Shown here in pieces: positions 1-42,967 of a DNA stretch of 42,967 bases. How positions within the stretch are numbered: the first letter of the stretch is position 1; each line of letters opens with the position of its first letter. A program made the position numbers and the translations under genes. Origin of the DNA: Clostridia bacterium (GTDB taxonomy: Bacteria; Bacillota; DSM-521; Neomoorellales; SLTJ01); contig SLTJ01000010.1 of NCBI GenBank assembly GCA_004347685.1, positions 1 through 42,967 on the forward strand. Direction: 5' to 3'. The notes under the pieces are model-generated. The model was not told the DNA's origin. It saw nothing but the letters and a program-made list of their open reading frames with translations, and ran no database searches.

Positions 1-126
1 AACGGCCCAAATAGCCAATAATCGCCGAAAACGGGACTTGACAAAACCCTTCTATGTTGTTCTCACCACGAGAGGTGTAAGAAAGAAATTCTGTGGGTGA
101 CGCTGAAGCTATTGTCTAATAAGGCG

Positions 127-366
127 TCACGCCTTTCCGGCAAGGGCTCTAAGGTCATCCGCCGCCCTGCCCAGGAGGTCATGGAAACGCTGGCTTTCTT
201 CGGGGGACAGGTTCCAGAAGTCGTCCTGGTCGCCTTCCTCGCCGATTTCAATGGGAATATCAAAATCCTGGGCAATCACCTTAAGCAGCTCGCGCAGCTC
301 TTCCCGGCTCAACTGGTCTTTCTTTATGGCAGCCACGTGCTTACTTACCTTGGGGGATGGGAGCAT
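127..366 (-). CDS. small acidic hypothetical protein
   Basis: 79-residue protein of unknown function. The start is well supported on the minus strand: a GGAGGAGGTG ribosome site sits 6 nt before the ATG at 366, and a TTGTAA-17-TATAAT promoter lies just upstream. The sequence is helical and charged, with a SREELRELLKVIAQDF segment followed by an acidic stretch (IGEEGDQDDFW) and a second helix, and has no signal peptide or membrane segment. It is divergent from the TadE/G-like gene at 457. Size and charge would fit an antitoxin or small regulator, but no partner is visible on the short stretch downstream (1-126), so no function is assigned. Confidence 0.7.
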   Translation of the reverse strand: MLPSPKVSKHVAAIKKDQLSREELRELLKVIAQDFDIPIEIGEEGDQDDFWNLSPEESQRFHDLLGRAADDLRALAGKA

Positions 367-386
367 GGAAACACCTCCTCCCCACC

Positions 387-415
387 ATTATACCGGAAGC
401 GGTAGAAACTTACAA
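387..415 (-). promoter_or_regulatory. sigma-A-type promoter for the minus-strand gene at 127-366
   Basis: Read on the minus strand, TTGTAA (plus coordinates 410-415) and a perfect TATAAT (387-392) are separated by 17 nt. They lie about 20-45 nt upstream of the ATG at 366, with the ribosome site in between. Confidence 0.6.
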
Positions 416-456
416 CCGCAGCCGTCCAACTTTTAGAAGCAAAGCTGGGGATGCAC

Positions 457-960
457 ATGAGCTTTTGGCGGGACAGGAAAGGCGCGGCCTCAGCCCTCAT
501 CGGCGTCGTCACCGTGATGATGGCCATGATGCTCTTCGCCCTGGCCTTTGACGCCGCCTTCCTCTACGCCCGGCGGGATGCCATTAAACAGGCTCTGGAC
601 TACAGCAACCTGGCGGTCTACCGGGAGCTTGACCGGGAGCGGCTGGCGGACGGTGACCTGTATCTCAACGAGATCGCTGCCCAGGATACCTTCCGGGAGT
701 TCCTGGCCCAAAACCTGCGCCTGGACGGCAACCTTAACCCCCGGCCGGGCAGCCCGGCGGCGGGGCCGGTGCAGGTAGTGGACTTCCGGGTGTTCAACCC
801 CGGGGACCTACCTAACACCGACGGCCCGGGTAACCAGGTAACGGAGGTATCGGTCTACTCCCAGATCCGGGTGCCCGTGCGGCCGGTCTTTGCCGGCCTT
901 TTCGCCACGGTTTCCGTGCCGGTGGCCATCACCACCGACGTGCCGGACGGGTTGCCGTGA
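457..960 (+). CDS. TadE/TadG-like pilus-assembly membrane protein
   Basis: 167 residues. The N-terminus (SFWRDRKGAASALIGVVTVM) followed by a single hydrophobic helix is typical of TadE/TadG-like Flp-pilus minor pilins or prepilin-like proteins, whose short cytoplasmic tail precedes one membrane helix. The rest is a predicted extracytoplasmic domain of about 130 residues ending in a beta-rich stretch. The ATG at 457 is preferred over 451 because GGGG at 447-450 is correctly spaced only for 457. No other tad genes (CpaF, TadB/C) lie nearby, so this is an orphan. Family assignment rests on the N-terminal pattern only. Confidence 0.65.
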   Translation: MSFWRDRKGAASALIGVVTVMMAMMLFALAFDAAFLYARRDAIKQALDYSNLAVYRELDRERLADGDLYLNEIAAQDTFREFLAQNLRLDGNLNPRPGSPAAGPVQVVDFRVFNPGDLPNTDGPGNQVTEVSVYSQIRVPVRPVFAGLFATVSVPVAITTDVPDGLP

Positions 961-982
961 CACCCTATATGGCCTTCGATCC

Positions 983-1011
983 TTGATTGCCTTGCGCCCA
1001 AATGGTATAAT
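983..1011 (+). promoter_or_regulatory. promoter of the AbrB/RelE toxin-antitoxin operon
   Basis: TTGATT at 983-988, a 17-nt spacer and a perfect TATAAT at 1006-1011 with an extended -10 (TGGTATAAT). It lies 36 nt upstream of the antitoxin start. Confidence 0.7.
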
Positions 1012-1047
1012 AAAGAGCAAGGAACAAGGAAATAAGGATAGAGGTGT

Positions 1048-1416
1048 ATGGCAGTGTCCGAACCAGGATACAGGATGGTGCGTGTAACAAGCAAGCGGCA
1101 GTTTACCATTCCTAAGGCGTATTTTGATAAACTGCGACTGGGCGACACGGTAAAGTGTTACCTGGAAGGGGAGCGGTTGGTCTTGGAGCCGGTGCGCGAA
1201 GATTCTTTTTGGGATTTCTCCACCGACATCCTGCGGTCGCTCATCGCCGAAGGCTACCAGGGGGAAACCCTGCTGGCCGAGTTTGAGGCAAGGAAAAGGA
1301 AGGCCCTGCAGGCGTTAGGCAGCATGGTCGAAGAGGCGCGCAAGGAGGCCCAAGCGGGAAAAGGCCAGCCGGCGGACGCCGTGTTCCGCGAGTTGCTGGG
1401 TGAGGACGATGTATAA
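1048..1416 (+). CDS. AbrB/MazE-type antitoxin (SpoVT-AbrB domain)
   Basis: 122 residues. Residues ~8-50 (RMVRVTSKRQFTIPKAYFD, then LRLGDTVKCYLEGERLVLEP) match the swapped-hairpin AbrB fold: a 'TSKxQxTIPK' strand, an 'L..GD.V' turn and a final strand. The C-terminal half is helical and charged and is the likely toxin-binding and neutralising segment. It is the first gene of a two-gene operon; its stop overlaps the start of the RelE-like toxin by 8 nt, which suggests translational coupling. AbrB-type antitoxins normally repress their own promoter, so the TATAAT at 1006-1011 is the expected target (inference). GTG at 1054 is an alternative start. Confidence 0.85.
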   Translation: MAVSEPGYRMVRVTSKRQFTIPKAYFDKLRLGDTVKCYLEGERLVLEPVREDSFWDFSTDILRSLIAEGYQGETLLAEFEARKRKALQALGSMVEEARKEAQAGKGQPADAVFRELLGEDDV

Positions 1417-1693
1417 AGCGGTTTTGCTACCGCGCGCAGAGAAACAGTTACGCAAACTAAGGGACCAGCAGCTCATCCGGGAATTTCGGGAATGTTTACG
1501 GGAGGTATGCGAGCAACCCTTTCGCCGGAGCAAAGTTGGAGACCTGCAGGGCGTATGGGCACACGGTTTCTCTTACCGCTGCACAAGTTACAGGGTGGCG
1601 TATTTTATCGACCGGGAAGAACAGACCGTGTATGTCATTGGTCTGGGTTCCCACGAAGGGTTTTGGGAAGAAATCAAGCGTTACCTGAAGTAA
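1409..1693 (+). CDS. RelE/ParE-family toxin (mRNA interferase-like)
   Basis: 94 residues. The pattern is that of RelE toxins: N-terminal strand YKAVLLPRAEKQLRKL, helices with 'LIREFRECLREV', a central 'KVGDLQGVWAHGFSYRCTSY' and 'RVAYFIDREEQTVYVIGLGSH' strands. R/Y/H residues sit in the positions RelE uses for ribosome-dependent mRNA cleavage. The ATG at 1409 is chosen because GGTGAGG precedes it; a GTG at 1400 in the same frame is an alternative. It overlaps the AbrB-type antitoxin gene by 8 nt, the usual toxin-antitoxin arrangement. The gene appears full length. Confidence 0.85.
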   Translation: MYKAVLLPRAEKQLRKLRDQQLIREFRECLREVCEQPFRRSKVGDLQGVWAHGFSYRCTSYRVAYFIDREEQTVYVIGLGSHEGFWEEIKRYLK

Positions 1694-1737
1694 GTCTTAG
1701 CCCTTCCAGCAAGAACCATTGTCTGGGGGTGGTTTCC

Positions 1738-1872
1738 TTGGCTGATCGGGTCTATTGCCCCAACTGCAGGGAACTGGTGGAAACGAAGGTGGAAACCCGG
1801 GTGGAGACATATCCGGTCAAGGGCGAGGATATTCCGGTCAGTGGCGGAGTTACTGGCTTACATTCAAAATAA
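1738..1872 (+). pseudogene. truncated MqsA/YgiT-type zinc-finger antitoxin fragment
   Basis: 44-residue frame from TTG 1738, with GGGGGTGG 5 nt upstream. It begins ADRVYCPNCRELVETKVETR and continues with TYPVKGEDIPV, the N-terminal zinc-finger strand pattern of MqsA/YgiT-type antitoxins (first CxxC, then a 'Y.VKGE.I.V' strand). The second CxxC and the helix-turn-helix are missing: after GEDIPV the frame runs into GGVTGLHSK and stops. The overlapping frame at 1841 continues with unrelated sequence, so the gene looks cut by a deletion or fusion. It may still be translated. The family call is from motif memory. Confidence 0.5.
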
Positions 1873-1960
1873 GTTTGACCTGGAAGTGCACGACTGGTTA
1901 ACCGTCGGCAGGCGCTTTATTGAACAAAACAAGGAGGCCCTGGAGGACCTGGCCAAGTGA
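1841..1960 (+). CDS. short antitoxin-like ORF upstream of Doc remnant
   Basis: 39-codon frame from GTG 1841 encoding an AELLAYIQNKFDLEVHDWL segment followed by LTVGRRFIEQNKEALEDLAK. Its stop overlaps the GTG start of the Doc-like gene at 1957, the usual arrangement for an antitoxin placed before doc. No ribosome site is visible before the GTG, and the frame lies in the breakpoint of the zinc-finger fragment. It is therefore probably the C-terminal remnant of an antitoxin rather than a complete gene. Confidence 0.4.
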   Translation: MAELLAYIQNKFDLEVHDWLTVGRRFIEQNKEALEDLAK

Positions 1961-2400
1961 AGTACCCGAGCTTGGAGGTGGTCCTGGCCCTCCATTCAGA
2001 AACCATTGCCAGGACAGGCGGTGTATCCGGCCTCAGGGACCTCGCCCTGCTGGAATCGGCCCTGGTCCGGCCCCAGGGTACCTTTGACGGGAAGGAACTG
2101 TACCGCACGCTTTTTCTGAAGGCTGCCTGCCTGATGCATAGCTTGATCCTGAATCACGCCTTCCTTGACTGCGACTACCGTCTCTTTCAATACCGGCTGG
2201 CTGGTCTTAGGCGGCCTGGCTGTCCTGGCAGCCTGCATCGTTTTCTTGGCTCTGAGCCGCCGTGGCGGCCCGCCGGGAGGCAGCGGGGGCGGAGGCAGGG
2301 CTACCCGCTACCTCTCCTGGGCCGTGTTGGCCGTCCTGGCGCTCCTGGCCGCGGCCGCAGTGGTGCAGGTCCAGGCCGGACTGGCCATCAACAGCATTAA
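1957..2400 (+). pseudogene. doc: truncated Doc (death-on-curing, Fic-fold) toxin
   Basis: The first ~71 codons (1957-2169) read as a Doc toxin: PSLEVVLALHSETIARTGG, then GLRDLALLESALVRPQGTF and FLKAACLMHSLILNHAFLD. Doc enzymes follow HxFxDGNKR, the loop that binds the nucleotide and transfers the phosphate to EF-Tu. Here the motif is broken immediately after HAFLD and continues CDYRLFQ, without G, N, K or R. From that point the DNA is the start of the zinc-ribbon membrane gene in another frame, so the rest of the 147-codon frame is meaningless sequence. The toxin is almost certainly dead. Confidence 0.75.
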
Positions 2401-2731
2401 AAACGAGGCGGAAGAGCCGCTACGCATCCTGGTGGGCAGGTCTACCTGGACGCCCGCCAGCGCGGAAAGAACGCCGGGCTGGGGTATCCTCGCCCTCCTC
2501 ACCAATGCCGTAGGTGGAGTGGGCTACCTGATCGTGCGGCGGCGCCAGGTAGCCTGTACCACCTGCGGTCTGGAATTAAGCCCAGCCTACCAGGTGTGCC
2601 CGCGCTGCGGCGCCCGGCAGCGCCCCTCCTGCCCATCTTGCGGCCAGGGCACCGAAGAATGGTGGCAGTTCTGCCCTTACTGCGGCCGGGAACTGGGGCC
2701 CCAGGGCTCAGGCCAGGGCCAGGGAAAGTAA
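2165..2731 (+). CDS. membrane protein with C-terminal double zinc ribbon
   Basis: 188 residues. There are two or three hydrophobic segments: residues ~10-30 (WLVLGGLAVLAACIVFLAL), ~48-72, and one before residue 125. They are followed by a cytoplasmic double zinc ribbon with four CxxC knuckles (CTTC, CPRC, CPSC, CPYC) at ~130-178. A Gly/Arg linker separates the first helices. The TTG start at 2165 has no ribosome site and lies exactly where the Doc toxin sequence ends, so the original 5' end of this gene was probably lost in the event that truncated doc. Function is unknown; zinc ribbons of this kind often mediate protein interaction. Confidence 0.65.
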   Translation: MTATTVSFNTGWLVLGGLAVLAACIVFLALSRRGGPPGGSGGGGRATRYLSWAVLAVLALLAAAAVVQVQAGLAINSIKNEAEEPLRILVGRSTWTPASAERTPGWGILALLTNAVGGVGYLIVRRRQVACTTCGLELSPAYQVCPRCGARQRPSCPSCGQGTEEWWQFCPYCGRELGPQGSGQGQGK

Positions 2732-2798
2732 CCGGCATTTCTCTCTACGATGGCCAGTTCCATTTCCGCCCCGGATCACCGATGGAGGAAGATCGCCG

Positions 2799-3782
2799 TC
2801 AGGGCCGTCCGGAGACACGGATATCCACAGTGCTTCCACCATCAATGTGCAGGAGAAAACCTCCCTCTCCCAAGGTGGCCGCGGCGGTCACGCCGGAGGA
2901 GGGAAAGGCCCTCTCTCCGCTAGCGGGGCTAGGAAGCGCATCATGCCCGGGCTCCACCCGCCACGGTAGATCCCCGGTCAAAAACTCCCGACGGGGGACC
3001 CTGGCCCTTACCCGGAGAGGCAGGTCAGAACTCAGGGTGGCCTTGACCTGTCCCGCGTTCTGCACCGTCCAGTCGGCTGCCAGGTGATCCAGCACCAGAT
3101 TGACCGTCCCGGCCGTGGGGCCGGACTTAAACTCCAGGCGCATACCGGCCGGGACCAGCAAAGTCCACTGCTGCTCCGGGTGACCCGGACTGAAATCCCG
3201 GGGGACAGGGACATCACTCAGGGTAAGAAAGAGGGTATCCCCGGCCCGGCGGGTAGAGGCTGCCGCCAGGCTGGCCAGGCTGCGGGCCTCTTGCTCTGAA
3301 ACCGCCCGGATATGGGCTTGCCCGAAAAGGAGAACTTCCGGGCCTGTGGAAGAGCGGATTTCCACCCGGTCGCCGGCACCCTGCACCACTATCCCGGTCA
3401 CGCCTTCACCCGGCGGAATGCTTAATTCCGGCAAGGCCACCGTGTACTCGGCGGCGCTAAAACTGCGTTCCAAGGCCGGCAACACCCCGCTGGCGGCCAG
3501 GCCAGCCAGCCCCAGGGTGAACATGACTACGGCGATCACCGCGATAATGGCCAACCAGTCGTATTTAAGCCGGGGCTTCTCATCCCGGACAAAATACCCG
3601 GCCAGCAGGATTTCTCCCCCTAGAAGGATCGGGGTCACCGGCCACCACCGGTGAACCAACTCCAGGACCCTCCCCGGGCCGTCCTGAGCAACCAGCAGGG
3701 CTACCCCCAGGAGCACCAGTACCAGGCCCATGGAAAAGGAGCCTACGCGCCACTGCCGGAACGATCTTCCTTCGGCTGGCAT
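2799..3782 (-). CDS. LiaF/DUF4097-type envelope membrane protein
   Basis: 327 residues from the ATG at 3782, which has GGAGGG 6 nt upstream; the frame is open further but without a ribosome site. The N-terminal third has helical membrane segments (SFSMGLVLVLLGVALLVAQD, a second near WWPVTPILLGGEILLAGYF, a third at LAIIAVIAVVMFTLGLAGLA), as in the LiaI/LiaF-like DUF5668 region. The remaining ~200 residues are beta-rich with repeated strand patterns, as in the DUF4097 putative adhesin domain. Such proteins sit in the membrane and often take part in cell-envelope stress sensing. No LiaRS genes are adjacent. It converges on the zinc-ribbon gene. Confidence 0.7.
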   Translation of the reverse strand: MPAEGRSFRQWRVGSFSMGLVLVLLGVALLVAQDGPGRVLELVHRWWPVTPILLGGEILLAGYFVRDEKPRLKYDWLAIIAVIAVVMFTLGLAGLAASGVLPALERSFSAAEYTVALPELSIPPGEGVTGIVVQGAGDRVEIRSSTGPEVLLFGQAHIRAVSEQEARSLASLAAASTRRAGDTLFLTLSDVPVPRDFSPGHPEQQWTLLVPAGMRLEFKSGPTAGTVNLVLDHLAADWTVQNAGQVKATLSSDLPLRVRARVPRREFLTGDLPWRVEPGHDALPSPASGERAFPSSGVTAAATLGEGGFLLHIDGGSTVDIRVSGRP

Positions 3783-3807
3783 TCTTTTCCCTCCACGCCA
3801 AAGGGGG

Positions 3808-4077
3808 ATGGCCGAGGCCCAGGCTGGGGGAGTATCGGTGGCCGAGGTGGTAAGAAGGATCATTGACGAGCGCATCCGGGGCGACTCCGCCCGCCTGGGA
3901 GTTCTCGTGGTGGAGGACGCCGTGCGGCGGGTCATGGAGCCGCATGTGGACCGGCTGGCGGGGATGCTGGCCCACGCCGGCGTAGCCGCCGGCGCTGCGG
4001 CATGGCTGGCCAGGGCGCTGGTGAATCTCCTCACCCAGGTGGATCCCGACGAGCAAGACGATATATTTAACGTATAG
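3808..4077 (+). CDS. small helical hypothetical protein
   Basis: 89 residues from the ATG at 3808, preceded by AAGGGGG. It is rich in Val, Ala and Arg, with two charged helices (SVAEVVRRIIDERIRGD and VVEDAVRRVMEPHVDRLAGM), an Ala-rich helix (GVAAGAAAWLARALVNLL) and an acidic tail ending DEQDDIFNV. Codon third positions are strongly G/C on this strand, which supports real coding. It is divergent from the LiaF-like gene with only 25 nt between starts. A weak terminator follows. Family not recognised. Confidence 0.5.
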   Translation: MAEAQAGGVSVAEVVRRIIDERIRGDSARLGVLVVEDAVRRVMEPHVDRLAGMLAHAGVAAGAAAWLARALVNLLTQVDPDEQDDIFNV

Positions 4078-4091
4078 GCGGCAAGGGAGAG

Positions 4092-4112
4092 GGGAATTCT
4101 TCCCTTCTTTTT
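4092..4112 (+). terminator. weak rho-independent terminator
   Basis: A GGGAA / TTCCC stem (4092-4096 / 4100-4104) with a 3-nt loop is followed by TTCTTTTTCT. The stem is short, so it is a weak candidate ending the small gene at 3808-4077. Confidence 0.4.
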
Positions 4113-4298
4113 CTCCCAGTCCAGCTCTAGGAAAAAGTTTGCTGCAGCAAAATCACCTTTTGCTTCGTCTATACTGGCGAGGGTAAATCAAGGTTCGACC
4201 TCCGGGGGGAAGCCCAATTGGATGACGTGGAACAGATTATCAGACAAGGCAAGCCCGCTGGCCGGGTGAAAAACAAATTAGTGGACACGTGGTTTTCC
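4113..4298 (+). other. intergenic stretch with an open frame lacking a start
   Basis: Between the small gene ending 4077 and the padR promoter there is no annotated gene. A plus-strand frame is open for about 60 codons to the TAG at 4335 and includes the plausible segment FDLRGEAQLDDVEQIIRQGK. It has no start codon with a ribosome site and runs through the padR promoter. It may be the tail of a lost gene or chance. Confidence 0.25.
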
Positions 4299-4347
4299 TT
4301 GACAAGGGGAACACCTTTACGCTATGCTAATACATAGATAATCTATG
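4299..4347 (+). promoter_or_regulatory. padR promoter with overlapping palindromic operator
   Basis: TTGACA (4299-4304), an 18-nt spacer and TATGCT (4323-4328) form a sigma-A-type promoter. A perfect inverted repeat CATAGAT-A-ATCTATG (4333-4347) covers the expected transcription start, and its arms extend with one mismatch to ATACATAGAT / ATCTATGCAT. PadR regulators usually bind dyads with ATGTAT-like half-sites over their own promoter, so this is the likely autorepression operator (inference). Confidence 0.65.
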
Positions 4348-4382
4348 CATTCATTGCAAAGGTAAAAGGGGGCGGTTTTATC

Positions 4383-4730
4383 GTGACTGTTGACCGGCAG
4401 CTGCTCAAGGGAAGCACCGCCACCCTGGTCCTCTCCCTCCTGGAGCGGGAAGCCATGTACGGCTACCAGATCATCAAGGAAATCGAGGCCCTTTCCCAGG
4501 GGTTGTTCGCCTTCCAAGAAGGCACCCTTTACCCCATCCTCCACACCCTGGAGCGGGAAGGACTGGTGGTTTCCTACTGGGAGGATCGGGATACGGGCCG
4601 CAAGCGCAAGTACTACCGGATCACCGCGGAAGGGATCAAGGCCCTGGCCGGGCGCCGGCGGGAGTGGCAGCGCTTCCGCCAGGCGGTGGACCGCATCACA
4701 GGGGGAGAGGTGCAACCATGCCAGAGCTAG
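4383..4730 (+). CDS. PadR-family transcriptional regulator
   Basis: 115 residues. A classic PadR winged helix is present: LLKGSTATLVLSLLEREAMY, then GYQIIKEIEALSQG, the FQEGTLYPILHTLEREGLV recognition region, and a wing with GRKRKYYRITAEGIKAL. It is the short PadR-s2 subtype with a single C-terminal helix for dimerisation. GTG start at 4383 with GGGGGCGG upstream. It overlaps by 13 nt with the downstream permease-prefix membrane gene, the typical pairing in which PadR represses its own operon until a drug or envelope signal arrives. A palindrome over its promoter supports autoregulation. Confidence 0.92.
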   Translation: MTVDRQLLKGSTATLVLSLLEREAMYGYQIIKEIEALSQGLFAFQEGTLYPILHTLEREGLVVSYWEDRDTGRKRKYYRITAEGIKALAGRRREWQRFRQAVDRITGGEVQPCQS

Positions 4731-6001
4731 ACAATTACCTGGAGGATGTCTGCGCCCACATCAAAAACCGCGCGGTCCACGACCAGGTGAAGGAGGAACT
4801 GCGCGTCCACCTGGAGGAACTCTTCCAGGAGGCCCTGGCGGCAGGAAACGACGAAGGCGAAGCGGCCCGCCAGGCCTGTCGCCGCCTGGGCGAACCCGGC
4901 GCCCTGGGGAAGGAGCTGGACCGCATCCACCGGCTCCGCACGGACCGGCGCTTTTTCGCCTCCCTCACCCTCCTTTCCCTGCTGGGGCTTTTGGTGCTCT
5001 ACACCGCCCCGGGCGATACCGTGGCCCTGGTCCTGCGCCGGAGTGCCGGTACCCTTCTCGGACTGGCCCTGGTGCTGTGGGCGCCGCGCTTGGACTACCG
5101 CCGCCTGCTGGGCGCAGGCAAGATCCTCTTCCCGGCGGGGCTCACTCTCCTGGCTCTGAGCACGTTGGGCGCGCAGGTCCCTTACGGTGCGGCGGCCTGG
5201 CTCTTTGCCCTTGGCCTCCTCTTTACCCTCCTGGCCTGGAGCGGCCTCCTGGCGGAACTGAACAAGAGCAAACAGCAGGACTTCTTCCTGGCCCTCGGTT
5301 ACCTGGCCCTGCCGGTGGTAGCGCTCTTGGCATGGGAAAAGGTAACCCCGGCCGCCATCCTGGCCCTTACCTCCCTGGCCCTTTTGGGGAGGGCGGGTTT
5401 TTCCCGGAGGCAAACGGTGCTGGGAATGCTTTCCCTGGTCCTTCTTCCGGGAGTGGCCTTCTTGCTCTTGGCCGCGCCTTACCAGCTAGCCAGGCTGGCG
5501 GCTTTCCTCCGCCCGGAGGCCTACGCCGATGGCTACGGCTACGTGCCGCTGATGTTAAGGGACTATCTAGGCTCGGGAGGAATATTCGGGACCGGCATTG
5601 GCCGGGTCTGGAACACCCTCCCGCCCGGCGGCCTTTACAACGAGTATATCCTGGCCCCCTTCGTCCAGCAGACCGGGCTGGTGGGCGGGCTAATCCTCAT
5701 GCTGGCCGCAGGCCTTTTCCTGGGCCGGCTGTGGCGGACTGCCGGCAGGAATAATACGGGTCCCGGTTCCCTCTTGTTGGCGGGTACGGCGGCCTTTTTC
5801 GCCGTGCGTCTGGTGTGGAACATGGGGATGATCTCGGGCTTGCTTCCGGTCACCGCCGTGGGCCTACCCTTTGTTAGCCACGACCCGGCCATGTCTTTCT
5901 TGGACTTTACCCTGGTAGCCCTGGCGGCCGGTGTCCTAGCCCGGAGTCCCCGGCCCGCCGCCCTTCCGGCAAGCGAAAGAGGGGGGAACGGTCATGCCTA
6001 G
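4718..6001 (+). CDS. permease-prefix (HAAS-like) plus FtsW/RodA-like membrane protein
   Basis: 427 residues. Residues 1-75 (DNYLEDVCAHIKNRAVHDQV, VHLEELFQEAL, ACRRLGEPGALGKELDRIH) form the helical permease-prefix/HAAS-like domain that often accompanies PadR-controlled genes. About ten hydrophobic helices follow. The C-terminal part (LGSGGIFGTGIGRVWNTLP, then YNEYILAPFVQQTGLVGG) resembles the conserved loop and helix of the FtsW/RodA/SpoVE lipid II polymerase superfamily. Whether it polymerises glycan or merely shares the fold is unknown. The ATG at 4718 has GGGGGAGAGG upstream. It overlaps padR (13 nt) and the next lipoprotein gene (8 nt), so the three genes are one operon. Confidence 0.75.
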   Translation: MPELDNYLEDVCAHIKNRAVHDQVKEELRVHLEELFQEALAAGNDEGEAARQACRRLGEPGALGKELDRIHRLRTDRRFFASLTLLSLLGLLVLYTAPGDTVALVLRRSAGTLLGLALVLWAPRLDYRRLLGAGKILFPAGLTLLALSTLGAQVPYGAAAWLFALGLLFTLLAWSGLLAELNKSKQQDFFLALGYLALPVVALLAWEKVTPAAILALTSLALLGRAGFSRRQTVLGMLSLVLLPGVAFLLLAAPYQLARLAAFLRPEAYADGYGYVPLMLRDYLGSGGIFGTGIGRVWNTLPPGGLYNEYILAPFVQQTGLVGGLILMLAAGLFLGRLWRTAGRNNTGPGSLLLAGTAAFFAVRLVWNMGMISGLLPVTAVGLPFVSHDPAMSFLDFTLVALAAGVLARSPRPAALPASERGGNGHA

Positions 6002-6688
6002 ACCCGCTCTCCGGCCCGCCAGGAAGCCATTTTTCTTCCTCTCCCTGGTGGCCGCCCTTTTCGCCCTGGCCGGCTGTTCCCCGGCGCGGGACAGCGCCAC
6101 CGGGGGACAGCCCCCGCCGGAGAGGCGGAAACGCCGGCGCGGCAGTATGTCTCCCGCTCCCTGCAGTCCATCATCTGGGGGGAACTGGCGAAAAAATACC
6201 GGTTAGACCTCCAGGCAGCGGGCTCCCTTGCCCCGGCAGAGAGGGACGATCTCCTGCTACCCTTGAAGAAAGATTTCCTGGCCATCTCCGGGCCGGTCAC
6301 GGCCGCCGACCAGGTGCTGGACTACTACCTGGCCCCGGAAACCGGCCCCAAACCAACGGCCAGTTACTGGCTAAAGGAGGCAGCCGCCGGTCTTGGGGAA
6401 ACCCCGGAGCCCGACCCGTCCCAGGTAAGGGCCACCATGGCGCTCCTGGAGCGGCAGTGGCGGGAAAAGGCCAGGCCCGTGCTGGCGGACCTGGCCGGCC
6501 ACCCGGTGGTGGCGGCCTTCCTGCAGGAAGCGGACCAGGCCTTTGTTACAGCCGGCCAGGGGGGCCGGGCCAACTTCCTCCGCGCCCACGCCTATTTCCA
6601 CGACTTTAGCCTGCTCTTGGCCGGCCAACTGCCGGCCTACCCTGTTATACTACAAACGGGCGTAGAGCCGCCACCTCAAATTCCATGA
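5994..6688 (+). pseudogene. lipoprotein gene interrupted by a frameshift
   Basis: The ATG at 5994 overlaps the end of the FtsW-like gene. The first ~38 codons encode a signal peptide with a lipobox (FFFLSLVAALFALAGC) and a proline-rich linker. The frame then shifts by -1 within 6102-6121, where GGGGG (6102-6106) and CCCCC (6111-6115) runs lie. The second frame (ETPARQYVSRSLQSIIWGEL, later SGPVTAADQVLDYYLAPETG and RANFLRAHAYFHDFSLLLAG) stays open to 6688. Adding one base in either run would restore a protein of about 230 residues. It could be a true pseudogene or a sequencing error in the homopolymers. The mature domain is helical and not recognised. Confidence 0.65.
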
Positions 6689-6722
6689 ATTACGGGACAT
6701 CCTCAGATTGGAGGCGGTAAAT

Positions 6723-7433
6723 ATGGACAGACAGCGGCCGGGAGGTCCAAACCCTCTCGTCCTCGTGGTGGATGACGAGCCTGACCTGGTGCGTGGTCTA
6801 TGCCAGATACTCTCCAACTCAGGTTTTCGCGTCGCCACGGCCAGTGATGGCGAGGAGGCCCTGGCCGTCTTCCGGGCAGTACTGCCCGCTATCGTGGTGC
6901 TGGATCTGATGCTCCCTGGCAAGGATGGCCTGGAAGTCTGCCGGGAATTGCGCCGGGTTTCCGATGTCCCCATCTTGATACTGACGGCGCGGGACGACAC
7001 CCTCGATAAGATCCTGGGCCTCGAACTAGGCGCCGACGACTATGTGACCAAGCCCTTCCACGGACGGGAGCTGGTGGCCCGCCTCCGCTCCGTCCTCCGC
7101 CGTTCTAACCGCCAGTATCCAGGCGTCACGCTGAGTCTTGACGGCGGGCGGGTGCGGATCAACCTAGGTGCCCAGACCGTAACAGTGGCCGGGCAACCAG
7201 TCACCCTGACCCCGACGGAATTTGCTCTCCTTGTCCACCTGGCCAGGCATCCCGGCCGGGTCTTCTCGCGCGAGGAGTTGTTAGAGCAGGTGTGGGGGTA
7301 CGATTTCCCAGGGGACTTGCGTACGGTGGACGTGCACGTGCGTAGGCTGCGCCAGAAGATCGAGGCGGACCCGGCCAATCCGGTCCTTCTTTGTACCAGG
7401 TTTGGAGTGGGTTATGTGCTCGTTACATCGTAA
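6723..7433 (+). CDS. OmpR/PhoB-family response regulator
   Basis: 236 residues. The receiver domain (1-125) has the acidic pocket VVDDEP, the phosphoacceptor Asp61 in LDLMLPG, the conserved Thr in LILTA and Lys in GADDYVTKPF. The C-terminal winged helix (~140-235) has LTPTEFALLVHLARHPG, REELLEQVWGYDF, TVDVHVRRLRQKIE and a final GVGYVL wing. ATG 6723 with GGAGGCGG 5 nt upstream; a TTG at 6708 overlaps that site and is rejected. It overlaps the sensor kinase gene by 20 nt. Downstream, tandem TTCGTAAC-like boxes before the TolB-like gene are candidate binding sites. Confidence 0.95.
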   Translation: MDRQRPGGPNPLVLVVDDEPDLVRGLCQILSNSGFRVATASDGEEALAVFRAVLPAIVVLDLMLPGKDGLEVCRELRRVSDVPILILTARDDTLDKILGLELGADDYVTKPFHGRELVARLRSVLRRSNRQYPGVTLSLDGGRVRINLGAQTVTVAGQPVTLTPTEFALLVHLARHPGRVFSREELLEQVWGYDFPGDLRTVDVHVRRLRQKIEADPANPVLLCTRFGVGYVLVTS

Positions 7434-8850
7434 CCACCGGCAATGGGGTTTTAACAGCCTACGCTGGCGCCTGGGCATCAGCTACGCCGGTCTAGTCCTA
7501 ATCGCCACAGCGCTCTTAACAGGCATGGCGGTACAGACGGCGGCTACCATCTCCGTGGCCGCAGAGCGGGAGCGTGCCCTTTCAGGCGTAAAAGGGGTAG
7601 CCGCCGCCTTTAGCGACGCCCTGGCGACGGCAGCGGCCGACCCCGCTCAGATCGCCCGGGAGCAAGGGTTGGCGGCCGGCGGGCGCGTTTTGTGGCTTGG
7701 GCCAGATGGCCGGGTGCGGGTCGACGGATCCGGGGACGCGGCCCTGGGAGGCAAAAACATCCCGCTACCCACCGGTTTGCTGGAGGCTTCCGGCCCGCGA
7801 GCCGGCATTTACGACACAGGCAGCACTTGGACAGCCTACGCCGTCACGCCGCTGGCGATTGCCGGCCGCTCTGCCGGGTGGTTACTACTGGTGCGCGACC
7901 TGGCCGCCCTGCGGCAAGAACTGAGCGCCTTGCAGCGGCGGCTGTGGCTGATGGGAGCGGTGCTGGCCTTAATCGTGACCGCTGCCGGGCTGGTCTTCGC
8001 CAATTCCCTGGCCAGGCCCCTAGAACGGCTGACCCAGGCGGCACGGCGCATGCAGGCCGGGGATTTGCGCCAGTCGGTTCCGGTGGAGGGTGGTCAGGAG
8101 GTAGCCAGCCTCGCGGCTGCCTTCAACGATATGGCCGCCCGCGTTGCGGCCCTGGATGAGCAGCGCCGCGCCTTCATCGCCGACGCCGCCCACGAACTAC
8201 GCACCCCCTTGGCGGCCCTGCAGACCCTGGCTGAGGGGATGCGGGCAGAACCCGGGCCAAAGCCGGCGGGGCTCGACGGTTTCGTGCGGCAAACGGAGCG
8301 CCTCGGCCGGCTGGTGGGGAGCCTCTTGACCTTGGCGCACTTGGACAACCCAGAACTGCGGTTGAATCTGGCGCCCATCCGGGTGCGTAACCTGCTAGAG
8401 GAGGCCTACTGGACGGTGCAGCCCCTGGCCGCCGCCCGCCAGATTCAGCTCCAGGCTGTTGCTTCCGCCGTGGATGCCTGGGTGCGTGGCGACCCCGACT
8501 GGCTACACCAGGCGCTGGTCAACGTCCTGGATAACGCCGTGCGCCACGCCCCATCTGGTGGGTGGGTACGCACGGCGGTCCAGACCAGAGAAGGGATGGT
8601 TAACATCACCGTCACAGATGCGGGACCCGGCGTACCTCCCGAGGCCCTGGCGCGTTTGGGGACACGCTTCTACCGCCCAGCCGCCGCCCGGGAGCGCAAA
8701 ACCGGTGGTGCCGGCCTCGGGCTGGCCATTGTGCGGGAAGTGCTTCACCTCAACGGCGGCCAAGTCACCTTTTTTTGTCCTCCCGGCCAGGGGTTGGGCG
8801 TGACGCTAACCCTGCCAGCGGCGCCAGCGGAACATAAACCTCAACTTTAA
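7414..8850 (+). CDS. sensor histidine kinase (HAMP, HisKA, HATPase)
   Basis: 478 residues, cognate kinase of the response regulator just upstream. Membrane helix 1 at ~20-45 (YAGLVLIATALLTGMAVQTA), an extracytoplasmic sensor of ~130 residues, helix 2 at ~173-193 (MGAVLALIVTAAGLVFANS), HAMP ~195-245, HisKA with His260 in DAAHELRTPLAAL, then the ATPase N box (NVLDNAVRHAP), G1 box (DAGPGVP) and G2 box (GGAGLGLAIVREV). The ATG at 7414 is preferred because GGAGTGGG lies before it and the TTG at 7402 is too close. The sensor domain is not recognised, so the signal is unknown; the position before exported propeller genes suggests an envelope signal. Confidence 0.95.
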   Translation: MCSLHRNHRQWGFNSLRWRLGISYAGLVLIATALLTGMAVQTAATISVAAERERALSGVKGVAAAFSDALATAAADPAQIAREQGLAAGGRVLWLGPDGRVRVDGSGDAALGGKNIPLPTGLLEASGPRAGIYDTGSTWTAYAVTPLAIAGRSAGWLLLVRDLAALRQELSALQRRLWLMGAVLALIVTAAGLVFANSLARPLERLTQAARRMQAGDLRQSVPVEGGQEVASLAAAFNDMAARVAALDEQRRAFIADAAHELRTPLAALQTLAEGMRAEPGPKPAGLDGFVRQTERLGRLVGSLLTLAHLDNPELRLNLAPIRVRNLLEEAYWTVQPLAAARQIQLQAVASAVDAWVRGDPDWLHQALVNVLDNAVRHAPSGGWVRTAVQTREGMVNITVTDAGPGVPPEALARLGTRFYRPAAARERKTGGAGLGLAIVREVLHLNGGQVTFFCPPGQGLGVTLTLPAAPAEHKPQL

Positions 8851-8899
8851 CAACTTCGTAACATCCCGTCACTGGTTCGTAACACCTTCGAATTAAGAT
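8846..8899 (+). promoter_or_regulatory. tandem response-regulator-like boxes and -10 of the TolB-like gene
   Basis: TTCGTAACA occurs at 8855-8863 and again at 8876-8884, exactly 21 nt apart (two helical turns). Weaker copies lie between and around them: TTTAACAA at 8846, CCGTCACT at 8866 and TTCGAATT at 8887, giving a ~10-11 nt period. A TAAGAT -10 candidate follows at 8894-8899. This layout is typical of OmpR/PhoB-family activator sites that replace a -35. The adjacent response regulator is the obvious candidate (inference). Confidence 0.5.
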
Positions 8900-8924
8900 A
8901 GGGGAAAAAGGAGGTAGTTACAAC

Positions 8925-10316
8925 ATGAAACTTCCAAAACGTCCCTTCATCCGCCCCGCCTTAATTAGCTTTGGCCTCGCGGCCGTCCTGGGCGCCGTGG
9001 CCTGGTTGAACCGCGTGCCGCAACTGCCGCACGCCGCCCCGCTCCAGCCGGCCCCGGCAGTCCAGTCGGAACCCCAGATCCCGGCGCCGGTTGCTGAAAC
9101 CACCCCGGGCTCCCCGGCGGTGAACACGGCAGCTTTTAAAGATCAGGGGGTACTGGCCTTCGTTTGGCAGGGGCTACTCTATACCCTTGATGGACATACG
9201 GGCGAGGTCAAGGCCATAACCGAGTCCGGCCAGGCGCTTTACCCGGCCTGGTCACACGACGGCCAGTGGCTGGCTTTTGTCCGGGTTACCGACCCCCAGG
9301 CCCAGGCCGGACCGCTCTGGATCGCGCGGCGGGACGGCAGCCAGGCCCACCAGGTGCAAGGGCTGCCCGGCCCGCTCGGCCGGCGCAATTTTGCCTGGTC
9401 GCCGGCCGCTGATGTCCTGGCGGTGAGCACGGAAAAGGGTCTCTGGCTGGTCCCGGCGGAGGGCGGGCCGCGGCGGGCGGCGGATCAGGGAGGTACAGCT
9501 TGGTCGCCGGACGGCAAATCCCTGGCCTACAGTGTCGTACTGCCCTTCGACCCCAATGACCCGGAGAGCCGCAGCGACGCCCTCTACACCATGGCCGTAG
9601 ACGGCGGCCAGCCGGTCAAGCGAATTGAAGCTCCCCAGGCCGGGATCATACTCGCGGGCTGGTGGCCGGATGGCAAGGGCTTGTTATACTGGGTGGATCC
9701 CCTGCACTCGAACTCTATCGCGGCTGACGGGCTGGACCTTTTCAGCCTCCGCCTGGGCGACACCAAGCCCAAGGCCCTCACCATCAGCCTGGTGAGTCCG
9801 CAATGGCTCTCCTTCTCCCCGCAGGGCCGGCTCCTGCTGGTCAAGGGCGGCGGGCGCATCGTCTGGGCGGGCAAGAGCCTGGCGGTCATCGACGTGCCAG
9901 CGGGGAGCGTTCAAGATCTTAAGAACCCCGCGGGCAGCGTCTCCCTGGACCCCTCCTTCTCGCCGGACGGCCGCCGCATCGCCTTCGTGGCAGCCAAAGA
10001 TCTTGGCCATAACGTTTGGGGCTTTAAAAACCCCCAGGAACTGGCGGCCTGGGTGGCCACGCGCACCCTCTGGATCGAGGACGCGGACGGCACCAAGGCC
10101 CATCCCGTTACTTCCGCCGGAGGTGGCGTGTACCAGCCGCTGTGGTCCAAGGACGGCAGCCGCCTCCTCTACGTGCGGGACAACGCGCTCTGGATGGTCG
10201 AGGCCGAGGGCGGAGCGCCGGCCAGGGTGGTGGATCTGCTGCCCGCGCAAAAGGATCTCTTCGGCTTTTACGGCTTTGTGACCTTCTCCGACCAGGTGGC
10301 CTGGTTCCGGAACTAA
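8925..10316 (+). CDS. membrane-anchored TolB/WD40-like beta-propeller protein
   Basis: 463 residues. An N-terminal uncleaved anchor (~10-28) and a Pro/Ala-rich linker to ~70 precede a propeller. Repeats carry the TolB-type signature: YPAWSHDGQWLAFVR, FAWSPAADVLAVS, TAWSPDGKSLAYSV, GWWPDGKGLLYW, WLSFSPQGRLLLV, PSFSPDGRRIAFVA and PLWSKDGSRLLYV. ATG 8925 with AAAGGAGG 9 nt before it. It follows the two-component genes and its promoter bears tandem boxes, so it is probably a regulon member. Its ligand is unknown. A role as extracytoplasmic sensor or scaffold is inference. Confidence 0.85.
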   Translation: MKLPKRPFIRPALISFGLAAVLGAVAWLNRVPQLPHAAPLQPAPAVQSEPQIPAPVAETTPGSPAVNTAAFKDQGVLAFVWQGLLYTLDGHTGEVKAITESGQALYPAWSHDGQWLAFVRVTDPQAQAGPLWIARRDGSQAHQVQGLPGPLGRRNFAWSPAADVLAVSTEKGLWLVPAEGGPRRAADQGGTAWSPDGKSLAYSVVLPFDPNDPESRSDALYTMAVDGGQPVKRIEAPQAGIILAGWWPDGKGLLYWVDPLHSNSIAADGLDLFSLRLGDTKPKALTISLVSPQWLSFSPQGRLLLVKGGGRIVWAGKSLAVIDVPAGSVQDLKNPAGSVSLDPSFSPDGRRIAFVAAKDLGHNVWGFKNPQELAAWVATRTLWIEDADGTKAHPVTSAGGGVYQPLWSKDGSRLLYVRDNALWMVEAEGGAPARVVDLLPAQKDLFGFYGFVTFSDQVAWFRN

Positions 10317-10319
10317 AGT

Positions 10320-10532
10320 TTCCAGTTGGACCTGCGACGGAAGGACCGATCACCCTGAGTGACCGGGACGTGCTGGAGGCAACAGTAAAACGGAAAGTAT
10401 ATACGCCTCGATGCGCCGCCCGGGGTTGTGGCCGGGAGAACCTTTGTGCCTGTCCGCTTTCTTGCTGAAACCCTGGGAGCCTCCGTCACCTGGGGCGGCG
10501 ACTCTCAGAGGGTGGTAGGGACTTTGCCTTGA
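10320..10532 (+). pseudogene. remnant of a stalk-domain (copper-amine-oxidase-N) gene
   Basis: Between the TolB-like and YCF48 genes is a broken stalk domain. From 10389 to the TGA at 10530-10532 the frame reads NGKYIRLDAPPGVVAGRTF, VPVRFLAETLGASVTWGG and DSQRVVGTLP, the canonical 'NG..i.lD.pP...nGRT.VPvRf.aE.lGA.v.W' pattern. The preceding bases in another frame read PATEGPITLSDRDVLEATV, so at least one frameshift separates the two parts. There is no start or signal peptide. It is a relic of an exported protein of the type intact at 24579. Confidence 0.65.
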
Positions 10533-10549
10533 ATGGGGGGGATTCTAGA

Positions 10550-12268
10550 GTGCCAAACAAAGCCCGTGGGCGCCTGAGGAGGGCCAGGGCGGTAATGGTA
10601 GCATTGTTGTTTCTGCTCCTGCCTTTCCTGGCAAGTTGCGAGGAACAGGAAGGGGGGAAAGGTGCCCGGCTAGAGCCGCCGCGGCCTGAAACCAGGCAGC
10701 TCGCCGCCTTCCTGGACGGCAGGGAAGAGCGGCTGAGCTTCCGCCTGCTGGACGATCCCTCCTTGCCCTTCACCACCTATATCCCGGCGGGCTGGCGACA
10801 AGAGCCCTACGCCACAGAGCTGGGCCGGGGAGTACGCCTGGCCGGCCAGGCGCTCACCGGTGAGAGAGGTGAGCAGCCTCAAGGCGGCCAGCAACCGGAA
10901 ATAGAACTCGACCTTTTCTCCTTTGCCCCGGGCGTCACCCGCCAGCAGGCGGAAGAAACGCTACAGCAGGTGGTCAACCGCTTGGGTAAAAACAAGCGCT
11001 ACGAAGAAGATCGCCCCTCCTGGACCCTGGCCCACTACGGCCTCCAGAGCGGGAAACTGGGCTCGGCCAGCCTGGGGCAGCACCGGGACCGATACTACTA
11101 CATTGTGGAGCGGTCTGATTTGGGTCCGGCTTTCAACAACTGGCAGGAAATCCGGCGCCTGGTCTTTGACCAGTGGCGCTGGCGGGACAGCGGCGAACCC
11201 TTTCCCGGCGGCAGCTCCGGGCCGGAACTGGCGAAGATAGATATGATAGACGAAATGAACGGCTGGGCCTTGAGCCCCGGCCAGGTCCTGCGCACCGCGG
11301 ACGGGGGCCGCACCTGGCGGGATGTCACCCCCCAGGGAGCCTCATGGTCGGATCGCTACACGGAGATTTCCTACATCAGGGGCTCTTCCTTTCTTGACGC
11401 CCAAACCGCCCGGCTGGCCGTCTGGCACGACGGGGAACCCAGCATCAAGGTTTGGGCCACGGCGGACGGCGGCTCCACCTGGCGGCAGGCCCCTGTGCCC
11501 GCCCGCAGCGCCGGCGTGGACATGGACTTCGTCAACAACCGGGACGGCTGGCTGCTGGTGCATCAGGGAGCCGCCACGGGCAGCGAGGCGGTGGACGTCT
11601 TCCGCACCACCGACGGGGGGAACAACTGGACCAGAGTTTCCGGAGCGGGGACGGAAGACTACCGCCCCGCTCCTGGCAACCTCCCCTTTGGCGGCGGCAA
11701 AACGGGGATCGGTTTTGCCGACCCTGCCACCGGCTGGGTGAGCGGGTACGCTCCCGCCCAGGGCGCTCTCTGGCTGTACGTCACCCGCGACGGGGGAATT
11801 ACCTGGGAAGAGGAACGGGGTCTGCGGCTTCCCCCCGCCTACCGGGAGAGCGAGGCGGAAACCCTCCCGCCCCGGTTTTTCGATGCCCGGCGGGGCGTGT
11901 TGCCGGTGGTTTTTTGGTACGCGGGCACGAACATGGTCTTTTATTCCACCAAAGACGGCGGCAGGACCTGGAGCGCCGGCCAGGCGGTAGCAACATCACC
12001 CTCCGGCCCTCCTGTTTACGACTTCAGCGACCTCCGGCACGGCTGGGTCTGGCACGAGGAGGAGGCCAAACTTTTCCGCACCGCTGACGGCGGGGCCAGT
12101 TGGCAGGCCCTCACCCCCCAACCAAGTCTGGCGGGATTAAGGCAACTGGAGTTCGTCTCGCCGGAAAAGGGGTGGGCGCTGCTGGCCGCCGGCACCGGCA
12201 CCCGCGTGCTGCGGACCGGGGACGGCGGCATGACCTGGACGCCTATAGAGTGGGAACTGGAGCGGTGA
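10550..12268 (+). CDS. YCF48/BNR-repeat propeller lipoprotein
   Basis: 572 residues. A lipoprotein signal ends at LLLPFLASC (lipid-modified Cys ~29). Residues ~45-220 form an N-terminal domain of unknown type. Then come at least seven YCF48/BNR repeats with the 'R(T)xDGGxxW' signature: VLRTADGGRTW (~245), VWATADGGSTW (~300), VFRTTDGGNNW (~350), YVTRDGGITW (~409), FYSTKDGGRTW (~463), LFRTADGGASW (~507) and VLRTGDGGMTW (~553). In plants YCF48 assists photosystem II assembly; here it marks a surface propeller of unknown role. The GTG at 10550 has a GGGGGG site 8 nt upstream. It is paralogous to the genes at 15555 and 22221. Confidence 0.85.
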   Translation: MPNKARGRLRRARAVMVALLFLLLPFLASCEEQEGGKGARLEPPRPETRQLAAFLDGREERLSFRLLDDPSLPFTTYIPAGWRQEPYATELGRGVRLAGQALTGERGEQPQGGQQPEIELDLFSFAPGVTRQQAEETLQQVVNRLGKNKRYEEDRPSWTLAHYGLQSGKLGSASLGQHRDRYYYIVERSDLGPAFNNWQEIRRLVFDQWRWRDSGEPFPGGSSGPELAKIDMIDEMNGWALSPGQVLRTADGGRTWRDVTPQGASWSDRYTEISYIRGSSFLDAQTARLAVWHDGEPSIKVWATADGGSTWRQAPVPARSAGVDMDFVNNRDGWLLVHQGAATGSEAVDVFRTTDGGNNWTRVSGAGTEDYRPAPGNLPFGGGKTGIGFADPATGWVSGYAPAQGALWLYVTRDGGITWEEERGLRLPPAYRESEAETLPPRFFDARRGVLPVVFWYAGTNMVFYSTKDGGRTWSAGQAVATSPSGPPVYDFSDLRHGWVWHEEEAKLFRTADGGASWQALTPQPSLAGLRQLEFVSPEKGWALLAAGTGTRVLRTGDGGMTWTPIEWELER

Positions 12269-12520
12269 TTACCTGGCGTACCGTTTCCCGCCGCCTATCC
12301 CCGACATAAGTAATCTGACACGGCATGCTTCCTCTGATTGCGTAAAGGCAGAAGGTGTTTCCTTAGAACAGATACCTTTCCTTGGTTGCCACATAACTCT
12401 CATCCGCCCTCCGGCGGTCATTGGTAGGTACCGCCTGGCTGGTTAACGTCCACCCCTCGCGGGGAGGGGGGAAATTCCTTGGCCACCACGCGGAACAAAA
12501 TGGCATTTATCACGTCTATA
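12269..12520 (+). other. non-coding interval with a GC-rich hairpin
   Basis: The first part of the 448-nt gap between the YCF48 gene and the next start holds no supported gene. One strong stem, CCCCTC-loop-GAGGGG near 12452-12468, is followed by GGGAAATTCC and has no U-tract, so it is not a convincing terminator. Confidence 0.3.
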
Positions 12521-12524
12521 AGTA

Positions 12525-12553
12525 TTGAGAGCGTATCCCGCGCAAGGTAATAC
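12525..12553 (+). promoter_or_regulatory. promoter upstream of the FG-GAP/TPR lipoprotein gene
   Basis: TTGAGA (12525-12530), a 17-nt spacer and TAATAC (12548-12553). Transcription would begin at about 12560, just before a stem-loop AGCCGAAA / TTTCGGCT (12562-12569 / 12582-12589) at the start of a leader of some 150 nt. Confidence 0.5.
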
Positions 12554-12716
12554 GCCAGCCCAGCCGAAAGCCGATTTTGGTTTTCGGCTAGATCGCTAAC
12601 ATAGAGCAGGTTTTATGCCTGAAATGGCTCTTCCGAGACTTGCGGGGTGCGGACTGAACCAGGCGACACCAGCATTGAACTACGGTTTGGCGGCTGTTAA
12701 ACGAGGGGTGATCAGA

Positions 12717-15248
12717 TTGAGGAACAACTGGCGGGCTGCCCTAATGGGGATACTGATACCTGGGATCTTTCTGCTTAACGGGTGTGCGGCAGGTCCGGCC
12801 AATGTCGTAGCAAATAAGACACCAACGGTGGACGCCTCCCTCAAGGACATTTCCGCCCTGGTGGCGCCCCTCCTGCCGGAGGGAGCGCGGCTGGTCAGGC
12901 CAGGGCAGCCGGATAACCTTTCCCTCGTCCAGGAGGTAGACCTGGACGGCGACGGCGCGCCGGAGCTCCTGGCCGGCTACGAGTACGGCCAAAGGCAGGT
13001 GGGCGTCCTGGTGGCCGGGAAGGTGGGCGATGCCTACCGCGTGCTCTGGCAGGGCTATGACCTGGGCTACGCCCTGGACCGGCTGGAGGCCGTGGACCTG
13101 ACCGGGGACGGGCGGCCGGAAGTGGTGGTGGGCGGCACCATCGGCGCCTCCGCCGGCCAGAAGCTGGTGGTCCTGCGGGAAGAGTTCGGCCGGCCGCAGC
13201 CCGTCCTGCAGACAGATTATCACCGCCTGGGGTGGGGCGACTGGAACGGCGATGGCCAGATAGAGGTGGCCACCTGGCTCCACGACACCGGGCCGCTCTC
13301 CTTCATTCAAATTTATCGCTGGAGCGGGCAGGCGTTTGTAAGGGCGGACCACACGGTCCCGGCCTACTTTCATGAAAAAGTTATACCTTATTACCAAGCA
13401 CAACTGGCCAGGTCGCCGGACCTGGCCCGCATGCTCACCTATGCGCTGGCCGACGCCTCCAACAAGGCGGGCGACCCACAAAAGGCCCTGGAGTACGCCG
13501 CCAAGGCCCTGGCCGCCCAAGGGTATCCGGACGAGGCCGTGCTTCTGGCCGTGCGGGGCGAGGCCTACTACCAAGCCGGGGATTATGACAAGGCGGTTGC
13601 CGACCTGGACCGGGTAGTGGCCGGCCTGACCCCGGAGCGGGAAAAGGAACTGGCAGAGGGCGCTCCCGGCGGGGAGTTCTGGACGAACGCCCTCTACTAC
13701 CGCGGCCTGGCCCACCTGGCCCTGGGGAAAAAAGAGCGGGCGGCGGCGGGCCTGCAGCGGGCGGTGAAGATGAGCCAGGGCCATCCGGAGTGGGAATTCT
13801 ACCGGACGGCCCGGGAGAAACTGCAGGAAATCACGGCACCCGGCCGGCTGAACCTCCTGGGGCAGGTTTACCCCGTGCCCCTGCCCGAGGGCGCGCCCGC
13901 AGAGCTGATCAAAGGCGCCTGGACCCGGGACGGCATCATCTGGGCCACCGCCCCGGCTGGCCTGAGAGAGGCCGGCAACCCGGGGCGCTGGATGCCCACC
14001 GCACCCACCCGCATTTACCTCTACCCTCATACTACCGGCCCCGGCCAGACCTGGTATACCCCCCTGGCGGAAAACAGCCGGGAACTGGTAGCCATTGCCC
14101 CCACTGACCCAGCGCCGGGCAGCGGACCGCCCCGGCGCCACGGTCCGGTCTACCGGCAGCTCCTGGCCGACCTGCGGGTGACCGGCGACTGGGTGGTCTG
14201 CCAGGTGGCGCAGCAGGCGGCTCCCGCCGGCACGGACCGGGTGCAAGTGCTGGCGGTGAACTACAAGACCGGGGAAAAGCGGGCCGTGGCCTCGGCGGCG
14301 GATGACGGCAGCAGCCTCTTCCGCGTTGCCGTGGGCGGGGGGAGGGTCTTCTGGCAAACCGGGCAGGCCGCCGCTGACAACGCGGGGCAGGTGGCCCGGC
14401 GGGCCTACCTGTATGACCTGACAACGGGCCGGCGGCAAACCCTGGCCGGCGTGCCGGAAGATGCAAAAGGAATCTTCCTCACCGCCGCGGCCCTCTGGTA
14501 CCGCCGGGAAAGTGCAAGCAACACCGGCGACTGGCAAAAGCTGCCCTTACCCGGAGCAGGGCCGCACCCGGCCTTTGCCCCCGTTCAGCAAGACCTGGCT
14601 GCCGTCCCCAGCGCCCTCCTGCCCGCCTACCTGGAGCCAAGGCCGGGCGAAGTGCATTACGGCCTGCGGGTGGAAAAGGACCGGGACAGCTACCGGGTGC
14701 AGGTTTCCCTCACCGACCAAACCTACCCGCCCAACGACCCGCGCATCATCAGGCCGCCCAACGGCGGCCTGGCCGGGGAACTGGGCAGCGTGGCGGTCGG
14801 CCCGGCGGAAAAGGTGTTGGAAAAAATCAGCCCGGCCCCTCAGCAATCCCCCACTGGAGAAACAATTGCCGTTTCTTTGGGCCAGGGCGTCCGCGGGACC
14901 TGGTACGGCGGGAAAAACGACCAGGACATGCCGCAACTGGTCTGGCAGGAGGGCGGGTGGACCTACCGCCTGCTGGACGCCAGCATGCAGTACGCCGGGC
15001 GTCGCCCGGCCAACGAGGGCGAGGTGCCCTGGCTGTCCTATGCCCGTTACCTGGTGAGTATCCTGCCGCCCTGGGGCAACCCGGTGGCTCCCGGCACCAC
15101 CGGCCAGGTCGTCGTCCAGATGGCCGGGGACGGCGAGCATACGGAGGTCTGGTGGCAGGTAGGGGAGATGGCCTACTTTGTCTCCAACTACCACTACGCC
15201 GACCAGGCCCTATATACGGCGGGAAGCATGGTGGCGGTCAGGGATTGA
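12717..15248 (+). CDS. large lipoprotein with FG-GAP repeats and TPRs
   Basis: 843 residues. The TTG at 12717 with GAGGGGTG 6 nt upstream gives a clean lipoprotein signal ending at IPGIFLLNGC. The frame is open to an ATG at 12615, but that would add 34 residues before the signal. FG-GAP/VCBS-type calcium loops occur at ~75 (DLDGDGAPELLAGYEYG), ~127 (DLTGDGRPEVVVGG) and ~174 (DWNGDGQIEVATWL). Residues ~225-370 form TPR-like helices (GDPQKALEYAAKALAAQGY, GEAYYQAGDYDKAVADLDR, YRGLAHLALGKKERAAAGL). The last ~470 residues are beta-rich and may form another propeller. Surface-anchored; function unknown. Confidence 0.8.
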   Translation: MRNNWRAALMGILIPGIFLLNGCAAGPANVVANKTPTVDASLKDISALVAPLLPEGARLVRPGQPDNLSLVQEVDLDGDGAPELLAGYEYGQRQVGVLVAGKVGDAYRVLWQGYDLGYALDRLEAVDLTGDGRPEVVVGGTIGASAGQKLVVLREEFGRPQPVLQTDYHRLGWGDWNGDGQIEVATWLHDTGPLSFIQIYRWSGQAFVRADHTVPAYFHEKVIPYYQAQLARSPDLARMLTYALADASNKAGDPQKALEYAAKALAAQGYPDEAVLLAVRGEAYYQAGDYDKAVADLDRVVAGLTPEREKELAEGAPGGEFWTNALYYRGLAHLALGKKERAAAGLQRAVKMSQGHPEWEFYRTAREKLQEITAPGRLNLLGQVYPVPLPEGAPAELIKGAWTRDGIIWATAPAGLREAGNPGRWMPTAPTRIYLYPHTTGPGQTWYTPLAENSRELVAIAPTDPAPGSGPPRRHGPVYRQLLADLRVTGDWVVCQVAQQAAPAGTDRVQVLAVNYKTGEKRAVASAADDGSSLFRVAVGGGRVFWQTGQAAADNAGQVARRAYLYDLTTGRRQTLAGVPEDAKGIFLTAAALWYRRESASNTGDWQKLPLPGAGPHPAFAPVQQDLAAVPSALLPAYLEPRPGEVHYGLRVEKDRDSYRVQVSLTDQTYPPNDPRIIRPPNGGLAGELGSVAVGPAEKVLEKISPAPQQSPTGETIAVSLGQGVRGTWYGGKNDQDMPQLVWQEGGWTYRLLDASMQYAGRRPANEGEVPWLSYARYLVSILPPWGNPVAPGTTGQVVVQMAGDGEHTEVWWQVGEMAYFVSNYHYADQALYTAGSMVAVRD

Positions 15249-15300
15249 AGATCAACCCTGGCGATGGAGGCGCGTAGCTGCTATTTCGGGAGGTGATCGC

Positions 15301-15465
15301 ATGGGCCTGTGGGATATTCTGCAGCAAAAACAGATCGGTGACACGCAAGCGGAACTGCGCAAGCTCGGCGCAACCGTGGCCACCCTGCTGGAGACCCAGA
15401 AGCTGCTCCAGGAGCAAATCAAAGTGCTGGCGGAGCGGGTGGAAAAGCTGGAAAACCGGTATTAA
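15301..15465 (+). CDS. small coiled-coil protein
   Basis: 54 residues from an ATG preceded by GGGAGGTGATCGC, a strong ribosome site. Almost the whole chain is a heptad-type helix (QIGDTQAELRKLGATVATLL, LLQEQIKVLAERVEKLENRY), suggesting a coiled-coil dimer or an interaction partner of a larger protein. No signal peptide or membrane segment. It sits between two exported-protein genes, 52 nt after the FG-GAP/TPR gene. Family not recognised. Confidence 0.75.
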   Translation: MGLWDILQQKQIGDTQAELRKLGATVATLLETQKLLQEQIKVLAERVEKLENRY

Positions 15466-15554
15466 CCGCTTTACCAGCCAAGAAGCTGCCGGAACCCGCG
15501 GGAGGTACAGGTAACAGGGCAGTAAACGCTGAGGAAGCAAGGGGGGCAAGGCCA

Positions 15555-17282
15555 GTGAAAAGATTTTTCCCTGCCAGGCTTGCCGTCTTGACCGCGGTGA
15601 TCCTGGGCCTATTGTTCCAGGCGGGTCGCGGCGGCCCGGGCACGGCAAAAACCGGGCCCGTGGCCCCGGCGGGACAAGAAGCAACCGTGCCAGCAGGCTC
15701 CGGCGAGCAGACGGCGGTGGTCAACGAGAAATACGGCTATCAGCTTGTTGTTCCCGCCGGGTGGCGGGTGAACACCCGGGACGGCCGGGAGGCTGACTCC
15801 ACGGCGAAGCTCTTCTTGACCAACGGGGACGAATACGTGGAAGTCCGGGTGGGCGCGGGTGGAAAGGGAGGCATTGTTGGCTATGACTCTGATTCCCAGG
15901 TCCTTCGCGCCACCAAGCAACCCTTCACCGCCCTGGGTACTGACGGCATACTTTTCCGGCACGTCAAAACCGGCGCCGCAGGGGCCAGGACCTGGGCGGA
16001 GTACCATTTTGTCACCACGAAGAACGACTTTACATTCGACGTTTCCACAGCGGTAGCAGAGGATCAAGAAACGCTGCCCGCCTATTTCCAGGATATCCTC
16101 TCCGGCTGGCAATGGCGGGCGCCGGATACTTCCCTGGCCGCCCTCGGCACGCCGGGAGAACTTGTTTCCATTAACATGCTCAGCGAAACCCAGGGCTGGG
16201 CGCTGGCCAAGGGCAAAGTCCTGCGCACGGCGGACGGCGGGGAGCACTGGGCGGCGGTCACCCCGCCCGGACTGACCAGCAATCCCTGGGACGTGAAATG
16301 CGCATTCTACGACGCCGACCACGCCTGGTTGGCGGTCCGGAACGATGACCAGCAAGGCCGTACCGTCTATCATACCACCGATGGCGGCCGGAACTGGAAA
16401 GAGGCCATTGTCCACACAAAAAACAACAGCCTGATCTACGGCTCATACCTGGACTTTATCGATTCCAACCGCGGATGGCTGCTGCTGGAACCGGAGCACG
16501 GCATGAGTTCCCTCCCGGGCGAGCTTTACCGGACCAGCGACGGCGGGGAGCACTGGTCCGAAGTGGCCAGTAGCGGAGGCTTTGGCCCCGCGGGGGAAAA
16601 CGGTCTACCTTTCTCTGGTCCCTTTTCTTTCCGCGATGACCTTTCCGGCTGGATCGGCGGGCGGCAGGGGGCGGCCTTCGCTCCGGATCATTCCCTTTAT
16701 ATGACCACCGACGGCGGCCGCACCTGGCGGCCCCAAGATCTTCCCTTGCCGTCCAGCCTGGCGAGCGGGAAACTCGACGTTGACACTCCACCGGAATTCT
16801 TCCCGGCCGGCGGCCAGCAGGGCGTGCTCCCGGTAGTCTTCGTCCCCGATAGCGGTAAAACCAGTGACTACGCCACTATCTTCTATACTACGGCGGACAG
16901 TGGCCGCACCTGGCGGGAGCGCGCCTCACTCCCGGCGACGGGTCCCGCTTCTTTCCTGACCGCCAGGAACTGGTGGGCCTGGCGGAAAGAGCCAGATGCC
17001 GCCGGCCTGGCGGCCCCAGCCCGGGGCGAGCTCTACCGCACCACCGACGGGGGCGAAAACTGGACCGTGCTCGAGCCCGCCGGCGACCTGGCCCGGGCTC
17101 TGGAAAAGGGCGAAAAGGTGCGGCAACTGGACTTTGTGACAGATAAGGCGGGCTGGCTGCTGCTGACCACGGCGGACGGCCGGGGCACCGAACTGCTGCG
17201 GACCACGGACGGGGGTTCCACCTGGCGACTAGTTCCATTAGATACCGCTGCTGCCCGGCGGGAGTGTGGTCTTACCGAGTAG
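15555..17282 (+). CDS. YCF48/BNR-repeat exported propeller protein
   Basis: 575 residues. GTG start with an AAGGGGGG site. The N-terminal signal peptide (RLAVLTAVILGLLFQAG) lacks a lipobox Cys, so the protein is secreted or wall-associated. Residues ~55-195 (YGYQLVVPAGWRVNTRDG, AEYHFVTTKNDFTFDVST) look like the PsbP/lipoprotein-type domain also present at 33903. Then seven YCF48/BNR repeats follow: VLRTADGGEHW (~222), VYHTTDGGRNW, LYRTSDGGEHW, YMTTDGGRTW, FYTTADSGRTW, LYRTTDGGENW and LLRTTDGGSTW (~546). The PsbP-like plus YCF48 combination is notable because both are names from photosystem II assembly, but here they simply mark extracellular modules. Confidence 0.85.
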   Translation: MKRFFPARLAVLTAVILGLLFQAGRGGPGTAKTGPVAPAGQEATVPAGSGEQTAVVNEKYGYQLVVPAGWRVNTRDGREADSTAKLFLTNGDEYVEVRVGAGGKGGIVGYDSDSQVLRATKQPFTALGTDGILFRHVKTGAAGARTWAEYHFVTTKNDFTFDVSTAVAEDQETLPAYFQDILSGWQWRAPDTSLAALGTPGELVSINMLSETQGWALAKGKVLRTADGGEHWAAVTPPGLTSNPWDVKCAFYDADHAWLAVRNDDQQGRTVYHTTDGGRNWKEAIVHTKNNSLIYGSYLDFIDSNRGWLLLEPEHGMSSLPGELYRTSDGGEHWSEVASSGGFGPAGENGLPFSGPFSFRDDLSGWIGGRQGAAFAPDHSLYMTTDGGRTWRPQDLPLPSSLASGKLDVDTPPEFFPAGGQQGVLPVVFVPDSGKTSDYATIFYTTADSGRTWRERASLPATGPASFLTARNWWAWRKEPDAAGLAAPARGELYRTTDGGENWTVLEPAGDLARALEKGEKVRQLDFVTDKAGWLLLTTADGRGTELLRTTDGGSTWRLVPLDTAAARRECGLTE

Positions 17283-17335
17283 CCTCGTGCCGAGCCGGTG
17301 GACAAAAGCCGCCGGCAGATGGAGGACGCGGCGGC

Positions 17336-17390
17336 GTCCCCCGGCGCATTGGAGGGAAGATCATGAAAAAGCGCGCGAATGGGCTGCCGG
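17336..17390 (+). repeat. leader repeat, copy 1
   Basis: A 55-nt segment containing a ribosome site, an ATG (17363) and the first ten codons. It matches 18922-18975 apart from one extra C in the C-run and two or three base changes. It seems to have been copied from the 18948 gene into the upstream region of the lipoprotein gene. Confidence 0.8.
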
Positions 17391-17479
17391 GTAGCAAAAT
17401 GAGGGGGAGGAATTTAATCGGGGCGAGAAAACAGCTAGTGATGGCAGGACAAATTCGGGTCGAGGAGGGTGAGAAAGAC

Positions 17480-18868
17480 TTGCTAGGCAAGAAGGCTATC
17501 GCATCTGCCGCTATTCTTCTCCTGGTTTCTTTCTTGCCGGCGTGCTCGCAAGATAAAGTCATTACAGGAAGACAGCCGCCCCCAGCAGAGAACTCCGCAA
17601 TTGTTATTGATAAAATGAGAACAGTAATCCCGGATGCTTTGGTGGTCACAAAAACGGTGAGCGATTATGCTCACGGCCAACACCTGGTATGGGTGGAAGG
17701 CCGATTTAAGCGGTCAGAGGGACAATTGTACCTGACCCTGGTCGACCCCAACGGCAGGCAGCTAGAACAGAGTGGTTTCCGTCCAGTCGATCACAGCGCG
17801 CAATTGGATGGCGAATGGTGGGTGTTTGATCACAAGCTGATCGAAGACACCTGGGAAAGGGTGGACATAGACCAAGGGGCCATTGTTTTCGAGTTGCGAA
17901 AGCCTGGCGAGCAAGCGCCAGGGCAGGGTAAGCTGGAAATACCGATGAGGAAACCGCCGGTTATCGCCGGACCCCAGGCCGGGGCTAGAGCTGAAGCTGG
18001 GGCTGGAGCAGAAAGGGCCGGGGACGATACGAGACTGCCCCCCGGCGTGGCGGCGGAACAGGTCGCGGCCAGGGCCTGGTCCCCCGGCGGCGAGGTCCTG
18101 GCCTACTTTCTCCAGAACCAAGACACAGCGGCAGAGGGAAGCATTTACCTGTGGCGGCCTGGCCAGGCGCCCCGCGAGGTGGCGCCGGAATGGCGGGTGA
18201 CCGGGTTTCAGTGGTCACCCGACGGCCGTTACGTCCTCTTGGATGCAGGCAGCAGCGCCACCCGCAGCGGCCTACTGATAGAGGTCGAGTCACAAAAGGT
18301 GATCGAACGGTTTTCCTTTGTTGGTAAGGCTTATTGGTCTGACGAATCCAGCCGGCTCCTGGTGGCCCGGCCCCGGCCGGTAACTCCACCTCCGGCCTGG
18401 GAGGTGGAGGGGACCCTGGATGTGGCCGCCTACAACCCGCAGACGCGGAAGTGGTTCGTTTTCGTCCGGGGCAGCCACGATTATTACCTCCAGCCCACGG
18501 GTTGGGATGACCGGGGTTACCCCGTTTTTGAGAAAGTAGCGTTCAGCCAGCCTGGAAGAAGGACGACCATTTCGGTGGAGGAAATCGTGGCCAACCATCT
18601 CCCCCGGCCCTTTGATCCCGAAGTTTTACCTCACGGGCTGAAATACCCCGGCCGCTGGGCCGCCAACGTCATGCCCGGACTGCTCCAGGAGATTGCCCAA
18701 ATGGGCTGGCGGGAACTCCCCGCCGAGCAGATGGGGGCCCTGCGGTTCTTTACCAAGGAAGTGGCCGGGGTGCAGGTGAAGATCGGAGTGTTGCCCGTGG
18801 AAACCGGAGGCCCCACCGAGGACAGGGCCACCACCACGGTCGCGGTTGAACTTTGGCCTGTGGAATAA
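17480..18868 (+). CDS. TolB/WD40-like propeller lipoprotein
   Basis: 462 residues from TTG 17480, which has GGAGGGTGAG upstream and gives a perfect lipoprotein signal (KKAIASAAILLLVSFLPACS). The frame is also open from an ATG at 17363 with its own GGAGGG site, but that start lies in a duplicated leader and would bury the signal behind 39 polar residues. The first domain (~30-160) is beta-rich (HLVWVEGRFKRSEGQLYLTL). After an Ala/Glu-rich linker, propeller repeats appear: AWSPGGEVLAYF, GFQWSPDGRYVLLDAG and AYWSDESSRLLVA. The last ~90 residues are helical. Function unknown; related in style to the 8925 protein. Confidence 0.75.
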   Translation: MLGKKAIASAAILLLVSFLPACSQDKVITGRQPPPAENSAIVIDKMRTVIPDALVVTKTVSDYAHGQHLVWVEGRFKRSEGQLYLTLVDPNGRQLEQSGFRPVDHSAQLDGEWWVFDHKLIEDTWERVDIDQGAIVFELRKPGEQAPGQGKLEIPMRKPPVIAGPQAGARAEAGAGAERAGDDTRLPPGVAAEQVAARAWSPGGEVLAYFLQNQDTAAEGSIYLWRPGQAPREVAPEWRVTGFQWSPDGRYVLLDAGSSATRSGLLIEVESQKVIERFSFVGKAYWSDESSRLLVARPRPVTPPPAWEVEGTLDVAAYNPQTRKWFVFVRGSHDYYLQPTGWDDRGYPVFEKVAFSQPGRRTTISVEEIVANHLPRPFDPEVLPHGLKYPGRWAANVMPGLLQEIAQMGWRELPAEQMGALRFFTKEVAGVQVKIGVLPVETGGPTEDRATTTVAVELWPVE

Positions 18869-18921
18869 AAGAATGAACGGAAAATGCTGGGCGCCCGGGT
18901 ACGGCAGCTAGAGAACGCTGT

Positions 18922-18975
18922 GTCCCCGGCGCATTGGAGGGAAGATCATGGAAAAGCGCGCGAATGGGTTGCCGG
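18922..18975 (+). repeat. leader repeat, copy 2
   Basis: The counterpart of 17336-17390, covering the ribosome site and first codons of the 18948 gene. Here it fits the gene naturally: the N-terminal residues EKRANGLP lead straight into a signal peptide. This is therefore probably the source copy. Confidence 0.8.
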
Positions 18976-20633
18976 TGGCGGCCATCCTCCTGGGCCTCGG
19001 GTTCGTCCTGATGGGCCTTGGGCTCACCCTGGCCGGCCCGGCCCTGGCCGACGACGCCAGCCTGGGCCGGGTGGGCGACGGGGTACACCCTTTGCGCCAG
19101 ACCGACGTGCAGATGCTGGCCGAAGAGGTGCGGGTCAAGGTATTCCCGGAGCGCTCCGAGGTAGAGGCCACCTTCACCCTCCTGAACCGCGGGCCGGCCG
19201 TGGACCTGCTGGTGGGCTTTCCCCAGGCCCTGGAGCAGGCTGACCCGGAAAGGGCAGAATTCGGCGACACCGCCCTCCACGACTTCCATGCCTGGGTCGG
19301 AGGCCGGGAAGCGCCGGTCCAACTGGAAAAGGCGGCCACCGGCGGGCAGGGGTTCCTGGCGGGAGAAACGGCCCCGCCGGAGAGTGGGGTACCCGGGTCG
19401 CCCGCCCTGCCTTCCTACCCGGCCTGGTATACCTTCCCGGTTTCCCTGGCGGCCGGGGAGAAGGTGGAGGTGCGCAACACCTACTGGGTGAAGAACACCA
19501 CCTGGTCCAACGGCGAGGTGGAGACCGGCTACATCCTGCAGAGCGGCGCCACCTGGGCCGGCCCCATCGGCCGGGGGCGGGTAGAACTGGTCCTGGAGGG
19601 CATTGAACCCTACCGGGTGCTCGGTGCCCGGCCGGGTAACTGGCGGCTGGAGAAGGAAAACACCTATGTCTGGGAGTTTGCCGACTGGGAGCCGGATCAG
19701 GACATCACCCTGCACTTCTCCAATCGCCCCGGCCCGGCCTTCTACCTGTTGGTGCGGCCGGAGATCGATGCTCTATTCCGGGATGGCCGCTACGCAGAAT
19801 CCCTCCCCTTGCTCGACCAGGCGCTGCGGGACGCTTCCCTGGCGGAAGGTGAGCGCCAGGTCCTTCTTTTCCGGAAGGCTTTGGCCCTCCAGGAAGCGGG
19901 CCGGCTACAAGAAGCCCGCGTGTTGTGGGAGGCCAACCTGGACCTGTCCCCGCCGCCCGGTGCCCGCGCCCAGGAGGTCTTGCCAGATAAGTCTCCGGCC
20001 AGGGAACTCGTGGAGGATGGCTACCGCCTGACCGACGACCCGGCCGCTTATTACTACCTGGCCCGGATCTACCGCCAGCAGGGCGACCTGGAAGCCTTAA
20101 GCCTGCTCTACCACCAGGTGGTGAACCGGCACATGGGCTTGCCCCTGCAGCGCTGGCTGGAACTGTACTTACCCGCCAGCGAGCGCGTCCGCCCGGCACC
20201 GCCCGTGGTGGCCAGGGCGGAGATCGAGCTGGACCACATCTTTGCCAAGGGCCGGCCGCTAATCGCCGTGGAGCTGGCCGATCCCGATGGTGACCTGTGG
20301 CAATGGTCCCTGCGGGCCTGGACTGTTTCTGGCGGCCCAGAGGTAGTGCTGGCCGAGCAGCAAGAAGAGGTCTGGTACGGCGAGACCTATTCCAAGCAGG
20401 CCCGCGTCCCCTTGCCCCCGCAGCCGCCGGGCACAGTGATTTACTACCAGGTCAGCGCCCGGGACGGCGCCGGGCACGTGGCGCAGAGCGGTGTCCAGGC
20501 ATGGACATTGCCCAGCGCAGGCCAGCCGTCCCAGGAAGACAGTGGCTTCTTGGCCAGCTTATGCAAGTTCTTGCAGGTTTTGCAGTTCATTTCTAAATTT
20601 GACTGGCCGGGTGCTGGGGCACACCAACATTAA
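18948..20633 (+). CDS. exported DUF4424-like protein with TPR region
   Basis: 561 residues. Signal peptide with cleavage near AGPALA-D (~37). Residues ~50-270 are beta-rich with 'VQMLAEEVRVKVFPERSEVE' and 'TFTLLNRGPAVDLLVGFPQ', the usual pattern of DUF4424/DUF4424-like exported proteins. Residues ~275-400 carry TPR-like helices (YAESLPLLDQALRDASLAEG, YYYLARIYRQQGDLEALSLL), followed by a beta-sandwich-like end (IELDHIFAKGRPLIAVELAD). The last ~25 residues (CKFLQVLQFISKFDWPG) overlap an antisense PIN-domain remnant, so the natural C-terminus may have been altered by a rearrangement. ATG 18948 with GGAGGG upstream. Confidence 0.75.
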   Translation: MEKRANGLPVAAILLGLGFVLMGLGLTLAGPALADDASLGRVGDGVHPLRQTDVQMLAEEVRVKVFPERSEVEATFTLLNRGPAVDLLVGFPQALEQADPERAEFGDTALHDFHAWVGGREAPVQLEKAATGGQGFLAGETAPPESGVPGSPALPSYPAWYTFPVSLAAGEKVEVRNTYWVKNTTWSNGEVETGYILQSGATWAGPIGRGRVELVLEGIEPYRVLGARPGNWRLEKENTYVWEFADWEPDQDITLHFSNRPGPAFYLLVRPEIDALFRDGRYAESLPLLDQALRDASLAEGERQVLLFRKALALQEAGRLQEARVLWEANLDLSPPPGARAQEVLPDKSPARELVEDGYRLTDDPAAYYYLARIYRQQGDLEALSLLYHQVVNRHMGLPLQRWLELYLPASERVRPAPPVVARAEIELDHIFAKGRPLIAVELADPDGDLWQWSLRAWTVSGGPEVVLAEQQEEVWYGETYSKQARVPLPPQPPGTVIYYQVSARDGAGHVAQSGVQAWTLPSAGQPSQEDSGFLASLCKFLQVLQFISKFDWPGAGAHQH

Positions 20634-20667
20634 TAGCGTAAACCAGGACGTTGGCATCCGCCAAGAT
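20593..20667 (-). pseudogene. N-terminal remnant of a VapC-type PIN-domain toxin
   Basis: On the minus strand about 24 codons read ILADANVLVYAINVGVPQHP followed by ASQI and a stop. This is the first strand and catalytic Asp segment of a PIN-domain ribonuclease ('DANVL.YA'). The remainder of the toxin is missing. It overlaps the 3' end of the 18948 gene. Confidence 0.55.
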
Positions 20668-20804
20668 CGCCTAGTAGGTCTCCCTGTGTAGATATCCGCC
20701 TGGCGAGGGAGCTTTTCAAGTTTGTGGATTTCTTCAAGGAAGCCTTATTGACCGTCGAAGTCCTGGAGGAACAGCCCAAGAATAGAGATTGGAGGGTTTT
20801 GTCC

Positions 20805-21984
20805 ATGAAAAAGCTTTGGATGACAGCCACTGGTGTTGTAATGCTGTTTGGTATTTTGGTTACTGTGGCCCTGGCGGCCAGCCCTCTCAAGCTTATCGTC
20901 AACGGCCGGGAAATCCGGCCTGACGTACCGCCGCGGTTAATCAACGGCCGGACCATGGTGCCCGTGCGCTGGGTGGCCGAGGCCCTGGGGGCACAGGTGG
21001 ATTGGGACCACGCCAACAACCTGGTCACCATTACCGCCGCCGCTCAGGAGCGAGCTTCCTCCGACGCACCGCGCCGAACTTGAACTATTAGCGAGCGGAC
21101 TGCGCGCGGCCAACAGCCCCCGCGATCTGGTGGAAAGGTATGCCCAGGCCTTAAAGAGCCGGAACGGCGCCCTGGCCCGGGCCTACCTCGCGGCGGCAAT
21201 CAAGGACCAGATACCCCCTCAGGTCATTGGCGTCTCTACCCCCATCGGTAAGGTGGAGATAGACGAAAAAGGGTTCTTGCCTGACAAGAGCCCAAGCTTT
21301 CAGCTAAAGGCCTTCTACGCTCCCTATGGCAGCAATCCCCCCTCCCTGGCCTTTGCCCAGATGTTGGCTGTGGCCAGTGAAAGCGGCGGGAGGTACGTAA
21401 TCAAAGATATCATCATTCTGGATGATAACACCCACGGCGCCTTCTGGGAGCAGCCCCGGGAAGTCACCCCTGCCTTGCCGGAAGGCACCACGGTTTCACG
21501 CTGGGCCAGGCTGGACGCCGACGGCGACGGTAAGGAAAACGAGATTTATCTTATTTACGGCAACGGCGGTGGTTACGAGGGTACCGGTCAGTACGCGGTC
21601 TGGCGGGCGGACCGCCTCCACCCCCTGGGAGGGGAAGTGGCCCTGGGGAACCAGACCTTTACGCCCCCTTTGACGGAAATGGTGCGCGACATCAACGGCG
21701 ATGGCCGGCCGGAAATCGAGTGGTCCGACTGGGGCGCTGACGCCGGGGAGATGAAGATCTACGCCTGGGATGGCCAACAATTTGCCACCCTTTTTGAGAC
21801 CAGCGCCAACAGGATAGAACTAGTGGACCTGGAGGAGGATGGCGTGCTGGAAATAGCCGTGGGCAACCGGCCGCAGGCTCTGGCTGAACCCCTTTACAAG
21901 CTCTACCGCTGGCAGGATGGGCGGTACGCGGAGCTACCGCGCATTTTTCGCTGGCAGGAGGGCCGGTACGTGCCCGCCGATTAG
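20805..21984 (+). pseudogene. stalk-domain plus FG-GAP exported protein, frameshifted
   Basis: ATG 20805 with GGAGGG upstream. The first frame gives a signal peptide, then the copper-amine-oxidase-N stalk domain (LKLIVNGREIRPDVPPRLIN, GRTMVPVRWVAEALGAQVDW) and ends at 21083. The continuation is in the +1 frame: about 26 codons before the next ATG at 21130 already read AELELLASGLRAANSPRDLV without a stop, so one base appears inserted near 21045-21055. The second part has FG-GAP-like loops (DADGDGKENEIYLIYGN, DINGDGRPEIEWSDWG, DLEEDGVLEIAVGN). Repaired, it would be about 392 residues. Pseudogene or sequencing error. Confidence 0.7.
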
Positions 21985-22032
21985 GCGGGCCAAACTACCA
22001 GGGGAAGAAGGGATGACCTACCCCGGCCCCGC

Positions 22033-22177
22033 CAGCAGGCTCGGGGCTCGGATAATCTCTACGTAGATCGGAACATAAATGGCCGACAGGCTTGGGTAGA
22101 AGCCGGCCACACCCGGCGGGTCGCCCTATTACCGTTATGGGGATGGGAAGCTGGTTGAGTTCCTGGAGGCGCTGTAG
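22033..22177 (+). pseudogene. C-terminal remnant of an FG-GAP protein
   Basis: In one frame the bases read DNLYVDRNINGRQAWVEAG; after a one-base shift they read SPYYRYGDGKLVEFLEAL and stop at 22177. Both parts match the end of the 33903 protein (AELHVEGGRAWVEAGKW, HYYQYRAGKLLEIPRPP). This is the decayed 3' end of a lost relative. Confidence 0.55.
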
Positions 22178-22220
22178 ACCAGGCCCATCCACATTGGGGG
22201 AAGGGAAGGAGTGATCAATA

Positions 22221-24119
22221 ATGGTCAGTGGGTTTTTGAAAGCCCGTGGGAGCGTCTTTTTACTTTTTGCCGTCCTGGCATTGGCCATCTTGCCCGGTGG
22301 TGGCCGGGTGGCCCTGGCGGACGCCGGTCAGGCAGCCACGGCAGGGGAAGCCCGGCCTATCTTGACCCGCCTTTTGCCTGCCGGCTTCCAGGCCGGCTGG
22401 CTGGCCGGGACCGCGGACGGCCTGGAAACCGGCGAGGTGCGGCTGGCGCTGCCGGGCGAAGCTGGCACCGTAATATTCCGTATCCGGGAGGCGGCCGGGG
22501 GCCTTTCCCCGGCCCGGCGGGCCGAGATCGTGGCCGGACGCCTGCAGGTCCTCCTTGACCAGGGGCTCACCGCTGGGGAGATCACGGTCACCCGCCGGCA
22601 CGAGGAGTGGGTGGTGGCGGCCCGCGGCCAGGTCCTGGCTACGGCCGACGCCCGCACCGCCCGCCTGAACAACAGCCAGCCCCAGGCCCTGGCCTTCCAG
22701 TGGGCGCAAAATCTGGTCGGCGCCCTAACCCAGCGCGACCGGCCCGCCAGGAGCGGGCGCACCGTGGGCCTGGTGAGGGACCCGGTCGCTCCTGATACCC
22801 TCTACGCCATCACCGTGGAGGGCGTCCAGCAAAGCTCCGACGGAGGCCGCACCTGGCGCATCCTGCCCATCCCTTACACCGAAGGCCGGCCGGAGACTCC
22901 CACGCCTTTTCCCCAGAGTCTGGCCGTCTTCCCCGGCGACCCCCGGCGCCTGCTGGTGGGAATTTATCCGGGGGAAATCTGGCATTCCGAGGACGGCGGG
23001 GCCACTTGGGAGAAAACCTGGACCGACGACCCGGCATCCGGTGGCAACGCCCGGGTTTACGCCCTGGAAGCCGACCCTAATGTCCCGGGCCGGGCCTGGG
23101 CCGGCCTGGCGAATGACGACAGGGGGTACGTCTTGCGCAGCGACGATGGCGGCCGCACCTGGGAGCGGGTCTGGCAGGGAGGAGGGGTGATCGACCTCAT
23201 GCTGGTGGAGGGTTACAGCGGCGCGGTGCTCATCCAGGTCATGGAGGCCAACCCGGAGTCAGACAACGGGTGGGAGCCCCTGGTTTACCGCTCCGGCGAC
23301 GGCGGGCTCACCTGGGAGCGCCTGGGTTTCGGCGGCATCCTGATCAGGGACAGCTCGGCGCCGGGCGTGGTCCGCTCGGCGCCGGGCGTGGTCTACCGGA
23401 CGGAATGGCAACTGGAAAAGTTCGGCGACAGGTATCTGGCAACCGGCTACCGGCTGAAAAAGTCCACCGATGGCGGGGCCACCTGGGATGATGTGGCCTG
23501 GTCCGGGGTCCCCAGCAACGAACCCTGGCTTTTTATTCCCGTAACCGTGGACGGCCAGCCGCACCTGTTGCTCCAGGGCGACCGGACCTACTATTACCGC
23601 CGCTGGACCCTGGCGCCCCTGCCCGGCGGGTTTGCCGAACGCCGCCGGCAACTGGAAGCCCTGGTGACCGAAGCCATGTCGTGGGGCCTGGACGACGGCG
23701 TGAGCTTCACCTACGCTCCGGAACAAAACGCCCTTTATGTCAGCGGCTCCAACAGCGGGTTGTACCGCCTGGAGTTGGGGTCGCCGGTGGTCCCCTGGAC
23801 CCCGGAAGAAATCGTGCAAAAGTACCTGGCCGTGGAGCCGTGGCAGGCCCGGCCCTACGTGGCGGCGCGTACCCTGGTGCCCGTACCCGTATCTGGTCCA
23901 GGCTTGCGGGCGCGGGAACTGGTGTGGACGGGCCGGTACGAGGTGTTGCGGCGGGAAGACCTCGCTGACGGCAGCCTGGCCCTGACGGTGCGCCAGTACA
24001 TGCGGCCCCGCCACCCTGCCCCCGGCCAAAAGGGGCAGGTGGTAGAGGTTGTCAGGTACACCTTTGCCCGGGAAGGCATATCCTACGGCCTCTACGCCGT
24101 GGAACCGGGGGGCGGCTGA
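22221..24119 (+). CDS. exported BNR/sortilin-like propeller protein
   Basis: 632 residues. ATG 22221 with GGAAGGAGTGATC upstream. Signal peptide to about residue 34 (GGGRVALAD). An N-terminal domain of ~150 residues is followed by BNR/YCF48-type repeats: VQQSSDGGRTW (~202), IWHSEDGGATW (~252), VLRSDDGGRTW (~303), YRSGDGGLTW (~355) and LKKSTDGGATW (~412). The C-terminal ~100 residues (WTPEEIVQKYLAVEPWQARP, GRYEVLRREDLADGSLALTV) form a separate alpha/beta module. Secreted, function unknown. A short tandem duplication (SSAPGVVRSAPGVV) lies at ~380. It is the third YCF48-like paralogue in the cluster. Confidence 0.82.
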   Translation: MVSGFLKARGSVFLLFAVLALAILPGGGRVALADAGQAATAGEARPILTRLLPAGFQAGWLAGTADGLETGEVRLALPGEAGTVIFRIREAAGGLSPARRAEIVAGRLQVLLDQGLTAGEITVTRRHEEWVVAARGQVLATADARTARLNNSQPQALAFQWAQNLVGALTQRDRPARSGRTVGLVRDPVAPDTLYAITVEGVQQSSDGGRTWRILPIPYTEGRPETPTPFPQSLAVFPGDPRRLLVGIYPGEIWHSEDGGATWEKTWTDDPASGGNARVYALEADPNVPGRAWAGLANDDRGYVLRSDDGGRTWERVWQGGGVIDLMLVEGYSGAVLIQVMEANPESDNGWEPLVYRSGDGGLTWERLGFGGILIRDSSAPGVVRSAPGVVYRTEWQLEKFGDRYLATGYRLKKSTDGGATWDDVAWSGVPSNEPWLFIPVTVDGQPHLLLQGDRTYYYRRWTLAPLPGGFAERRRQLEALVTEAMSWGLDDGVSFTYAPEQNALYVSGSNSGLYRLELGSPVVPWTPEEIVQKYLAVEPWQARPYVAARTLVPVPVSGPGLRARELVWTGRYEVLRREDLADGSLALTVRQYMRPRHPAPGQKGQVVEVVRYTFAREGISYGLYAVEPGGG

Positions 24120-24291
24120 TGGGCGCCAATGCCACCGGAGCCGCGCTGGCGCCTGGCCCGTGCGGGGTTATCCCATCCTCCAGAAATTGCAGGCGGCTGA
24201 ACTGGCCACCTGCCTCCAGCCGGTTCAGACCTACAACCTCGGCCGGCACCAGGACCGGTGACTACAGCAACAGTTACAGGGGGTGACCATT

Positions 24292-24462
24292 TTGCTACCC
24301 AGCACGCCCAACATGACAGAAATCCCCGCTTGCTCCTTTTGCGGAAAGACCAGGGAACAAGTCAAGCACTTGGTACGCGGTGAGGGTGTTGCCATTTGTG
24401 ACGAATGTGTGGAGTTGTGCCGGTTAATCATCGAAAAGGAAAAGAGGGGTACCCAAGAATAG
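24292..24462 (+). CDS. standalone ClpX-type zinc-finger protein
   Basis: 56 residues from TTG 24292 with GGGGGTGA 5 nt upstream (an ATG at 24313 is internal). It is essentially the ClpX N-terminal C4 zinc-binding domain alone: [19 protein letters not shown] followed by [19 protein letters not shown], with Cys pairs CSFC and CDEC. In ClpX this domain dimerises and recruits adaptors and substrates to the ClpXP protease. Here the AAA+ ATPase is absent and the gene stops after the zinc finger. It could compete for ClpX partners or act as an adaptor (inference). Confidence 0.75.
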
Positions 24463-24578
24463 ATCACTCTCTGATCCATCACCAGGTGTGCCAAAGGCCG
24501 CAAAGGTAAACATAGGCTGGTAGGGTGAAGAAGGCCGAGACAACCTGGTGACAATCTAAATCCCAGGGAGGTTTGCAA

Positions 24579-25526
24579 ATGAGGAAGAAATGGCTTGGAA
24601 TTAGCGGCGTTTTTATTCTGGCCTTTACCCTGGCTACCGCGGCCTGGGCCGCCGGTCCCATCAAGCTCTACGTCAATGGCAGGGAAATTCAGGTTGACGT
24701 CCCGCCGCAGCTAATCAACGGCCGGACCATGGTGCCCGTGCGCTGGGTGGCCGAGGCCCTGGGCGCGGACGTGGAGTGGGATGAAGCGGCGCAGACCGTG
24801 CGGATTGCCACCAAGGCGAAGGAGCTAGAGGAGCAGGCGCGGGGCAGATATTACCCACGGGTCCCGGAGGAAATCACCACTCCGGAAATGGCCCTCCAGG
24901 CCTACTTTGACGCCTTGTATTACGCCGCCAACCTGACGCCCGCGCAGATGGGGGCTGCCGGGGGCACCGTGGGCATGGACAAGGAACCCTATCCGGTGGC
25001 GTATAACTATTGGAGCCAGGAGTGGCGGGCCGAACACAGTTACGAGCAATTCCTGGCCTCCTGGCAGGGTACCGCCAACGTAGAGCTGCTGAAACTTTTC
25101 CCCGCCGGCGAGGAAAACGGGGCAGCCAGGTTTTTCGTGGAAACCAAGCACCTGGAAGTGGTGGAAGGGAAGCCGGGGCCGGGAGTTTTCTATTACAGCG
25201 GCTTTTTTACCGTGGGGAAAACCACCGAGGGCTGGCGCCTCACCGGGGGCAGCCTGGAGCCGGAAAACCTGGCCAGGGGGTTGGGCGGGCACCAGCCCTG
25301 GCGGGAGGACCCGCGACAGGTGGCGGCGGTGGAGTTGCGCGAGCAATTGGGGGACAAAATCAATCTTGATCCCGCAGCCACCCAGGTTACCACCCTGGAT
25401 GACGGTCAGGTGGTGGTGATGGTGCCCACCACCGGCGAAAAGCCGGAGTGGTATAAGGTCATCCTCGTTCCCTTAACTGATAGGACCTGGCAGGTGCTGT
25501 CCTGGCAGCAAGGAGGCGCAAACTGA
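24579..25526 (+). CDS. exported stalk-domain protein (copper-amine-oxidase-N)
   Basis: 315 residues. ATG 24579 with GGGAGGT 7 nt upstream. Signal peptide cleaved near ATAAWAA. The stalk domain at ~28-88 has IKLYVNGREIQVDVPPQLIN and GRTMVPVRWVAEALGADVEW. Residues ~105-235 look like an NTF2-like or DUF4878-type cone (EMALQAYFDALYYAANLTPA), and the C-terminus is a small alpha/beta region. A 52-nt stretch encoding the stalk core is identical in DNA to the frameshifted gene at 20805. The stop overlaps the next start (TGATG), so 24579 and 25526 form an operon. Role unknown; stalk domains are common on Firmicute surface proteins. Confidence 0.82.
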   Translation: MRKKWLGISGVFILAFTLATAAWAAGPIKLYVNGREIQVDVPPQLINGRTMVPVRWVAEALGADVEWDEAAQTVRIATKAKELEEQARGRYYPRVPEEITTPEMALQAYFDALYYAANLTPAQMGAAGGTVGMDKEPYPVAYNYWSQEWRAEHSYEQFLASWQGTANVELLKLFPAGEENGAARFFVETKHLEVVEGKPGPGVFYYSGFFTVGKTTEGWRLTGGSLEPENLARGLGGHQPWREDPRQVAAVELREQLGDKINLDPAATQVTTLDDGQVVVMVPTTGEKPEWYKVILVPLTDRTWQVLSWQQGGAN

Positions 25527-26173
25527 TGCGGGACAAACGTTGGTTGTACAGTTTTCTCTTCACCGGCGCGCTCCTGCTGTCACTACCAACCGTGGCCAGC
25601 GCGCGCCTGCTGGTGTCTTCCCCGGAGGGAACCCTGCAGGCGGCGGACGTTATTATCACCGGCAGCGTGACGGCCAGAGAGTACGGTGAAGCAGAGCGCC
25701 GGGTGACCATTGAGGTGGATGAGGTTTTGCAAGGGGACCTGCAGGGAGACGAACTCAGTCTCGCCATGCAGAAAAACCGGGTCTACGGGTGGGTCGGCTT
25801 TGACTTTCCCGATCCGGGGACGGAAATATTCCTTCTCTTGCGTGGTCAGGCAGGGCAGGGTTACTGGCTGGCCCGGGACCTCAACTGCGTGGCGGTGGTG
25901 GAGGGAGGCCGCGTCACCAGCCTCTACCAGGGTAGCAACGTGGGAATTGACGGCGACCGCTGGAGCCGGGAGGACTACGCCGCGGCCTACGACGCCTTCT
26001 ACCAGGCAAACCGTACGCCCCAAGAGGAAACCCCAGAGATTAGTCAGCAGCCCGGCGTAGCCGCCGGCGCCGGGACCGGGTGGCCGGGCGGGCAACAGCC
26101 CGCAAAGGGCGGTCTGCTCAGCCGTGTGTGGGGCTATTGGCGCGGGTTTTGGGAACGGCTCCTGGACAGGTAA
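25526..26173 (+). CDS. exported protein with OB-fold/TIMP-like domain
   Basis: 215 residues. Overlaps the stalk gene by one base (TGATG). Signal peptide ends at LSLPTVASA. Residues ~30-125 are a beta-barrel pattern (LQAADVIITGSVTAREYGEA, RRVTIEVDEVLQGDLQGDEL, DPGTEIFLLLRG) resembling the small OB-fold/TIMP-type domain of secreted proteins that begins 'aDvvv.G.V'. The C-terminus is low-complexity and ends in a short Trp/Arg-rich helix (VWGYWRGFWERLLDR). Because it is translationally coupled to a stalk-domain protein, the two may act together outside the cell (inference). Fold call is tentative. Confidence 0.7.
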   Translation: MRDKRWLYSFLFTGALLLSLPTVASARLLVSSPEGTLQAADVIITGSVTAREYGEAERRVTIEVDEVLQGDLQGDELSLAMQKNRVYGWVGFDFPDPGTEIFLLLRGQAGQGYWLARDLNCVAVVEGGRVTSLYQGSNVGIDGDRWSREDYAAAYDAFYQANRTPQEETPEISQQPGVAAGAGTGWPGGQQPAKGGLLSRVWGYWRGFWERLLDR

Positions 26174-26270
26174 CGCCACCATCACCCTGGAAGGGCAAGA
26201 GGCGCCTGCCTGGCTTTAAGCCGGAAGTAACCTTGCAGGCCAAGGTTGAGACTGGGAGGTGCAAAGAATT

Positions 26271-27917
26271 ATGAGCGCGAGGAGCAAGCGATGGTTATTC
26301 GTTACCGCGGTAATTATCTTCGCCCTGTCCGCGGCTGCCGTGGCCCAGGCGGCGGATCTCCCGCCCAAACTGGCGGTGAGCGACCTGGAACGGGTTGATT
26401 TTTACCGTTCCGATACCATTTACCGACCGCTCTTTCCCGAGGTAAAAGAGGACCGGGAAAAGATAGAGCGGCTGCTGGCGCTTTACAACCGGGCCCAGGC
26501 CAGCCTGGGGCCGGAAATCTCGTTTTATGAAGAATTTGGTGACGCCATGCCCATGTTCCTGAACAGGGTAAGTTTTTCCCTCACCGGCGGGCGCAGCGTG
26601 ACCATGGTCCTTTACCAGGGCGTCAGTCTCTACACGGAAAACCTCACCCAGTCCCGCCGGGTCACCGATCCGGAGGTGAGCAAGCAACTGGAAGAAGTGG
26701 CCCTGAGCTACTTTGTGCCGGCGAAAGGAGTGGAGGTGAGCGCGAGGGAACTCCACATGGGCCAGCAAGTGACGGTAAGTTCCGACGCCGCCAGGAGCAA
26801 GGAGGCCCATATCCTCCTCCTGCCCTCTTACTGGCCGGTGACCATCCCCTCGGCGCCCTTCCCTTACCCGGTGCCCGAGGCCATCCTCCTGGCCACGGTG
26901 CCGGTGGAACACGACCGCTTCCGCTATACCTTTACCCTCGCGGAAGAAATGGGCCGGAAACTGGACGGCTCGCCGGGGCGCATCGGCCCTGGCGCCTGGC
27001 AATTGGTGGTGGAGAGCGGCGGGGAAACCATGCTGCCGGTAACCATCCTGCCGGCGGAGGCGCCGGAACCCCGGGCGGTGGTCTACCGGCAGGGCCAGGT
27101 CTTCACCTGGACCACCGGGGAAGGCCTGCGGAAGGGTAGCCTCTCCGACCCCGCCGACCAGCCCCTGCTCACCGGCGAGACCAAATGGGGCAGCCCGGTC
27201 ACCCACGTCAGCCTGGACTTCTTGCGGGACTGGCTGGGGGTACCGGTGGCCGAAGTGGAGCCCGGGCGTTACCGTCTGGGCGGACCGGAACTGAATCTAA
27301 CCATCGCGGCAAGCGACGACAAGGCCCTGGTTAACGGGACCATGCTCTCCCTCGGGGGTACCCTACGGGAAACTGGCGGGGTGGTGCGGCTGCCCTGGAC
27401 TGATCTGGGACGCTTCTTCGGCTACCGCGTGCAGTGGTTGGGACCGGAGACCGTAGTCTTCTTACGCGGCTTGGATAAGGTGCCACCGGATCTGCGACCA
27501 GCCCTGGCGCCGGGGCGGGTCACCGCCACCCGCAGAGGCCGGGCGGTGACCGTCACCCTGGACGGGAAAAAGGTGGTCCCCGGTAAGCAGCAGGCCTACC
27601 TGGACCCCGGGTGCGGTCGGGTCATGGTGCCGCTCAGGGCCACCGTAGCCGCCCTGGGCGGCAGGGTGGACTGGTTTCCCGTCTTGCCGGGCTACCGGGA
27701 AAGCGACGCCGGAGCCAATGACGGCCTGGCGCCTTACGGCGAAGATGTGAATGCCTGGGTTGACGTAACTGCAGGCCGTAACGCCTGGCGGGTCTACCTG
27801 ACCCCGGCTGAGGGCGGGCCGGCCATGGTCCCCTTGCGGGAACTGGCCATGGCCTTGGGCTTCGATCTTTCCTGGGACGGCCCGGGGGCGGCGGCGCACC
27901 TGCGGCCGGAGAAGTAG
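26271..27917 (+). CDS. exported protein with C-terminal stalk domains
   Basis: 548 residues. ATG 26271 with GGGAGGTG upstream; the in-frame GTG at 26259 overlaps that site. Signal peptide ends AAAVAQA-A. Residues ~30-310 are a beta-rich region with no recognised family. The C-terminal ~230 residues hold at least two copper-amine-oxidase-N-like units: a degenerate one (LTIAASDDKALVNGTMLSL, VRLPWTDLGRFFGYRVQW) and a clearer one (VTVTLDGKKVVPGKQQAYL, VMVPLRATVAALGGRVDW), plus a closing MVPLRELAMALGFDLSW segment. It is therefore another surface stalk protein, here with the stalk at the C-terminal end. Function unknown. Confidence 0.78.
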   Translation: MSARSKRWLFVTAVIIFALSAAAVAQAADLPPKLAVSDLERVDFYRSDTIYRPLFPEVKEDREKIERLLALYNRAQASLGPEISFYEEFGDAMPMFLNRVSFSLTGGRSVTMVLYQGVSLYTENLTQSRRVTDPEVSKQLEEVALSYFVPAKGVEVSARELHMGQQVTVSSDAARSKEAHILLLPSYWPVTIPSAPFPYPVPEAILLATVPVEHDRFRYTFTLAEEMGRKLDGSPGRIGPGAWQLVVESGGETMLPVTILPAEAPEPRAVVYRQGQVFTWTTGEGLRKGSLSDPADQPLLTGETKWGSPVTHVSLDFLRDWLGVPVAEVEPGRYRLGGPELNLTIAASDDKALVNGTMLSLGGTLRETGGVVRLPWTDLGRFFGYRVQWLGPETVVFLRGLDKVPPDLRPALAPGRVTATRRGRAVTVTLDGKKVVPGKQQAYLDPGCGRVMVPLRATVAALGGRVDWFPVLPGYRESDAGANDGLAPYGEDVNAWVDVTAGRNAWRVYLTPAEGGPAMVPLRELAMALGFDLSWDGPGAAAHLRPEK

Positions 27918-27945
27918 AAAACAGAACGGGGAAGGAGGGGGAGGG

Positions 27946-28872
27946 ATGCGGGTACTAGTTACCGGCGGCACGGGCCTGATCGGGAGCGCTCTTTGCACTT
28001 CACTCCTGCGGGATGGCCACGGGGTGATCATCCTGTCCCGCCGGCCCGAAGCGGCGCAGGCCAGGCGGGGCGACGGCGTAGAGGTGGTCCGGTGGTCTGG
28101 GGGCGAGCAGTTGCCGGCGGCCGCCCTCCAGGACGTGCAGGCGGTGGTCAACCTGGCCGGGGAGAACATCGGCGCCGGCCGCTGGACCGTGGCCCGGAAA
28201 GAACGGATCATAGCCAGCCGCCGGGAGGTCACCCGGAACCTGGTTCTGAGCATAGCCGGGTCCGGGGAGCGGCCAAGGGTGCTGGTGAACGCCTCCGCCG
28301 TAGGCTATTACGGCCCCCGCGGCGACGAGGAGGTAACGGAGGAAGACGCGCCGGGAGACGACTTCCTGGCCCGGGTCTGCCGGGCCTGGGAGGAGGAGGC
28401 CCGCCGGGCGGAAGACCTGGGCCTGCGGGTGGTGACCTTGCGCTTCGGCCTCGTCCTGGCCCGGCAGGGGGGTAGCCTGCCCCGCCTGGTCCGGCCCTTC
28501 CGGTTATTCCTGGGCGGGCCGCTGGGCTCCGGCCGGCAGTGGGTTTCCTGGGTACACCTGGCGGACGCGCTGGGCCTTGTCCGGTTGGCCCTGGAGGAAG
28601 AGGGGCTGGCCGGCCCGCTCAACGTCACCGCGCCCCAGCCCGTGCGCATGGAGGAACTGGCCCGTATTCTGGGGCGGGTGCTGGGGCGGCCTTGCTCCTT
28701 GCGCCTCCCGGCGGGCGTGCTGCGGCTGGCCCTGGGAGAGATGGCCGAGATGCTGCTCACCGGCCAGCGGGTGTTGCCGGAGCGCGCCCTGCGGGCCAGC
28801 TATTCCTTCCGCTACCCCGGCCTGGAGGCGGCCCTGCGGGATCTGCTGGCGGCCGCCGCCAACAAGCGGTAG
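27946..28872 (+). CDS. TIGR01777-family NAD-dependent epimerase (YfcH/SulA-like)
   Basis: 308 residues. ATG with GGAGGGGGAGGG upstream. The Rossmann start MRVLVTGGTGLIGSALCTSL gives the dinucleotide-binding GxxGxxG. Family markers are NLAGENIGAGRW, the NASAVGYYGPRGDEEVTEE loop with the Tyr of the active-site region, and the C-terminal DUF1731-type segment (NVTAPQPVRMEELARILGRV, VLPERALRASYSFRYPGLE). Members are extended SDR proteins of unknown substrate. It looks like an ordinary housekeeping gene amid the exported-protein cluster. A YCF48 fragment follows it. Confidence 0.92.
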   Translation: MRVLVTGGTGLIGSALCTSLLRDGHGVIILSRRPEAAQARRGDGVEVVRWSGGEQLPAAALQDVQAVVNLAGENIGAGRWTVARKERIIASRREVTRNLVLSIAGSGERPRVLVNASAVGYYGPRGDEEVTEEDAPGDDFLARVCRAWEEEARRAEDLGLRVVTLRFGLVLARQGGSLPRLVRPFRLFLGGPLGSGRQWVSWVHLADALGLVRLALEEEGLAGPLNVTAPQPVRMEELARILGRVLGRPCSLRLPAGVLRLALGEMAEMLLTGQRVLPERALRASYSFRYPGLEAALRDLLAAAANKR

Positions 28873-28883
28873 TACCACCAGGC

Positions 28884-28943
28884 TGGCGCACGACGGACGG
28901 CGGCCTGAGGTGGGAGAAATCCACCGCTTTCTCTGGTGCCTAG
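28884..28943 (+). pseudogene. 3'-end remnant of a YCF48-repeat gene
   Basis: Twelve bases after the epimerase stop, a short frame reads WRTTDGGLRWEKSTAFSGA and stops at 28943. The 'RTTDGGxxW' motif is the YCF48 repeat signature. There is no start or ribosome site, so it is the leftover tail of a deleted paralogue. It overlaps the end of the convergent minus-strand gene by 4 nt. Confidence 0.55.
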
Positions 28944-30520
28944 TCGCCGGTTCCGGGAAACGGGAGGTCATACCGCTGCCACTGCCCGTCCGGCAACAGT
29001 AGTTCCAGCGCGCCGTCCCGGAAGCGGACTTCCGCCGCCATCTCCCGCACCGGCACGGGAAAGACGGCGCCGCTTTTTAGATCTACCACCTCGGCCCGCT
29101 CCACGGGGATAGGGGCGGGCGGGCTGGTTTGGCCGCTCTGCAGGAAGAAGAGGCCGGGCGCGGCGGCGGTCAGCAGGTGCCAGCCGCCCCAGGCCTGGCC
29201 GCGGAAGAGTTCCCGCTGCCGCCCGCTGGCGGGGTCCAGGGCCGCCAGGCGCAGGTAATCGGGATGGTTGTAACCGGGCGTGCGGGCGGTGAGCGTGTAA
29301 ACGAGCCAGTCTCCGGCCGCCTGCAAGTCGGTCACGCGCAGGTAGGCCTTACCCTCGCGCAGCGGTAGCTCCGCCAGGGAGCGGGCACCCTGCGCCAGGT
29401 CGCCGCCCTCTTTCCGGTAGGGTGTGAGGTAGATGCGGGCCGGGTAAGCGGGGCGCGCCTCCAGGCTGCCGGCGTCCAGCTCCGGCGCCGGGGCGCTCCA
29501 GGCCAGGCCGGAAGGCAGCTCAACGGCCAGCAACTTTCCTAGCGTGGCGGCGGGCAGGTCCAGGTAGTATTCCCCGCCCTCCCGCTCCGTCCGTACCACC
29601 GCGCGGCGGCTTTCCGCAAGCCAGGCGGTCGTGGCCTGGCCGTAGCGGTGCTCCTGCAGCAAGCCGGGCCGGGAGGAAAAGCGGCCTTCCGCCAGAGGAA
29701 ACTGGTACAACCGGTCAGCCACCGGCGCCAGACCTCCCGGGAAGCCCCGGAAGTAGGTGCGCAGGCTAAGCCCCTTAAGCCAGGGGATGGTTACCACCCG
29801 GTCCAGCCACAACTCCGTCCTCCCGTCACCGTCCACATCCTCAAAGCCCCAGGCATAAGAGGAAGAAAGCGCCACTTCCTGCCAGGCCTCCGCACCTTTT
29901 TCCCGCTCGGGTGCCGGGAGCGGGGAATAGGGCAGCCCGGCACCTTCCCGGCGAACCAGCACTATGCTTTGCTCCCATGCGGGGCTGGCCAGTTCCAGCC
30001 GGTTACCCGCCTGGCGGGCGAGCAGGCGCGGCTGGTCGGGCCAGGCCGGGTCGCCGGGGGTGGTCACGCGGGCCGCCCGCTCCCGCCGGTTGAAGTAGAC
30101 CACCTGGGGCCGATTTTCCGGGTTCTCGCTGGCGGGGACGTCCTGGGAGAAGAAGATCTCCGGGTTTTGATCGCCGTCCACGTCCCGGTATACCACGTCC
30201 AGCCTGATGTCGGTGGGGTAGCTCACGTCAAGAACGTTCAGCCGGCCGGTGTCCGGGTTACGGTAGACGAAGTGATAGGGGCCGGTGAGCACCCTTTCAC
30301 CCTGGGGATTGGCGCCCGCGCTGGCGGTGAAGTAGACCGGCTCCCGCCGGCCATCCCCGTCCAGGTCCACCTGGTTCTCCGAAATTACCGTAAAATCCTT
30401 GGTGCCCAGCACGCCTGCCAGGTCCCGGCGCGCCCCCCGCTCCCCCACCGCCGCGCACCCGGAGGAAAGCGCCAGGGCCAGGAAGGGAAGCCAGGCCGCT
30501 GCCAGTAGAAATCTTCGCAT
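28940..30520 (-). CDS. FG-GAP-like lipoprotein, minus strand
   Basis: 526 residues. The ATG at 30520 follows AGGGAGAG on the minus strand. Lipoprotein signal AAWLPFLALALSSGC with lipid-modified Cys ~22. FG-GAP-type loops: QVDLDGDGRREPVYFTAS (~51), DVDGDQNPEIFFSQD (~114) and DVDGDGRTELWLDRV (~230). The C-terminal half is beta-rich (GDWLVYTLTARTPGYNHPDY) and resembles the end of the 12717 protein. It is the only large member of the cluster on the minus strand, so it has its own promoter, probably in the palindrome-rich region 30540-30630. Function unknown; surface-anchored. Confidence 0.8.
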   Translation of the reverse strand: MRRFLLAAAWLPFLALALSSGCAAVGERGARRDLAGVLGTKDFTVISENQVDLDGDGRREPVYFTASAGANPQGERVLTGPYHFVYRNPDTGRLNVLDVSYPTDIRLDVVYRDVDGDQNPEIFFSQDVPASENPENRPQVVYFNRRERAARVTTPGDPAWPDQPRLLARQAGNRLELASPAWEQSIVLVRREGAGLPYSPLPAPEREKGAEAWQEVALSSSYAWGFEDVDGDGRTELWLDRVVTIPWLKGLSLRTYFRGFPGGLAPVADRLYQFPLAEGRFSSRPGLLQEHRYGQATTAWLAESRRAVVRTEREGGEYYLDLPAATLGKLLAVELPSGLAWSAPAPELDAGSLEARPAYPARIYLTPYRKEGGDLAQGARSLAELPLREGKAYLRVTDLQAAGDWLVYTLTARTPGYNHPDYLRLAALDPASGRQRELFRGQAWGGWHLLTAAAPGLFFLQSGQTSPPAPIPVERAEVVDLKSGAVFPVPVREMAAEVRFRDGALELLLPDGQWQRYDLPFPGTGD

Positions 30521-30561
30521 GATCTATCTCTCCCTGCCGCGCTTTTGAGCCTATCCTTGTC

Positions 30562-30622
30562 CGTCTAGCTAGACGAAAAACCCCGCCCCTCGGTTCCCCG
30601 CGCGCGGGTAAGGTGGGAACCG
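30562..30622. promoter_or_regulatory. palindromes upstream of the minus-strand lipoprotein gene
   Basis: A 14-nt perfect palindrome CGTCTAGCTAGACG (30562-30575) and an inverted repeat CGGTTCCC / GGGAACCG (30591-30598 / 30615-30622) lie 40-100 nt upstream of the ATG at 30520. They are candidate operator or leader structures. No convincing -10/-35 was found. Confidence 0.35.
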
Positions 30623-30789
30623 GAGAGAGCCTGTGCAGGCCACCCCGGAGTGTCCCAAGGTAATCAGGATTGATGCTGCTGGCAGGGTAGTTCAAGATTC
30701 TTCTGCTGGGAACGGAACGAAGTAGCCGGTTACTACGTCTATACCTCCGGCGCGGATGAAGAATTCCCCTGGGAAGTCAGGCGGAAGAC

Positions 30790-31038
30790 TTAAAGGTGGA
30801 AGGAGAACCCGAATCCTCTGCCAAAGAGAATCGCCGCGATGATCAGCAACCTAAACGCTTCCCAATAAGTGACCTCCGGCAATCCAAAGATTTTGGTAAT
30901 AGTGATGTTCCACAGCCACATGAGCACGTCGCTCAATACAAACAGCATGATTACCCAGAGAAGCAGACCTCCGGAGGCAGCCCGGAGGCCTAAGTATCTG
31001 GCATAGGCGGGCGGCATCGGCAGGTTTGCAAAGTTCAT
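30790..31038 (-). CDS. small two-helix membrane protein
   Basis: 82 residues from the ATG at 31038, with AGGAGG 9 nt upstream on the minus strand; the frame is open further but without a site. Two hydrophobic helices: ~28-45 (SGGLLLWVIMLFVLSDVLMW) and ~62-78 (EAFRLLIIAAILFGRGFGFS), with a short Trp/Thr-rich loop between. No recognised family. It is divergent from the small ORF at 31060. Confidence 0.75.
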   Translation of the reverse strand: MNFANLPMPPAYARYLGLRAASGGLLLWVIMLFVLSDVLMWLWNITITKIFGLPEVTYWEAFRLLIIAAILFGRGFGFSFHL

Positions 31039-31059
31039 TTTCACATCCTCCTTTCGCCC

Positions 31060-31296
31060 GTGCAATTCGGTTTCCGGGCATGTTTTTCCTGCCCGCACCC
31101 GGAAATCTTGCATAGGTTGACGCACTTCCGGCGCCACGACATCCCCGTGCACTGGCTGGTGATCCCCCTGCTCGTCCTGCACTGGTTCAAGCCCCTCCTC
31201 TGGTGCGCCTTTTGCCGGAGGAGGGAGGACCTGGAGATGGCCAGCGGCGCAGCTGCGGCCCTGTCACGTTTGGCCCTTGGTGAGGCCCGCGCGTAG
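31060..31296 (+). CDS. possible small ORF in the duplicated segment
   Basis: 78 codons from GTG 31060 without a ribosome site. The reading (ACFSCPHPEILHRLTHFRRH, DIPVHWLVIPLLVLHWFKPL, AALSRLALGEARA) is partly conserved in the second copy at 33581 onward, where the middle is frameshifted but the end SRLALGEARA is kept. That conservation could reflect coding or simply recent duplication. Two Cys pairs (CFSC, CAFC) might bind metal. Low confidence. Confidence 0.35.
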   Translation: MQFGFRACFSCPHPEILHRLTHFRRHDIPVHWLVIPLLVLHWFKPLLWCAFCRRREDLEMASGAAAALSRLALGEARA

Positions 31297-31670
31297 AGTT
31301 ACTGGTCCGGCTGCCGGCGAGTTAAGCCAAGTCGCTGCGGTTTTCCATCCTGGCCGGCACCAGCACCCGGAGGCAAAGGAGGATTACGATGAGCAGAGTA
31401 TTCAGCAAAAAGAACGTGGGCTGGTTCCTGCTGGGCGTGGCGGTGATTGTCACCTTGGGCGTCCTGGTTTTGACCAACGCCAGGGACGGCGGCTGGCAAA
31501 CCCATCCGCTCCGGGGAGCGCCCGCCAGGACCGTTTCCCGGGCGGAGGACGGTGCCGGCGCCTGGCAAACCTACACCAACGACGCCTATCACATCACCTT
31601 GCAGTACCCCGCCACGTGGCAAAAAGACCCGCGCTATGACGAGAGGTATGGCGGAAGCGACGGCTTTTTC
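31069..31670 (+). repeat. ~600-bp direct repeat, copy 1
   Basis: Matches 33581-34184 over its length. The 210 nt at 31451-31660 are identical to 33965-34174; the upstream half is diverged with small indels. The repeat covers an upstream ORF, a spacer and the first ~94 codons of a PsbP-like protein. The two copies are in direct orientation and flank the MFS gene. Confidence 0.85.
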
Positions 31671-31884
31671 CAAGTCCTGGCCATAGCGGCCGGGGAAATA
31701 ACCATCGATGAAGTTGCCGCAGACGAGGCTCACCATAAGCTACTGCCCTACGGATCAAAGCGGGAGATCCAGAAAATACAGGTGGATGGCCGTAATCTAG
31801 CCTTTGAAGGATTTTCACGTTGTCCTGGAAGTTCCCTACTTTGAACCTGAAGAGGTTCAAGAGCTGGGCGATGAAATTCTCTGA
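31389..31884 (+). pseudogene. truncated copy of the PsbP-like/FG-GAP protein
   Basis: ATG 31389 with AAAGGAGG upstream. The first ~94 codons are nearly the same as in the 33903 protein: membrane helix FLLGVAVIVTLGVLVLTNA, then TYTNDAYHITLQYPATWQKD. After YGSKREIQKIQVDGRNLAF the frame runs off and ends at 31844. A +1 frame continues with FHVVLEVPYFEPEEVQELGD to 31884, the normal end of such a PsbP-type domain. A frameshift and internal deletion have therefore inactivated it, and no FG-GAP half follows. Confidence 0.7.
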
Positions 31885-32129
31885 GATTAAGGAAGGGATT
31901 GCCCTTGTCCAGGGCGAAAAAGATGCGTGTTTCCTGTTGGTGTGCTTTCCACATCAAGTGGCTGTTTGGCGGCAGGCCGGCTTATGCGCAAGAAAGAGGG
32001 CTACCCGGTGGTGCTGTTGTCAGGATTGGTGCTACTGGCGGGGCAGTGGAAGATTTTTCTGCGGAGAACGGAGTAAGGTGGGCCGCATCTCCGTCTAAAT
32101 CTCTTGGTTAAAGAAAGGAGCGAAGCGAC

Positions 32130-33560
32130 ATGCCTCCCCGGTCAGAAGGAACCACGTCCGTAACCGGGCAACGTTACCAGGTGCTGGCGGCCATTATGCT
32201 GGGAGGGATCATGGGCCCCATTGACGCCAGCATTGTCAATGTTATTCTTCCTACCATTACCGGCTTTTTTCACGCTCCCCTGGCCACGGCGCAGTGGGTT
32301 CCGCTAATCTACCTGCTTACCATCAGCAGCCTGCTTTTATTCTACGGCCGCCTGGGGGACATCCTGGGGTATAAAAGGGTCTATCTCGCGGGGCTGGTAT
32401 GCTTTACCGTCGCTTCGGGCCTCTGCGGCCTGGCGCCGACCATTTACTGGCTTATCGCCTTCCGCGCCCTCCAGGGGGTGGGCGCCGGCATGATGATGGC
32501 CGTACCCTATGCCATCCTTACGGCTGCTTTTCCCCCGCAGGAACGCGGGCGGGCCCTGGGCCTTAACGCCATCAGCATTTCGGCCGGGCTGGCCATCGGC
32601 CCCACCCTGGGCGGGCTGCTTACTTCCCTGGGGGGATGGCGGCTCGCCTTTCTGATCAATATTCCCGTTGGCCTGGCCGGATTGCTGTGGGGCAGGAAGG
32701 TCATCCCCGACTGGAAAGGGCAGCCGGGCAAGATGGATGCCCGCGGCGCAGCAACGGCCTTTATCTTTCTTTTCTCCTTCCTGTACTTTATTAACCAGGC
32801 CCAAAGGCTGGGGCCCGGCATAACTACCGGCACCATCCTGGCCATAGCTATTATAGCGGGTGCCGGCTTCCTTTATCTGGAGACCCGTTCTCCGCAACCC
32901 ATGGTGAACCTCGCCCTCTTCAGGAACAGAACCTTCTCCCTGAACACCCTCAGCGCCCTGCTGAATTTTGTCTCCCAGTACATCATGGTCTTCCTTACCC
33001 CTTTTTACCTCCAGAGGGTCCTCCATTACCCTCCGGACAAAATAGGGCTTCTCATGACCAGCTTCCCGCTGGCGGTGATGGCCGTCGCTCCCTTCAGCGG
33101 CGCCCTCTCCGACCGGGTGGGCACCAGGACGCTGGCAGCCGCCGGGGCGGCTATTTGCGCCCTGGCCCTGGTGACCATGGCCCTTTTACCCGTTGCCGCC
33201 CCTCCCCTGGCGGTAGGGTGGCGCCTGGCCCTCTTTGGTCTGGGCACCGGGATATTTCAGTCCCCGAATAACAGCGCGGTCATGGGCAGCGTGCCCCGAC
33301 CGTATCTGGGGATAGCCTCCGGCGTCCTGGCCACGGCCCGGAATACAGGCATGGCTTTGGGTATCGCCACTGGCGGGCTGATTCTCTATGCCCTGGTACC
33401 GCCGGCGGTCATGGCGCAAAACAGCCTGGACGCCCTGGAGGCGGCTCATTTCCTCACCGGCCTAAGATACGCCTATCTCTCCGGGGCCGGGCTCACCGCC
33501 CTGGCGGCCGTTTTCTCTTTTGTCCAATTTGGAGCCGGCATAGGAAAAGGCAAAACCTGA
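32130..33560 (+). CDS. MFS transporter, DHA2 (EmrB/QacA-like) family
   Basis: 476 residues with about 14 membrane helices, the DHA2 drug:proton antiporter count. Motif A is GRLGDILGYKRVYLAG (~70-85), motif B RALQGVGAGMMMAVPYA, and motif C AISISAGLAIGPTLGG in helix 5. The N-terminal helix holds DASIVNVILPTI, a pattern of EmrB-type exporters (helix 1 Asp). ATG with AAAGGAG upstream. It probably exports drugs or amphipathic compounds by proton exchange; the substrate is unknown. The gene sits between two direct repeats (31069-31670 and 33581-34184), so it may have been inserted into, or duplicated with, the flanking gene. Confidence 0.92.
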   Translation: MPPRSEGTTSVTGQRYQVLAAIMLGGIMGPIDASIVNVILPTITGFFHAPLATAQWVPLIYLLTISSLLLFYGRLGDILGYKRVYLAGLVCFTVASGLCGLAPTIYWLIAFRALQGVGAGMMMAVPYAILTAAFPPQERGRALGLNAISISAGLAIGPTLGGLLTSLGGWRLAFLINIPVGLAGLLWGRKVIPDWKGQPGKMDARGAATAFIFLFSFLYFINQAQRLGPGITTGTILAIAIIAGAGFLYLETRSPQPMVNLALFRNRTFSLNTLSALLNFVSQYIMVFLTPFYLQRVLHYPPDKIGLLMTSFPLAVMAVAPFSGALSDRVGTRTLAAAGAAICALALVTMALLPVAAPPLAVGWRLALFGLGTGIFQSPNNSAVMGSVPRPYLGIASGVLATARNTGMALGIATGGLILYALVPPAVMAQNSLDALEAAHFLTGLRYAYLSGAGLTALAAVFSFVQFGAGIGKGKT

Positions 33561-33580
33561 GCTTTGCCTGTCACCAGTTT

Positions 33581-34184
33581 GGTTTCCGGGCATGTTTTTC
33601 CTGCTCGCACCCAGGAAATCTTGTACAGTTGACGCACTTCCGGCGCCACGACATCCCCGTACAATGGCTGGTGCTCCCTCTGCTCGTCCTGCAGTGGTTC
33701 AACCTCCTCCGGTGCGCCTTTTACCGATGCGGGAGCACCTGGAGATGGCCTACGATGCGGCTATCCTGTCACGTTTGGCCCTTGGTGAGGCCCGCGCGTA
33801 GAGTTACTGGTCCGGCTGCCGGCGGGTTACGCCAAGAGGCCGCGGCTTTCCAGCCTGGCCAGCGTGGCCGGCACCAGCACCCGGATGCAGAGGAGGATTA
33901 CAGTGAGCAAACTATTCAGCAAAAAGAACCTGGGCTGGTCCCTGCTGGGCGTGGCGGTGCTCGTCACCTTGGGCGTCCTGGTTTTGACCAACGCCAGGGA
34001 CGGCGGCTGGCAAACCCATCCGCTCCGGGGAGCGCCCGCCAGGACCGTTTCCCGGGCGGAGGACGGTGCCGGCGCCTGGCAAACCTACACCAACGACGCC
34101 TATCACATCACCTTGCAGTACCCCGCCACGTGGCAAAAAGACCCGCGCTATGACGAGAGGTATGGCGGAAGCGATGGCTTTTTC
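33581..34184 (+). repeat. ~600-bp direct repeat, copy 2
   Basis: The counterpart of 31069-31670. Here the PsbP-like gene continues as an intact long protein, while the upstream small ORF is frameshifted near 33725. Recombination between the copies would remove the MFS gene. Confidence 0.85.
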
Positions 34185-35213
34185 GCGATTGGTGCCGTAT
34201 CAGGTGAGGGAAGAACCATCGACGAGGTGGCGGAAATCGAGGCGTACCACAAACTCCAGCCCTACGGCTCAAATCCGCAGATCACGAAAGTGCGGGTAAG
34301 CGGCCGGGAGGGGCGCCTCATCTGGCCTGCAGCGGACCAGCCCCCGGAAATGGAAAACCAGGCGGCAGTGATTGTCAAGTCGCCCGCTCCCATCCAGGTG
34401 GGCGGGGTCACGTATCATTACGTGCTCCTTTGGGCGGATCAGCAACACATTGAGGACATAGCCCGGAGCTTGCGCTTCACGGTTTCCAACAGCCCGGAAA
34501 CACCCGCCGGCGCGGCGGCGATCAAACTGAACTTCACAGCGGCCCCGGTGGAGGCCCTGCCAGCCGGACAGCTGGAAAAGGGCTGGGAGGAGCGGAAAAC
34601 CGTGCCCCTGGACGACGTCGGCGGGCAGGGGAAAGCGCTGGTGCGCCTTTACATGCAGCCCGGTCCGGAGCGGGAGCGGCGGGGAGAGGTGCACGCCTTC
34701 CTGCAAGCCGGCGGTGATACGTATGACCTGGGGATTGCCGGCTTCTACGGCCTTAACGGGGTGAACGTCCAGGCCGCGGATAAGAACGGGGACGGGAAGC
34801 GGGAACTGGTCGTCGCCGGGGGCATGGGCGCCGCCTATGGGGAAGTGAAAATCATCGGCTACGACGCGGAGAAGAAGCGCTGGGTGAAGCTCCTGGTCAC
34901 GGGAACGTCTAACGGGAAGGGTATAGACCTGGACGGTGACGGCCAGGAGGAGCTGTTGGCGGTTTCCGGTGGCAGCCTGCCGGGGTACGTCTGGATCTAT
35001 TGCTGGAACGGGGACCACTTTGAGATGGCGGACGTGGCTAAGGCCACTGGAAACACTTACGCCGAGCTCCATGTGGAGGGCGGCCGGGCCTGGGTGGAGG
35101 CTGGGAAATGGTTGGCCGGCCAGGAGGCGGAGCCGCACTACTACCAGTACCGGGCCGGTAAGCTGCTGGAAATTCCCCGACCGCCGGTTCCCCCCGGCGT
35201 GGCAGGAAATTAA
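33903..35213 (+). CDS. membrane-anchored PsbP-like plus FG-GAP protein
   Basis: 436 residues from GTG 33903 with AGGAGG upstream. N-terminal anchor helix (~10-28, LLGVAVLVTLGVLVLTNA) without a lipobox. Residues ~55-195 form a PsbP-type domain (DAYHITLQYPATWQKDPRYD, YHYVLLWADQQHIEDIARSL). After a linker, two FG-GAP calcium loops follow: DKNGDGKRELVVAGGMG (~293) and DLDGDGQEELLAVSGG (~341), ending HYYQYRAGKLLEIPRPP. The first 94 codons are shared with the broken copy at 31389, 70 of them identical in DNA. Extracytoplasmic; function unknown. Confidence 0.82.
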   Translation: MSKLFSKKNLGWSLLGVAVLVTLGVLVLTNARDGGWQTHPLRGAPARTVSRAEDGAGAWQTYTNDAYHITLQYPATWQKDPRYDERYGGSDGFFAIGAVSGEGRTIDEVAEIEAYHKLQPYGSNPQITKVRVSGREGRLIWPAADQPPEMENQAAVIVKSPAPIQVGGVTYHYVLLWADQQHIEDIARSLRFTVSNSPETPAGAAAIKLNFTAAPVEALPAGQLEKGWEERKTVPLDDVGGQGKALVRLYMQPGPERERRGEVHAFLQAGGDTYDLGIAGFYGLNGVNVQAADKNGDGKRELVVAGGMGAAYGEVKIIGYDAEKKRWVKLLVTGTSNGKGIDLDGDGQEELLAVSGGSLPGYVWIYCWNGDHFEMADVAKATGNTYAELHVEGGRAWVEAGKWLAGQEAEPHYYQYRAGKLLEIPRPPVPPGVAGN

Positions 35214-35706
35214 AGGGGCGGGGAGTGGAAGGTGACCAGGCTGGACTGGGAAGACTGAAGCCACCGGCCGTTGGCAAACTCAACCCTTCGGGGAAGGAGA
35301 AATTCGGCCGGGTAGCTATGACGATTTATGATTTATATCTCAGGAAGCCGGTTTTCCGACCGAAAGGGGTAGGCAAAGTGAAAATCAAGCGCAAGCCGCT
35401 ACCTGGGCGGACGCCTCCTATGAGTTATGCGTCATAGGACCGGACAGTCGAGCCAGTTAATTGCTCCGAGGACCGTTAACGGGCTCCTTGACCTTGGCCG
35501 AGAGCACACTCCTATTTCGGGTAGGGGGGCACCTTGATCTACCTGGACCAGGGGTGGGCCGGGGACGATACGCCTATCCATAGCTTATGAGGTACGCCAG
35601 CTTTTTCCCGGCCCTGGTACGGTCGTTTGAGGATTTGCGGGACGTACTGGAGGTAGCCCGGCATGTCTGGGCGGATGGTAAAAGATTAATAGTTTTATAT
35701 CCAGTT
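35214..35706 (+). other. gene-poor interval before the riboswitch
   Basis: About 490 nt without a convincing gene. Short open frames exist (70 codons from 35225; 42 codons from ATG 35587 reading RYASFFPALVRSFEDLRDVL) but neither has a ribosome site or recognisable family. They may be relics. No terminator with a U-tract was found after the 33903 gene. Confidence 0.4.
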
Positions 35707-35707
35707 A

Positions 35708-35716
35708 TGGTATAAT
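35708..35716 (+). promoter_or_regulatory. extended -10 promoter of the riboswitch transcript
   Basis: TGGTATAAT, an extended -10 with perfect TATAAT at 35711-35716. No good -35 is present (TTAATA at 35686 is too far away), as expected for an extended -10 promoter. Transcription would start about 15 nt before the aptamer. Confidence 0.65.
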
Positions 35717-35734
35717 ATGGTTAAAAATTTCATA

Positions 35735-35832
35735 CAAGCGCTAAGGGCAAACTCACCGAAAGGTGAGGACGCAAAGCCATAGGGTCTAAGGTGCTGGTGT
35801 GATGGCACTAAGACAGCCTGGCCGCCGCTGTA
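35735..35832 (+). ncRNA. cyclic di-GMP-I (GEMM) riboswitch aptamer
   Basis: The sequence carries the GEMM-I core: a CTCACC-GAAA-GGTGAG hairpin (35752-35767) with a GAAA tetraloop, then GACGCAAAGCCATAGGG, TCTAAGG, and after a second stem ACTAAGACAGCCTGGCCGCC. These match the conserved 'GACGCAAAGC.A.GGG.CTAA' and 'A.GGCAGCC.GG' elements around the c-di-GMP pocket. A strong terminator follows 12 nt later, so ligand binding probably controls read-through into the genes from 35990. Whether c-di-GMP turns expression on or off cannot be told without folding. Confidence 0.88.
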
Positions 35833-35842
35833 GGACGGTCTG

Positions 35843-35871
35843 ACCTGCCCTTTCTCGTGGCAGGTTTTTTT
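35843..35871 (+). terminator. riboswitch expression-platform terminator
   Basis: Perfect stem ACCTGCC / GGCAGGT (35843-35849 / 35859-35865) with a 9-nt loop and an uninterrupted T-run to 35871. It is placed directly after the c-di-GMP aptamer. Confidence 0.9.
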
Positions 35872-35989
35872 GTCTCCAGAAGGGGGGGGGAAATCTGTCT
35901 TACCAATCGCCAGGAATGGGGTTGGTTGGCGATAAAACCTCGGTACTTCGTCGGCGGCTTCTCCAAAAGGAAAAGGAGGCCAGTGAGCC

Positions 35990-36235
35990 ATGCCGCGGAA
36001 GCCAAAACTGCGGGAACTGATCGTTCAGGTTAAAAACGGCGAGGAGGACGCTGTCCTTGAAGTGGTGCACCGGTTCATTCCACTGGTCAAGAAGTATAGC
36101 CGCCGCATGGGCTATGATGAAGCCTGTCCCGATCTGGTTGTCTGGATTGTGAAGGCGGTCCACAGGTATGAACCGCGTACCACCTGGGGCCGGGACGAAC
36201 TCCAGCAATACTTCGTGAGCAAACGACATCACTAA
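35990..36235 (+). CDS. RsoA-like sigma region-2 subunit
   Basis: 81 residues. ELIVQVKNGEEDAVLEVVHR followed by FIPLVKKYSRRMGYDEA is the helix pattern of RsoA/YvrHa-type proteins (helix-turn-helix HTH_16), which carry only sigma-70 region 2 (core RNA polymerase and -10 binding). In Bacillus RsoA (about 79 residues) works with SigO, which supplies region 4, and the length match here is close. The ATG at 35990 follows AAAAGGAGG with slightly long (10-nt) spacing. It is the first gene after the c-di-GMP riboswitch terminator, and a region-4 gene follows, so the pair probably makes a bipartite sigma factor. Confidence 0.75.
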   Translation: MPRKPKLRELIVQVKNGEEDAVLEVVHRFIPLVKKYSRRMGYDEACPDLVVWIVKAVHRYEPRTTWGRDELQQYFVSKRHH

Positions 36236-36240
36236 AAAAA

Positions 36241-36290
36241 TTTTTTCGGTAGGGGGTTGTAAAATGGCCCCCTACTTTCTCTTTAGAGAG
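36241..36290 (+). repeat. two-hairpin element, copy A
   Basis: Contains GGGGGTTGT (36252-36260), 14 nt, then CTTTCTCTTT (36275-36284). A perfect stem GTAGGGGG / CCCCCTAC spans it, followed by a small CTC-TTTA-GAG hairpin. The same layout recurs at 36931-36989 (copy B). It lies between the two sigma-subunit genes. Confidence 0.7.
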
Positions 36291-36381
36291 TAGAGGGCAA
36301 AAATTGAGGACCGGAAGGAGGTGAAAGGGATGGATCCTTACACATGACGACGGTGATGAATTTGACCTGGAAGAGGCCAGG

Positions 36382-36819
36382 GTGGTGGCCTGGTTCGTGA
36401 CCGGGCTGCGCCGCGAAGCGATCCGGTTGACCAGGAAGCACAGGCGGATGAAAGAACACGAGTTGCTCATCCTGAACGAACAACTGAAAGGCGATACGGG
36501 GGGTGAGGCCCTGGCCACAATGCTCAATACCGTTAACCCACCAGCGGATCTCCTTACCGAGGTAGAAAACAGGCTAGTCCTCCAGGAAGCCCTCGCGTTG
36601 CTCACGCCGCTGCAGCAGAGGGTGGTCGTGGCAACGATCCTGGAGGGGGTAACGGAACAGGAATTAGCCGGGGAAATGGGGGTGACCAAGCAGGCGGTAA
36701 ACAGGATCAAGGAACGGGCGCTGGACAAGTTACGCAAATATTTTGTCCTGGACAAGCCCTCCCGGCAAGTAGAGCCTGGTCCAGGACGGACAACCACGAC
36801 CGCCCCGATCCGCAGGTAG
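36382..36819 (+). CDS. SigO-like sigma region-4 protein (start needs +1 frameshift)
   Basis: 145 residues from GTG 36382, the first standard start in this frame. Residues ~65-125 are a sigma-70 region 4 (LVLQEALALLTPLQQRVVVA, then EGVTEQELAGEMGVTKQAVN and RIKERALDKLRKYF) that would contact a -35 element. The preceding helix carries LTRKHRRMKEHELLILNE. The best ribosome site (AAGGAGGTG) precedes an ATG at 36330 in another frame, which stops after five codons at TGA 36345. Skipping one base at that TGA joins it to this frame (DDGDEFDLEEARVVAWFV, in frame and open). Either a +1 shift occurs as in prfB, or the gene carries a one-base insertion. Confidence 0.72.
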   Translation: MVAWFVTGLRREAIRLTRKHRRMKEHELLILNEQLKGDTGGEALATMLNTVNPPADLLTEVENRLVLQEALALLTPLQQRVVVATILEGVTEQELAGEMGVTKQAVNRIKERALDKLRKYFVLDKPSRQVEPGPGRTTTTAPIRR

Positions 36820-36930
36820 TGGATTGCCGTTAATTATTGTACTCTATTCACCACTTGAAGTAAACCCGAACAAGAATCTTTGTTGCTTTGTCGGTACTCT
36901 TTCAATAAAATCGCTGATCTGGGCCGGATG

Positions 36931-36989
36931 AAAATTTTTCTCTGAGGGGGTTGTCAAAATCCTCACTGCTTTCTCTTTGTAGGACAAAG
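36931..36989 (+). repeat. two-hairpin element, copy B
   Basis: AAAATTTTTC, then GGGGGTTGT (36946-36954), again exactly 14 nt, then CTTTCTCTTT (36969-36978). The first stem is TGAGG / CCTCA and the second CTTTGT / ACAAAG (36975-36980 / 36984-36989). The arms differ from copy A but still pair, suggesting an RNA structure rather than a pure DNA repeat. Confidence 0.65.
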
Positions 36990-37039
36990 GGCCAAGTAGT
37001 GGCTCTCCCAGGATGGGTGTAGAAAGTGTTCTTTGACAA

Positions 37040-37295
37040 GTTAGCGCTGGCACCGCCCGGGGTGCAAGGCATTGCGGTGGCGGCGTGATTTGGTACCCGT
37101 GCTCACGCCGGTGTACCTGACCATATCGGGCCAAAATCGGCCGGGTAGGGTTCGGGGAACCGCCCTCGTCTCGGAGAGGGTAATGGCGTGGAGTGAGCCC
37201 TGTCGGCTGCGCTAGAAAGCGCGGTGGGAACCACAGGCGGGGTAGGCGCGCGCCAGCAGCGAGGCGCAAGCGGGGGCCTGGGTTTATGCCCATGA
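37040..37295 (+). ncRNA. candidate structured RNA upstream of the recombinase
   Basis: The 554-nt gap before the recombinase operon contains a GC-rich stretch with many local stems: CACCGC / GCGGTG (37051-37056 / 37074-37079), GGTAC..CGTG-CT-CACG..GTACC, GGTTC-GGG-GAACC, CCCTC / GAGGG, and GCGCT-AGAA-AGCGC. A long-range pair GCTGGC / GCCAGC (37046-37051 / 37252-37257) could close them. No frame is convincingly coding. It does not look like RNase P, tmRNA, SRP RNA or a group II intron. Strand is taken from the downstream genes. Confidence 0.5.
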
Positions 37296-37373
37296 TTATG
37301 ACAGTATTTGCCTTTCTGTGGACAATTTCTTAAATGTGGGGGTGGGAATAAATTGATAAAGGGGGTGATTCTG

Positions 37374-37547
37374 TTGGCGGAACAGCGGCATCGGCAGTCG
37401 GTTGCCTCAAAAAAGGATTCGAAAAAACCCATTTTTATGTTAGTGCCCAGCAGTGACAAGCAAGCTGCCGAGGCGGCTTTTCGCAAGGCGATGAAAATAG
37501 TTATGGAAAATGTTACAGCAAAGCAGGAAAATGACGGTAAGTTATAG
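37374..37547 (+). CDS. small basic protein upstream of the recombinase
   Basis: 57 residues from TTG 37374 with GGGGGTGAT upstream. The N-terminus is basic and polar (AEQRHRQSVASKKDSKKPIF) and the rest is helical (SSDKQAAEAAFRKAMKIVME). The stop is 34 nt before the recombinase start. It could be an accessory or directionality factor for the recombinase, since such factors are small, basic and adjacent, but there is no recognised motif. Composition is more AT-rich than the flanking genes, like the recombinase itself. Confidence 0.6.
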   Translation: MAEQRHRQSVASKKDSKKPIFMLVPSSDKQAAEAAFRKAMKIVMENVTAKQENDGKL

Positions 37548-37578
37548 AATACCCTTCTATGTTAATAAGGAGGGTATT
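37548..37578 (+). promoter_or_regulatory. hairpin covering the recombinase ribosome site
   Basis: AATACCCT (37548-37555) and AGGGTATT (37571-37578) are perfect inverted repeats. The AAGGAGGG ribosome site (37567-37574) lies partly inside the 3' arm, 3 nt before the ATG at 37582. Folding would hide the site and keep recombinase translation low. Confidence 0.55.
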
Positions 37579-37581
37579 GCT

Positions 37582-39222
37582 ATGAAGGCACTAAAGGCAT
37601 TAGTCTATACCAGAGTGAGTACCAAGGAACAGGCCGAGGGATTTTCCCTGGAAACCCAGCGTGAGGCCTGCGAGAAGAAAGCCAAAGAACTCGGAGCCGT
37701 CGATATCGTCTTTCTTGAGGATACTTATACCGGGATTGAGTTGGACAGGCCGGCCATGAACCTGCTCCGTGATTACGTGCGCGAACGCCAGGTTGACATG
37801 ATCGTTGTCTATGACCCGGACCGTTTCAGCAGGGATCTGAATGACCTCTTGATAGTAACGAAAGAGATTGACAGGGCGGGAATAACCCTGCATTTTGTTA
37901 ACTTCGACTGGCAGAATACTCCCCAGGGGATGTTGTTTCTTCAATTGCGGGGTGCCATCGCCCAGTTTGAACATGCTCAGATTAGGGAACGCACTACCCG
38001 GGGAAAACGCAAGAAAGCCGAGAAGGGGATGATCCGGACCTACGCCAGACCCTATGGCTATAATTTTAACAAGGAAACTGACTGCCTTGAGATTAACGAG
38101 GAAGAGGCCAAGATTGTTAGGTTAATTTTTGAGTGGTATATCCGGGATGAGAACCCTCTTTCGCCCTATGAGATTGCCAAGCGGTTGGCTGACATGGGGG
38201 TGCCTGGCCCCAAGGGTCCTAACTGGATCTTTTCTTCCATTCACCGGATGCTGCGAAACGAAACATACGCGGGACGGTTGGTACGAGATGACGAGCAACC
38301 GGACTGGCAACCTATTCTTGTGCCACCCATAATAGATCGAGCTACCTTTGAAAAGGCCCAGGCCAGGTTGAAGGAAAGGGCACGATATAATCCAAAAGCC
38401 ACAAAGGGTGAGTTTCTCCTGCAGCGCCTGGTTTTTTGCGGATTATGTGGAAAGGCGATGACAGTAAAAACGAGAACCCAAAAGGGGCGGGCTTGGAGTT
38501 ACTATACCTGTAATGGAAGGTACCAGCGGGACTTTGGGCCTGCTGTTCCCACCTGCTGCACGTTGCCACCTTACAGGACGACCGCGCTTGACCAGGAAGT
38601 CTGGAGCAGGATTTCGGAGTTGTTGAAGGACCCGGAAAAGTATATGGACTACCTGATGAATTCAGCCAAGGACGATGGTGCCCGCCAGCGATTAGAGCAG
38701 GCGAGAACCCGTCTGGCCAGAGTGGAACAAGCGCGGGACAAGGTTAACCACGCCTGGTTTTCCGGCTATCTGGAATCTGAAGAGGAGTTCCGCAAATACT
38801 TGGCTGAGTACCGTGCCAAGGTCCAGGAGATTAAGCAGGAAATCGAGCACCTGGAGGCCGTAATCAAGGATCAAGAAGCGGCGCAGGAAGGCATAGAAGT
38901 TATCCGGTCGTATGCCGCCAAGTTAGCGGGCAGCGTTGATGATTTACCATTCAAGGCAAAGCAAGAGTTGGTTCGCACCTTGGTAGAGAGAGTGGTGGTG
39001 AGGCCCGACCTGATTGAGATCAGGGGGCATTTTGTGATGAGCGAACGCGTTGCACCTGGTGAAGTTGCTAGTGCATTAGATAGTCCGCATCGAGAAACGG
39101 GCCATCCAGAAACTCCTCAAGGAAATGTCCGCCCAAGGTTAGTCTTGGATACCTCCCCTTTGTACCTTATCCCTGCAGTTTTTTCTTTTTTTAGAAGGAT
39201 TTCTGGCTCCGAGGGCGAATGA
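37582..39222 (+). CDS. large serine recombinase
   Basis: 546 residues. The ATG at 37582 follows AAGGAGGG. The catalytic domain (1-140) has the nucleophile Ser13 in ALVYTRVSTKEQAEG, then SLETQREACEKKAKELG, the DRFSRDLNDL motif and an Arg cluster (ERTTRGKRKKAEKG). The 'Recombinase' domain spans ~155-265, a zinc ribbon ~282-345 (FCGLCGKAM, YYTCNG, PTCCTL) and a long coiled coil ~365-440 (EQARTRLARVEQARDKVNH). It catalyses site-specific integration, excision or inversion by cutting attP-like sites. The gene and its upstream neighbour use more AT-rich codons than the surroundings, which fits acquisition. No att pair was proved. Confidence 0.95.
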   Translation: MKALKALVYTRVSTKEQAEGFSLETQREACEKKAKELGAVDIVFLEDTYTGIELDRPAMNLLRDYVRERQVDMIVVYDPDRFSRDLNDLLIVTKEIDRAGITLHFVNFDWQNTPQGMLFLQLRGAIAQFEHAQIRERTTRGKRKKAEKGMIRTYARPYGYNFNKETDCLEINEEEAKIVRLIFEWYIRDENPLSPYEIAKRLADMGVPGPKGPNWIFSSIHRMLRNETYAGRLVRDDEQPDWQPILVPPIIDRATFEKAQARLKERARYNPKATKGEFLLQRLVFCGLCGKAMTVKTRTQKGRAWSYYTCNGRYQRDFGPAVPTCCTLPPYRTTALDQEVWSRISELLKDPEKYMDYLMNSAKDDGARQRLEQARTRLARVEQARDKVNHAWFSGYLESEEEFRKYLAEYRAKVQEIKQEIEHLEAVIKDQEAAQEGIEVIRSYAAKLAGSVDDLPFKAKQELVRTLVERVVVRPDLIEIRGHFVMSERVAPGEVASALDSPHRETGHPETPQGNVRPRLVLDTSPLYLIPAVFSFFRRISGSEGE

Positions 39223-39274
39223 GTATAGAACAGTATTTTTTCAGCCGACAAGAAAATGAACTGGGGGATGCCCG

Positions 39275-40621
39275 GTGAGCCAGGAAGAAAGAGTGGTTCG
39301 AGATTGCCTTGGACAGGAAATACAGGGGGATATGGCCGAATGGAGTGCCGCACAGTTGCGCCGTATCCAGGAGCACCCATGCTACAGCCCGGATGCTGCC
39401 CACCATTTTGGCCGCATGCACCTGCCGGTAGCCCCTAAGTGCAATGTCCAGTGCAACTTCTGTCAACGGGAGTTTGACTGCGTCAATGAGAGCCGGCCGG
39501 GGGTAACCAGCCAGGTCCTGAAACCTCTGGAGGCGGTTGAAAAGGTCGGTGAAGTCATTGAAAAATACCCGTTTATCAAAGTCATAGGTGTGGCCGGACC
39601 AGGTGACCCGTTGTTTAACGAAGAGACCTTTGCCACCCTGGCCCTGGTGCGGGAGCGCTTCCCCGACCTTTACCTATGTCTGAGCACCAACGGCTTGCTG
39701 CTGCCGCAAAGGGTGAAGGAGCTGGCCGACCTGGGCGTAGGCAACCTCACGGTGACGGTCAATGCCGTGGACCCCGAGATCAGCAGCCAGATATATTCCT
39801 TTATCTATCATGAGGGCGAGATATTGCGGGGCCCTCGGGCGGCCAACGTCCTCCTGGACAACCAGGTGGCCGGCATTGCCGAGGCGGTGCGGCGGGGCAT
39901 GATCGTCAAGGTGAACAGCGTCTACGTGCCGGGGGTAAACGAGGATCACCTGGTGGAAATAGCGAAAAGGGCCAGGGATCTCGGCGTCTACATGCAGAAT
40001 ATCATTCCGGTCATCCCCCAGTACAAGTTTGCCCATATCGCCCCGCCTACAGCCCAGCAGCGGCGCAAGGTGCAGGCCGAGTGCGGGAAGATAATCCGGC
40101 AGATGCGCCACTGCCGCCAGTGCCGCGCAGACGCGGTGGGATTGCTTTCCCAAGACCTCTCCCGCAACGTTTACAAGGCCATGGGCGGGTGTGCCTTCAG
40201 TGAAGTGGCGGCCGAAGTGAGCCGCGAGGAAGTTCCCCAGGGGTTCCGGGTGGCGGTGGCCACCACCGGTGCCAGCAATATGGTGGACATGCATTTCGGC
40301 CATGCCCGTGAGTTCCAGATTTACCAGGCCAACCCGGCTACCGGGGAGATAAGCTTTGTCGGTACCAGGTCCCTGGACGCGAGATTCTGCCAGGGGGAGG
40401 AGTGCGACACTCCCGTAGGCCAGCAGGAACTCCTGGTCAATATCCTCAACCTGCTGCGGGACTGCCGTTACGTAGTCACCCGCCGTATCGGCTACGTGCC
40501 GGCCAACTGGCTGCGGGAGGCCGGGATCGAGCCGGTGCAGGGTTTCGGCTACATAGACGACGCTATCCGGAAAATCATGCAGGCCCATGGCAACGAGAAG
40601 GCGGGGTCGAGAAATGATTGA
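39275..40621 (+). CDS. NifB-type radical SAM protein with NifX-like C-terminus
   Basis: 448 residues. The radical SAM Cys triad is C56-X3-C60-X2-C63 in PVAPKCNVQCNFCQREFDC, preceded by HPCYSPDAAHHFGRMHL, both close to the NifB pattern. The SAM-binding VAGPGDPLFNEET region follows. Residues ~325-440 (VAVATTGASNMVDMHFGHAR, FQIYQANPATGEISFV) form a NifX/NafY-type domain. NifB builds the iron-sulfur cofactor core for nitrogenase, but no nif genes are visible here. The gene overlaps the CoA-transferase gene by 8 nt, suggesting a different role. GTG 39275 with GGGGGATG upstream. Confidence 0.85.
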   Translation: MSQEERVVRDCLGQEIQGDMAEWSAAQLRRIQEHPCYSPDAAHHFGRMHLPVAPKCNVQCNFCQREFDCVNESRPGVTSQVLKPLEAVEKVGEVIEKYPFIKVIGVAGPGDPLFNEETFATLALVRERFPDLYLCLSTNGLLLPQRVKELADLGVGNLTVTVNAVDPEISSQIYSFIYHEGEILRGPRAANVLLDNQVAGIAEAVRRGMIVKVNSVYVPGVNEDHLVEIAKRARDLGVYMQNIIPVIPQYKFAHIAPPTAQQRRKVQAECGKIIRQMRHCRQCRADAVGLLSQDLSRNVYKAMGGCAFSEVAAEVSREEVPQGFRVAVATTGASNMVDMHFGHAREFQIYQANPATGEISFVGTRSLDARFCQGEECDTPVGQQELLVNILNLLRDCRYVVTRRIGYVPANWLREAGIEPVQGFGYIDDAIRKIMQAHGNEKAGSRND

Positions 40622-41411
40622 CAAGCAGACAACCGTAGAGAACGTAATCGCGCAGATCCACGACGGCGCCACCCTCCTGATCGGGGGGTGGGGGCCGGCC
40701 AGGAAACCCATGGCCTTTCTCCGCGCCCTGGCCAAATCACCGGTTAAGGATTTGACGATAATGTCCTTTGCCGCCCTGGACCTGGACCTCCTGGTCGGCC
40801 TGGGCAAGGTAAAGAAGGCCATTTACGGCTTCACCTCCTTTGAAGGGGCGCCCGGGGCCATGGTCAACTTCCGCCGCGCCCGGCAGGAAGGGGCGCTCCA
40901 GGCCATGGAACTCTCCGAGTACATGTTCATCGCCGGGATCAAGGCCGCGGCCGAGAGGCTGCCCTTCTACCCCACCCGCTCCGGCCTGGGGACTGACATC
41001 CTCACCATGAACCCGGAAATTGAGGTTATCACCGCTCCCTATACCGGTGAGAAGCTGGTGGCCGTTCCGGCCCTCAAGCCAGACATTATTCTGATACACG
41101 TTAACGTGGCCGATTATGCCGGTAACGCCAGGATTTTCGGTGACTGCTACCTAGACCGCCTCTTCGTCCGGGCCGGGGGTAAGACCTTCCTCAGCGCCGA
41201 GAGGGTAGTGCCCACGGGGCAGTTGGCCGAGGACGGCCGGGCCATGGACATCCTCGGCCCGTGGGTCAACGGGGTGGTGGAATGCCCGCAGGGAGCCGCC
41301 CCGGGAAGCTGCTATCCCGATTACGACGTAGACGCGGCCAAACTCGCGGAGTACACCTGGGCGGCCCAGGATCCAGAGAACTTTTCGGCCTGGGCAAAGG
41401 ACAATCTGTAG
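40614..41411 (+). CDS. CoA-transferase alpha subunit (GctA/IpdA-like)
   Basis: 265 residues from ATG 40614, overlapping the NifB-like stop by 8 nt; the ribosome site is weak, as expected for coupled translation. The N-terminal GATLLIGGWGPARKPMAFLR is the CoA-transferase family I Gly-rich loop ('GGFG...P'). Later segments LPFYPTRSGLGTDILTMNP and APYTGEKLVAVPALKPDIIL followed by HVNVADYAGNARI fit glutaconate- or IpdA-like alpha subunits. It pairs with the beta subunit at 41499 to exchange CoA between acyl-CoA and an acid. The specific substrate cannot be read. Confidence 0.85.
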   Translation: MIDKQTTVENVIAQIHDGATLLIGGWGPARKPMAFLRALAKSPVKDLTIMSFAALDLDLLVGLGKVKKAIYGFTSFEGAPGAMVNFRRARQEGALQAMELSEYMFIAGIKAAAERLPFYPTRSGLGTDILTMNPEIEVITAPYTGEKLVAVPALKPDIILIHVNVADYAGNARIFGDCYLDRLFVRAGGKTFLSAERVVPTGQLAEDGRAMDILGPWVNGVVECPQGAAPGSCYPDYDVDAAKLAEYTWAAQDPENFSAWAKDNL

Positions 41412-41498
41412 GAGGACGCGTCTGTATTCCCCTGGCTGGTCGCCCGCCGGCCAGGATAGGGGTGCTTCCGGCAGAGACTAAGTTGGAGGGCGATCGTC

Positions 41499-42323
41499 AT
41501 GGAATTTACCCTGGACGAACAGATAGTTTGCCAGATAGCCCGCACCTTCGGCCCGGAAGACGACTTCGTCATCTCCGGTACGGGGCCGGCTACTTTTGTC
41601 GCCGCGGCCCTGGCCCAGCGGCTGTACGCGCCCAGGCTGGCTTTTTACACGACGGCCTTCGGCCGGGCCGCCATCTTAAGCGAAGTAAGCTTCCCCTTCA
41701 AGTTTGGGCAGCCAAATCCAGACTGGGTCATGGCTACCTTCGACACCGAAGAGATCTTCAGCTTTGTCCTGGGCGGCAAATGGTGCATCCTCATGCAGCC
41801 GGTGCAGGTAGACCAGTACGGGTACATGAACCTTTCGCAGATAGGCGACAAATACCGGCCGTCCATGGTCTTTGTCGGCTCCCGCGGGGTGCCGGAAAAC
41901 ACCGTCAACGGCCGGCGCATTTACTATTTTGTGCCCAACCACTCGAAACGCGCCTTTGTGGAAATGGTGGACTTCATTTCCGGCGTGGGCTACGGGCCAG
42001 AGCGCCGCGAAGGCTGGATCAAGTGGGGAGTCCCCTACCGCGTCTTCTCCAACCTGGGTATTTTTGACTTCGACCCTGACACCGGCCGCATGCGCCTGGC
42101 CGGGCTCTACCAGGGAGTCAGCCTTAACGACGTGGTGGCCAACACCGGCTTTGAGCTGGTCATCCCCGACCCGGTGCCGGTGGCCGACCCGCCGACTCCC
42201 CAGGAACTGAAGGTCTTGCGACAGGAAATAGATCCCCTCGCCACCAGGCGGTTAGACTTTGCCAAAGGCGAGGCCTACAAGAAAATACTAGAAGAAATCC
42301 GGGCCCGGGGCGGGGAGATGTAA
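41499..42323 (+). CDS. CoA-transferase beta subunit (GctB/IpdB-like)
   Basis: 274 residues. ATG 41499 with TTGGAGGGCGATC upstream. The N-terminus (LDEQIVCQIARTFGPEDDFV, SGTGPATFVAAALAQRLYAP) and the middle (GGKWCILMQPVQVDQYGYMN, VFVGSRGVPENTVNGRRIYY) match the beta subunits of glutaconate/IpdAB-type CoA-transferases. The C-terminal helix (PLATRRLDFAKGEAYKKILE) is typical of IpdB-like proteins. It lies 87 nt after the alpha subunit with no terminator between, and 29 nt before the nitroreductase, so all are likely co-transcribed. Confidence 0.85.
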   Translation: MEFTLDEQIVCQIARTFGPEDDFVISGTGPATFVAAALAQRLYAPRLAFYTTAFGRAAILSEVSFPFKFGQPNPDWVMATFDTEEIFSFVLGGKWCILMQPVQVDQYGYMNLSQIGDKYRPSMVFVGSRGVPENTVNGRRIYYFVPNHSKRAFVEMVDFISGVGYGPERREGWIKWGVPYRVFSNLGIFDFDPDTGRMRLAGLYQGVSLNDVVANTGFELVIPDPVPVADPPTPQELKVLRQEIDPLATRRLDFAKGEAYKKILEEIRARGGEM

Positions 42324-42352
42324 CAGGGGGCGGATTTTAGGGGGTCAAGGTC

Positions 42353-42925
42353 GTGGACTTTTGGGAGGTACTCCGGGCAAGGCGCAGCAGCCGCAGGTTT
42401 AAGGACCTGCCGGTAGAAGAAGAAAAAATATCCATGATCCTGGAAGCAGGCAATCTGGCGCCTTCCCCCGTAAACCGGCAGCCGTGGTTGTTTATTGTGA
42501 TAAGGAACCGGCAGGTGAAAGAAAGGATCCGTGACCTGGCGGCCAGGACCAGGCAGGAATGGGCTGAAGCCAGCGGTTGGAACTGGCTGCGCAAGTATGA
42601 TGTAGAATACCTGGTAGAGGTGCCGGTAATGATCTGCGTGGCCGGGGATCCCGCCAGAGGTGGTGCCGACCGGTTCATCCCCGGCCAGGGGGAAAGCTAC
42701 GCCCATGCCTGCGCGGCGGCCGTAGAGAATATGCTCCTGGCGGCTCACGCCTTGGGCTTGAGCGGCGTCTGGTTTACCCTCTTTGCCAAGGAGGAACTGG
42801 CCAGCATCCTTGGGCTGGAGCCGCAATACGACCCCATCGCCCTGGTCTGCCTGGGTTACAGCGACGACCCCACTCAGCAACCGGGAAAGAGGGATTACCG
42901 GGAAAAGGTGAGGTACCTGCCCTGA
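42353..42925 (+). CDS. nitroreductase-family flavoprotein
   Basis: 190 residues from GTG 42353 with AGGGGGTC upstream. The N-terminus (DFWEVLRARRSSRRFKDLPV followed by ISMILEAGNLAPSPVNRQPW) is the canonical nitroreductase FMN-binding start (RRSxRxF and the 'APS..N.QPW' loop). The C-terminal 'AAAVENMLLAAHALGLSGVW' and 'LGLEPQYDPIALVCLGY' are likewise standard. It forms a homodimer that uses NAD(P)H to reduce a quinone, nitro or unsaturated substrate. Its place after CoA-transferase genes suggests a redox step on the same, unidentified substrate (inference). Confidence 0.92.
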   Translation: MDFWEVLRARRSSRRFKDLPVEEEKISMILEAGNLAPSPVNRQPWLFIVIRNRQVKERIRDLAARTRQEWAEASGWNWLRKYDVEYLVEVPVMICVAGDPARGGADRFIPGQGESYAHACAAAVENMLLAAHALGLSGVWFTLFAKEELASILGLEPQYDPIALVCLGYSDDPTQQPGKRDYREKVRYLP

Positions 42926-42967
42926 AAATAGAGGTGAGAGGTGAGATACTTGTAGGAACCGGCTGCG

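Follow-up and report, generated by a model that had tools for sequence, protein, structure and literature searches.

A c-di-GMP-I riboswitch upstream of a putative split ECF-like sigma factor whose region-4 half probably requires a programmed +1 frameshift

In DNA of a Clostridia bacterium, a c-di-GMP-I riboswitch with an intrinsic terminator lies upstream of two small genes that together look like one ECF-like sigma factor, and the second of these genes is probably expressed through a programmed +1 frameshift. The best explanation of the observations as a whole, to which we give a probability of roughly 0.7, is a riboswitch-gated, frameshifted split ECF-like sigma factor that reads a repeated promoter-like motif, here called M. 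The window (the whole stretch of DNA that was analysed, 42,967 nucleotides) is included in a host assembly of 3.12 Mb in 54 contigs, in which we found nine GGDEF matches and nine c-di-GMP-I aptamers.

In the circuit that we propose, a housekeeping extended −10 promoter would produce a transcript headed by the riboswitch and its terminator. At low c-di-GMP, transcription would probably continue (an OFF switch) and the region-2-type subunit would be made, which should bind the RNA polymerase core. Its partner, carrying the promoter-melting segment and region 4, would be translated from an ATG followed after five codons by a TGA, so that a +1 frameshift at ACN_TRA_C would be required in vivo; the peptide expected across the shift is, for example, MDPYTDDGDEFDLEEAR. 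Both halves would then assemble into a split ECF-like sigma factor reading motif M (GGGGTTRTNAAAA, then TTCTCTTTATATRGTA 24–25 nt on). The copy of M located 5′ of the region-4 gene itself would create positive feedback, and the other M-driven outputs would be a holin-like gene, wall hydrolases or tail proteins in relatives, and a structured RNA plus a serine recombinase in the window. The relevant features of the window are the following.

35706..35716, +, extended −10 promoter-like sequence TATGGTATAAT (sigma-A type) 5′ of the riboswitch, read from the sequence
35736..35829, +, c-di-GMP-I riboswitch aptamer (RF01051)
35842..35871, +, intrinsic terminator (GACCTGCC...GGCAGGTTTTTTT), the likely expression platform (sequence and folding)
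35990..36235, +, putative region-2-type sigma subunit (HTH_16), with Shine-Dalgarno AAGGAGG at 35973 (Pfam, predicted fold, synteny)
36248..36292, +, motif M, copy 1: box GGGGTTGTAAAAT, spacer, box TTCTCTTTAGAGAGTA; a repeat and candidate split-sigma promoter
36315..36323, +, Shine-Dalgarno AAGGAGGTG for ATG 36330 (sequence)
36330..36347, +, short zero-frame ORF M-D-P-Y-T-stop (ATG GAT CCT TAC ACA TGA), with equivalents in relatives
36342..36348, +, proposed +1 frameshift site ACA_TGA_C (consensus ACN_TRA_C in relatives; codon-position bias)
36346..36819, +, putative sigma subunit with region 2.3/2.4-like segment and region 4, the body after the +1 shift (Sigma70_r4, TIGR02937, fold, alignment of 25 sequences)
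36942..36986, +, motif M, copy 2 (repeat), 5′ of the structured RNA and recombinase
37028..37274, +, structured RNA not previously described, conserved 5′ of serine recombinases (compensatory changes)
37374..37547, +, small ORF before the recombinase, without a family match in profile searches
37582..39222, +, large serine recombinase (Pfam Resolvase/Recombinase/Zn_ribbon_recom; PHROG integrase, 385 bits)

A preliminary description of this region had placed a c-di-GMP-I aptamer and a terminator before the sigma genes, and both were recovered. The aptamer matches RF01051 over its full length (1–87 of 87) with 75.8 bits and E 3e-13, the gathering score being 35, and the adjoining terminator consists of a hairpin (35842–35866) followed by T7 (−13.2 kcal/mol). 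The promoter-like sequence upstream has a poor −35 and was not flagged by a consensus scan; TATAAT-like boxes are also located 5′ of the aptamer in six relatives (L022, L029, L031, L032, L037 and L038). The host has further riboswitches of the c-di-GMP-I or I-GGC type at L017:5158-5245(-), L018:4997-5082 and L019:5381-5464(-), with three more on contig C2; judged by eye, those of L017 and L019 lie 5′ of two genes, one HD-domain-like and one FapA-like.

A search with the region-4 protein yielded 25 loci in GTDB species genomes, and whole-genome search added more; in all, about 32 loci were compared, from Pelotomaculum, Desulfofundulus, Thermosediminibacter and others. The same gene order recurs across many genera: 16 of the ~32 distinct loci (the window, C49, L021/L033, L022, L023, L029–L032, L034, L036–L038, L042, L044 and L045) have an upstream, same-strand c-di-GMP-I or c-di-GMP-I-GGC aptamer, which indicates that the link between the riboswitch and the split sigma factor is not a matter of chance. 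Most aptamer-bearing relatives have a terminator hairpin at the equivalent place, and the aptamers of C49 and C21 score best against the variant family RF03167.

The sigma homology of the two proteins, previously called from motifs, was confirmed for each half. ORF 35990–36235, described earlier as a region-2-only protein, scores 26.8 bits against HTH_16 (Pfam cut-off 22), a family that also has matches in the B. subtilis control genome, and its weak sigma matches in profile searches span sigma N-terminal positions 6–76. All ten of the best PDB matches to its AlphaFold2 model (pLDDT 86) are to sigma region 2, among them that of sigma-E and of SigC, with probabilities of up to 0.99, yet weak E-values of 0.1–2. 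In approximately 25 loci this gene lies directly 5′ of the region-4 gene. The claimed region-4 protein (ORF 36382–36819) matches Sigma70_r4 with 39.5 bits (cut-off 24.1) and TIGR02937 (sigma70-ECF) with 62 bits, at profile positions 44–164 of 165, and the PDB matches listed for its AlphaFold2 model are sigma factors throughout. Judging from the profile matches and predicted folds of both proteins, the pair looks like a single ECF-like sigma factor cut inside region 2. In our reading of the alignment, the promoter-melting segment AWFxTGLRxEAIRL would be carried by the second (region-4) protein.

The start of the region-4 gene, previously set at 36382, had to be moved. The conserved coding region begins upstream of this position, at approximately 36346, and the only good ribosome-binding site of the gene serves ATG 36330, which lies in a different frame from the sigma body and thus implies a +1 shift. 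The same arrangement, a zero-frame ORF of 4–6 codons followed by the conserved sigma body in the +1 frame, was found in 19 of 30 loci. The zero-frame stop in these 19, at codon 5–7, is TGA in 14 and TAA in 5 (never TAG); it is followed by C in 12 loci and preceded by a Thr codon (ACN) in 14. Frameshifting is not universal: five of the 30 loci are in frame, five show the other phase or are degenerate or ambiguous, and one has no clear start. Between the shift site and the conserved Trp lie 33 nt in which related loci differ by 149 substitutions at third, 91 at first and 47 at second codon positions (counted over overlapping locus pairs, so that the events are not independent), a pattern indicating that this stretch is coding in the sigma frame. 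Conservation of direction and site, and coding constraint extending up to the alternative starts, both features of programmed +1 shifting, were thus found together, and the region-4 half probably needs such a frameshift.

An M-type repeat, promoter- or terminator-like in appearance and overlooked in the preliminary description, is present between the two sigma genes (36253) and again 3′ of the second (36947). The consensus is based on 43 sites, in which TTCTCTTTATATRGTA starts mostly 24–25 nt beyond GGGGTTRTNAAAA. The motif is conserved in nearly all loci, where it lies 5′ of the region-4 gene and also 5′ of holin-like, tail, hydrolase or recombinase operons. Of 398 Bacillota genomes, three contain an exact form of it, all of them carriers of the split sigma factor, and the controls gave zero hits. 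These observations suggest that M is a promoter read by the split sigma factor, which, given its position 5′ of the region-4 gene, would amount to autoregulation. The dedicated promoter set envisaged in the preliminary description has thereby gained a candidate motif, restricted among the sampled Bacillota to carriers of the split sigma factor, while the action of the sigma factor on it is what we infer. A hairpin (36248–36276) overlaps M copy 1, and the GGGG/CCCC hairpin of the motif folds at −11.2 kcal/mol versus −7.7 with shuffled spacers; part of the conservation of M may therefore reflect RNA structure or termination.

The presence of these elements limits the extent to which the riboswitch gates the sigma factor. 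Direct gating, as originally proposed for the pair, would apply to the region-2 half only (and to the holin-like gene where there is one). Because the region-4 half has its own promoter-like motif and a strong hairpin 5′ of the gene, c-di-GMP probably controls this half indirectly, or by read-through combined with autoregulation; M may double as a terminator of the upstream gene, which would make this control indirect.

The genes surrounding the sigma pair differ between the window and its relatives. Many relatives share a 5′ part composed of the riboswitch, a gene for a small membrane protein with weak holin similarity, the HTH_16 gene, M and the region-4 gene, and a 3′ part composed of a signal-less wall-hydrolase-like gene and then a divergent lipoprotein gene. 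The hydrolase-like genes match Amidase_3, M15 peptidase and, weakly, glucosaminidase or DPBB; the holin-like gene had no holin match in Pfam and a weak one to a PHROG holin (E 0.04–0.07). In L033, a variable signal-less gene (2276-3109) is accompanied by a divergent lipoprotein-like gene (3168-4358), as in L036, L040, L051 and L052, and such pairs are laid out like cargo and immunity genes. L031 (4847-5269) and L032 contain, after the split sigma and behind their own copy of M, a second, different Sigma70_r4_2 protein, an excisionase-like gene and an integrase. A phage origin was considered and rejected, as the region-4 protein has no relatives in IMG/VR viral contigs, INPHARED phages or PLSDB plasmids. 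One relative, L043, is nevertheless placed 5′ of phage-tail genes; there (L043:683-2732), M lies 5′ of phage-tail-sheath genes, which may form a tail or tailocin operon linked to c-di-GMP.

In the window, the sigma pair is followed by M, the structured RNA, the small ORF and the large serine recombinase, with holin and hydrolase genes absent, and this copy may be a reduced derivative. The structured RNA shows compensatory changes in 16 of 51 predicted pairs (7 sequences); an initial fold with four close sequences had given zero compensatory pairs, and comparison with Rfam up to E 5 returned only one chance match, on the opposite strand. Further copies were seen at L030:4596-4842, L064:3872-4100(-), L014:3814-4036(-), L072, L068 and L074, and the RNA precedes large serine recombinases in several genomes. 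The block from 35708 to at least 38731, comprising riboswitch, sigma genes, RNA and recombinase, is 95% identical to L029:3364-6386 of a Dethiobacter MAG, and the left flank of the latter is unrelated to that of the window, which suggests that the block is probably a mobile element. The genome of the window also contains partial copies of the locus on contigs C49 (L013), C21 (L016), C54 (L014) and C15 (L015). The C49 copy has a holin-like gene and an amidase, and its HTH_16 gene is interrupted by an in-frame TAG; a deletion lies between the two sigma halves of the C21 copy; and the C54 and C15 copies comprise M, the structured RNA and a near-identical recombinase.

Several of these observations can be read differently. 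The five-codon ORF could be a leader peptide followed by an internal restart (at GTG 36382 in the window), or the break in frame could be simple decay. In the window and in several relatives the conserved Trp is indeed closely preceded by an in-frame GTG or ATG, and the element is degraded elsewhere in the genome (the TAG of C49, the deletion of C21). We nevertheless regard this as very unlikely, since the sequence leading up to that point (33 nt) evolves like coding sequence in the sigma frame, and in seven of the 19 frameshift loci this stretch contains no ATG, GTG or TTG at all, which argues against an internal restart; moreover, the upstream ED-A-R residues are conserved also in the in-frame loci. 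Decay would make both wrong phases equally common, whereas 19 of the 24 out-of-frame loci are in +1 and 5 in the other phase, with the position of the stop fixed. M could be a hairpin that terminates or attenuates transcription of the upstream cistron, with region 4 expressed by read-through as the second gene of the riboswitch operon. At many sites a T-rich tract does follow a GGGG/CCCC hairpin, the C-rich spacers fold better than shuffled ones, and a terminator scan flags both window copies. As a replacement for the promoter reading this seems unlikely: the boxes are retained although several sites fold weakly and CCC is missing from 13 of the 40 spacers; a terminator needs neither the TTRTNAAAA of the loop nor the TATATRGTA tail after the T tract, yet both are conserved; and M also heads separate operons.

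We consider an OFF switch more likely than an ON switch, because P1 of the aptamer does not overlap the terminator, because the 5′ segment of the aptamer can pair with the 5′ arm of the terminator in the window, L029 and L034, and because c-di-GMP binding to the C. difficile flgB riboswitch leads to termination (PMC8844915). An OFF switch would use the antiterminator pairing AAGGGCA/TGCCCTT. This pairing stands out in the window and its close relatives alone, and a test over 15 loci gave no significance for the group as a whole, so that an ON switch, in which c-di-GMP would promote expression, stays a serious if doubtful option. Conjugative transposons encode pairs of HTH_16 and region-4 proteins of the Tn916 ORF8/ORF7 type. 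By analogy, the pair might be a non-sigma regulator of excision by the adjacent recombinase, with the riboswitch coupling mobility of the element to c-di-GMP. A large serine recombinase follows the pair in the window, L029 and L030, an integrase follows it in L031 and L032, and the L029 copy has its different left flank; most relatives, however, have holin-like and hydrolase-like genes instead of an adjoining recombinase, both predicted folds are sigma folds, and action on the genes of the element would be compatible with sigma activity. This makes a non-sigma role distinctly unlikely in our view.

If the split-sigma reading is correct, it may extend to a fuller design with two RNA-level gates, in which the riboswitch would control the core-binding half and the +1 frameshift the promoter-recognising half, M would serve as the factor's own promoter, and the whole would form a positive-feedback AND gate carried on a mobile cassette; we see even odds for this design in full. 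Its sigma factor gene would depend on programmed frameshifting for expression, a kind of gene for which we found no description. Signalling by a second messenger, ribosomal recoding and a split sigma factor would meet in a circuit that is compact and transferable and has a predicted promoter. When a conserved +1 frameshift lies so near the start codon, it falls into a blind spot, in which genes are shortened or missed by annotation and frameshift surveys. The circuit also offers a possible account of how signal-less wall hydrolases beside holin-like genes are regulated in environmental Clostridia.

The literature searched, which included few subscription papers, contained no matching description of a c-di-GMP riboswitch with a split sigma factor or a holin. 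Riboswitch, split sigma factor and +1 frameshift are each known, and it is their combination that appears new. The flgB riboswitch of C. difficile belongs to class I. Like this c-di-GMP-I (GEMM-I) riboswitch, the window has an aptamer and then an intrinsic terminator, but here they are placed 5′ of a split sigma factor. In SigO-RsoA, sigma domains 2 and 4 reside on two small proteins, both of which are needed (PMC10028694). Judged by description, the window pair shares this division of domains; it differs in its location behind a c-di-GMP-I riboswitch, in the conserved +1 frameshift of the region-4 gene, and in the ties of the loci to holin-like, hydrolase or recombinase genes. Clostridial toxin and bacteriocin loci of the sigma-holin-endolysin type, TcdR/TcdE and UviA/UviB (PMC9527704), resemble the relatives of the window, in which a sigma factor likewise occurs together with a wall hydrolase and a holin-like small membrane protein. 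What sets the present loci apart is that their sigma factor is split and placed under a riboswitch and that the similarity to holins is weak; the window copy lacks both holin and hydrolase.

The best-known bacterial relative of the region-4 frameshift is that of prfB (release factor 2), which has the motif YTT_TRA_C and a direction conserved among orthologues (PMC3711429). In both genes a TRA stop interrupts the reading frame early, frequently with C as the next base, and the rest is encoded in +1. In contrast to prfB, where YTT precedes the stop, this position is mostly occupied by ACN here, and the site lies only 4–6 codons after the start, nearer than the 50 nt within which the GeneTack survey misses prfB frameshifts (PMC3711429). 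A further difference is that the frameshifted gene described here would encode a sigma subunit.
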